Part shown: in pieces, positions 1-37,495 of the stretch
Position numbering within the stretch: the stretch's first letter is position 1
Layout: each line of letters opens with the position of its first letter
NCBI GenBank assembly: GCA_017883065.1
Contig: JADGOG010000010.1
Coordinates: 1 to 37,495 of the forward strand
Reading direction: 5' to 3'
DNA length: 37,495 bases
DNA from: Acidimicrobiales bacterium
Lineage (GTDB): Bacteria > Actinomycetota > Acidimicrobiia > Acidimicrobiales > RAAP-2
Program-made: the position numbers and the translations under genes
The notes under the pieces: generated by a model
Database searches by the model: none
Seen by the model: the letters and a program-made list of their open reading frames with translations, nothing else
Told to the model about the DNA's origin: nothing

Positions 1-20
1 GCCGGCCCGGCTCAGCCGGC
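1..20. terminator. GC-rich hairpin at window edge, possible terminator
   Basis: GCCGGC at 1-6 and again at 15-20 can pair across an 8-nt loop. There is no T-tract. It could end a gene lying left of the window, but the context is cut off, so this is only a possibility. Confidence 0.2.
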
Positions 21-93
21 CAGCGGGAGTACCGCCACCGCGACGGCAGGACGCGTGCTCCGACGGTCCGTGTCACGCCCGGGTTCCGGTCGG

Positions 94-99
94 TAGAGT
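94..99 (+). promoter_or_regulatory. -10 element (TAGAGT) of a leaderless HD-domain gene
   Basis: TAGAGT carries T, A and T at positions 1, 2 and 6 of an actinobacterial -10 box. Exactly 6 nt separate it from the ATG at 106, so transcription starting about 7 nt after the box would begin at the start codon. No Shine-Dalgarno sequence precedes the ATG. The same spacing recurs at other genes in the window. Confidence 0.55.
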
Positions 100-105
100 G
101 CGGCG

Positions 106-666
106 ATGGTCGAAGGCAAGATGCACTTCCGTCGGATGGACGAGGGGACCTCCGAGGACTTCGCGCTGCTGGCCGCCGTGCACGAGGCGAACATCCGCGC
201 CCTGCCCGACCTCCTGCTGGGCATGCTCACCCAGCTCACCGCCGACGGCACCTATCCGGTCGACCGCCTCGAGCACAGCCTGCAGTGTGCCACCCGGGCC
301 CTCCGCGACGGGCGTGACGAGGAGTACATCGTGTGCTGTCTCCTCCACGACGTGGGCGAGTCGCTCGGTCCGTTCAACCACGGTGAAGTGGCGGCATCGG
401 TCCTCCGGCCGTTCGTTTCGACGGCGAACTACTGGATGTTGGCCCACCACCCGGTGTTCCAGGTGTACTACATCGGTCAGCACCTCGGTTTGGACCCCAA
501 CGAGCGCGACCAGTTCGTGACCAGTCCCTACTACGACCGGACCGTGGAGTTCTGTGCCCTCTACGACGAGGTCTCCTTCGACCCCGACTATCGGAGTGAG
601 CCCGTCGCCACGTTCGAACCGATGGTCCGCCGGGTCCTCGACCTCCAGTGGACCCCGCCGACCTAG
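106..666 (+). CDS. HD-domain protein, COG4341 / PhnZ-like family
   Basis: A 186-residue HD-superfamily protein. Visible metal-ligand candidates are H57, the H81-D82 doublet (LLHDVGE), H92, H114/H115 and D154. The stretches around FNHGEVAA, HHPVFQ and YDEVSFDPDY match my recollection of the 'predicted HD phosphohydrolase' family. That family includes mixed-valent diiron oxygenases such as PhnZ, which cleave C-P bonds, and is related to myo-inositol oxygenase. The doublet is followed by VGE rather than the HDxGH of PhnZ, so the residue after the HD motif that helps bind metal is Glu here. The substrate is unknown, and no phosphonate genes are nearby. The start is the ATG 6 nt after a -10-like box, with no ribosome-binding site. 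The gene converges on mftD, 31 bp away. Family assignment is fairly sure; the reaction is not. Confidence 0.8.
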   Translation: MVEGKMHFRRMDEGTSEDFALLAAVHEANIRALPDLLLGMLTQLTADGTYPVDRLEHSLQCATRALRDGRDEEYIVCCLLHDVGESLGPFNHGEVAASVLRPFVSTANYWMLAHHPVFQVYYIGQHLGLDPNERDQFVTSPYYDRTVEFCALYDEVSFDPDYRSEPVATFEPMVRRVLDLQWTPPT

Positions 667-667
667 C

Positions 668-689
668 CGACCGGATCGCCGCCCGGTCG
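668..689. terminator. Hairpin between convergent HD gene and mftD
   Basis: CGACCGG (668-674) pairs perfectly with CCGGTCG (683-689) across an 8-nt loop. It lies in the 31-bp gap between two convergent stop codons and would be usable from both strands. It lacks a U-tract, so the terminator role is inferred from position. Confidence 0.45.
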
Positions 690-697
690 AACGGGCG

Positions 698-1882
698 TCA
701 GCTTCCTCCGGTGTCGCCGAGGGTGCGGGTGAAGTCGGCCGGGACGAACAGGTCGTCACGGCTCAGTTGGTCGATGGAGGAGTGGCCCAGACCGAGCACG
801 GTCGACTCGATCCCACCCCGGAGGATGTCGAGCACGTTCTCCACCCCGGCCTGGCCGTTGGCCCCCAGTCCCCACAGGTAGGCACGACCGATCATCACGG
901 CTCGGGCGCCGAGGGCGAGCGCCTTGACCACGTCGCTCCCGCGCCGTACGCCACCGTCGAGGAGCACCTCGACCTGGTCGCCCACCGCGTCGACGATCAC
1001 CGGCAGGGCCCGGATAGTCGCAGGTGTGCCGTCGAGGTTGTTGCCACCATGGTTGGACACCGAGATGGCGGTCACCCCGGCATCGACGGCCCGTTTGGCG
1101 TCGTCGACCCTGACCACGCCCTTCAGCATGAACGGGCCTCCCCACTGCTCACGCAGCCAGGCCACGTCCTCCCAACTGGGATTGGGAGTCTGCATCCACT
1201 TCCCGTAGGCGCCGAAGAAGGTGGGCAGGGCCTCGCCCGGAATCGCCACGTTGGGCACGGTCAGGTCGGGGATGGCGCCGGACCGGGCGAAGTCGTACAG
1301 CCAGCGGGGACGGAGGGCGACCTCGGGCCCGAACTTGAGAGCCGCCTTGGCGTCGATCTTGTCCGGGATGGCCGGGCTCCCCCAGTCCCGGCCGTGGGAG
1401 AACGACCAGTCGAAGGTGGCGATCAGACCGACGGCTCCGGCCGCACGGACCCGTTCGATCCGCTGGCTCATCTCGTCCTTGTCCCCGATCCAGTAGGTCT
1501 GGAAGAAGGTCCGGGGGTTGGCTGCCACCACCTCTTCGATCGGCTTGCTGGCGAAGCAGCTGAGTCCCATCACGGTTCCCCGAGCCGCCGCCGCCCGAGC
1601 CACGGCCACCTCTCCGTCGGGATGGACGGCCTGGACCCCGGTGGGGGAGATGAGCACCGGGAGCGAGACGGGCTGTCCCATCACCGTGGTGGACAACTCG
1701 CGTTGGTCGCACAGTCCGGCCACATGGGGGGCGAGGCCGAGCTCATCGAAGGCCACTACGTTGTCGCTGACAGTCAGGCCTCTCTCCGTTCCAGCGACCA
1801 GGGCCGCGTAGACCGACTTGGGAAGCCGCTTCTTCGCCCTTCGCTGCGCTTCGGCGATCGTCTCGAACCATGGGTTGCTCAT
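698..1882 (-). CDS. mftD: Pre-mycofactocin synthase MftD (FMN-dependent, lactate oxidase family)
   Basis: A 394-residue TIM-barrel flavoprotein of the alpha-hydroxy-acid oxidase family. Its N-terminus (WFETIAEAQRRAKKRLPKSV), the ISPTGVQAVHPDGEVAVARA segment and the end of the barrel closely match actinobacterial MftD proteins such as Rv0694 as I remember them. MftD oxidatively deaminates the peptide-derived AHDP to give the redox-active pre-mycofactocin. The flavin-base His is in SNHGGNNLDG. Classical hydroxy-acid oxidases have Arg after the HGG to hold the substrate carboxylate; here it is Asn, which fits an MftD substrate rather than lactate. The start is ATG at 1882 with a GGAG about 8 nt upstream. 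It lies 66 bp downstream of a mycofactocin-type SDR on the same strand. The other maturation genes (mftA, B, C, E, F) are not in this window. Confidence 0.88.
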   Translation of the reverse strand: MSNPWFETIAEAQRRAKKRLPKSVYAALVAGTERGLTVSDNVVAFDELGLAPHVAGLCDQRELSTTVMGQPVSLPVLISPTGVQAVHPDGEVAVARAAAARGTVMGLSCFASKPIEEVVAANPRTFFQTYWIGDKDEMSQRIERVRAAGAVGLIATFDWSFSHGRDWGSPAIPDKIDAKAALKFGPEVALRPRWLYDFARSGAIPDLTVPNVAIPGEALPTFFGAYGKWMQTPNPSWEDVAWLREQWGGPFMLKGVVRVDDAKRAVDAGVTAISVSNHGGNNLDGTPATIRALPVIVDAVGDQVEVLLDGGVRRGSDVVKALALGARAVMIGRAYLWGLGANGQAGVENVLDILRGGIESTVLGLGHSSIDQLSRDDLFVPADFTRTLGDTGGS

Positions 1883-1948
1883 CGTTGGACTCCGTTCTCC
1901 GTCAAGGATGCGCCTGTCGTGCCGGCCGCCGTGTCATCGGGCGGAATG

Positions 1949-2758
1949 TCATCGGGTGGTGTTACCGGCGTCGATGGTGAACTCGAGACCGGTCACGTAG
2001 CGCGACTCTTCCGAGGCCAGGAAGAGGACGGCCTCACTCACGTCACGGGGCTGGATCAAGTTGACCGGGAGGCTGTTCTGGAAGATTCCCCCGACGTCGG
2101 GGTCGAGGCTGATCAACGGTTCGAGGCCGCCGAGGCCGACCAGCATCGGAGTGTCCACGCCGGTCGGGTGCACCGTGTTGACCCTGATCTGGTGGCGGGC
2201 CAACTCGTTGGACAGGGACCGGGCGATGCCCACGACGCCGTGCTTGGAGGCGACATAGGGGGTGAGGAACGGGATTCCCTTGAGGCCGGCGGTCGAGCTG
2301 GTGGCGATGATCGATCCACCACCGTTGGCGATGAGATGGGGCGCTCCGGCCACCATGGTGTTCCAGACCCCGGTGAGATTGGTGTCCAATGTGTCCTGCC
2401 AGAGCTGGCGGTCCACCTTGTCCCACGTCTGCACCGTGCAGATGCCGGCGTTGGCCACGACCACGTCGAGGTGGCCGAACTCGGCGAGGCCGGCGTCGAG
2501 GGCGGCGGACAGCGAGTCGGGATCCCGCACGTCGGCCCGTCGGGCCACGATGCGACGACCGGTCTCTTCCACCAGCTTGACCGTCGCGTCCAGGTCGCTC
2601 GGGGTGGACAGCGGGTAGCCCACCGAGTCGTAGTCCTCAAGCAGGTCGACGGCGATGATGTCGGCACCCTCCTCGGCCAGTCGGAGCGCATGGCTCCTGC
2701 CCATGCCCCTCGCCGCGCCGGTGATGAACGCGACCTTTCCTTCGACTCTTCCACTCAT
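1949..2758 (-). CDS. Mycofactocin-coupled SDR family oxidoreductase
   Basis: A 269-residue short-chain dehydrogenase/reductase. It has the TGAARGMG nucleotide-binding loop near the N-terminus, NAG (VVANAGI), the TSST serine region, the YVASK catalytic Tyr-Lys pair, and a C-terminal YVTGLEFTIDAG. The insertion after the second beta strand (DLLEDYDSVGYPLSTPSDLD) is typical of the mycofactocin-coupled SDR subfamily. Members hold NAD(H) tightly and use mycofactocin as external electron acceptor; carveol dehydrogenase-like enzymes are examples. The substrate cannot be told. The frame is open 28 codons further upstream, but ATG 2758 has AGGA at the right distance and starts the family's MSGRVEGKVAFITG. 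It is probably the first gene of an operon with mftD. Confidence 0.87.
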   Translation of the reverse strand: MSGRVEGKVAFITGAARGMGRSHALRLAEEGADIIAVDLLEDYDSVGYPLSTPSDLDATVKLVEETGRRIVARRADVRDPDSLSAALDAGLAEFGHLDVVVANAGICTVQTWDKVDRQLWQDTLDTNLTGVWNTMVAGAPHLIANGGGSIIATSSTAGLKGIPFLTPYVASKHGVVGIARSLSNELARHQIRVNTVHPTGVDTPMLVGLGGLEPLISLDPDVGGIFQNSLPVNLIQPRDVSEAVLFLASEESRYVTGLEFTIDAGNTTR

Positions 2759-3061
2759 GGTCGTTCCTGTCTGTCCGTCTGTCGGTCGTCGGCACCCGTC
2801 ACAACCCGGCGCCGGACTGCGGTAGGGACACAATAATGACACCCCGTGCCATTTTCAACATCGCAACTCCGCGGTCCCCCAGCAGGTCAACCGGTCCCGA
2901 TGGGGAAGGGGCGATCACGACCATTCCCCGACTCCGGGCGGTGCGGTCCGGACAGGCGGTGGGCGCCCACTGCTGATCCGACGGCGCCGGGATGCACGGG
3001 GCGGCCACCCGGCCCGACCACAATGGAGCCGCACGGGCCGGTCGACATCAGGGAGGGCGCC
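2759..3061. other. Divergent intergenic region, 303 bp
   Basis: Gap between the leftward SDR and the rightward choloylglycine-hydrolase-like gene. It holds a direct repeat with a -10-like box for the SDR (about 2827-2842) and the downstream gene's SD (3051-3057). The hydrolase frame is open back to 2846, but that stretch lacks a signal peptide and would hide the Cys2 nucleophile, so I treat it as non-coding. No RNA gene was seen. Confidence 0.6.
2827..2842 (-). promoter_or_regulatory. Direct repeat GTGTC-N6-GTGTC with -10-like box upstream of SDR-mftD
   Basis: On the minus strand the sequence GTGTCATTATTGTGTC contains two GTGTC copies, 11 bp apart start to start, separated by ATTATT. The -10-like TATTGT (2835-2830) overlaps the second copy. 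Transcription would start near 2823, leaving about 65 nt of leader. The AT-rich core stands out in this GC-rich sequence. An operator role is inference. Confidence 0.4.
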
Positions 3062-4030
3062 ATGTGTACCAGAATCTCGTTCACCTCCAAAGACGGACGG
3101 GTGGTCACCGGTAGGAACATGGACTGGCCCGAGGACATGCACACCGATCTGTGGGCCTTCGCCGCCGGGATGCACCGCACCGGGGACAACGGGCCGGCCG
3201 GCTTCATCTGGGAGTCGACCCACTCGTCGGTGATCGCCGCCGGCTACAACTGCGGGACGGCCGACGGCATCAACGATGCCGGCCTGGTCGCCAACCTTCT
3301 CTACCTGTCCGAGTCCGAGGTCGGCGAGCCCGGCGACCGCCCTCGTCTCAGCATCGGTGCCTGGGCGCAGTACGTCCTCGACTGCTGCTCGAGCGTCGCC
3401 GAGGTGGTGTCGACCATGGAGTCGGCCCCCTTCGCCATCACCACGTCCGCCCTCCCCAACGGCAGCCTCGCCAGCCTGCACCTGGCAGTGTCCGACGCCT
3501 CCGGCGACTCGGCGGTCTTCGAGTTCCTGCACGGGGACCTGACCGTGCACCACAGCCCCGAGTTCCGGGTGATGACCAACTCCCCGGTCTACGACCAGCA
3601 GTTGGCCATCGACGCCTATTGGAGGGAGATCGGAGGCGAGATCATGCTCCCGGGGACCAGCAGGGCGGCTGACCGCTACGTGCGGGCCAGCTACCACCTG
3701 GGCAACCTGCCGGTCGACGTCGACGACCGGGCGGCGGCGGCCGGCGTCCTCAGCGTGCAGCGCAACGTAGCCACGCCCCTCGGTACGGCTGCGCCGGGTG
3801 CGCCCGAAGTGTCCCAGACGTTGTGGACGTCGATCGCCGATTCCACCGCCCGCCGCTACTACTACCAGGACACGCTGTCGCCGGACATCGTCTGGGTGGA
3901 GTTGGATCGGTTGGCCTTCGACACCAGCGCACCGTCTCGTCGGCTGAACCTCCAGGGCCACCCCATCATCCACGGTGAGGTGTCCGACCGATTCGAGGCG
4001 GCAGACCCCTTCACCTTCCTCGGCACGTAG
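3062..4030 (+). CDS. Choloylglycine hydrolase-like (linear amide C-N hydrolase, Ntn family)
   Basis: A 322-residue N-terminal-nucleophile hydrolase of the bile-salt-hydrolase/penicillin V acylase family. If ATG 3062 is the start, Cys2 becomes the N-terminal nucleophile after Met removal. R18 and D21 (GRNMDW) fall on the canonical family positions, N173 (MTNSP) matches the conserved Asn, and an Arg in DRYVRAS (about 206-209) matches the last conserved residue. This numbering strongly supports the start, as does GGGAGGG at 3051-3057. There is no signal peptide, so it is cytoplasmic. Family members cleave linear amides: bile salts, penicillin V, N-acyl-homoserine lactones or N-acyl amino acids. 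The substrate here is unknown. It stands alone, followed after about 48 bp by the EAL-GAF gene. Confidence 0.88.
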   Translation: MCTRISFTSKDGRVVTGRNMDWPEDMHTDLWAFAAGMHRTGDNGPAGFIWESTHSSVIAAGYNCGTADGINDAGLVANLLYLSESEVGEPGDRPRLSIGAWAQYVLDCCSSVAEVVSTMESAPFAITTSALPNGSLASLHLAVSDASGDSAVFEFLHGDLTVHHSPEFRVMTNSPVYDQQLAIDAYWREIGGEIMLPGTSRAADRYVRASYHLGNLPVDVDDRAAAAGVLSVQRNVATPLGTAAPGAPEVSQTLWTSIADSTARRYYYQDTLSPDIVWVELDRLAFDTSAPSRRLNLQGHPIIHGEVSDRFEAADPFTFLGT

Positions 4031-4078
4031 GGTCGCCTTCACGCTCAAGATGTGCCTGGCGGGAGCCGATGGTGTCGC

Positions 4079-5821
4079 ATGTCGTTGCGCACTGAGCTTC
4101 TGGTGGTCGAGCCCGACAACCCCATCGCCCTCCGGGGCGCCGTCGAGCAGTTGTGCGAGCCCGGCGTCATCGAGGCGTTCGTCCAGCCGGTGGTGCGTCC
4201 GGCCGACCAGGTGATCGTCGGGTACGAAGCGTTGGCCCGCATGCCCCTCGAGCCCCTCCATCCGCCGGACTGGTGGCTCGCCCGGGCCGGCGAGATCGGC
4301 ATGCGCAGCCATCTGGAGGTCGCCTGTCTGTCCGCCGCCACCGACCTCGGTCCGGCCCCTGAAGAGCGCCTCCTCTTCGTCAACCTCAGCCCGTCATTGC
4401 TGGCCAATCCCTCTGCGCTCCGTCTGCTGGAGCAACTGCCGGATCGTCTGGTGATCGAGCTGACCGAGCAGGAGGCCGTGGAGGACTACGACACCCTCCG
4501 TCGGGACCTTGCGCCCTGGCTGTCTCGGGGCGTGCGCATCGCCATCGACGACACCGGGGCCGGCTACTCGAGCCTTCGCCACGTCATCGAACTGACCCCC
4601 GACTTCTTGAAACTCGATCGAGAGCTGGTCCGGGATCTCGATCACGACCGCAACCGACGGGCCCTGGTCAGTGCGGTAGTCGCCTTCGCCGCCGAGGTGG
4701 GCACCAGCGTGATCGCCGAGGGCGTCGAGTCGGCCGACGAACTCGAGGTCCTGCGCGACGCCGAGGTCGACCTGGTCCAGGGGTACCTCCTGGCCCGGCC
4801 GGGACCGGCCTGGCCGGTGGTCACCGACGCTGCCGCCGCCAAGTCGGACGTGGTGCGTCTCAGCGGCGTCGCTCCCAACGCGCCAGAGGCCCGGCTGGCG
4901 GAAGCGCTCGGACGGGCCACCGACTCCCGCCAGGCCTGCTCGGTGGTGGTCGAGTACCTCTTCCGGCAGGGCCAGCTGATGCCCAGCGCCTATCTCGAGC
5001 GCCACGGCGAACTCCGGTGCATCGCCCAGCGAGGGCTGTGGCAGATCCTCGACGGCATGTCGGGCAGTGCGGGGATCACCGGACGGACATGGAAGTACGG
5101 CCAGCCGATCGTGGTGCCCGACGTGGCCTCGAACCCGGACTATCTCGAAGCCATCCCCGGGGTCGTCTCGGAGATCTGCGTCCCCATTCTCGCCGGGGAT
5201 GTCGCCATCGGTGCTCTCAACGTCGAGTCGTTGATCCCGCTGCCCGCCGGGATGCTCCGACAGCTCGAGACCATCGCCTCGCTGCTCGCCGACCGGCTCC
5301 AGATGATCGACGACCACCTGGAGGAGGCGTCGTGGGACTCCACGGTCCAGGCGTCCATCGCCATCTCGGGGGTGACCGATGCCCGCTCGATGCCCGGGCG
5401 GCTGATCCGCTCCATCCGGGACGCGTCCCGGATGGACTCGGGGGCCCTGATCGTGGACTCGGCCCAAGGCCCGTCACTGGCCGCGGCGGTCGGGCCGCTC
5501 GAAGGCGGACTGTTCTCGCTGACCCGGGCAGAGCTCTTCTCACTTTCCGCCCTGGTCAACGACATCCGGTCCTGCTACACGGGAGGCGACGCCCTCGGTC
5601 GGGGCTTCGTGGGCACAGCATCGCTGCGGGACGGAGGGGCGCGGGTGGTGGTGGTCCTGCCGCTGTGGGCCCAACGCACCCGGCTGGGCAGTGTGGTTCT
5701 GGCCCACTCCCGTCCACTCCAGTTGAGCGGTGAGGAGGTGCGCCCCCTCGAGACCCTTGCCGACCACGTGGCCTCGGCGCTGGCCTCCAGCACACACGTG
5801 GACCTGCCGCTGAAGCGCTGA
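4079..5821 (+). CDS. EAL-domain c-di-GMP phosphodiesterase with C-terminal GAF domains
   Basis: A 580-residue soluble protein. Residues about 30-245 form an EAL domain with all the expected catalytic residues: E50 (EALAR), N102 (VNLSP), E127 (IELTE), D157-D158 (IDDTGAGYSSL), K178, E214 (IAEGVES) and Q234 (VQGYL). It should hydrolyse c-di-GMP to pGpG. Residues about 285-410 form a GAF sensor domain, and about 430-575 look like a second, degenerate GAF. No GGDEF, receiver or transmembrane segment is present. The order is unusual because sensor domains more often precede EAL. The start is ATG 4079 with a GGGAG upstream; a GTG at 4052 in frame is possible but has no SD. Its ligand is unknown. Confidence 0.88.
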   Translation: MSLRTELLVVEPDNPIALRGAVEQLCEPGVIEAFVQPVVRPADQVIVGYEALARMPLEPLHPPDWWLARAGEIGMRSHLEVACLSAATDLGPAPEERLLFVNLSPSLLANPSALRLLEQLPDRLVIELTEQEAVEDYDTLRRDLAPWLSRGVRIAIDDTGAGYSSLRHVIELTPDFLKLDRELVRDLDHDRNRRALVSAVVAFAAEVGTSVIAEGVESADELEVLRDAEVDLVQGYLLARPGPAWPVVTDAAAAKSDVVRLSGVAPNAPEARLAEALGRATDSRQACSVVVEYLFRQGQLMPSAYLERHGELRCIAQRGLWQILDGMSGSAGITGRTWKYGQPIVVPDVASNPDYLEAIPGVVSEICVPILAGDVAIGALNVESLIPLPAGMLRQLETIASLLADRLQMIDDHLEEASWDSTVQASIAISGVTDARSMPGRLIRSIRDASRMDSGALIVDSAQGPSLAAAVGPLEGGLFSLTRAELFSLSALVNDIRSCYTGGDALGRGFVGTASLRDGGARVVVVLPLWAQRTRLGSVVLAHSRPLQLSGEEVRPLETLADHVASALASSTHVDLPLKR

Positions 5822-6003
5822 GCGGGTCAGCGGTCTCAGGAGCGGCGGTCGATGGTCGGCTCAGGCGTCGATCACGGTGGTGTCGGCGGTCGGGTTCAAT
5901 CGGACGGAGCCCACACCCCTCGACGATGCCCTGTCGACCACGTTGGACGTGGCCCGGGCACCCGAGGTGGCTCCGGCCCGGTGTCCGACCCGTCCGGTGC
6001 CGG

Positions 6004-6009
6004 TACCAT
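6004..6009 (+). promoter_or_regulatory. -10-like TACCAT upstream of UBP zinc-finger gene
   Basis: TACCAT fits TAnnnT and would start transcription near 6016, about 47 nt before the ATG at 6063. No clear -35 is seen. Confidence 0.3.
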
Positions 6010-6062
6010 CGACGCCACCGGTCGGGGTCGAGGTCCGATGCACGGTCGGCTGGAGGAGGACC

Positions 6063-6362
6063 ATGACGGAGGCCGAGGAGTTCTGCCACCATCTCGGGCA
6101 GGTGGCCGAGGTGACGCCCTCGTCGGACGGATGCGTGGAGTGCCTCCGCGACGGGGGGCAGTGGGTGCACCTGCGACTGTGCATGATCTGTGGACACGTC
6201 GGATGCTGCGACAACTCACCGGGCCGGCACGCCACCGCCCATTTCGACGAGACCGGGCACCCGCTGATCCAGTCCTTCGAGCCGGGGGAGGTGTGGTGGT
6301 GGTGCTACGTGGACGAGTTCGCCTTCGAAGTCGACGGTGTCCCGAATTTCGAGCACTCCTGA
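6063..6362 (+). CDS. Small UBP-type zinc-finger protein
   Basis: A 99-residue protein made almost entirely of a ZnF-UBP domain. Zinc ligands are visible as C-x2-C (GCVECL), C-x2-C plus a following C (LCMICGHVGCCD), and His residues in GRHATAHFDETGHPL, then WWWCYVDEFAFEV. In eukaryotes this fold binds the free C-terminal Gly-Gly of ubiquitin. Stand-alone bacterial versions are common in actinobacteria, and their partner is not established. The start at 6063 has GGAGGAGG just upstream; the frame is open further back to 5877 but that stretch looks non-coding. It sits between the EAL-GAF gene (241-bp gap) and a lipoprotein gene (72-bp gap). No operon partner is evident. Confidence 0.85.
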   Translation: MTEAEEFCHHLGQVAEVTPSSDGCVECLRDGGQWVHLRLCMICGHVGCCDNSPGRHATAHFDETGHPLIQSFEPGEVWWWCYVDEFAFEVDGVPNFEHS

Positions 6363-6417
6363 GCCGGTCCTGAACCCGGCCGGGCCGGGCCGGTGCCGGC
6401 ACGACCCGTGCCGTCGC

Positions 6418-6423
6418 TAGGGT
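6418..6423 (+). promoter_or_regulatory. -10-like TAGGGT of the lipoprotein gene
   Basis: TAGGGT lies 11 nt before ATG 6435. Transcription starting 7 nt after the box would give a leader of only about 5 nt. Confidence 0.35.
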
Positions 6424-6434
6424 CAGCACCAGCC

Positions 6435-7706
6435 ATGGCCCCACCCGAACCCTCCGTCGCATCCCGCGCCGGCCGCCGGCACCGACCGGCCACCGCCTGT
6501 GTCGGTGCCCTCGCTCTCCTCGTGTCGGGCTGCTCCGCGTTCGCCACTCCGCAACCCGCACCGGTGCACAATCCGTCACTCGCCCCCGGCGGCTCGGTGG
6601 GCTACGTGGTCTGCCCCACGTCGGTGACGCCGGTCGAGCTGGCCACCGCCACCGCCGAGGCCAGCATCACCCTGCCCATCTCGGGCACACCGGCGCTCGG
6701 TGACTTCGCCATCGCCGCGTCGCCGGACGGTCGGTTCGCCTACGTGGTCACCGGCGACGGCGTCCAGTCGGGCACATCGGGCCCGTCCACCACGGTGCCC
6801 CCGGCCACGGCGAGCACCGCCACCACCGCGCCGGCGGCGCCGGCCGCGCCGCCGTCCGCGTCCACATCCACGACGGCGCCGTCGACCGGAACCGGTGTGC
6901 AGAACGTGGTGGTGCCCATCGACCTGGTCACCCAGAAGGCGGAACGGCCGATCCCCATCCCCGGGCAGGGTGCCACCCACGGCATCGTGGTCATGCCCGG
7001 CGGGCGAACAGTCCTTGCGGCCAGCGGCACCACCATCGTCCCCGTTGACGCGATCACCCGCCACGTGGGTACGCCGCTCGATCTCGGGACCGGTCGGACC
7101 GTGTTCGGTCTGGCGCTGAATCCCACCAGCACCATGCTGTACGCGTTGGTCCCCGGCGGGGTCATCCCCGTCGACACCGCGCATGCCCGCGCCGGGGCGG
7201 AGATCCCGACCGGGCTGTCGGTCTCGTCGGTCTACTCGCCGCACGGACTGGTGGTGACCGCCGACGGGAGCCGGATCTATGTGGTCGGACAGGGAGGCAC
7301 CGACTTCGGCGGACGCGTCCTGCCCATCGTGACGACGACCGGAGCCACCCTGCCTCCCACCGGCTTCGATCGCTTCGGCATCGCCGATCCGGCCGCGGTG
7401 GCGGTGACTGCCAACGGCGGGACCCTGCTGGTGGCCGACGCCGCCAACAACTGGGTGAACCCGATTGCGGTGGCCACGTTCGCCACCCCGGCCGACCCGG
7501 CGCGCCTGCCCCAGCGCAGTGGGGGATCGGTCGCATCGGGGACCCAGCATCCGACCGACATCGTGATCGGCCCGGGCGACACCGGGGCGTTCCTGGTCGA
7601 CGGGTTCAATGCGGTCATCCCCTACGCGCCTGGCGGCCGGGTCTTCGGGCCGCCCATCCCGGTGTGCTCGGGTGCCTCGTCGATGACGGTGGCACCGGCC
7701 CCCTGA
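6435..7706 (+). CDS. Beta-propeller (YVTN-like) lipoprotein
   Basis: A 423-residue predicted lipoprotein. The N-terminus has a basic stretch (RAGRRHR), a hydrophobic segment (ACVGALALLVSGC) and a lipobox VSGC, so it should be lipidated and held on the outer face of the membrane. After it come repeated blade-like units of the type 'P(D/G)GR..YVV...VPID', as in SPDGRFAYVV, MPGGRTVLAA, NPTSTMLYAL, TADGSRIYVV and TANGGTLLVA, which suggest a propeller. A Thr/Pro/Ala/Ser-rich linker of about 45 residues interrupts blade one (about residues 115-160), perhaps glycosylated or flexible. The function is unknown; such proteins often bind surface ligands or partners. ATG 6435 is chosen because it gives a signal peptide of normal length. 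The gene converges on the WS/DGAT gene, 22 bp away. Confidence 0.78.
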   Translation: MAPPEPSVASRAGRRHRPATACVGALALLVSGCSAFATPQPAPVHNPSLAPGGSVGYVVCPTSVTPVELATATAEASITLPISGTPALGDFAIAASPDGRFAYVVTGDGVQSGTSGPSTTVPPATASTATTAPAAPAAPPSASTSTTAPSTGTGVQNVVVPIDLVTQKAERPIPIPGQGATHGIVVMPGGRTVLAASGTTIVPVDAITRHVGTPLDLGTGRTVFGLALNPTSTMLYALVPGGVIPVDTAHARAGAEIPTGLSVSSVYSPHGLVVTADGSRIYVVGQGGTDFGGRVLPIVTTTGATLPPTGFDRFGIADPAAVAVTANGGTLLVADAANNWVNPIAVATFATPADPARLPQRSGGSVASGTQHPTDIVIGPGDTGAFLVDGFNAVIPYAPGGRVFGPPIPVCSGASSMTVAPAP

Positions 7707-7734
7707 CGTCGCTGGGCCGCCGGGGCTCTCAGGG
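7701..7734. terminator. Possible weak hairpin at convergent gene ends
   Basis: CCCTGA (7701-7706) can pair with TCAGGG (7729-7734). The two arms include the stop codons of the convergent lipoprotein and WS/DGAT genes. The loop is 22 nt and the stem only 6 bp, so this is weak. Confidence 0.2.
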
Positions 7735-9219
7735 CGTGGACGGTTCGGGTCCGCAGCCGGCCTCCCGCACCGCTTCCGCCGCCTCGCTCGACCGGTAGAC
7801 GGCCGGCTCCAGGCCGGCGCTTTCGAGCAGCTCGTCGAGGGCCCGCGGCACGGCGGAAGCCAGTGCCCACGCCTTCGGGATGGTCTCCGGGCAGGTGTTG
7901 ATCCCCCAGTAGAGGACGCCCCGGTAGCTCATCACGGTGAAGTTGGCCCCCATGCCTTCCATCACCGGGCCCAGGGGGAACCCGGCGATGAGCTCGGCGC
8001 CCCCCAGGTACAGCGGGAAGTCAGGGCCGGGGACGTTGGAGATGACCAGGTTGGCGATGGGCCGGTGCCGGTCGGCCAGCCGCATCCTCGAGTAGAACCG
8101 CGCCGCGTTGGCGAAGACGTTGGGCGTGGAGTGCTCAGCCCAGTTCTGCAGCATGTCCGCACCGAGGGCACGGTGCTCTTCCTTGGCCCCCCTGGTCCCC
8201 TCGTGGATGGCCATCAGGCGGTCGACCGGGTCGTCGAGGTTGGCCGGGAGCTGTACGAACATGGCCGACACCAGGTTGGAGCCCTTCGGCCCGTCGGCCT
8301 CCGGGGTGACCGACACGGGCACCACCGCCACCAGCGGCTTGTCCGGGAGCTCGTCCCTCTCGAGCAGGTAGGACCGCAGGGCTCCGGTGCACACGCCGAG
8401 GATCACGTCGTTCACCGTCGTCCCGGTGGCGTTCTTGAGACGCTTGACGTCGTCGAGCCCGATGGCGCCCAGGGCCACACTGCGTCGCCGGGTCAATGAC
8501 CCGTTGAAGGAGGTGCGGGGGGCCGACAGCGGGAGGGCTGCCTTGGCCCGGGTGCCCCGACTCCCCACGCCGAGCCGCACCTTGCGCACGCCGAGCACCT
8601 TCTGACCGGTACGCACGATGTCGCGGGTCATCTCGAGGGGCCGGAGCGAGCGGGCCACCATGGCCTGGCTCATCAGTTCGAAGCCCGAAGGGATCCGCTC
8701 GTCGAGGCCCGCCTGCTCCGGTGGCGCCTGGTCCGGGGGGTCGATCTCGAGGTCGAACAGGACCGAGAGCAGTGCGGCTCCGGAGACTCCGTCCACCGTC
8801 GAATGGTGCATCTTGGCGATGACCCCGATCCGGCCGTCGGCCAGTCCTTCGACCATCCACATCTCCCACAGCGGCTTGCACCGGTCGAGCTGGTGTCCGG
8901 CGATGTCGCCGGCCAGGTCGGCCAGTTGGTGCAGCCCGCCCGGGCCGGGCACGGCGGTCAGCCGCACGTGGTAGTCGATGTCGAAGTCGGGGTCGTCGAC
9001 CCACACCGGATGACCGAGCCTGAACGGCACCTCCACCAGCCGTCGCCGGAATACCGGGGCGTAGGGGATGCGGGCGGCGATGGAGCGTTTCATCCGTTCG
9101 AACGAATAGCCCCCGGGCACCGTCGACGGGTCGAACACCAAGGTGAGGGCCACGTGCATGTGGTGGGTGGGGGTCTCGAGATAGAGGAAGCTGGCATCGA
9201 GGCCGCTCAGTCGTTCCAT
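7729..9219 (-). CDS. WS/DGAT acyltransferase (wax ester synthase / diacylglycerol acyltransferase)
   Basis: A 496-residue member of the WS/DGAT family, near the usual 450-500. The catalytic HHxxxDG motif is intact (HHSTVDG; H138-H139, D143-G144), preceded by the conserved PLWEMW (116-121). The C-terminal domain carries NLVISNVPGPDFPLYLGGAEL, the typical second conserved block. These enzymes transfer acyl-CoA to diacylglycerol or to a fatty alcohol, making triacylglycerol or wax esters at the membrane and lipid-droplet surface. The start is ATG 9219 with GGGAG about 6 nt upstream. It is divergent from a lipase-like alpha/beta hydrolase, with 77 bp between, so storage-lipid synthesis and hydrolysis may be controlled together. 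The in vivo product cannot be told from sequence. Confidence 0.92.
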   Translation of the reverse strand: MERLSGLDASFLYLETPTHHMHVALTLVFDPSTVPGGYSFERMKRSIAARIPYAPVFRRRLVEVPFRLGHPVWVDDPDFDIDYHVRLTAVPGPGGLHQLADLAGDIAGHQLDRCKPLWEMWMVEGLADGRIGVIAKMHHSTVDGVSGAALLSVLFDLEIDPPDQAPPEQAGLDERIPSGFELMSQAMVARSLRPLEMTRDIVRTGQKVLGVRKVRLGVGSRGTRAKAALPLSAPRTSFNGSLTRRRSVALGAIGLDDVKRLKNATGTTVNDVILGVCTGALRSYLLERDELPDKPLVAVVPVSVTPEADGPKGSNLVSAMFVQLPANLDDPVDRLMAIHEGTRGAKEEHRALGADMLQNWAEHSTPNVFANAARFYSRMRLADRHRPIANLVISNVPGPDFPLYLGGAELIAGFPLGPVMEGMGANFTVMSYRGVLYWGINTCPETIPKAWALASAVPRALDELLESAGLEPAVYRSSEAAEAVREAGCGPEPSTP

Positions 9220-9296
9220 GCCTGCTCCCTTCCCCGCTCCCTCGGTTTCCGCCTTGGGCGTCCCACCGCCGTTGGCTTCACTTCACCGACCAGACC

Positions 9297-10589
9297 GTGT
9301 TGTATGGAGGAGTGGCCTGGGTCTTCCTCGCAGTCAGCATTGTCTTCGCGCTGCTCGTGGTCAACGCCTATGTTCCGGTGAAGCGGGAGCCCGCCACCGT
9401 GCTCAGCTTCGCCTTCGGATGGATTACCGGGGAGCTGCCGCTCCACGTGGCCGCGTTCGAGGTGGTCGGCACGATGGCGGCCTTCGCCGCCATCCCCGCC
9501 CTGCGTTCGTGGCCGGGGTGGGTGGGCCTGGTCTTCGCCACCCTCTCGTGGGCGGGCCTCATCCGGCTGGCCATCGTCGCCCACCGCTCCGGCGCTCTCG
9601 TGGACGAGGCCCTGGCCGGGGCCACCGGCGGACCGATCGACGTCGAGGGCTGGGAGCCGAGCCCCGCCTGGAACACTTGGTGGCGCCTGGTCATTGCCAT
9701 TCCCTTCCGGTTCCGGGGGATCCGGCGGGCCCGGAACATCGACTACTGGGGGGACGGGAACTACCGCCACAAGCTGGACATTCTCTCCCGGCGCTCTGTC
9801 ATCCCCGAGCGGGCCCCGGTACTCGTCTACATCCACGGCGGGGCCTGGATGATCGGGGACAAGCGCCAGCAGGGCATCCCGATGATGCACGAGTTGGTCC
9901 AACGGGGCTGGGTGTGCGTGTCCATCAACTACCGGTTGAGCCCGAGGGCCACCTGGCCCGCCCACATCGTCGACTGCAAGCGGGCGGTGGCCTGGGTGCG
10001 CGAGCACATCGCCGAGTACGGCGGCGACCCGGATTTCATCGCCGTCTCCGGCGGCTCGGCCGGTGGGCACCTCTCGGCACTTGTGGCGCTCACCCCCAAC
10101 GAGCCGGAGTGGCAGCCCGGGTTCGAGGACCTGGACACCCGGGTCGATGCGTGCGTCCCCTTCTACGGCGTCTACGACACCACGGCCGCACCCGACCGGT
10201 CCGGTGCCTTCGGGCCGGGGCTGACAGACCTCCTCGAACGACGGGTCATGAAGATCTCCATGGCCGACGACCCGGGCCTGTTCGAGCGGGCCTCCCCCGA
10301 CCACCGAGTCACCGTCGATGCCCCACCCATGTTCGTCCTGCACGGGGTCAACGACACCCTGGTGCCACTGCCGGTGGCCCGCTACTTCGTCGAGAAGCTC
10401 CGCCAGGTCTCGAAGGCCCCGGTGGCCTACGTCGAGCTTCCCTGCGCCCAGCACGCGTTCGACGTGCTGGCCTCCATCCGGTGCCGACACGCCACGATGG
10501 GAGTGGTGCGCTTCCTCGAGGCCACGCGGATCCGGGCCGGGACGCATCCCTCGCCGGTGGGAGGACCGGACCGCATCGAGGCGAATTGA
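9297..10589 (+). CDS. Membrane-anchored alpha/beta hydrolase (HSL-type esterase/lipase, LipM/LipO-like)
   Basis: A 430-residue protein with two or three hydrophobic segments in the first about 100 residues, then an alpha/beta hydrolase domain. HGGAW (180-184) is the oxyanion motif of the hormone-sensitive-lipase family. S254 in GGSAGG is the nucleophile, D353 (HGVNDTLV) and H386 (CAQHAFD) complete the triad. Size and layout resemble the mycobacterial LipM/LipO group. It probably hydrolyses acyl esters at the inner face of the membrane. The GTG at 9297 is the first start in frame and lacks a good SD; the exact start is uncertain. Its divergent neighbour is the WS/DGAT acyltransferase. Confidence 0.86.
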   Translation: MLYGGVAWVFLAVSIVFALLVVNAYVPVKREPATVLSFAFGWITGELPLHVAAFEVVGTMAAFAAIPALRSWPGWVGLVFATLSWAGLIRLAIVAHRSGALVDEALAGATGGPIDVEGWEPSPAWNTWWRLVIAIPFRFRGIRRARNIDYWGDGNYRHKLDILSRRSVIPERAPVLVYIHGGAWMIGDKRQQGIPMMHELVQRGWVCVSINYRLSPRATWPAHIVDCKRAVAWVREHIAEYGGDPDFIAVSGGSAGGHLSALVALTPNEPEWQPGFEDLDTRVDACVPFYGVYDTTAAPDRSGAFGPGLTDLLERRVMKISMADDPGLFERASPDHRVTVDAPPMFVLHGVNDTLVPLPVARYFVEKLRQVSKAPVAYVELPCAQHAFDVLASIRCRHATMGVVRFLEATRIRAGTHPSPVGGPDRIEAN

Positions 10590-10647
10590 CCCCTCAATTG
10601 TGGTGGAGCTCGTCGCCAGTGCTAGACACGCAGTCGAGTTTCTGACG

Positions 10648-10653
10648 TAGAGT
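10648..10653 (+). promoter_or_regulatory. Promoter -10 (TAGAGT) of the liv importer operon
   Basis: TAGAGT lies in an AT-richer patch (GTTTCTGACGTAGAGTCAC). TAGACA at 10623-10628 could serve as a -35, with a long 19-bp spacer. Transcription would start near 10660, about 67 nt before the GTG at 10727. The same TAGAGT hexamer occurs before the genes at 106 and 22667. Confidence 0.45.
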
Positions 10654-10726
10654 CACTTATTCGATCGGGCCGGGGTGGCAAGTGCCGCCCGAAGAGCGGC
10701 ACAGGGACAAAGTTCTAGGGGGATCA

Positions 10727-12034
10727 GTGCGTTCAGGTTCATGGAAGTCGTCCCTGGCCACCGTGGGAGTGCTGCTGCTGACGGCGACGACCGCCGTCGC
10801 CTGCAGCTCGACCACGTCGTCGTCCACCACCTCGGGGGGTGGTGGCTCGGGGAGTTCGAAGATCCCGTCCAGCGCGTTCAGCGACCACACCGGCATCACC
10901 TCCAACTCGGTCCACATCGGCAACGTCTCCACGCTGGCCGTCGGCGGCCTGTTCAAGGGGGCGTTGGTGGGCACCCAGGCCTACGCCGACTACCTGAACT
11001 CGACCGGCGGGGTCAACGGGCGGAAGATCACCGTCGACTCCGGTGATGACGGGTTCAGCGGGGCCGGCAACAAGCAGGCCACCCAGAACGCCATCTCCAA
11101 CGACTTCTCCCTGGTGGGTGGCTTCTCACTCCAGGACAATTTCGGTGGGACCCTGCTGGCCAAGGACCCGGGCATGCCCAACGTCTCGGTGGTGCTCGAC
11201 CCCGCCACCAACAAGCTGCCCAACGTCTACAGCGCGGTTCCGGCCAACGGCGGCTGGGAGTCCGGCCCGCTCACCTACTTCAAGAAGAAGTTCCCGAAGG
11301 ACATTTCGGCGGCGGGCACCCTGACCTCCAACACGCCCTCGGCCCTGGCCGACTGGGCCGGCCAGAAGTACGCGATGGAGAAGCAGGGGTACAAGGTCGT
11401 CTACGAGCCGAGCATCCCGGTCACCCAGACCGACTTCACCCAGAACGTCATCGCCATGAAGAACGCCGGCGTGAAGATCCTCTTCATCGACCAGCTCCCG
11501 CAGATCTACGCCTCCTCCCTCCTGAAGGACCTCCAGCAGCAGAACTTCCATCCCCAGGTGATCCTGGGGGCGGCCAGCTACTCCAACACGCTCATCGCCA
11601 ACTCAGGCGGACCCGCGGCGGTCAACGGTGCCCAGGTCGACCAGAACACGTCGTTCTACCTGGGCCAGGATGCGGCACTCATCCCGGCGGTTGGGTTGTT
11701 CAACAAGTGGGTCAACGTGGCCTCACCCGGGTTCCACGCCGACCTGTTCACCCTGTACGGATGGCTCTCGGCCGAGCTCTTCTCCGACGCCCTGAAGAAC
11801 GCCGGTTCCGACCCCAGCCGGGGATCGCTGCTGCAGGCGCTGTCGAAGATCACCACGTTCAGCGGCAACAACATCGTGGCCCCGACCAATCCGGCGGCCA
11901 AGACGTTGGGCAACTGCTACCTGATCGGGCAGGTGGCCAACGGGGACTACCAACGCCTCGACGATCCGCCGGTGAGCAGCAGCACCAACGGATACCGTTG
12001 CGACGGCGAGTATGTAACGCCGCCAGGGGCCTGA
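10727..12034 (+). CDS. Branched-chain amino-acid-type ABC substrate-binding lipoprotein (LivJ-like)
   Basis: A 435-residue exported lipoprotein. A short basic start, a hydrophobic stretch (LATVGVLLLTATT) and the lipobox AVAC place the lipidated Cys at residue 26. A Ser/Thr/Gly linker follows. The rest is a type I periplasmic-binding fold with NVSTLAVGGLFKGALVGTQAYADYLNSTGGVNGRKI, the usual N-terminal signature of leucine-binding-protein-like subunits. It captures the ligand for the permease and ATPases encoded next. Ligands of this family range over branched-chain amino acids, amides, urea and aromatic compounds; the sequence alone does not decide. GTG 10727 is chosen for AGGGGG just upstream and a proper signal peptide. 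First gene of a four-gene operon. Confidence 0.88.
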   Translation: MRSGSWKSSLATVGVLLLTATTAVACSSTTSSSTTSGGGGSGSSKIPSSAFSDHTGITSNSVHIGNVSTLAVGGLFKGALVGTQAYADYLNSTGGVNGRKITVDSGDDGFSGAGNKQATQNAISNDFSLVGGFSLQDNFGGTLLAKDPGMPNVSVVLDPATNKLPNVYSAVPANGGWESGPLTYFKKKFPKDISAAGTLTSNTPSALADWAGQKYAMEKQGYKVVYEPSIPVTQTDFTQNVIAMKNAGVKILFIDQLPQIYASSLLKDLQQQNFHPQVILGAASYSNTLIANSGGPAAVNGAQVDQNTSFYLGQDAALIPAVGLFNKWVNVASPGFHADLFTLYGWLSAELFSDALKNAGSDPSRGSLLQALSKITTFSGNNIVAPTNPAAKTLGNCYLIGQVANGDYQRLDDPPVSSSTNGYRCDGEYVTPPGA

Positions 12035-12088
12035 GCGAGCCACGCCCGGAACCGGAGCAGGTGACGTGATGCATCGGGGGATGAGTCG

Positions 12089-14029
12089 GTGAGCAACTTC
12101 CTGCAGTACACCATCTTCGGGATCATGCTCGGGGCCGGGTATGCCATCGCGGCCACCGGCCTGGTGGTCACCTACACCACCTCGGGGGTGTTCAACTTCG
12201 CCCAGGGAGCGGTGGGGATGATCGCCGCCTTCTGCTACTGGGAACTGGTCTCGGCCCACCACGTGCCGGTCCTCCTGGCCCTGGTGATCATCCTGGTCAT
12301 CGGGGCAGCCGTCGCCGGGGCGCTGGTGGAGCGGGTGCTCATGCGCCGGCTGCACGGGGCGTCGGCCGAACGACCGGTCATGGTCACCCTCGGCCTCATG
12401 GTCATCCTCACCGGGGCCGCCACCCTGATCTGGAACCCGACCACCGAGCGGTCGGTGGACAACATGGTCTCCGGCCAGTTCCGTCTGGTGGGGATCAACA
12501 TCCAGTATCAGGAAGTCCTGATCATCGGGGTGGCCCTGGCGGTGGCCTTCGCCCTGCGGGCGCTCTTCTACTCGACCCGCACCGGCTACGCCCTGCGGGC
12601 GGTGGTCGACGACCCCGAGCTCGTGGCCATGTCCGGGGTATCCCCCAACCGGATGAGCCAGTACGGCTGGATCCTGGGCTTCATGATGGCCGCCCTGGCC
12701 GGCGTGCTACTGGCCCCGACCCAGACCACCGGCATCCAGATTCCGGCGATGACGCTGCTGGTGGTCAGCGGCTACGCAGCGGCCATCGTCGGTCGGCTCA
12801 AGAACATTTCGGTCACCTTCGCCGCCGCCATCGGGATCGGCCTGGCCGAGAACTACGTCATCAACTACGTCCTCCCCCATCTCCCCGAGAACCTGGTCCC
12901 CGACGTCACGTATGCACTGCCCATGGTGTTCTTGTTCATTGCCCTGGTCACCCTGCCCTCGGTGCGGCTCCGGGCGGTGGGCCGCCTGACCACCATGCGG
13001 GCCCCCCGGGTGGCCGGAGGCAAGGAGTCGTTGATCGCCGGAGGGGTCTTCCTGGCCCTGGCCGTGGTGGCCGCCATCGTCTTCAACAACACCGACGTCA
13101 AGGGGACCACCCTCCTCACCCTGGGCGGCATGGTGATGACACTGGGGATCGTCGGCCTCTCCCTGGTCCTGCTCACCGGGTACTCGGGCCAGGTCTCCCT
13201 GTGCCAGTTCTCCTTCATGGGGATCGGTGCCTTCATCATGGGGAAGGTGGCCGGCGGCGGATCGGTCCTCGGCCTGCTGGCGGCCACCGCCATCTGCGCC
13301 GGCGTCGGGGCCCTGATCGCCCTGCCCACCGTCCGGTTGCGCGACCTCTACCTGGCCCTGGCCACCTTCGCCTTCGCCGACGCCGTGGCCACCGGTTTCT
13401 TCAACGACGGCCACGTCTTCGGCGTCGGCGGGGTGACCATCGGCCGCATCCTCCTTCCCGGGCTCTCGCTCAGCGGCGACCGGGCCGAATTCCTGATGGT
13501 CACCGTCTTCTTCGTGCTGGCCGCCTGGATGGTCCTGGCCATCCGGCGCAGCCTGTTCGGCCGCCGCCTGGTCGCCCTCAACGACTCGCCGGCGGCGTAC
13601 GCCACGGTCGGCCTCAACATCGGGTTCACCAAGGTGGCGGTGTTCGCCATCGCCGCGGCGATGGCCGGCCTGGCCGGCGCCCTCTACGGCACGGTCCAGG
13701 GCGTCGTCGGCACCACCGACTTCGACTTCTTCCCCGGGATCATCTTCGTGCTCTTCGTGACCATCTGGAGCATCCGCACCGTGTCGGGGGCCTTCCTGGC
13801 CGCCGTCAGCTACGTGGCGTTGAACCAGATATGGCCCAACGGGGTGGGGCTGTTCGCCGGCGTGGGCATCATTCTGATCGGCCGTGCGGCCAGCGGGGTC
13901 CTGGGCATCGAGCCGTTCCAGTTCCCCCTTCCGTGGGTGAGACGGCCCACCTCGCCTGCAGTCGGTCCCGCCGGTGACCTGGTCGCCCCCTCGGCCCTGA
14001 TCGGAGGCGAAACCAGTGCCGCCAGTTGA
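12089..14029 (+). CDS. Fused LivH-LivM branched-chain amino-acid ABC permease
   Basis: A 646-residue membrane protein, about twice the length of a LivH or LivM subunit. Residues about 1-290 are LivH-like (GIMLGAGYAIAATGLVVTYTTSGVFNFAQGA; GYALRAVVDDPELVAMSGV). Residues about 310-620 are LivM-like (VGLSLVLLTGYSGQVSLCQFSFMGIGAF; FGRRLVALNDSPAAYATVGLN). A basic linker (RLRAVGRLTTMRAPRVAGGKES) joins them. The fusion would supply both halves of the translocation channel in one chain. No stop or frameshift separates the halves, so the fusion is real in this sequence. The start is GTG 12089 with GGGGGA upstream. Its end overlaps livG by 14 nt, indicating translational coupling. Confidence 0.9.
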   Translation: MSNFLQYTIFGIMLGAGYAIAATGLVVTYTTSGVFNFAQGAVGMIAAFCYWELVSAHHVPVLLALVIILVIGAAVAGALVERVLMRRLHGASAERPVMVTLGLMVILTGAATLIWNPTTERSVDNMVSGQFRLVGINIQYQEVLIIGVALAVAFALRALFYSTRTGYALRAVVDDPELVAMSGVSPNRMSQYGWILGFMMAALAGVLLAPTQTTGIQIPAMTLLVVSGYAAAIVGRLKNISVTFAAAIGIGLAENYVINYVLPHLPENLVPDVTYALPMVFLFIALVTLPSVRLRAVGRLTTMRAPRVAGGKESLIAGGVFLALAVVAAIVFNNTDVKGTTLLTLGGMVMTLGIVGLSLVLLTGYSGQVSLCQFSFMGIGAFIMGKVAGGGSVLGLLAATAICAGVGALIALPTVRLRDLYLALATFAFADAVATGFFNDGHVFGVGGVTIGRILLPGLSLSGDRAEFLMVTVFFVLAAWMVLAIRRSLFGRRLVALNDSPAAYATVGLNIGFTKVAVFAIAAAMAGLAGALYGTVQGVVGTTDFDFFPGIIFVLFVTIWSIRTVSGAFLAAVSYVALNQIWPNGVGLFAGVGIILIGRAASGVLGIEPFQFPLPWVRRPTSPAVGPAGDLVAPSALIGGETSAAS

Positions 14030-14951
14030 GAACCCCGATGGCGGGACCGCCGTGCTCACCGTCTCCGACGTGGCCGTCCGCTTCGGCGGCGTGTCCGCCC
14101 TGAGCGACGCCTCCTTGTCGGTCGGGTCGGGGACGGTCACCGGGCTGATCGGACCCAACGGTGCCGGCAAGACCACGTTGTTCAATGTGATCAGCGGGCT
14201 CCAGACCCCCGACCACGGCACCGTCTACCTGTTCGACACCGACGTGACCTCGATGAAGCCCCACCGCCGGGCCCGGCTCGGCCTGGCCCGCACCTTCCAG
14301 CGGTTGGAGGTCTTCGGCACCCTTTCGGCCAGCGAGAACGTACAGGTGGGGCTCGAGTCGGGCGTCAAGTGGTGGGACTGGCACCGCCTGGGACGCCTGC
14401 TCCCCAACCGGAGGGCGGCGGCCCGGTCGGCCAGTACGGGCGACCTCCTGGCCGGTGACCCCATCGCCTCGGCCGCGTCCACCGACGCAGTCTGCGAGCG
14501 CCTGCTCGAAGGGGTGGGGCTCGAAGGGCTCGGGGGCGAACAGTCGGCCGCCATGTCCACCGGCCTGGCCCGGATGGTCGAACTGGCCCGGGCCCTGGCC
14601 ATCGGCCCCAAGCTGCTGCTGCTGGACGAGCCCGGCTCGGGCCTGGACGAGGCCGAGTCGACCGCGCTGGGCGATCTGCTGGCCAAGCTGGCCGCCGGGG
14701 GCATGGCCGTGCTGCTGGTCGAGCACGACATGGAGTTGGTCATGCGGATCTGCGACCACATCTACGTCCTCGACTTCGGCGACATCATCGCGTCGGGGAC
14801 CCCCGAGGAGATCCGCAAGAACCCGGCGGTCCAGGCCGCCTACCTGGGCGAGGCCACCGTACCGGAGGAGGTCGTCGCCACGCAGCACGGTGAGCCCGAC
14901 GCCGATCCGTCCGAACCGGCGGCCGAACCCGACGGGGGGAGCGGCCGGTGA
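14016..14951 (+). CDS. livG: ABC transporter ATP-binding protein, LivG type
   Basis: A 311-residue ATPase. Walker A is GPNGAGKT (46-53), Walker B is LLLLDEPGSGLDE, and the switch His is in LLVEHDMELV. The signature segment reads MSTGLARMVELARAL instead of LSGGQ, a variant known in LivG-type subunits. It pairs with LivF to power uptake through the fused permease. The tail after the usual LivG end (about 30 residues, rich in E, P and D) is an extension. GTG 14016 has GGAGG upstream and overlaps the permease gene; its stop overlaps livF by 4 nt (GTGA). Confidence 0.9.
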   Translation: MPPVENPDGGTAVLTVSDVAVRFGGVSALSDASLSVGSGTVTGLIGPNGAGKTTLFNVISGLQTPDHGTVYLFDTDVTSMKPHRRARLGLARTFQRLEVFGTLSASENVQVGLESGVKWWDWHRLGRLLPNRRAAARSASTGDLLAGDPIASAASTDAVCERLLEGVGLEGLGGEQSAAMSTGLARMVELARALAIGPKLLLLDEPGSGLDEAESTALGDLLAKLAAGGMAVLLVEHDMELVMRICDHIYVLDFGDIIASGTPEEIRKNPAVQAAYLGEATVPEEVVATQHGEPDADPSEPAAEPDGGSGR

Positions 14952-15700
14952 CCGACCTGGCCCAGGTTCCCGCCGGTGGACCGGCGGGCGACACCCACCA
15001 GCTGCCCCCGAGCGTCGCCATCAAGGGGGTGCGCGCCGCCTACGGCCGGATCGAGGTGCTCCACGGCGTGGACCTGGTGGTGCCCCCGGGCAGTGTGTTC
15101 GCCCTGCTCGGTCCCAACGGTGCCGGCAAGTCGACCCTGCTCAAGGTGGTCAGCGGCCGGATGCGGTCCACCGGGGGTGAGGTGCTCATCGGAGACCGGC
15201 CGGTGGGCAAGACGCCGACGGAGAAGCTGGTCAAGAGCGGGCTGTGCGCCATTCCCGAGGGCCGGGGGATCTTCCCCAACCTGACCGTACGCGAGAACCT
15301 CCGGATCTGGACCTACCGCGGCGGCCTGACCGTCAAGGACGTGGAGGACAAGACCTTCGATACCTTCCCCCGCCTGAAGGAGCGCCGGCGACAGATGGCC
15401 GGGACGCTCTCCGGCGGCGAGCAGCAGATGCTGGCCATCTCACGGGCGCTGGTCACCGAGCCGCAGGTCCTCCTCCTCGACGAGCTGTCCATGGGTCTGG
15501 CGCCGCTGATCGTGGCCGAGCTCTACGAGCTGGTGGGCACCCTGGCCTCCCAGGGGATGACCGTCCTGCTGGTCGAGCAGTTCGTGACCACGGCGCTTGC
15601 GGTGGCCACCCGGGCGGCGATCATGGTGCACGGCCGGATCCAGCAGGAGGGATCCCCGAAGGCGATGGCCGACGCCGCCAAGCAGCTCTACCTGGCCTGA
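14948..15700 (+). CDS. livF: ABC transporter ATP-binding protein, LivF type
   Basis: A 250-residue ATPase with Walker A GPNGAGKST (55-63), signature LSGGEQQMLAISRAL, Walker B VLLLDELSMGLAP and LLVEQFV in the switch region. ELSMGLAP is typical of LivF, where LivG has EPxxGL. It starts with a GTGA overlap on livG and is the last gene of the importer operon. A 20-residue N-terminal extension rich in Gly, Pro and Ala precedes the domain. Only 10 bp separate its stop from the stop of the convergent valS. Confidence 0.92.
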   Translation: MTDLAQVPAGGPAGDTHQLPPSVAIKGVRAAYGRIEVLHGVDLVVPPGSVFALLGPNGAGKSTLLKVVSGRMRSTGGEVLIGDRPVGKTPTEKLVKSGLCAIPEGRGIFPNLTVRENLRIWTYRGGLTVKDVEDKTFDTFPRLKERRRQMAGTLSGGEQQMLAISRALVTEPQVLLLDELSMGLAPLIVAELYELVGTLASQGMTVLLVEQFVTTALAVATRAAIMVHGRIQQEGSPKAMADAAKQLYLA

Positions 15701-15710
15701 CCGGCCCGGT

Positions 15711-18329
15711 TCACTCCTCGTCGGCCAGCTCGACCTCGACGACGGCCTCGACGGCCTCGACGGTCACCAGGTTCACCACGCCTCCGGCGTCGCGGAGGTC
15801 CTGCTCGGCGGAGAACAGCGCGGTGATCCGCTCCGCCCTGTCGGCCACCGTCAGGGTGGAGACCTGCGAACGCATCGAGCGCTTGGCGGTCGTCTTGGCC
15901 CGTCGGACCTGACCGAGCACGCCGGCGGTGACTTCCAGGACCGACACCGGACCGGGCGTCGCGTCCAGGGCCGGGCCGAACTCGCCTGGCGACGGCCAGG
16001 GCGCGGTGTGGATGGACCCGGGCTGCCACCACGACCACACCTCCTCGGTCACGAAGGGGAGGATGGGAGCCAGCAGCCGGAGCAACGCCGACAGCGCCAG
16101 GGCCAGCGCGGCCTGAGCCGAGGCCGGTCCCGCTTCGGCTGCGTCGCCGTAGGCCCGGGTCTTGACCAGTTCGAGGTAGTCGTCGCAGAACGACCAGAAG
16201 AACGACTCGGTACGCTCCAGGGCTCGTGCGTAGTCGAAACCCTCGAAGGCGGCGGTGGCTTCGGCGACCACGGCGGCCAGTCCGACCAGCATGGCCCGGT
16301 CGATGGGGGCGGTCACCGCCCCGGGACCCGGGGCGGTGACCACGCCGTCCTCGTCGGCGATCCGCCCGAGCGCGAAGCGCGAGGCGTTGAGGACCTTGAT
16401 GGCCAGGCGACGGCCGACCTTCATCTGTCCCTCGTCGAAGGCGGTGTCGGTGCCCGGCCTCCCTCCCGCTGCCCAGTAGCGCACGGCGTCGGCACCGTGC
16501 TTCTCGACCAGTGGCAGCGGGGTGACCACGTCGCCCTTCGACTTGGACATCTTCTTGCGATCGGGGTCGAGCACCCAACCGGAGATCGCCACGTCGGACC
16601 AGGGGAGCGAGCCGTGCTCGAGCTCGGCCCGGACCACCGTAGAGAACAGCCAGGTCCGGATGATCTCGTGGGCCTGGGGACGGACGTCCATGGGGAACAC
16701 CCGGCTGAACAGGTCGGGATCGTCCTCCCACCCGCCGGCGATCTGCGGGGTCAGCGACGAGGTGGCCCAGGTGTCCATCACGTCGGGGTCACCCACGAAC
16801 CCCCCCGGCTGGGCCCGTCGGGCCTCGTCGTACCCGTCGGGAACATCGGTGGACGGGTCGACCGGGAGGCGCTCTTCGTCGGCGAAGATCGGTGCGTCGA
16901 AGTCGGTCTCGCCGGACTCGTCCACCGGGTACCACACCGGAAAGGGAACCCCGAAGAACCGTTGGCGGCTGATGTTCCAGTCCCCGTTGAGGCCCTCGAC
17001 CCACGAGGTGTAGCGCTGGGCCATGTAGGGCGGGTGCCAGTCCAACTGCTCACCCCGGGCCAGCAGCCGTTCGCGCAAGGGGAGGGTGAGGACGAACCAC
17101 TGGCGTGAGGACACGATCTCGAGTGGTCGGTCGCCCTTCTCGTAGAACTTGACCGGATGGGTGATCGGGCTGGGATCGCCGATCAGGTCGCCCGATGCGG
17201 TGAGCAGTTCGACGATGCGGGCCTGAGCCTGCTTGACCGTGCGTCCGGTCAGCTCGGTGTAGGCCGCCGTCGCTGCCTCGGGGGTGTCCGACTCCCACCC
17301 CTCGGTTCCCCACTCGACGGGCAGGAGGCGCCCGTCCCGTCCGACCACGGTACGGGCGGGTAGGGCGAGCTCCCGCCACCAGGTCACGTCGGTGGTGTCG
17401 CCGAACGTGCAGATCATGGCGATACCCGACCCCTTCTCCGGGTCGGCCAGCTCGTGGGCGAGCACGGGGACGCGAACCCCGAACAGCGGGGTGACCACCT
17501 CGGTGCCGAACAGCGGCCGGTACCGCTCGTCGTCGGGGTGGGCGACGAGGGCCACACAGGCCGGGAGCAGCTCGGGCCGGGTGGTCTCGATGTCCACGCT
17601 GCCCTCCCCCCCGACCCTGGGGAACCGGAGCCGGTGGTAGGCGCCGGGACGATCGCGGTCCTCCAGCTCGGCTTGGCTGACCGCGGTGCGGAAGTCGACG
17701 TCCCACAGGGTGGGGGCGGTGCGCTGGACCACCTGGCCGCGTCCGGCCAGCCGGAGGAAGCCCCGTTGGGACACCCGCTGGGCCCGCTCCGAGATGGTGG
17801 CATAGGTGTGGGACCAGTCCACCGACAGGCCGAGGGCCCGCCACAGGTGCTCGAATACCTGCTCGTCCTCGGCGGTGAGCCGGTGGCAGAGGGCCACGAA
17901 GTTGGGGCGCGACACCGAAATCGGGTCCTTGGGGGGGTCGGTCGGCGGCTCGAAGTCGGGATCGAAGGGGAGGCTCGGGTCGCACCGCACGCCGAAGTAG
18001 TTCTGGACACGGCGCTCGGTGGGGAGGCCGTTGTCGTCCCAGCCCATCGGGTAGAAGACCGCCTTGCCCCGCATCCTCTGGAAGCGGGCCACCGCGTCGG
18101 TGTGGGTATAGGAGAAGACGTGGCCGATGTGGAGGGAGCCCGAGACGGTCGGTGGTGGGGTGTCGATGGAGAACACCTGATCGCGGGTGGCGGTCCGGTC
18201 GAAGGTGTAGGTGCCCTGTTCCTCCCACCGCGCCGCCCAGACGGCCTCGAGCCCTTCGAGGCCGGGCTTGTCCGGGATCCCCCTCGGCCCCGTCGTCCCG
18301 CCGCTGGGTCCGGTCGCGTCAGTGCTCAT
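15711..18329 (-). CDS. valS: Valyl-tRNA synthetase, archaeal-type
   Basis: An 872-residue class Ia synthetase that charges tRNA-Val. The HIGH motif is HIGH at residues 67-70 within TPPPTVSGSLHIGHVFSYTH, and KMSKS lies near residue 592 (DRKKMSKSKGD). The editing domain is present (about 215-370), followed by the anticodon-binding domain. The sequence around the HIGH motif and GWDDNGLPTERRVQNYFGV matches the archaeal-type ValS group rather than the usual bacterial GWDHAGIATQ type. The C-terminal coiled-coil arm of standard bacterial ValS is absent. ATG 18329 is chosen, with no SD but a -10-like box just upstream. It is divergent from cysS with 21 bp between the start codons. Confidence 0.93.
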   Translation of the reverse strand: MSTDATGPSGGTTGPRGIPDKPGLEGLEAVWAARWEEQGTYTFDRTATRDQVFSIDTPPPTVSGSLHIGHVFSYTHTDAVARFQRMRGKAVFYPMGWDDNGLPTERRVQNYFGVRCDPSLPFDPDFEPPTDPPKDPISVSRPNFVALCHRLTAEDEQVFEHLWRALGLSVDWSHTYATISERAQRVSQRGFLRLAGRGQVVQRTAPTLWDVDFRTAVSQAELEDRDRPGAYHRLRFPRVGGEGSVDIETTRPELLPACVALVAHPDDERYRPLFGTEVVTPLFGVRVPVLAHELADPEKGSGIAMICTFGDTTDVTWWRELALPARTVVGRDGRLLPVEWGTEGWESDTPEAATAAYTELTGRTVKQAQARIVELLTASGDLIGDPSPITHPVKFYEKGDRPLEIVSSRQWFVLTLPLRERLLARGEQLDWHPPYMAQRYTSWVEGLNGDWNISRQRFFGVPFPVWYPVDESGETDFDAPIFADEERLPVDPSTDVPDGYDEARRAQPGGFVGDPDVMDTWATSSLTPQIAGGWEDDPDLFSRVFPMDVRPQAHEIIRTWLFSTVVRAELEHGSLPWSDVAISGWVLDPDRKKMSKSKGDVVTPLPLVEKHGADAVRYWAAGGRPGTDTAFDEGQMKVGRRLAIKVLNASRFALGRIADEDGVVTAPGPGAVTAPIDRAMLVGLAAVVAEATAAFEGFDYARALERTESFFWSFCDDYLELVKTRAYGDAAEAGPASAQAALALALSALLRLLAPILPFVTEEVWSWWQPGSIHTAPWPSPGEFGPALDATPGPVSVLEVTAGVLGQVRRAKTTAKRSMRSQVSTLTVADRAERITALFSAEQDLRDAGGVVNLVTVEAVEAVVEVELADEE

Positions 18330-18333
18330 GATC

Positions 18334-18347
18334 GGGTTACCGTACCC
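18334..18347. promoter_or_regulatory. Shared symmetric -10 region between valS and cysS
   Basis: The near-palindrome GGTTACCGTACCC (18335-18347) gives TACCGT on the plus strand (18338-18343) and TACGGT on the minus strand (18344-18339). Both fit TAnnnT. Starts 7 nt after each box would be near 18350 (cysS GTG at 18351) and 18332 (valS ATG at 18329). Both mRNAs would be leaderless or nearly so, with start sites about 18 bp apart. Confidence 0.5.
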
Positions 18348-18350
18348 TGC

Positions 18351-19772
18351 GTGCTCACGCTCCACGACACCGCCACCGGCGACGTGGCGCCGCTGCGCCT
18401 ACGGACCCCCGGCCGGGTCTCCCTCTACGTCTGCGGCCCGACGGTCGACGGGGTGCCCCATCTGGGGCACGGCCGGATGTCCCTGGTCTTCGACGTGCTG
18501 CGCCGCTATCTCCTCTTCACCGGCCTCGACGTCACCTACGTCTCCAACGTCACCGACATCGAGGACAAGATCATCGACCGGGCGGCGGCCCAGGGCATCG
18601 ACATCGCCGAGTTCACCGCAACCAACGAGGCGCTGTGGTGGGAGATCATGGACGCCCTGGGCGTCCTGCGGCCCGACGAGACCCCGCACGCCACCGCCTA
18701 CGTCGACCGGATGATCGACCTGGTGGCCGACCTGGTGGGTCGGGGCGTCGCCTACGAGACCAGCGACGGGGTCTACCTGTCGGTGATGGACGTCCCCGGG
18801 TACGGTCTCCTGGCCCGCCAGCCGCTCGACTCGTTGCGGGCCGGGGCCCGGGTCGAGGCCGACGAGGAGAAGCGCTCGCCCCTCGACTTCGTCCTGTGGA
18901 AGAAGGCCAAGACGGGCGAGCCGTCGTGGGAGGCACCGTGGGGTGCCGGCCGGCCGGGGTGGCACACCGAGTGCGTGGTCATGTCGCTCGACCTGTTGGG
19001 GGAGGGCTTCGAGCTGCACGGGGGCGGGATCGACCTGATGTTCCCCCACCACGAGAACGAGCGCGCCCAGGCGGTGGCCACCGGTCGCGAGTTCGCCCGG
19101 CACTGGATGCACAACGGCTGGGTGACCATGGACGGCGAGAAGATGTCCAAGTCGCTGGGGAACTTCACCTCCCTGGCCGACCTGCTAGCGCGCAACGACG
19201 CCCGCGCCTACCGGCTGCTGGTCCTGCGCTCCCACTACCGGTCGCCCATCGAGGTCACCCCGGACACCATCGCCGATGCCGAGTCGGGACTGGCCCGGCT
19301 GGACGAGGTGGGCCGGCGGTTCGACCTCCCCGACCTGCTGGCCTCGGGACCGGTGGTCGATCCGGGTGCAGCCGGGGACGGCTCCGGTCCGGCTGCGCAG
19401 CCAGCTGACGTGGATGCCGAGGCGGTGGCCCGGTTCCGGGCCCGTATGGATGACGACCTCGACACCCCGGGGGCGTTGGCCACGGTGTTCGACCTGGTGC
19501 GCCAGGCCAATGCGGCGGCCGACGCCGGGGACGAACCCGGTTCCCGCCGGGCGGCCGCCACGGTGGCCCTGTTGTGCGCGGCGCTGGGGCTCCGCTTCCG
19601 CTCCGACGAGGGGTCCGAGGTGGACGAGGCCAGCGCCGAGCTGGTCCGGCTGCGGGACGAGGCCCGGGCGGCCAAGGACTGGGCCCGGGCCGACGCTCTG
19701 CGCGGCGAGCTCGAGTCCGCCGGCTGGTCGGTCGAGGACGGGCCCACCGGGACCCGGATCCGGCGTCAATGA
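18351..19772 (+). CDS. cysS: Cysteinyl-tRNA synthetase
   Basis: A 473-residue class Ia synthetase that charges tRNA-Cys. The zinc/cysteine site begins at C28 (YVCGPTV). The HIGH-type motif is PHLGH (36-40), with GWHTEC, HGGGIDLMFPHHENE and KMSKSLGN (about 263-270). The C-terminal helical part (RARMDDDLDTPGALATVFDLV; AKDWARADALRGEL; GWSVEDGPTGTRI) is typical of CysS. The related mycothiol ligase MshC is less likely because the full C-terminal region is present and reads as CysS. GTG 18351 is the only plausible start near the conserved region. No SD precedes it, and a TAnnnT box lies 7 nt upstream. Confidence 0.93.
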   Translation: MLTLHDTATGDVAPLRLRTPGRVSLYVCGPTVDGVPHLGHGRMSLVFDVLRRYLLFTGLDVTYVSNVTDIEDKIIDRAAAQGIDIAEFTATNEALWWEIMDALGVLRPDETPHATAYVDRMIDLVADLVGRGVAYETSDGVYLSVMDVPGYGLLARQPLDSLRAGARVEADEEKRSPLDFVLWKKAKTGEPSWEAPWGAGRPGWHTECVVMSLDLLGEGFELHGGGIDLMFPHHENERAQAVATGREFARHWMHNGWVTMDGEKMSKSLGNFTSLADLLARNDARAYRLLVLRSHYRSPIEVTPDTIADAESGLARLDEVGRRFDLPDLLASGPVVDPGAAGDGSGPAAQPADVDAEAVARFRARMDDDLDTPGALATVFDLVRQANAAADAGDEPGSRRAAATVALLCAALGLRFRSDEGSEVDEASAELVRLRDEARAAKDWARADALRGELESAGWSVEDGPTGTRIRRQ

Positions 19773-19775
19773 ACG

Positions 19776-19795
19776 CCGTGTGAACACCTGCACGG
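19776..19795 (+). terminator. Weak hairpin just after cysS
   Basis: CCGTG (19776-19780) pairs with CACGG (19791-19795), with one further T-G pair. It begins 4 nt after the cysS stop. There is no U-tract, so terminator function is uncertain. Confidence 0.25.
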
Positions 19796-19830
19796 AAGGC
19801 CTGTTCCCCTGGAGATTCGCCGAAACAGGC

Positions 19831-19839
19831 TGCTAGCGT
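19831..19839 (+). promoter_or_regulatory. Extended -10 promoter (TGCTAGCGT) of the cold-shock gene
   Basis: TGC-TAGCGT is an extended -10 element. It would start transcription near 19846, leaving an unusually long leader of about 115 nt before the GTG at 19961. Long structured leaders are known for cold-shock mRNAs. Confidence 0.45.
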
Positions 19840-19960
19840 TTTGACGGCAGGCAGTCCCCTTCGGTTGGTGGTCGAAGACCCGCTCTCGGGCGGGAGGGCA
19901 CACCCTTCCGACGTCGACGCGTCTGTGCGTTGTGTGCGTGGAGGAAAGGGGTAAGCCACC

Positions 19961-20173
19961 GTGGCTTCCGGAACTGTCAAGTGGTTCAACGCTGAGAAGG
20001 GCTTCGGCTTCATCTCTCAGCCGGATGGTGGTGCCGACGTGTTCGTGCACCACTCAGCCATCCAGATGAGCGGCTTCCGCTCACTCGAAGAGGGTCAGGC
20101 GGTCGAGTTCGACCTGCAGGAGGGCCCCAAGGGACTCCAGGCGGTCGATGTGCGCCTGGCCCAGCCCGCCTAG
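19961..20173 (+). CDS. cspA: Cold-shock protein (CspA family)
   Basis: A 70-residue single cold-shock domain. It contains [12 protein letters not shown] (RNP1, KGFGFI) and DVFVHHSAI (RNP2), then [20 protein letters not shown]. It binds single-stranded RNA and DNA and acts as an RNA chaperone. Its length matches CspA exactly. GTG 19961 follows GGAGGAAAGGGG, a strong SD region 9 nt or more upstream. The gene stands alone, between cysS and an acyl-CoA dehydrogenase. Whether it is cold-induced or constitutive cannot be told, though the long leader suggests post-transcriptional control. Confidence 0.95.
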
Positions 20174-20180
20174 ACCACCC

Positions 20181-20198
20181 GCCTGCCGGGCCGCAGGC
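20181..20198 (+). terminator. Hairpin after the cold-shock gene
   Basis: GCCTGC (20181-20186) pairs with GCAGGC (20193-20198) across a 6-nt loop, 7 nt after the csp stop. No U-tract follows. Confidence 0.4.
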
Positions 20199-20384
20199 CT
20201 GGAACACCACCGCACTGCCACCGGGACGATCAACGCGCCCCGGTGCGGCTCCGGCTCGTCCAACACCGCCTCTGTGCTCCTGCAGTCGTCGTTCGCGTTC
20301 GGGGCTTCTCTCGTCCGGCCGGACGCCCGCTCGACCCTTGCGCGCGCTCGTGGCGACCGTGATGGCTGGCGAAGTGGGCGATTC

Positions 20385-20406
20385 GTGGTTACCATATAGT
20401 AACTAC
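20385..20406. promoter_or_regulatory. Dyad operator candidate with -10 TATAGT upstream of acyl-CoA dehydrogenase
   Basis: GTTACCATATAGTAAC forms a near-perfect inverted repeat (GTTAC...GTAAC around ATAT), extended by GT/AC at the outer ends. It contains TATAGT (20395-20400), a good -10 box. A repressor bound here would block that promoter. TetR-type regulators of lipid genes use dyads of this size, but no regulator is assigned. Confidence 0.5.
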
Positions 20407-20524
20407 ACAGGATGCGCCGGTCCCGATGACCGACCACCGGTGCTGCCGCGGGTGCAAGTTCCGGGTGGCTGCCGATGCCGAAGTGCGAGAGGCCCCCGAC
20501 GGGCTGGAACAGGAGCAGGGCGCC

Positions 20525-21739
20525 ATGGCTGATTTCACCCTGGACCTCAACGAGGACCAACTGCAGATCCAGAAGTGGGTACACGACTTCGCCGAGAACG
20601 TCGTCCGCCCCGCCGGCCACGAGTGGGACGAGAAGGAAGAGACCCCCTGGCCGATCATCAAGGAGGCCGCGGAGATCGGCCTGTACTCGTTCGATTTCAT
20701 CACCCAGTGCTTCCTCGACCCGACCGGACTGATGCTGCCGATCGCCAGCGAGGAGATGTCCTGGGGTGACGCCGGCATCGCCTTGTCGATCTTCGGCAGC
20801 ACCCTCGGCCTGGCCGGCATCGCCGCCAACGGGACCCCCGAGCAGCTGATGGAGTGGGGTCCCCAGTGCTTCGGGACTCCGGACAAGATCCAGCTGGCCG
20901 CGTTCGCCGTGTCCGAGCCCGACGCCGGCTCCGACGTGTCCTCCCTCCGCACCCGGGCCGTCTACGACGAGGCCAAGGACGAGTGGGTCCTCAACGGCAC
21001 GAAGACATGGATCACCAACGGCGGCATCGCCGACATCCACGTGGTGGTGGCCTCGGTGGAGCCCGAGCTCGGGTCGAGGGGTCAGGCCAGCTTCATCGTG
21101 CCGCCCAACACGCCGGGAATCTCGCAGGGTCAGAAGTTCCAGAAGATGGGGATCCGTGCCTCCCACACCGCCGAGGTCGTCCTCGACAACTGCCGGGTGC
21201 CCGGCCACTGCCTCCTCGGCGGCAAGGACAAGCTCGACGAGAAGCTCGCCCGGGCCCGCGAGGGGAAGCGGTCGACAAGCCAGGCGGCCATGAAGACGTT
21301 CGAGGGCTCCCGTCCCACGGTCGGTGCCCAGGCCCTGGGGATCGCCCGGGCCGCCTACGAGTACTCCCTCGACTACGCCAAGGAACGCAAGGCCTTCGGT
21401 CGGGCCATCATCGAGAACCAGGCCATCGCCTTCAAGCTGGCCGACATGAAGACCCGGATCGACGCCTCCCGCCTGCTGGTGTGGCGGGCGTCATGGATGG
21501 CCAGCCAGGGCAAGGAGTTCACCGCAGGTGAGGGTTCGATGTCCAAGCTCTTTGCCGGTGAGACCGCGGTGCACGTGACCGAGGAGGCCATCCAGATCAT
21601 GGGCGGCTACGGCTACATCCGCGAGCACCCGGTGGAGCGGTGGCACCGTGACTCGAAGATCTACACCATCTTCGAGGGCACGTCCGAGATCCAGCGCCTG
21701 ATCATCGCCCGGGCCATCTCCGGAGTGCACATCAAGTAG
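20525..21739 (+). CDS. Acyl-CoA dehydrogenase
   Basis: A 404-residue FAD-dependent acyl-CoA dehydrogenase that forms the alpha-beta double bond of an acyl-CoA and passes electrons to ETF. The usual blocks are in order: AAFAVSEPDAGSDVSSL, TKTWITNGGIAD, GQKFQKMGIRASHTAEVVLDNCRVP, AYEYSLDYAKERKAFGRAI, QIMGGYGYIREHPVERWHRDSK, and IFEGTSEIQRLIIAR. The Glu in FEGTSEIQ is the expected catalytic base. Its length is near the family's usual 380-410. Chain-length preference cannot be read. ATG 20525 is preferred over an upstream in-frame start because AGGAGCAGGG precedes it and MADFTLDLNEDQ begins the family alignment. It is likely controlled from the dyad promoter about 120 bp upstream. Confidence 0.92.
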   Translation: MADFTLDLNEDQLQIQKWVHDFAENVVRPAGHEWDEKEETPWPIIKEAAEIGLYSFDFITQCFLDPTGLMLPIASEEMSWGDAGIALSIFGSTLGLAGIAANGTPEQLMEWGPQCFGTPDKIQLAAFAVSEPDAGSDVSSLRTRAVYDEAKDEWVLNGTKTWITNGGIADIHVVVASVEPELGSRGQASFIVPPNTPGISQGQKFQKMGIRASHTAEVVLDNCRVPGHCLLGGKDKLDEKLARAREGKRSTSQAAMKTFEGSRPTVGAQALGIARAAYEYSLDYAKERKAFGRAIIENQAIAFKLADMKTRIDASRLLVWRASWMASQGKEFTAGEGSMSKLFAGETAVHVTEEAIQIMGGYGYIREHPVERWHRDSKIYTIFEGTSEIQRLIIARAISGVHIK

Positions 21740-21809
21740 CTGACCCGGACAGGGCACATGGCTCCCTGACGGCCGGCGTTGGACCCGTACGCGTTTGGAG
21801 AGGAGATCA

Positions 21810-22481
21810 GTGAGGGTGGTCATCGGGGAGCTACTCCCCCTCGCGTTGGTGGTAACGATCTCACCGATCAACATCATCGCCGCCATCCTCCTCCTGTTCA
21901 CCAAGCGGCCACTGGTCACCGCATCGAGCTATCTCGCCGGCTTCATCGCCGGTGTCGCTGTGATGCTGACAGCGTTCGTCGCCATCGCCGGAGCTGTCGA
22001 TCTGTCTGCGGGATCGGGGCACGCCACCTGGGGTGCCGCGCTCAAATCCGCCCTCGGGGGGTGCCTGCTGGTGGCCGGTGTCCACAAGTTCCGCGGTCGC
22101 CCGCGGAATGATGGGGACGCGTCCTTGCCGAAGTGGATGGACGGGGTCGTCGGGTACGGGGTGGCCCGTTCCCTGGGTACCGGGGTCGTCGTCGGCGCAC
22201 TGAATCCCAAGAACATCGCGGTCGGGCTGGCTGCTGCGATCACCGTCGCCTCGGCAGGCCTCTCCACCGGAGAGCAGATCGGGACGATCGCTGTCTATGT
22301 CTTCATCGCCGTGCTCGGGGTGGCAGCACCGATCCTGGTGATGCTGTCCCTCGGAGACAAGGCACAAGAGGTGCTTGGCGGATGGAGGTCATGGCTCGAG
22401 CGCAACAACTCGACCGTGATGTCCGTGCTCTATCTCGTGTTCGGGGTGGTCCTGATCGGGCAGGGCATCGCCGGTATGTAG
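21810..22481 (+). CDS. GAP (Sap) family membrane protein
   Basis: A 223-residue protein with about six hydrophobic segments, resembling the GAP/Sap family first known from mycobacterial glycopeptidolipid and sulfolipid addressing proteins. Family features are the opening LLPLALVVTISPINIIAAILLLFTKRP and the GVVVGALNPKNIAVGLAAAITVA block with conserved Asn-Pro-Lys-Asn. These proteins are linked to export of lipids or small molecules and resemble LysE-type exporters. The cargo here is unknown. GTG 21810 is chosen because GGAGAGGAG precedes it; the frame opens 5 codons earlier at a TTG inside that SD. It follows the acyl-CoA dehydrogenase by 70 bp. Confidence 0.75.
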   Translation: MRVVIGELLPLALVVTISPINIIAAILLLFTKRPLVTASSYLAGFIAGVAVMLTAFVAIAGAVDLSAGSGHATWGAALKSALGGCLLVAGVHKFRGRPRNDGDASLPKWMDGVVGYGVARSLGTGVVVGALNPKNIAVGLAAAITVASAGLSTGEQIGTIAVYVFIAVLGVAAPILVMLSLGDKAQEVLGGWRSWLERNNSTVMSVLYLVFGVVLIGQGIAGM

Positions 22482-22587
22482 GTGTCAGGAGACGTTTCGG
22501 TGGGCGCTCCCCAACGGGTGAGGGCCTAGGTGTCCACGGCTGCAGCGCTGGGGGGCGTATCGGCGGCGACAGCGCCTATGGGATTGG

Positions 22588-22621
22588 CGGCTGTCCGGGG
22601 ACGAACACCGCTGAACAGCCG
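22588..22621 (+). other. Hairpin CGGCTGT/ACAGCCG upstream of the dioxygenase gene
   Basis: CGGCTGT (22588-22594) and ACAGCCG (22615-22621) form a perfect 7-bp stem with a 20-nt loop. It lies between the GAP-family gene and the TAGAGT promoter. It may be a terminator or nothing; no U-tract follows. Confidence 0.25.
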
Positions 22622-22636
22622 AGCTCCTCCAGCGGG

Positions 22637-22657
22637 TAGAGTTAGTTGCGTACGCAA
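22637..22657 (+). promoter_or_regulatory. Promoter TAGAGT and adjoining palindrome TTGCGTACGCAA
   Basis: TAGAGT (22637-22642) would start transcription near 22649. The perfect 12-bp palindrome TTGCGTACGCAA (22646-22657) covers that start and runs into the AAGGAG SD of the dioxygenase gene. TTGC-N4-GCAA dyads are typical of MarR-type operators. Repression by steric block is inferred; no regulator is next to it. Confidence 0.5.
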
Positions 22658-22666
22658 GGAGTGTCC

Positions 22667-23539
22667 ATGACCACAGCTGAGACCGTCCACCCGTTCGACA
22701 CCTTCCTGGCCGACGCCGCCCCGCGGAGTCGGGAGCACCGGCTGTGGACCCCGGCCGACGGAGCTCTGCCGGCCATCTTCCTCGGACACGGGGCGCCACC
22801 CCTGCTCGACGACCCGCTGTGGATGGGTCAGCTCTTCGGATGGTCGATGGATCTGCCGAAGCCCCAGGGCATCCTGGTCGTTTCGGCCCACTGGGAGAGC
22901 GCCCCGCTCGCCCTGTCCGGGACCCACGGGGCCACCCCGCTCGTCTACGACTTCGGAGGCTTCGACCGCCGCTTCTTCGAGATGACCTATCCGACGCCGG
23001 ACGCCACCGGATTGGCCAACCAGGTGGCGGCGATGATGCCAGACAACGCCCCGCTCCACGAGCACCGCGACCGCGGGCTCGATCACGGGGCCTGGGTCCC
23101 GTTGAAGGTGATGTACCCCAATGCCGACATCCCGGCCGTGCAGTTGAGCCTGCCGACCGATGACCCGTGGGCGCTGGTGGAGATCGGTCGCCGGCTGCGG
23201 CCGTTGCGCGAGCAGGGCGTGCTGGTGATCGGTTCGGGCTTCATGACCCACGGGCTGCCCTTCCTCACCCGGGGTGACTTCGAAGGGACCTCCGGTCCAC
23301 CGGGCTGGTCGGTGGAGTTCGACGAGTGGGCCCGTGAGGCGCTGGCCGGCGGTGACCTCGAGACACTGGCCGCCTACCTGGACAAGGCGCCCGGCATGCC
23401 CTTCGCCCATCCGACCGTCGAGCACTTCCTCCCGTTGTTCGTGACCATGGGCATGGCCGCGCGGCCCGACGCCCCGGTCAACACGGTCATCGAGGGGTTC
23501 GGGTTCGGGCTGTCCAAGCGCTCGTTCGAGGTGGCCTGA
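22667..23539 (+). CDS. DODA-type extradiol ring-cleavage dioxygenase family protein (YgiD/LigB-like)
   Basis: A 290-residue member of the class III extradiol dioxygenase family (4,5-DOPA dioxygenase, E. coli YgiD). The metal and active-site motifs are present: H in FLGHGAPP, H in VSAHWES, the DHGAWVPLKVMYP block, and H in GSGFMTHGLPFL. Members use Fe(II) or Zn(II) to open catechol-type rings, but many have unknown substrates. ATG 22667 is preferred over a start 7 codons earlier because AAGGAG sits 6 nt upstream of it. It has its own promoter with a palindromic operator candidate. The phosphatase-like gene follows 50 bp downstream. Confidence 0.88.
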   Translation: MTTAETVHPFDTFLADAAPRSREHRLWTPADGALPAIFLGHGAPPLLDDPLWMGQLFGWSMDLPKPQGILVVSAHWESAPLALSGTHGATPLVYDFGGFDRRFFEMTYPTPDATGLANQVAAMMPDNAPLHEHRDRGLDHGAWVPLKVMYPNADIPAVQLSLPTDDPWALVEIGRRLRPLREQGVLVIGSGFMTHGLPFLTRGDFEGTSGPPGWSVEFDEWAREALAGGDLETLAAYLDKAPGMPFAHPTVEHFLPLFVTMGMAARPDAPVNTVIEGFGFGLSKRSFEVA

Positions 23540-23589
23540 CCGACCGCGTGCGTTCTGTCCGCGGTCGGCCCGCGTGCCAGTCTGTGGCC

Positions 23590-24117
23590 ATGGACCGCCG
23601 ACCTGACGACGCCGACCGACGCCCCATGGTGCTCACGCTGTGCACCGGCAACGCGGCCCGATCGGTGATGTCCGGGGCCATGCTGCGCTCGGCGCCGGTC
23701 CGCATCGTGACCGCCGGGACCCACGTGGTGGAAGGTCAGCCGATGAGCCGCCGGACCCGTGACGCCCTGGCCGCCGTCGGCTTCGCTGCACCGGACCATC
23801 GCAGCCGGCAACTGACCGAGGGGGACATCGAGGCGGCCGACCTGATTCTGGCCATGGCCGGCGAACACGTGTCCTACATCCGACGCCGGCACCCCCAGGC
23901 GGCGGCCAGGACGGCGACCATCAAGCGGCTGGTGCGCGATCTGCCGGCCGGTCCGGACCCACTCTCCGCCCGGATCGCCCGGCTGGGTCTGGCCGACGTC
24001 CTTGTCGAGCCCTGGGAGGACGTGGAGGACCCGGCCGGCGGTGAGGACGACGTCTACGTGTCCTGCGCGCACGAGCTGGCCGGACTGTGCACCGAGCTGC
24101 ACACCCTGATCGGCTGA
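23590..24117 (+). CDS. Low-molecular-weight protein tyrosine phosphatase / arsenate-reductase-like protein
   Basis: A 175-residue protein with the phosphatase loop C-x5-R (CTGNAAR, C18 to R24) followed by S. The general acid is probably the Asp in WEDVEDPAGG, matching the DP motif of the family. It could dephosphorylate phosphotyrosine proteins or, less likely, reduce arsenate; extra cysteines needed for the thioredoxin-type arsenate reductase are not obvious (only one Cys, in VSCAHEL, besides C18). The N-terminus is uncertain: ATG 23590 is used, but ATG 23626 directly before the VLTLC strand or GTG 23548 are possible. No clear SD is seen for any of them. Confidence 0.78.
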   Translation: MDRRPDDADRRPMVLTLCTGNAARSVMSGAMLRSAPVRIVTAGTHVVEGQPMSRRTRDALAAVGFAAPDHRSRQLTEGDIEAADLILAMAGEHVSYIRRRHPQAAARTATIKRLVRDLPAGPDPLSARIARLGLADVLVEPWEDVEDPAGGEDDVYVSCAHELAGLCTELHTLIG

Positions 24118-24121
24118 GCCG

Positions 24122-24137
24122 GGACCGGACCCGGTCC
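24122..24137. terminator. Hairpin between convergent phosphatase and DUF4395 genes
   Basis: GGACCG (24122-24127) pairs with CGGTCC (24132-24137) around the tetraloop GACC. It lies in a 42-bp gap between convergent stops and can form on both strands. No U-tract. Confidence 0.45.
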
Positions 24138-24159
24138 GGTCAGTGTCCGGCCGACCCGC

Positions 24160-24660
24160 TCAGGCCGAGTGCGAGCTGGACAGCTGGGGGTGACGCAGCG
24201 AGATGTCGGCACACGCCTCGCACACCTCTTCGGGGATGATCCCGGCCTTCATCAGGTAGCCGAAGGCGATGCAGCCGAGGCACAGCCCGAACACCGACTC
24301 GAGGGTGGCAGCGGTGGCCAGCAGAGCGACCACCACCCAGGTGGCGACCGAGAGCCCGAACCCGAACCAGAGGATCAGGGCGGTGGTGGAGAAGACCACG
24401 CCCACGCCCTGGGCGAACCGCTTGGGCGGGCCGGCCACCGGCTTGGGCCCCCACGGCAGGCGGGGGGCGATGACCCGGGTGGCCAGCTGGCCGAGGGGAC
24501 TCAGGGTCGGCCCGGTGAGGACCCGGGCCCAGAACCCGTAGGCCAGGGGGATCAGGATCCAGGGCTGCTGGAAGGCGATGGCGGCAACGGCCATGACCAC
24601 CACGCCGGCGGCCACGGTTCGGGCGGCGTACTCGTTCACGGGATTCGGAAAACTGAACAC
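24160..24660 (-). CDS. DUF4395 membrane protein
   Basis: A 166-residue protein with about four hydrophobic segments. It starts FPNPVNEYAARTVAAG and has the DUF4395 pattern LTGPTLSPLGQLATRVIAPRL and ESVFGLCLGCIAFGYLM. The paired cysteines CLGC and the later CEAC are typical, and suggest redox or metal chemistry at the membrane; the function of the family is not known to me. The GTG start at 24660 lies exactly 6 nt after the -10-like TAAAGT (24672-24667), with no SD, so the mRNA is probably leaderless. Confidence 0.82.
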   Translation of the reverse strand: MFSFPNPVNEYAARTVAAGVVVMAVAAIAFQQPWILIPLAYGFWARVLTGPTLSPLGQLATRVIAPRLPWGPKPVAGPPKRFAQGVGVVFSTTALILWFGFGLSVATWVVVALLATAATLESVFGLCLGCIAFGYLMKAGIIPEEVCEACADISLRHPQLSSSHSA

Positions 24661-24666
24661 CCAGAT

Positions 24667-24672
24667 ACTTTA
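24667..24672 (-). promoter_or_regulatory. -10 element TAAAGT of the leaderless DUF4395 gene
   Basis: TAAAGT on the minus strand ends 6 nt before GTG 24660. This is the same geometry as at the genes starting at 106, 25955 and 29462. Confidence 0.55.
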
Positions 24673-24717
24673 CCGGATCGCTCGGGATTCCGGAGCGGTC
24701 AGGCAATCCGGTCCCGA

Positions 24718-25497
24718 TCAGGCGGCGGTGACCGCCTCCCGGAGCAGGTTGAGCCCACCGAGACCGGGGAGCCGGTCCACCCGGCGGTCGATCCGGTCGG
24801 CCATCGCCCGGCCGTCGTCGTCGCCGAAGAGGAAGGTGCGCAGGAATTCGACCTCCCGTTCGGGGACGACTCCGGTCCCGACCGGCGCCCAGAATCGCCG
24901 CAGTGCCCATCGGGTGATCCTCTGGGCACCACGGCTGTCGGCCAGGCGGGTCCTGGCCTGGGAGGCGTAGAAGTCGATGTGGCGACCCTCCTGCTTCATG
25001 ATCCGCCGGAGCAGCTCACTGAGGGTCGGGTGACCGGCCAGGTTGGCCAGCCGGGCGTACGCGGCCTGGGTCGTCCACTCGTTGACCGCACCCCACGTCA
25101 TGTGGACGGCGGTGAGATGCGGGGTGATGGCCGACGCCACCTGGAAGCTCAACGGCTTCCACGCATCGACTCTGGACAGCCGCTGGCGGAGCGCGGCGAC
25201 CCGTCCGTTGCCGGCAACCTCGTCGTGCGCCTCGAGGATGCCGGCGATGGCCTCGCCATGCCAGAACTCCTCGTAGTTCCACAGCGTGAGGAACGAGGTG
25301 ACCTCTGGATCGCGGTGAGCACGGGTCACCAGCACGTCGCGCAGATAGCAGACCGTGTGGTTCTCGACGTCGTGCATGTAGCGCAGGCATCGCAGTGCGT
25401 CGGGGCTCAACGGCTGGTCCCGGAAGGTGTCGAAGTCGATGTCGTCGACCTCGAGCTTCTCGGACAGACGCCGGTAGGTCGACATGTCGAAACTCAT
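24718..25497 (-). CDS. Four-helix diiron (ferritin-like / acyl-ACP desaturase-like) protein
   Basis: A 259-residue protein with a complete carboxylate-bridged diiron ligand set in the classical order: E45 (VENHT), E77-x2-H80 (EEFWH), E140 (VNEWTT) and E170-x2-H173 (QEGRHIDFY). This arrangement is shared by acyl-ACP desaturases (DesA-type), ribonucleotide reductase R2 and related oxygenases. The ExxH sequences and the helix lengths point to the ferritin-like/desaturase group, so it probably activates O2 on a hydrocarbon or lipid substrate. The redox partner and substrate are not evident. The start is ATG 25497; an in-frame ATG four codons later is possible, and no clear SD is seen. It sits between DUF4395 and a small HTH gene, all leftward. 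Confidence 0.75.
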   Translation of the reverse strand: MSFDMSTYRRLSEKLEVDDIDFDTFRDQPLSPDALRCLRYMHDVENHTVCYLRDVLVTRAHRDPEVTSFLTLWNYEEFWHGEAIAGILEAHDEVAGNGRVAALRQRLSRVDAWKPLSFQVASAITPHLTAVHMTWGAVNEWTTQAAYARLANLAGHPTLSELLRRIMKQEGRHIDFYASQARTRLADSRGAQRITRWALRRFWAPVGTGVVPEREVEFLRTFLFGDDDGRAMADRIDRRVDRLPGLGGLNLLREAVTAA

Positions 25498-25604
25498 GAC
25501 CCGTATTCGTTGCCGGCCGCGTCCGGGATGAAATTCTTGCGGATCGATATCGGTGCGGGAAGGAATCAGGACGGATGCGAACCACGCGCCCGTTGGCCGG
25601 CCGG

Positions 25605-25955
25605 TCAGCCCTTGCCGTGCACCTCTTTGGCGAACCGGGCCGCCAGCTGCCGAGAGATGCCGAACGCCCTCCCGATGTCACCGATGGACATTCCCTCCTG
25701 CAGCCCGGCCTTGGTGATCGAAAGCCGAAGGCGGTGCCTGCGTTCCTCGAAGTGGCTGAGCGCGTCGGTCATCCGGGTCCTCCGCTCGGCCGTCTGTAGT
25801 TGCGACAGCGCGTCGACGAGGGGAACGCCCTGATCGAGGAGCTTCAGTCCCTTGGCGAACGCTCTCCGGTTGACGAGGATCAGGTCGCGCAGCTCCTGTC
25901 CTGCGTCCATCAGCTCCTTGATGTCATCGGCCAGGGCATCGCGAGCGGTGGGCAT
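25605..25955 (-). CDS. Small helix-turn-helix protein
   Basis: A 116-residue protein I do not recognise beyond its HTH. Residues about 1-80 look helical and charged (DELM..., RRAFAKGLKLLDQ, HFEERRHRLRLSITKAG). Residues about 86-110 (EGMSIGDIGRAFGISRQLAARFAKE) fit a DNA-binding helix-turn-helix like that of sigma region 4 or resolvases. It could be a small transcription factor. The ATG at 25955 lies exactly 6 nt after TAGGAT (25967-25962), so it is probably leaderless. It is divergent from the ECF sigma gene, with a dyad between them. Confidence 0.6.
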   Translation of the reverse strand: MPTARDALADDIKELMDAGQELRDLILVNRRAFAKGLKLLDQGVPLVDALSQLQTAERRTRMTDALSHFEERRHRLRLSITKAGLQEGMSIGDIGRAFGISRQLAARFAKEVHGKG

Positions 25956-25961
25956 GGGTCG

Positions 25962-25967
25962 ATCCTA
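25962..25967 (-). promoter_or_regulatory. -10 element TAGGAT of the leaderless HTH gene
   Basis: TAGGAT on the minus strand is followed by exactly 6 nt (CGACCC) and then ATG 25955. No SD could fit in that space. Confidence 0.55.
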
Positions 25968-25989
25968 CGGGCCACCGACTGTAGAAACC

Positions 25990-26005
25990 TTGCATGCAGC
26001 TGCAA
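25990..26005. promoter_or_regulatory. Dyad TTGCA-N6-TGCAA between HTH and sigma-factor genes
   Basis: TTGCATGCAGCTGCAA has matching 5-bp arms. It lies just upstream of the expected -35 position of the HTH gene and about 95 bp upstream of the sigma gene. Autoregulation by the HTH protein is a guess. Confidence 0.35.
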
Positions 26006-26052
26006 CTCGTCGTCCGCTGATCCGGATGTGACCGATGCGCGACCAGGGCGGA

Positions 26053-26080
26053 GGAACCCGGTCATCCGGCCGGGCGACCG
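26053..26080 (+). promoter_or_regulatory. Possible ECF-type promoter (GGAACC-N16-CGACCG)
   Basis: GGAACC at 26053-26058 and CGACCG at 26075-26080 are 16 bp apart, close to the GGAAC/CGT-type promoters used by many ECF sigma factors. It lies just before the sigma gene and could allow autoregulation. A separate TACAGT box (26089-26094) 8 nt before GTG 26103 is an alternative housekeeping promoter. Confidence 0.35.
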
Positions 26081-26096
26081 GCTCCGAATACAGTCC

Positions 26097-26681
26097 GTGG
26101 TCGTGGACGCCGAACAGGCCAGTGACGCCAACCTGGTGGTGGCCGTCGCCCGTTGGCACCACCAGGCGTTGGCCGAGGTGTACCGCCGCCACGGCGGTGC
26201 CGTCCACGGGCTGGCCCGCCGGATCCTCCGCAGTGACACTCCCGCCGAGGAGATCACCCAAGAGGTCTTCCTCGATCTGTGGAACCACCCGGAGAAGTTC
26301 GATGCCCAACGCGGCACCCTCCGGTCGTTCCTCCTGGCCCGCACCCACGGCAAGTCGGTGGACTTCGTCCGTTCGGAGGTGGCCCGCAAGTTGCGCGAGG
26401 AACGCACCTCGCGGGAGACGGCCACCGCCGGCTACGACATCGACCACGAGGTGTGGGACATGGCGGTGGCCGGGCAGGTGCACGAGGCGCTGGGCGCGCT
26501 GCCCGACGAGTTGCGCCAGCCCATCGAGTTGGCCTATTTCGGCGGGCACACCTACCGGGAAGTGGCGGTGATGTTGCAGGAGCCGGAAGGTACCGTCAAG
26601 AGCCGCATCAGGTCCGGACTCGGCCGCCTTCGGATCAACCTGGCAGAACGTGGCGTGGCGCCGGCAGGAGCGGACCGGTGA
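26097..26681 (+). CDS. ECF-family RNA polymerase sigma factor
   Basis: About 194 residues. Region 2 spans YRRHGGAVHGLARRIL...AEEITQEVFLDLWNHPEKFD (-10 recognition and core binding). Region 4 spans LGALPDELRQPIELAYFGGHTYREVAVMLQEPEGTVKSRIRSGLGRL, with an HTH for the -35. The pairing with an RskA-type anti-sigma factor suggests the SigK-like (ECF19) group. The start is either GTG 26097 or GTG 26103; a TACAGT box ends 8 nt before the latter. The stop overlaps the anti-sigma start by 4 nt (GTGA), the usual arrangement for balanced sigma/anti-sigma production. Confidence 0.9.
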   Translation: MVVDAEQASDANLVVAVARWHHQALAEVYRRHGGAVHGLARRILRSDTPAEEITQEVFLDLWNHPEKFDAQRGTLRSFLLARTHGKSVDFVRSEVARKLREERTSRETATAGYDIDHEVWDMAVAGQVHEALGALPDELRQPIELAYFGGHTYREVAVMLQEPEGTVKSRIRSGLGRLRINLAERGVAPAGADR

Positions 26682-27559
26682 ACACGCCTCTTTCTCCATC
26701 GGAACACCGGGAGCTCCAAGAGCTCCTGGGTGCCTACGCGCTGGACGCCGTCGACAGCGAGACCGCCGACCGGGTGGAGCGGCATCTCGACGGATGCGTG
26801 AGGTGCTCGACCGAAGTCGCCCACCACCACGAGGTGGCCGGTCTGCTGGCCAACTCGGGCGGCCCGTCGCCGGCCGGTGTGTGGGACCGGATCGCCAGCC
26901 GTCTCGACGACTCGGCCCCGCCGTCGTGGGAGCGCCTGAACGAGCGCCTCGAAGCCGAAGGGGCCGGGGCCGAGGGCGGCGGAGAACGGCGGGTCCGGAT
27001 GGAGGGGGCGGGCGACGAGTCGACCGTCGAGCGCGCCGCACCCGCGGCCGGCGTGGTCCCGATCACCGACGCCCGCCGTCGGAACCGGGCGGTGGTGCGG
27101 ATCGCCACCGTGGCCGCCGGCGCCGCGGCCGTGGTGGCGTTGGCACTCGGCCTGCAGGTCCACCACCTGAACCAGAAGGTCTCCGCCCTCCAGGCCCAGC
27201 CGTCGCTCTCGTCGGCGGAGCGGTCCGCACTGGCCGACCCCTCGACCAAGAAGATCGAGCTGGCCGGCTCGACCGGCACCACCACCGGCAGGGTCACCGT
27301 GGTGCTGACCTCGTCGGGCACCGGTTTCGTCGAGGCCACCGGGCTCTCGTCGCTCCCCAAGGACCGGACCTACCAGCTGTGGGGCGTGGTCGGCGGCCGG
27401 ACCATCTCCCTCGGCCTCATGGGCTCGACGCCGTCGGTTGTCCCCTTCATGGTCGACGGGAACGCCACGGTGAGCGCCTTCGCCATCACCGCCGAGCACG
27501 CCGGGGGCGTGGTGCACAGCACCAACCAGCCGGTGGTGGCGGGCGAAGTCGCCGCCTGA
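26678..27559 (+). CDS. Anti-sigma factor, zinc-binding N-terminus and RskA-type C-terminus
   Basis: A 293-residue single-pass membrane protein. The N-terminal anti-sigma domain has H-x3-C-x2-C (HLDGCVRC), the zinc-associated ZAS signature. A long Glu/Gly/Arg-rich linker leads to one transmembrane helix (about residues 142-164, VVRIATVAAGAAAVVALALGL). The outside C-terminal domain matches the RskA family (GFVEATGLSSLPKDRTYQLWGVVGG). It should hold the sigma factor at the membrane until a signal triggers release, perhaps by regulated proteolysis as for RskA. GTG 26678 overlaps the sigma stop. It converges on the TetR gene across a hairpin. Confidence 0.9.
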   Translation: MNTPLSPSEHRELQELLGAYALDAVDSETADRVERHLDGCVRCSTEVAHHHEVAGLLANSGGPSPAGVWDRIASRLDDSAPPSWERLNERLEAEGAGAEGGGERRVRMEGAGDESTVERAAPAAGVVPITDARRRNRAVVRIATVAAGAAAVVALALGLQVHHLNQKVSALQAQPSLSSAERSALADPSTKKIELAGSTGTTTGRVTVVLTSSGTGFVEATGLSSLPKDRTYQLWGVVGGRTISLGLMGSTPSVVPFMVDGNATVSAFAITAEHAGGVVHSTNQPVVAGEVAA

Positions 27560-27568
27560 GGGAGTCAC

Positions 27569-27590
27569 CGGTCCGGATCGCCCCGGACCG
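27569..27590. terminator. Bidirectional hairpin terminator between anti-sigma and TetR genes
   Basis: CGGTCCGG (27569-27576) pairs perfectly with CCGGACCG (27583-27590) around a 6-nt loop. It lies in the 48-bp gap between convergent stops. It is the strongest hairpin of this kind in the window, but no U-tract follows. Confidence 0.55.
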
Positions 27591-27607
27591 CGCCGGTCGG
27601 GCGGCCT

Positions 27608-28270
27608 CTAGATCCGGTGGACCTGGCGGAGGCCGGCCCACGCGAAGTCGGCCAACTGGGTGGCCATCTGGGCGGCATCGTCGCGACTGTCCACCCCGCC
27701 CCTCGACTCCGATTCCAACCTCAGGCGGCGCGAGCTCAGCCAGTGCCGGCTGGCCCCCTCGGCCATCCCTACGACGGCGTGGGCCAACAGCAGCCGGTGC
27801 TCGGGTTCGAGACCGGCGTCGATCAGCGGGTCGATGGCTTGGGCGATGGCGTCTTCGACCCGGCGCAGGGCTGCTCCGAGCTCGGGGTCATCGGGAGCGT
27901 CACGGCCGTAGAGGAGGCGGAAGGCCGGCTCGTTGTCGACCATCAGCTCGAAGTAGGCGGCAAACCCCAGCTCGACCTGCTGGCGTGGCCCCTGGGCCCC
28001 GGCGGTCGCCTTGACGATCCGGGTCACCAGCTCGGTCGAGAACACGTCCATCAGCTCGAGGTAGAGGGCCCGCTTCGACTCGAAGTGCTGGTAGACGAGC
28101 GGCTTGGTCACCCCTGCCGCTTCGGCGATGTCGTCCATGGTGGTGGCGGGATACCCGTGGGCAGCGAAGAGGGAGAGGGCCACCTCGAAGAGTTGCCGGC
28201 GTCGGGCATCGGCAGTCAGGCGCCGCCCGCCCGCACCGGTTGCGTGCTCCGTCGTCACCGCGCCGTTCAT
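27608..28270 (-). CDS. TetR/AcrR family transcriptional regulator
   Basis: About 220 residues. The N-terminal DNA-binding domain is clear: RRRQLFEVALSLFAAHGYPA then TMDDIAEAAGVTKPLVYQHFESKRALYLEL. The C-terminal ligand and dimer domain is variable and names no ligand. Further upstream ATGs exist (28279), but a -10-like TACGAT (28283-28278) overlaps that codon and ends 7 nt before ATG 28270, so I prefer 28270 as a leaderless start. The regulated genes are not known. It could control the downstream-lying neighbours or itself. Confidence 0.88.
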   Translation of the reverse strand: MNGAVTTEHATGAGGRRLTADARRRQLFEVALSLFAAHGYPATTMDDIAEAAGVTKPLVYQHFESKRALYLELMDVFSTELVTRIVKATAGAQGPRQQVELGFAAYFELMVDNEPAFRLLYGRDAPDDPELGAALRRVEDAIAQAIDPLIDAGLEPEHRLLLAHAVVGMAEGASRHWLSSRRLRLESESRGGVDSRDDAAQMATQLADFAWAGLRQVHRI

Positions 28271-28277
28271 GGTCGTC

Positions 28278-28283
28278 ATCGTA
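28278..28283 (-). promoter_or_regulatory. -10-like TACGAT before the TetR gene
   Basis: TACGAT on the minus strand lies 7 nt before ATG 28270 and covers the alternative ATG 28279. This favours the shorter protein. Confidence 0.4.
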
Positions 28284-28323
28284 CCCAACGGACGGAAATG
28301 GGCTCAGTCGGCGTGGTCCGGGC

Positions 28324-29424
28324 TCACCCGTCGGGCAGAACGGCGGCGATCCGGCGGGGCAGGTCCTCGGCGGAGAAGTGAGCGGCCGCCACGGCGAGAT
28401 TGTGGTCGAGGAGTCCCGGATCGGGATCGTCCAGCCACTCCCGCAGTCGACCCGTCTCGTGCAGACCGAACCACCGGAACCCGAACGAAGCCAGCTCGTC
28501 GGCCACCGGATAGGGACCCACCGCCAGCGGTCGTCGATGCACCACCGATTCGATGGTCGGGTTCCCGAAGCCTTCCCAGGTCGAAGGCAGGGTCACGACA
28601 TCGGCGGCACCGTAGGCGTCGTCGACGACGAAGTCGGCGAGCCCGGGAGGCAGTCCGAGGACCACCGGACACAACGCGTTCTCCACCAGGGCACCGAGCT
28701 CCGGACCGAATCCGTCCTCCGCCGGCCCGAGCAGCCAGAAGGTGGCGTCCAGATCCGCCGCCACCTGCATCCCTCCGGCCACGTTCTTGCGGGGGATGGC
28801 CCGGGTGGGCTGCACCACCAGGCGCTGCCGGTCGGCGACCCCCAGGGAGCGGCGGACCTGGAGGCGGCGCTGCTCGCCCTCGGCCCCCGGCCGGTCGCTC
28901 TGCGGATGGCCGATGACGAAGGTGTTGTAGATGGTGGTGGCCTCGATGCCCCTGTCGGCCAGCTGGTGCCGGCTCAACTCGTTGATGGTGACCTGGCTCC
29001 AGCGTGGGTCGACCGGCGGCGGAGGATGATCGGCGAACTGCGGACGCTGCCAGGGCAGGTCGTGGTGGTGGAGGATGGCCGGCCGGCCGGCCAGCACCTC
29101 GGCCACCACTGCCGCCGCCCGTGGATTGAGGGGCAGCGAACAGAGGTTCTCGACCACCACCAGGTCGGCGCCGTCCAGGGCGGCGGCCACCTCGGCACGA
29201 CTGGGTGGCCCGGGCGACCCGATGGCGAGACCGGGCACCAGGTGGTCGACCGGCCCGCTTCCGGCCACGGTGGTGGTGGCGAACCCCAGCGCTCCGAGCG
29301 CCCGCTGCCACTTGGCCGCCTCGATGGCGACCCCGTCGGATCCGCCGAGTCGGAACGAGAGGAGGGCTGCGGTCGGGATGGCGACACCGTACCGGCTCGG
29401 GGTGCCGGCACCGGCGGGCCCCAA
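28324..29424 (-). CDS. Glycosyltransferase, GT4-like
   Basis: About 366 residues with a GT-B fold. The N-terminal domain opens VAIPTAALLSFRLGGSDGVAIEAAKW, a common GT4-type opening. The C-terminal domain has PTRAIPRKNVAGG and the donor-binding motif STWEGFGNPTIESV with paired Glu residues. It transfers a sugar from a nucleotide donor; acceptor and sugar are unknown. GDP-mannose 4,6-dehydratase on the opposite strand about 1 kb away may supply a related sugar, but this link is weak. No ATG or GTG starts the frame: the best start is TTG 29424, 14 residues before the conserved opening. A TACGGT box (29391-29386) inside the frame is noted separately. Confidence 0.8.
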   Translation of the reverse strand: MGPAGAGTPSRYGVAIPTAALLSFRLGGSDGVAIEAAKWQRALGALGFATTTVAGSGPVDHLVPGLAIGSPGPPSRAEVAAALDGADLVVVENLCSLPLNPRAAAVVAEVLAGRPAILHHHDLPWQRPQFADHPPPPVDPRWSQVTINELSRHQLADRGIEATTIYNTFVIGHPQSDRPGAEGEQRRLQVRRSLGVADRQRLVVQPTRAIPRKNVAGGMQVAADLDATFWLLGPAEDGFGPELGALVENALCPVVLGLPPGLADFVVDDAYGAADVVTLPSTWEGFGNPTIESVVHRRPLAVGPYPVADELASFGFRWFGLHETGRLREWLDDPDPGLLDHNLAVAAAHFSAEDLPRRIAAVLPDG

Positions 29425-29449
29425 CCGGACAACCGGACGGAGATCGGGA

Positions 29450-29455
29450 TAGCGT
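29450..29455 (+). promoter_or_regulatory. -10 element TAGCGT of the leaderless crotonase gene
   Basis: TAGCGT ends 6 nt before GTG 29462. No SD is present. This could be the main promoter for the run crotonase-gmd-ccdA. Confidence 0.55.
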
Positions 29456-29461
29456 CAGCCG

Positions 29462-30337
29462 GTGCCCGCAGACCCACGCCACGACTCGCCGCCGGACCCG
29501 TCCACCACCGGTTCCGTGCCTGAGCTCCTGGCGCATCGGGACGGGCCGGTGCTCACCCTCACCATCAATCGGCCCGAGCGGCGCAACGCGATGACCTGGG
29601 AGGTCATCGCCGGTCTCCGTGAGCAGGTGGCCAAGGCCAGGGTCGACCCGGCGGTCCGGGTCCTCGTCCTGGCCGGGGCCGGCGACAAGGCGTTCTGTGC
29701 CGGTGCCGACCTGTCCGGCATGGTTCCGCAGGAACCGGGGAGCGAGACCGACGAGTACGCCCAGCACCACCAGGCGCGGGGTTGGCTGGCCGAGCTGTTC
29801 GAGGAGCTCTGGCACCTGGGCAAGCCCACCATCGCACGCGTCCAGGGGTGGGCCATGGCCGGCGGGTTCGGGCTGGCCCTGGCCTGCGACATGGTCATCG
29901 CATCGGAACAGGCCCGGTTCGGGGCACCGGAGCTCAACGTCGGACTGTGGCCCTACATGGTGACCGTGCCCATGCTCCGGTCGATGCCCCCGAAGAAGGC
30001 GCTCGAGCTGATGCTGACCAGTCGGGTGGTGGGCGCCGAGGAGGCCGACAGGATCGGGTTCGTGACCCGGGTCGTCCACCCCGATCAGCTGGATGACGCC
30101 GTGGCCGAGATGGCAGCCGTGCTGGCCTCCAAACCTCCGGGTGTGATGAGGATGGGCCGCGAATCGTTCTACGCTGTGCTGGATTCGGCGGCCACCGAGG
30201 CCCTGCCCTACCTGCACTCGATGCTGACGGTCACCAGCCAGACGGCGGAAGCAGCGGAAGGGATCGCCGCCTTCGCCGAGAAGAGGCCACCGGCATGGCA
30301 GGCCACGACCCGCGACACGACACCCACGGACACCTGA
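29462..30337 (+). CDS. Enoyl-CoA hydratase/isomerase (crotonase) family protein
   Basis: A 291-residue crotonase. NRPERRNAM, FCAGADLSGM (first oxyanion-hole strand) and AMAGGFGLALACDM (second) are present, then APELNVGLWP. In true hydratases two Glu residues act on the substrate. The second is kept (E in APEL), but the first position is Gly (GGFGLA against GGCELA). One Glu is the pattern of enoyl-CoA isomerases and several other crotonases, so hydratase activity is doubtful. GTG 29462 is chosen by the -10 spacing; a Pro/Ser/Asp-rich stretch of about 20 residues precedes the domain. gmd follows after 12 bp. Confidence 0.85.
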   Translation: MPADPRHDSPPDPSTTGSVPELLAHRDGPVLTLTINRPERRNAMTWEVIAGLREQVAKARVDPAVRVLVLAGAGDKAFCAGADLSGMVPQEPGSETDEYAQHHQARGWLAELFEELWHLGKPTIARVQGWAMAGGFGLALACDMVIASEQARFGAPELNVGLWPYMVTVPMLRSMPPKKALELMLTSRVVGAEEADRIGFVTRVVHPDQLDDAVAEMAAVLASKPPGVMRMGRESFYAVLDSAATEALPYLHSMLTVTSQTAEAAEGIAAFAEKRPPAWQATTRDTTPTDT

Positions 30338-30349
30338 GGAGCCCACCGC

Positions 30350-31321
30350 ATGGCGAAACGAGCACTGATCACCGGCATCACCGGCCAGGACGGTTCCTAC
30401 CTGGCCGAGTTCCTGCTCGATCAGGGGTACGAGGTCTGTGGGATGGTCCGGCGGTCGAGCACGCTCAACTTCGAGCGGATCGCCCACATCCAGGACCGCC
30501 TCACCCTGGTGGCCGGCGACCTCCTCGACGAGGTGTCGATGATCAACATCCTCCGGGACAACCGCCCCAACGAGGTCTACAACCTGGCCGCCCAGTCCTT
30601 CGTGCAGACGTCGTGGAACCAGCCGGTCCTGACCGGCGAGACCACCGCCCTCGGGGTGACCCGGGTGCTCGACGCCATCCGCATCGTCGACCCGGAGATC
30701 CGCTTCTACCAGGCCAGTTCCTCGGAGATGTTCGGCAAGGTGCTCGAGGTGCCGCAGAAGGAGTCGACACCCTTCTATCCCCGCAGCCCCTACGGCGTGG
30801 CCAAGGTCTACGGCCACTGGATCACCGTCAACTACCGCGAGAGCTACGACCTTCACGCGTCGTCGGGCATCCTGTTCAACCACGAGTCGCCCCGTCGCGG
30901 GCTCGAGTTCGTGACCCGCAAGGTCACGCACGGGGTGGCGAGGATCGCGGCGGGGATCGACGAGAGGCTGGCCCTCGGCAACCTCGACGCCCAGCGGGAC
31001 TGGGGCTTCGCCGCCGACTACGTGCGGGCCATGTGGTTGATGCTCCAGCAGGACCAGCCCGACGACTACGTCGTCGCCACCGGCGAGACCCACTCGGTCA
31101 AGGAGCTGGTCGAGCTGTCGTTCGCCGCCGCCGACCTCGACTGGGAGAAGTACGTGTTCATCGACGAGCGCTTCCTGCGTCCGGCCGAGGTGGACCTGCT
31201 GGTGGGGGACCCGGCCAAGGCGGAGGCCACCCTGGGATGGCACCGTGACGTCGACTTCCCGACATTGGTGCAGATGATGGTCGAGGCCGACCTGGCGCTG
31301 GTGAAGAGCCAGCTGGCCTAG
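30350..31321 (+). CDS. gmd: GDP-mannose 4,6-dehydratase
   Basis: A 323-residue extended SDR that converts GDP-mannose to GDP-4-keto-6-deoxy-mannose, the precursor of fucose, rhamnose and perosamine-type sugars. The nucleotide loop is [14 protein letters not shown], and the catalytic pair is Y-x3-K in [10 protein letters not shown] with SSSEMFG before it. [11 protein letters not shown] and NHESPRRG are typical of Gmd. It is a little shorter than the usual 340-370. ATG 30350 has GAGGAG upstream. It sits between a crotonase and ccdA with gaps of 12 and 9 bp, an unusual operon mix; no further deoxysugar gene is in the window. Confidence 0.92.
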
Positions 31322-31330
31322 ACGGATGCC

Positions 31331-32254
31331 GTGACCGTACTGGCGACGATCCACGCCGACCCCCTGGGTCTGCTCGTGGCCTTCGGCGCAGGGATGCTCT
31401 CGTTCCTGTCGCCGTGCGTGCTGCCCCTGGTGCCGGCCTACCTCTCGATGGTGTCGGGGCTGTCGGCCGCCGAGCTGGGCGCGCTCCATGACACCCCCCG
31501 CTCCGTGTCGAAGCCGGTACCGGTGGCCGCCGGCTTCTCCGGCTCTGCCGGCCCGGCCGACCCCTCGGTGGCGCTCGCCGTCGAGCCGGTAACCGTGGCC
31601 GACGCCGAGAGCGGGCTCCCTCCGTCCGACCTCCGTGCGGAGCGCGGTCGACTGCTCCGGGGGATCCTCGCCTTCATCGCCGGGTTCACCGTGGTCTTCA
31701 CCATCCTCGGGGCCTCGGCCTCGGCCATCGGCCGGCTCTTCCTCACCCACCAGCGGGCGCTCGAGACGGTGTCGGGCGTTCTGATCGTGGTGTTCGGGGC
31801 GGTGCTGGTGGCCATGGCCTCCGGGCTGACCCTTCCTCTGGCGTTGAGCGGCGAGCGGCGCTTCCTGGTCCGACCGTCGGTGCTCGGGGCCTGGGCCCCG
31901 CCGGTGATGGGCATGGCCTTCGCCTTCGCCTGGACGCCGTGCATCGGACCGGTACTGGGCAGCGTGCTGGCCCTGGCCGCCGGCACCGGGGGATCGGCCA
32001 CCGGGGGGATCGCGCTCCTCTTGGCCTACTCGATCGGGCTCGGCGTCCCGTTCCTGCTGAGCGGCCTGGCCTTCGGCCGGATGACCGACATGGTGGCCAA
32101 GGTTCGCAGCCGACTGCGTTGGATCGATCTGATCGGTGGAGCCGTCCTGGTCGTCTTCGGGATCCTGCTGCTCACCGGCAACGTGGACATGATCTCGTCC
32201 CACATCTCCAATTGGCTCCATGACCTGCACCTCGACCGGCTCTCGGTGAGCTGA
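31331..32254 (+). CDS. ccdA: CcdA-type thiol:disulfide transmembrane protein
   Basis: A 307-residue membrane protein of the CcdA/DsbD-transmembrane family. The redox cysteines are in the family motifs SPCVLPL (C29) and TPCIGP (about C204), with about six transmembrane segments. It moves reducing power from cytoplasmic thioredoxin across the membrane to keep apocytochrome c thiols reduced. A Pro/Ala/Val-rich insertion of about 60 residues lies between the first two helices (about residues 50-108), longer than usual. GTG 31331 follows gmd by 9 bp. It precedes the ccm genes by 106 bp, which fits its role in cytochrome c maturation. Confidence 0.9.
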   Translation: MTVLATIHADPLGLLVAFGAGMLSFLSPCVLPLVPAYLSMVSGLSAAELGALHDTPRSVSKPVPVAAGFSGSAGPADPSVALAVEPVTVADAESGLPPSDLRAERGRLLRGILAFIAGFTVVFTILGASASAIGRLFLTHQRALETVSGVLIVVFGAVLVAMASGLTLPLALSGERRFLVRPSVLGAWAPPVMGMAFAFAWTPCIGPVLGSVLALAAGTGGSATGGIALLLAYSIGLGVPFLLSGLAFGRMTDMVAKVRSRLRWIDLIGGAVLVVFGILLLTGNVDMISSHISNWLHDLHLDRLSVS

Positions 32255-32343
32255 GGCCACCGGATCCTCCCCCGGGACCATCTCCCCGGGCCGGGCTCCC
32301 CGACGACCCCGCTCCCCGCCTGGCTCCCGAACCCCCACCCCCG

Positions 32344-32349
32344 TACGAT
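32344..32349 (+). promoter_or_regulatory. Possible -10 TACGAT before ccmA
   Basis: TACGAT lies 11 nt before ATG 32361, and GGAGGG directly follows it. If used, the leader would be about 5 nt and the SD would be lost, so either promoter or SD applies, not both. Confidence 0.3.
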
Positions 32350-32360
32350 GGAGGGCGGCC

Positions 32361-33143
32361 ATGGCCCCCGCAGCTCCCCCCTCCCCAGCGATCTTGCTCC
32401 ACGACGCCGTCGCGTTGTCGGGTCGGTTCCCCCTGCTCGCCGGCGTCGATCTCGAGGTGGCGACGGGGGAGACCGTGCTGGTCGAGGGGCCCAACGGCGC
32501 CGGAAAGACCAGCCTGCTGCGGGTCTGCGCCGGACTGGTGCGCCTGGCCTCGGGCCGGGTCTCCGTGCTGGGACTGGATCCGGTGCGCCAGAGGAACCGG
32601 GTACGTCGTCGGGTGGGCCTGCTGTCGCACGCCTCCCACCTCTACGACGACCTGAGCGTCCGGGAGAACGTGCGGTTCGCGGTCCGGGCCGCCGGTGCCG
32701 ACGTGGCTCGCATCGACGGCGCCTGCGACCGACTGGGCCTGAGCGGTCGCCTGCTCACGACCAGCGCCGGCAAGCTGTCGGCCGGCCAGCGCCGCCGGGT
32801 CGCCCTGGCCGTGCTGGCGGCCCGGTGGCCCGAGTTGTGGCTGCTCGATGAGCCCCACGCCGGCCTGGACGCCTCGGCTCGACAGACCCTCAACCAGCTG
32901 ATCGACGAGGCCCAGGCCTCAGGGGTGACCATCCTGATCGCCAGCCACGAATCGGGGTTCGTCGAGTCCCTGGCCACGCGGGCGGTCACCGTCACCGGCG
33001 GGCGGGTGACCGACCACCGCCCACTGGGTGGAGGGAGTCTCGGCGCCGAGGCGCCGTCGGCGCTCAACCCCGGACAGCCGTCGGCGCCCACACCACCGTC
33101 GCCGGACCGGCCGGTCGAGGGGCGGGTGGCCCATGTGGCGTGA
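32361..33143 (+). CDS. ccmA: Heme exporter ATP-binding protein CcmA
   Basis: A 260-residue ABC ATPase, first gene of the ccm run. Walker A is GPNGAGKTS, the signature is LSAGQRRRVALAVL, and Walker B is LWLLDEPHAGLD. With CcmB it forms the ABC unit that releases holo-CcmE from CcmC after heme loading. A tail of about 50 residues rich in Pro, Ser and Gly extends beyond the usual end. ATG 32361 has GGAGGG upstream. Its end overlaps ccmB by 11 nt. Confidence 0.9.
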   Translation: MAPAAPPSPAILLHDAVALSGRFPLLAGVDLEVATGETVLVEGPNGAGKTSLLRVCAGLVRLASGRVSVLGLDPVRQRNRVRRRVGLLSHASHLYDDLSVRENVRFAVRAAGADVARIDGACDRLGLSGRLLTTSAGKLSAGQRRRVALAVLAARWPELWLLDEPHAGLDASARQTLNQLIDEAQASGVTILIASHESGFVESLATRAVTVTGGRVTDHRPLGGGSLGAEAPSALNPGQPSAPTPPSPDRPVEGRVAHVA

Positions 33144-33804
33144 CACTGTCCTGGTGGCCGGCAAGGACCTCCGCATCGAGGCCCGGTCCAAGGTTGCGCT
33201 CTCCCAGGTCGCCCCCTTCGGGATCGTGGCCCTGGTCCTGTTCGCCTTCGCCCTCGGCCCGGACCGGGGGCTGATGGCCAAGGGTGCTCCCGGGCTCTTC
33301 TGGGTGGCGGTCTTGTTCTGCACGGTGCTGGCCGTCCAGCGGAGCGTGTCGGTCGAATCGGCCGACGGGGCCCGTGACGGCCTCCGTCTGTCAGGTCTCG
33401 ACCCGGCCGGGCTCTTCCTGGGCAAGTCGGCGGCGGTGGCCGCCCAGTTGGTGGTGCTGGAGGCGGTACTCGCCGGCGGGGTGATCCTGCTGTACGGCGC
33501 CAAGGTCGAGGTGCCCTGGCTGATCGTGGTCTCCTGCCTGCTCGGCACGGTCGGCCTGGCTGCCACCGGCACCCTCTACGGCGCCCTGTCCGCCGGCATC
33601 CGGGTGCGGGAGACCCTCCTCCCCTTCTTGCTGCTGCCCATTGCCGCGCCGGTGTTGTTGGCCGGCACCCGCATCTGGCAGGCGGCCATGGCCGGGGGCA
33701 CCGCTTCCGACGGGAGCCCCTGGCTCCGCCTGTTGGTGGTCTTCGACGCCGTCTACGTGGCCCTCGGCATCGTGGTCTACGGACCCATCCAGGAGTCGGC
33801 ATGA
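33133..33804 (+). CDS. ccmB: Heme exporter permease CcmB
   Basis: A 223-residue membrane protein with about six helices. It begins KDLRIEARSK and has FWVAVLFCTVLAVQRSV and the LLPFLLLPIAAPVLLAG block typical of CcmB. It forms the membrane part of the CcmAB complex. ATG 33133 lies within the end of ccmA. The end overlaps ccmC by 4 nt (ATGA). Confidence 0.9.
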   Translation: MWRDTVLVAGKDLRIEARSKVALSQVAPFGIVALVLFAFALGPDRGLMAKGAPGLFWVAVLFCTVLAVQRSVSVESADGARDGLRLSGLDPAGLFLGKSAAVAAQLVVLEAVLAGGVILLYGAKVEVPWLIVVSCLLGTVGLAATGTLYGALSAGIRVRETLLPFLLLPIAAPVLLAGTRIWQAAMAGGTASDGSPWLRLLVVFDAVYVALGIVVYGPIQESA

Positions 33805-34586
33805 TTCCGAGCCGGAACGTGCACGCTCCTCCGGCACAGTCCCCCCGCGCACGGTGGGCCGTCGGGATCATCGGGATCACCGCCGTGGCGGCCACCGCCC
33901 TCACCGTGTGGCTCGGGCTGTGGGTGACCCCGCCCGACCAGAGCCAGGGGGACCTGGTCCGCCTGGTCTACATCCACCCCGGCGTGGCCTGGGTCGCCCT
34001 CTACCTGGCCTTCGCCCTGGCCGCCGTGTCCAGCCTCCTCTTCCTGTGGACCCGCACCCGGTCGATGTTCTGGGACCGCCTGGCCGCCGCCTCCGTCGAG
34101 GTGGGCGTGGTCTTCAACGTGTGCACGCTGATCTCGGGCTCGATCTGGGGCAAGCCCACCTGGGGTGTGTGGTGGGCATGGGACGCCCGGTTGACCAGCA
34201 CGGCGGTGCTGCTGGTCCTCTTCCTCGGGTACCTGGCCCTGCGCCGGGTGCCGGCCGAACCGGACGTGCGGGCCAAGCGCAGCGCCTTCGTGGCCCTGTT
34301 CGCAGCGGTGGACATCCCCATCGTCCACTTCTCGGTCCTGTGGTGGCGCACCCTCCATCAGGGGGCCACCGTGCTCAACCCCAACCTGTCGCCCACCATC
34401 CACGGGTCGATGGCCTGGACCCTGCTGCTCGGCTTCGTGGCCGTGACCCTGGTCTTCGTCTGGATGCTCCTCGTCCGCTACCGGATCGGGGTGCTCGAGG
34501 ACTACCTCGGCACCGGGGAGCTCGACGTCGCCCTCCGGGAGCGCCAGGCCGAGGGCGCCGTCACCGACGAGGAGGAGGCCGCCTGA
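33801..34586 (+). CDS. ccmC: Heme-handling protein CcmC
   Basis: A 261-residue, six-helix membrane protein of the heme-handling family. The tryptophan-rich WWD motif is WGVWWAWDARLT, flanked by the conserved His residues in YIHPGVAW and VHFSVLWWRTLHQ. It binds heme at the outer face of the membrane and loads it on CcmE. ATG 33801 overlaps ccmB. The C-terminus is Glu-rich (TDEEEAA). The ccmD start overlaps its stop by 1 nt. Confidence 0.93.
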   Translation: MIPSRNVHAPPAQSPRARWAVGIIGITAVAATALTVWLGLWVTPPDQSQGDLVRLVYIHPGVAWVALYLAFALAAVSSLLFLWTRTRSMFWDRLAAASVEVGVVFNVCTLISGSIWGKPTWGVWWAWDARLTSTAVLLVLFLGYLALRRVPAEPDVRAKRSAFVALFAAVDIPIVHFSVLWWRTLHQGATVLNPNLSPTIHGSMAWTLLLGFVAVTLVFVWMLLVRYRIGVLEDYLGTGELDVALRERQAEGAVTDEEEAA

Positions 34587-34756
34587 TGCGCTACGTCGTG
34601 GCCGGGTACGTCGTCGTCCTCACCATCTTGTTCCTCTACGGGGCCCAGCTGGTGTGGCGCCGCCGGAAGCTCACCCGGGCGGTGGCCCGGGTCGCCTCCT
34701 TCGGTGAGGTGGGCGCACCTGCCCACAGCGACGACGCCGGAGGCGACGGCCGATGA
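34586..34756 (+). CDS. ccmD: CcmD-like small membrane protein
   Basis: A 56-residue protein with one transmembrane helix (about residues 5-22, VAGYVVVLTILFLYGAQL) followed by a basic stretch (WRRRKL) and a hydrophilic tail. Size, position between ccmC and ccmE, and topology identify it as CcmD, which stabilises the CcmC-CcmE-heme complex. Sequence similarity of CcmD proteins is low, so context carries most of the weight. GAGGAGG in the end of ccmC serves as SD. Its stop overlaps ccmE by 4 nt. Confidence 0.8.
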   Translation: MRYVVAGYVVVLTILFLYGAQLVWRRRKLTRAVARVASFGEVGAPAHSDDAGGDGR

Positions 34757-35256
34757 CCACCGCCCCGCCCCGCCCGCCGTCGCCCCCCGAGGGCGCGGGT
34801 CGAGGCACCCCCCGGGCCACGCCACTCCCGCCGGTCCGGGACGGACACCGCCTCCGCTACGCCGTGGTCGGCCTGGTGCTGGTGGGCTCCTTGGTCTTCT
34901 TGGTGGCCAAGGGCCTCGGCACCGCGCTCAACTACTACCTGCCCGCCGACCAGGCCGTGGCCCAGCAGGCCACCCTCGGTTCCAAGACGTTCAACCTCGA
35001 GGGCGTCGTGGCTCCCGGCTCGATCCACCCGACGGCCCGAGGGGTCGACTTCGTGGTCACCTCGGGGTCGACCCGGCTCCCCGTCGCGAACACCGGGAGC
35101 CCGCCCGAACTGTTCCAGGCCGACATCCCGGTGATCGCCGTGGGCCACTTCAGCGGTTCGACCTTCATCTCCAATCAGATCCTGGTGAAGCACTCGTCGA
35201 ACTACATCGCCCAGCACCCGAAACGGGTCACCGCACCGAACGGCACCAAGCAGTGA
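34753..35256 (+). CDS. ccmE: Heme chaperone CcmE
   Basis: A 167-residue protein with a Pro-rich N-terminal tail, one transmembrane anchor (about residues 35-53) and an outside OB-fold domain. The heme is attached covalently to the His of H-x3-Y; here H147 and Y151 (VKHSSNY) fit. The Cys variant of some archaea and sulfate reducers is not used. FNLEGVVAPGSI and FQADIPVIAVGHF are family blocks. The start overlaps ccmD by 4 nt. It carries heme from CcmC to CcmF. Confidence 0.92.
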   Translation: MTTAPPRPPSPPEGAGRGTPRATPLPPVRDGHRLRYAVVGLVLVGSLVFLVAKGLGTALNYYLPADQAVAQQATLGSKTFNLEGVVAPGSIHPTARGVDFVVTSGSTRLPVANTGSPPELFQADIPVIAVGHFSGSTFISNQILVKHSSNYIAQHPKRVTAPNGTKQ

Positions 35257-35303
35257 CCACCGGGACCGCACGCCGGCGCGTGCTGGCGGGCCACCACCAG
35301 TGA
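35253..35303 (+). CDS. Possible 16-residue mini-ORF bridging ccmE and ccmF
   Basis: GTG at 35253 overlaps the ccmE stop (GTGA), and the TGA at 35301-35303 overlaps the ccmF GTG (GTGA at 35300-35303). The peptide would be MTTGTARRRVLAGHHQ. It fills the 43-bp gap exactly and could couple translation of ccmF to ccmE. It could also be chance. No known gene matches. Confidence 0.3.
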   Translation: MTTGTARRRVLAGHHQ

Positions 35304-37393
35304 ACGGGACGCTCGGCCACACCGGCGTCCTGCTCGGCTTCGCCGCCGCCGTGGCGGGGATCGTGGTCCTGGCCGTCGGCCTCGGACGGGGTCGGTCGTC
35401 GACCATGCGCAGCGGTCAGCTCTACGCCCCCCTGGTCCTCCTCGGCGGGGTGATCGGCCTGGTGGCCATGGAACATGCCCTGCTCAACCACGACTTCTCC
35501 CTCAGCTACGTGGCCGCCAACAACAGCCGGGACACCCCGTGGCTGTACTCGATCACCGGACTGTGGTCGGCCCTGGCCGGCTCGATCCTCCTGTGGGGGG
35601 TGGTGCTCGGCGGCTACGCCACCGCCATGGTGTGGCGGTTCCGCCGCCGGGCCGGCGATCAGCTGGTGGCATGGGCCACCCTGGTGGTCTACGTGGTGGC
35701 GGCCTTCTTCTTCGGGCTGATGCTGGGGCCGGCCGACCCGTTCAAGCACGTGGCCGGAGCCATCCCCACCAGCGGGACCGGTCCCAACTCCCTCCTCCAG
35801 AACAATCCGCTGGTCCTCATCCATCCGCCGATGCTCTACCTCGGCCTGGTCGGCTTCACCCTCCCGTTCGCGTTCGCCATCGCCTCGCTGATCACCGGTC
35901 GCCTGGACGAGGACTGGCAGGGGGAGACCCGTCGATGGACCCTGTTCGCCTGGGCCTTCCTCTCCATGGGCATCCTGCTCGGCGCCTGGTGGTCGTACCA
36001 GGTCCTCGGCTGGGGGGGCTTCTGGGGCTGGGACCCGGTCGAGAACGCCGCCCTGCTGCCCTGGCTGGTGGGCACCGCCTACCTCCACTCGGTGATGGTC
36101 CAGCAACGGCGCGGCCTGCTGCGCATCTGGAACCTCTCGCTGGTGGTGGCCGCCTTCAGCCTGACCATCCTCGGGACCTTCCTGACCCGGTCGGGGGTCA
36201 TCCAGTCGGTGCACTCGTTCTCCGAGTCGACCATCGGGCCGCTGCTGTTGGGCTTCTTCGGCGTGGTCCTGCTCACCGGGGTGGGGCTGATCGCCTGGAG
36301 GGGCGATCGCCTGCACTCGAGTGGGGGCATCGACTCGCCCATCAGCCGCGAGGGCGCGTTCCTGGTCAACAACCTCCTCTTCGTCGGGTTCGCCTTCGTG
36401 GTGCTGCTCGGCACGGTCTTCCCCCTCCTCTACGAGGCCCTCAACGGCGGGACCCAGGTGGGGGTGGGGGCGCCGTACTTCAACCGGTTCTTCATCCCGG
36501 TGGGCCTCGGCCTGCTCTTCTTGATGGCGGTGGCCCCCGCCCTCCCGTGGCGCAAGACGACCATCGAGGTGATGCGCGGCCGGCTGGCCGTCCCCGCTGC
36601 GTTGGGGGTCGCAGCGGTCGTCGTCTGCGTACTGGCCGGCGTCCACGGCATCGAGCCCTTGCTGGCCTTCGGCCTGGGGGCCTTCGCCGCCGCCTCGGCC
36701 GGCCGCTCCCTGGTGCTGTCGGTCCGCGGCGCCTACCGGGGGGCCCGTGCGTCGGGCGCTCCGACCACCCGGGCCGCACTGACCGGCTGGCGCGGCTTCG
36801 TCGGCCGGGCCAACGGCGGGATGGTCGTGCACATCGGCGTGGTGGTGGTGGCCGTCGGACTGGCCGCCGCCACCTCCTATCTCCACCGGACCGAGCTCCG
36901 TCTGGCCCCGGGCCAGAGCGCCACCTTCGCCGGCCACACCGTGGAGTTCGTCGGGACCCGCACGGTCACGTCACCGTCCCACTCGTCGTTCGAAGCCGTG
37001 CTCCGGGTCGACGGCGGGGGTCGGTTCTACCCGGCCATCAGCCAGTTCGGCACGGGCAGTGCCACGGTGGGCACGCCGGCCATCGACTCCGGCTGGAAGG
37101 ACGACCTCTACCTGACCATCGCCAGCACGCCCGGCACGGGGAACGTGTGGACCTTCGGAGTGGTCGAACAGCCCTTGGTCATGTGGCTCTGGGTGGGTGC
37201 CGGCCTGATCGGCTTCGGTTCGATCCTCTCGGCCATCCCCGGGCGACGGCGGCGACCGACCGATCCGGTGTCCGCACCGGTGGTGGCCCATGCCCCCTCC
37301 GTCGCCGAGGGATCCGTGCCCACCGCCGGACCCGACGATCGTCCGGAAGCGGAGGCCGACCCGCTCCCGGTGGGCGCCGGTGACCCCTCGTGA
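35300..37393 (+). CDS. ccmF: Cytochrome c heme lyase subunit CcmF
   Basis: A 697-residue, many-helix membrane protein of the heme-handling family. The WWD motif is WGGFWGWDPVENA (about residues 235-247). NPLVLIHPPMLYLG, GTFLTRSGVIQSVHSF and SREGAFLVNNLLF are typical. It takes heme from CcmE and, with CcmH, attaches it to apocytochrome c. A hydrophilic tail rich in Pro, Glu and Asp ends the protein. The N-terminus MNGTLGHTGVLLGFAAAVAG fits CcmF. GTG 35300 overlaps a possible mini-ORF. CcmH is not in the window. Confidence 0.93.
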   Translation: MNGTLGHTGVLLGFAAAVAGIVVLAVGLGRGRSSTMRSGQLYAPLVLLGGVIGLVAMEHALLNHDFSLSYVAANNSRDTPWLYSITGLWSALAGSILLWGVVLGGYATAMVWRFRRRAGDQLVAWATLVVYVVAAFFFGLMLGPADPFKHVAGAIPTSGTGPNSLLQNNPLVLIHPPMLYLGLVGFTLPFAFAIASLITGRLDEDWQGETRRWTLFAWAFLSMGILLGAWWSYQVLGWGGFWGWDPVENAALLPWLVGTAYLHSVMVQQRRGLLRIWNLSLVVAAFSLTILGTFLTRSGVIQSVHSFSESTIGPLLLGFFGVVLLTGVGLIAWRGDRLHSSGGIDSPISREGAFLVNNLLFVGFAFVVLLGTVFPLLYEALNGGTQVGVGAPYFNRFFIPVGLGLLFLMAVAPALPWRKTTIEVMRGRLAVPAALGVAAVVVCVLAGVHGIEPLLAFGLGAFAAASAGRSLVLSVRGAYRGARASGAPTTRAALTGWRGFVGRANGGMVVHIGVVVVAVGLAAATSYLHRTELRLAPGQSATFAGHTVEFVGTRTVTSPSHSSFEAVLRVDGGGRFYPAISQFGTGSATVGTPAIDSGWKDDLYLTIASTPGTGNVWTFGVVEQPLVMWLWVGAGLIGFGSILSAIPGRRRRPTDPVSAPVVAHAPSVAEGSVPTAGPDDRPEAEADPLPVGAGDPS

Positions 37394-37495
37394 CCATCGG
37401 GACCGACGTGGACGAGGAGTCCGCCCCCCAGGCCGGCATGCCGGACCGGGCCCCGGTCCGGCACACGGCACGCTGGGTTGGCCTCGGCACGCTGG
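37390..37495 (+). CDS. Start of the next ccm-operon gene, cut by the window edge
   Basis: GTG 37390 overlaps the ccmF stop (GTGA), and the frame stays open to the end: 35 codons, a hydrophilic acidic start (MTIGTDVDEESAPQAG) then RHTARWVGLGTL, which looks like the beginning of a membrane anchor. By position it may be a CcmG/DsbE-type thioredoxin or another Ccm component. No catalytic motif is reached, so the product is inferred from context only. Confidence 0.5.
   Translation, partial: MTIGTDVDEESAPQAGMPDRAPVRHTARWVGLGTL

Follow-up and report, generated by a model that had tools for sequence, protein, structure and literature searches.

The mycofactocin pathway of the Acidimicrobiales genome analyzed is complete and resides in two places, mftD being detached from the other biosynthetic genes and paired with an SDR gene. 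That one complete pathway is present here with a detached MftD, and that elsewhere the MftD step can be exchanged for a second module, is the reading we consider probable. The window analyzed is the entire contig C172 (37,495 bases) of a draft genome (G000; 3.09 Mb, 235 contigs).

Both genes of the pair lie on the minus strand. mftD (698-1882) starts at an ATG and encodes a predicted pre-mycofactocin synthase, a 394-residue FMN-dependent protein of Pfam family PF01070. The protein scores 712.3 bits against TIGR03966 (cut-off 470.85) over residues 3-386 (384 residues covered), and is the only MftD above cut-off genome-wide. The SDR gene precedes mftD in the same orientation, is separated from it by 66 bp, and is likely the first gene of a two-gene unit. 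Its longest reading frame spans 1949-2842 on the minus strand, with a GTG start at 2842, and the residues before 33 lie outside the profile match; the true start is likely the ATG at 2758, which yields a mycofactocin-coupled SDR oxidoreductase of 269 residues (1949-2758) scoring 372.3 bits against TIGR03971 (cut-off 300). An SDR-mftD pair had been placed at 698-2842 in a preliminary description of this DNA, and both genes are found there, each above the cut-off of its family.

An ordinary L-lactate or hydroxy-acid dehydrogenase standing beside an unrelated SDR would equally belong to PF01070, and the best solved relatives of the window protein are hydroxy-acid oxidising enzymes. This identity is nevertheless hardly credible. 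The best lactate dehydrogenase model (PRK11197, L-lactate dehydrogenase, 239 bits) trails TIGR03966 by 473 bits, LldD and lactate oxidase models score 221 and 150 bits, and the protein is below the curated cut-offs of both LldD (221 of 550 bits) and TIGR02708 (149.6 of 645.5 bits); assignment as a lactate dehydrogenase was rejected on the comparison of 712 with 239 bits. Asn281, in the motif SNHGGNNLD, occupies what we take to be the substrate-Arg site of the family. The replacement, already read in the preliminary description as favouring MftD over lactate oxidase, is real, SNHGGN being carried at this site by 47 of the 48 MftD sequences examined (the pattern was not found in the remaining one). 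All other mft genes are present in the genome, without a second MftD. Judged by these sequence features, 698-1882 encodes a genuine MftD.

An HD-domain gene (106-666, plus strand; PF01966, 23.8 bits) converges on mftD, with 31 bp between the ends of the two genes. Its product matches TIGR03276 weakly (35 bits), and is weakly similar to phosphonate-degrading HD oxygenases; a gene 47% identical to it (L062, 507-1172) is found in another genome, at a distance of about 7 kb from mftC. On the other side of the pair, a choloylglycine-hydrolase-like protein (2846-4030; PF02275, 142 bits) is encoded divergently from the SDR.

No mftA, mftB, mftC, mftE or mftF gene was found in the window, as the preliminary description had stated; it left two explanations, a split cluster or a cluster immediately to the left of the HD gene. 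The latter was rejected for the 7.5 kb that could be added on that side: positions 1-99 of the window are the first 99 bases, in reverse, of contig C92 (7552 bases), where no mft gene was found. Hence no mft gene besides mftD occurs within about 45 kb around it, in a draft assembly in which the mftD-mftC distance is not measurable. The split, on the other hand, is borne out by a genome-wide search. Contig C195 carries an NDMA-dependent alcohol dehydrogenase, MftR, MftA, MftB, MftC, MftE, an SDR, and the start of MftF, which continues on C8, the first 99 bases of this contig being identical to the end of C195. Profile scores are 49.8 bits for MftA, 113 for MftB, 661 for MftC (TIGR03962), 278 for MftE and 306 for MftF (on C8), and the MftA precursor ends in IDGMCGVY, thus in the expected VY. 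There is no room for mftD between mftC and mftE, as these are 24 bp apart, and overlaps with C195 or C8 occur at none of the ends of C92 and C172. Since the remaining mft genes are on C195/C8, and none in C172 or C92, the cluster is most likely truly split, and yet complete. Neither of the two outcomes that the preliminary description named as refuting, a genome without mftC and a profile score in favour of ordinary hydroxy-acid oxidases, was obtained. A second, divergent enzyme for the MftD step may exist in this genome.

The split might be an artefact, the window contig deriving from another organism and having been binned with this genome. The draft is fragmented in 235 contigs, the window MftD is placed apart from its family's clade in the MftD tree, where its exact position is uncertain, and neither MftD nor MftC groups with those of other sampled members of the family. 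Tetranucleotide use can be read both ways: C195 correlates more strongly with C172 (r 0.927) than with each of the 80 background loci taken from other genomes (at most 0.917), but some of these loci match C172 better (maximum 0.947) than C195 does. Against misbinning stand the low estimated contamination (0.59%) and the fact that, stripped of the window, this genome would lack both MftD and the alternative module described below, alone among the 98. We consider such an artefact very unlikely.

The system shares with Mycobacterium mftABCDEF the enzyme family, above its curated cut-off (MftD Rv0694, TIGR03966), the precursor ending and the other biosynthetic genes; it differs in that mftD stands apart from the cluster, in a pair with an SDR gene, and mftC and mftE are direct neighbours. 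Co-clustering of mftD with mftC has been described as typical rather than defining (Haft 2011, PMC3023750), and is not found here, C172 and C92 containing no other mft gene.

Detached mftD genes are common in the order. Relatives were monitored in an order sample of 148 Acidimicrobiales genomes (MftC in 54, MftD above cut-off in 31) and in a phylum sample of 346 genomes, drawn for at least 90% completeness (MftC in 60, MftD in 51). The mftC-mftD distance was compared in 73 genomes carrying both genes, 45 from the order and 28 from outside. The two genes lie within 5 kb of each other in 21/45 order genomes vs. 24/28 outside, and are more than 5 kb apart, or on different contigs, in 24/45 MftD-type order genomes vs. 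4/28 outside (Fisher p 0.001). In seven of the 45 the genes share a contig, at distances of 8 kb to 3.6 Mb; they reside on different contigs in 17/45 and 4/28 genomes, respectively, some of these cases being undecidable owing to contig ends. Separation is genuine in two single-contig genomes (G006 and G134). Detached mftD genes have no conserved neighbourhood: Mft, SDR and NDMA-dependent alcohol dehydrogenase families aside, no family was found within 7 kb in more than 3 of 20 loci. Related SDRs are encoded near mftD in many loci, and are mostly different paralogues; the closest, 54% identical, lies 13 bp from mftD in G069. In two genomes of a single genus outside the order (L246, L247) mftD is paired with mftE, away from mftC. 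mftD was also seen in Thermomicrobium, outside Actinomycetota.

In genomes with mftC and no MftD, the neighbours of mftC include genes for two long flavoproteins (TIGR03996 and TIGR03997), ETF alpha and beta subunits, and a FixC-like protein. NCBIfam names the flavoproteins mycofactocin FadH/OYE oxidoreductases 1 and 2, and the ETF subunits mycofactocin-associated. MftD and the TIGR03996/TIGR03997 pair are distributed as alternatives. Among the 98 MftC genomes in the union of the two samples, 72 have MftD only (three as fragments), 25 the pair only, one both, and none lacks both, so that the one-or-the-other rule for MftD holds in 97/98. The corresponding figures are 33 (three fragments), 20, one and zero for the 54 MftC genomes of the order sample, and 50, 10, zero and zero for the 60 of the phylum sample, where the pair state was called on TIGR03997. 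The exception, G069 (loci L092, L099 and L118), has two mftC clusters; MftD is encoded next to one of the two, and the OYE/ETF module occupies a third contig. In addition, 50 of 80 genomes with a named TIGR03997 protein were found and searched for MftD; 49 of the 50, a few of which are the same assemblies as in the two samples, have none. The remaining one, G503, a low-coverage MAG with MftD on a 6.6 kb contig, is with G069 the second genome carrying both.

These counts depend on a few calls. The pair was taken as present in three order genomes in which TIGR03997 is under the cut-off (G031, 787 bits; G082, 764 bits; G063, 677 bits), the G031 and G063 matches lying at contig ends; the top match treated as another paralogue scores 617 bits (G146). 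TIGR03996 is under its cut-off in G072 (at a contig end), G117, G082 and G103. The MftD fragments of G131, G143 and G077 were counted as MftD; if counted as absent, three genomes would have neither. Outside the 98 are G315 and G437, which have TIGR03997 and a divergent MftC missed at the threshold, and G345, with mftD and a partial MftC match. Three loci (L231, L232, L134) represent a family with a strongly divergent MftC (about 40% identity) and a precursor ending in VDGICGVY, encoded next to TIGR03997. Locus L233 encodes MftD, MftA, MftE and MftF, and a partial MftC match of 188 residues, a broken gene and an assembly fault being both possible. In G103, a genome 74% complete, the pair is present and no MftC was found.

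The mutual exclusion of MftD and the pair is not just ancestry, as the two states changed repeatedly on the MftC tree. A first tree, which included 86 of the 98 MftC genomes (87 proteins; the 12 left out are all MftD-type), requires 16 changes of the MftD/pair label, at least 8 of them forced. A more careful tree, omitting seven rows (the long G453, G142, G082, G117, G060 and G031, and the short G017), requires 11 changes, 9 of them forced by well-supported branches. The states have therefore switched at least 9 times on this tree. In ten independent pairs of rows, both traits change together in eight, change in opposite ways in none, and do not differ in two (p 0.008).

The position of the module is in line with a replacement of mftD. 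In the three annotated Streptomyces plasmid operons read, of six records found, the gene order is mftA-B-C, OYE1, OYE2, etfA, a FAD-dependent oxidoreductase, a 4Fe-4S protein and etfB, followed by mftF and mftE in two operons and by mftE alone in one. In all three the module begins directly behind mftC, the place of mftD in another Streptomyces plasmid (mftR, G, A, B, C, D, E, F). Of 25 pair-type loci, 22 yielded the MftA core, which ends in IDGMCGVY in 21 of them and in VDGICGVY in G453; the endings being kept, the residues on which MftC works are unchanged. Among 80 named loci, MftE is found near the module in 36 and MftF in 32.

TIGR03996 and TIGR03997 proteins consist of an FMN domain, 4Fe-4S cysteines and a Rossmann domain, a layout shared, as are the ETF partners, with trimethylamine and histamine dehydrogenases; trimethylamine dehydrogenase is an Fe-S flavoprotein which hands electrons to ETF (PMC8097209). 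By sequence, in contrast, TIGR03997 is closest, among solved relatives, to 2,4-dienoyl-CoA reductase (255 bits) and naphthoyl-CoA reductase (254 bits); histamine dehydrogenase follows with 202 bits and trimethylamine dehydrogenase with 177 bits. As CoA-ester reductases rank first, the sequence gives no pointer to amine oxidation.

Gene roles are established for the named mft families in mycobacteria. MftC cyclises the Val-Tyr core of the precursor, MftE frees it, MftD deaminates it and MftF adds sugars (PMC11778925), and by analogy the products presumably act here in the same way. MftA, MftB, MftC and MftE from C195/C8, together with MftR, the SDR, MftF and the NDMA-dependent alcohol dehydrogenase, would make, release and glycosylate the cyclised core. 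The detached window MftD would form pre-mycofactocin by oxidative deamination of AHDP, the released core, and the adjacent SDR is likely to be a nicotinoprotein that uses the cofactor. MftD acts on a small intermediate already freed, not on the MftA-MftB-MftC peptide complex; this would account for its tolerance of both detachment and replacement. In other lineages MftD would be replaced by the module of two Fe-S flavoproteins, an ETF pair and a FixC-like oxidoreductase. Replacement of the MftD step by the pair, acting together with ETF and the FixC-like protein, is the likeliest reading of the distribution: the module may carry out the MftD reaction, passing electrons to ETF and the quinone pool, and deamination by an enzyme of the TIGR03996/TIGR03997 type is plausible by analogy.

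The module might instead replace MftG, which re-oxidises the reduced cofactor into respiration, or replace both proteins. MftG is reported to link mycofactocin to respiration in mycobacteria (PMC11778925), and ETF with a FixC-like protein, accompanied by a 4Fe-4S protein, suggests delivery to quinone. In Streptomyces NBC_00080 and in Tsukamurella the mftD operon has mftG as a neighbour, a gene absent from the three Streptomyces module operons read; the two dehydrogenases are paralogous, and each could have assumed one role. However, tblastn placed MftG near mftC in no locus of the order, whether MftD-type or pair-type, so that the trade there is with MftD, and the rule holds for MftD in 97/98 genomes. 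The six loci with MftG near mftC, among those searched, are all MftD-type and from outside the order (the tblastn queries were four confirmed MftG proteins, a residue pattern having proved too narrow). If the module replaced MftG alone, genomes devoid of MftD would need another deaminating enzyme, or use a non-deaminated cofactor. A role in place of MftG, or of both, is possible, though we would not expect it. We lean towards two unrelated, interchangeable finishing modules, one being MftD, often with MftG, the other TIGR03996 and TIGR03997, with ETF and a quinone oxidoreductase of the FixC type receiving the electrons. This latter module would perform the deamination of MftD, one paralogue perhaps also re-oxidising the cofactor; nine or more switches would have occurred between the two, and a detached mftD, as in the window, may represent a stage of such a switch.

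No statement of a general MftD-or-pair rule was found in the open-access literature searched. The BGCFlow survey reports 17 Saccharopolyspora clusters lacking mftD and containing TIGR03997, and cites the detection of methylated mycofactocin in S. erythraea; as a survey of clusters, it leaves room for a detached mftD there (PMC11162802). Order-mates of the genome analyzed similarly have mft genes without mftD and with TIGR03997. The available part of that paper concerns a single genus and formulates no general rule, whereas the present data cover 98 genomes, repeated switching, and TIGR03996, ETF and FixC-like partners.

Surveys restricted to clusters will call complete pathways incomplete, this genome being an example. 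The replacement proposed assigns a function to two flavoprotein families and an ETF pair named by NCBIfam only for their association with mycofactocin, and would explain mycofactocin production in organisms lacking mftD. Should the module drain to quinone, its electrons would end up elsewhere than those of MftD.
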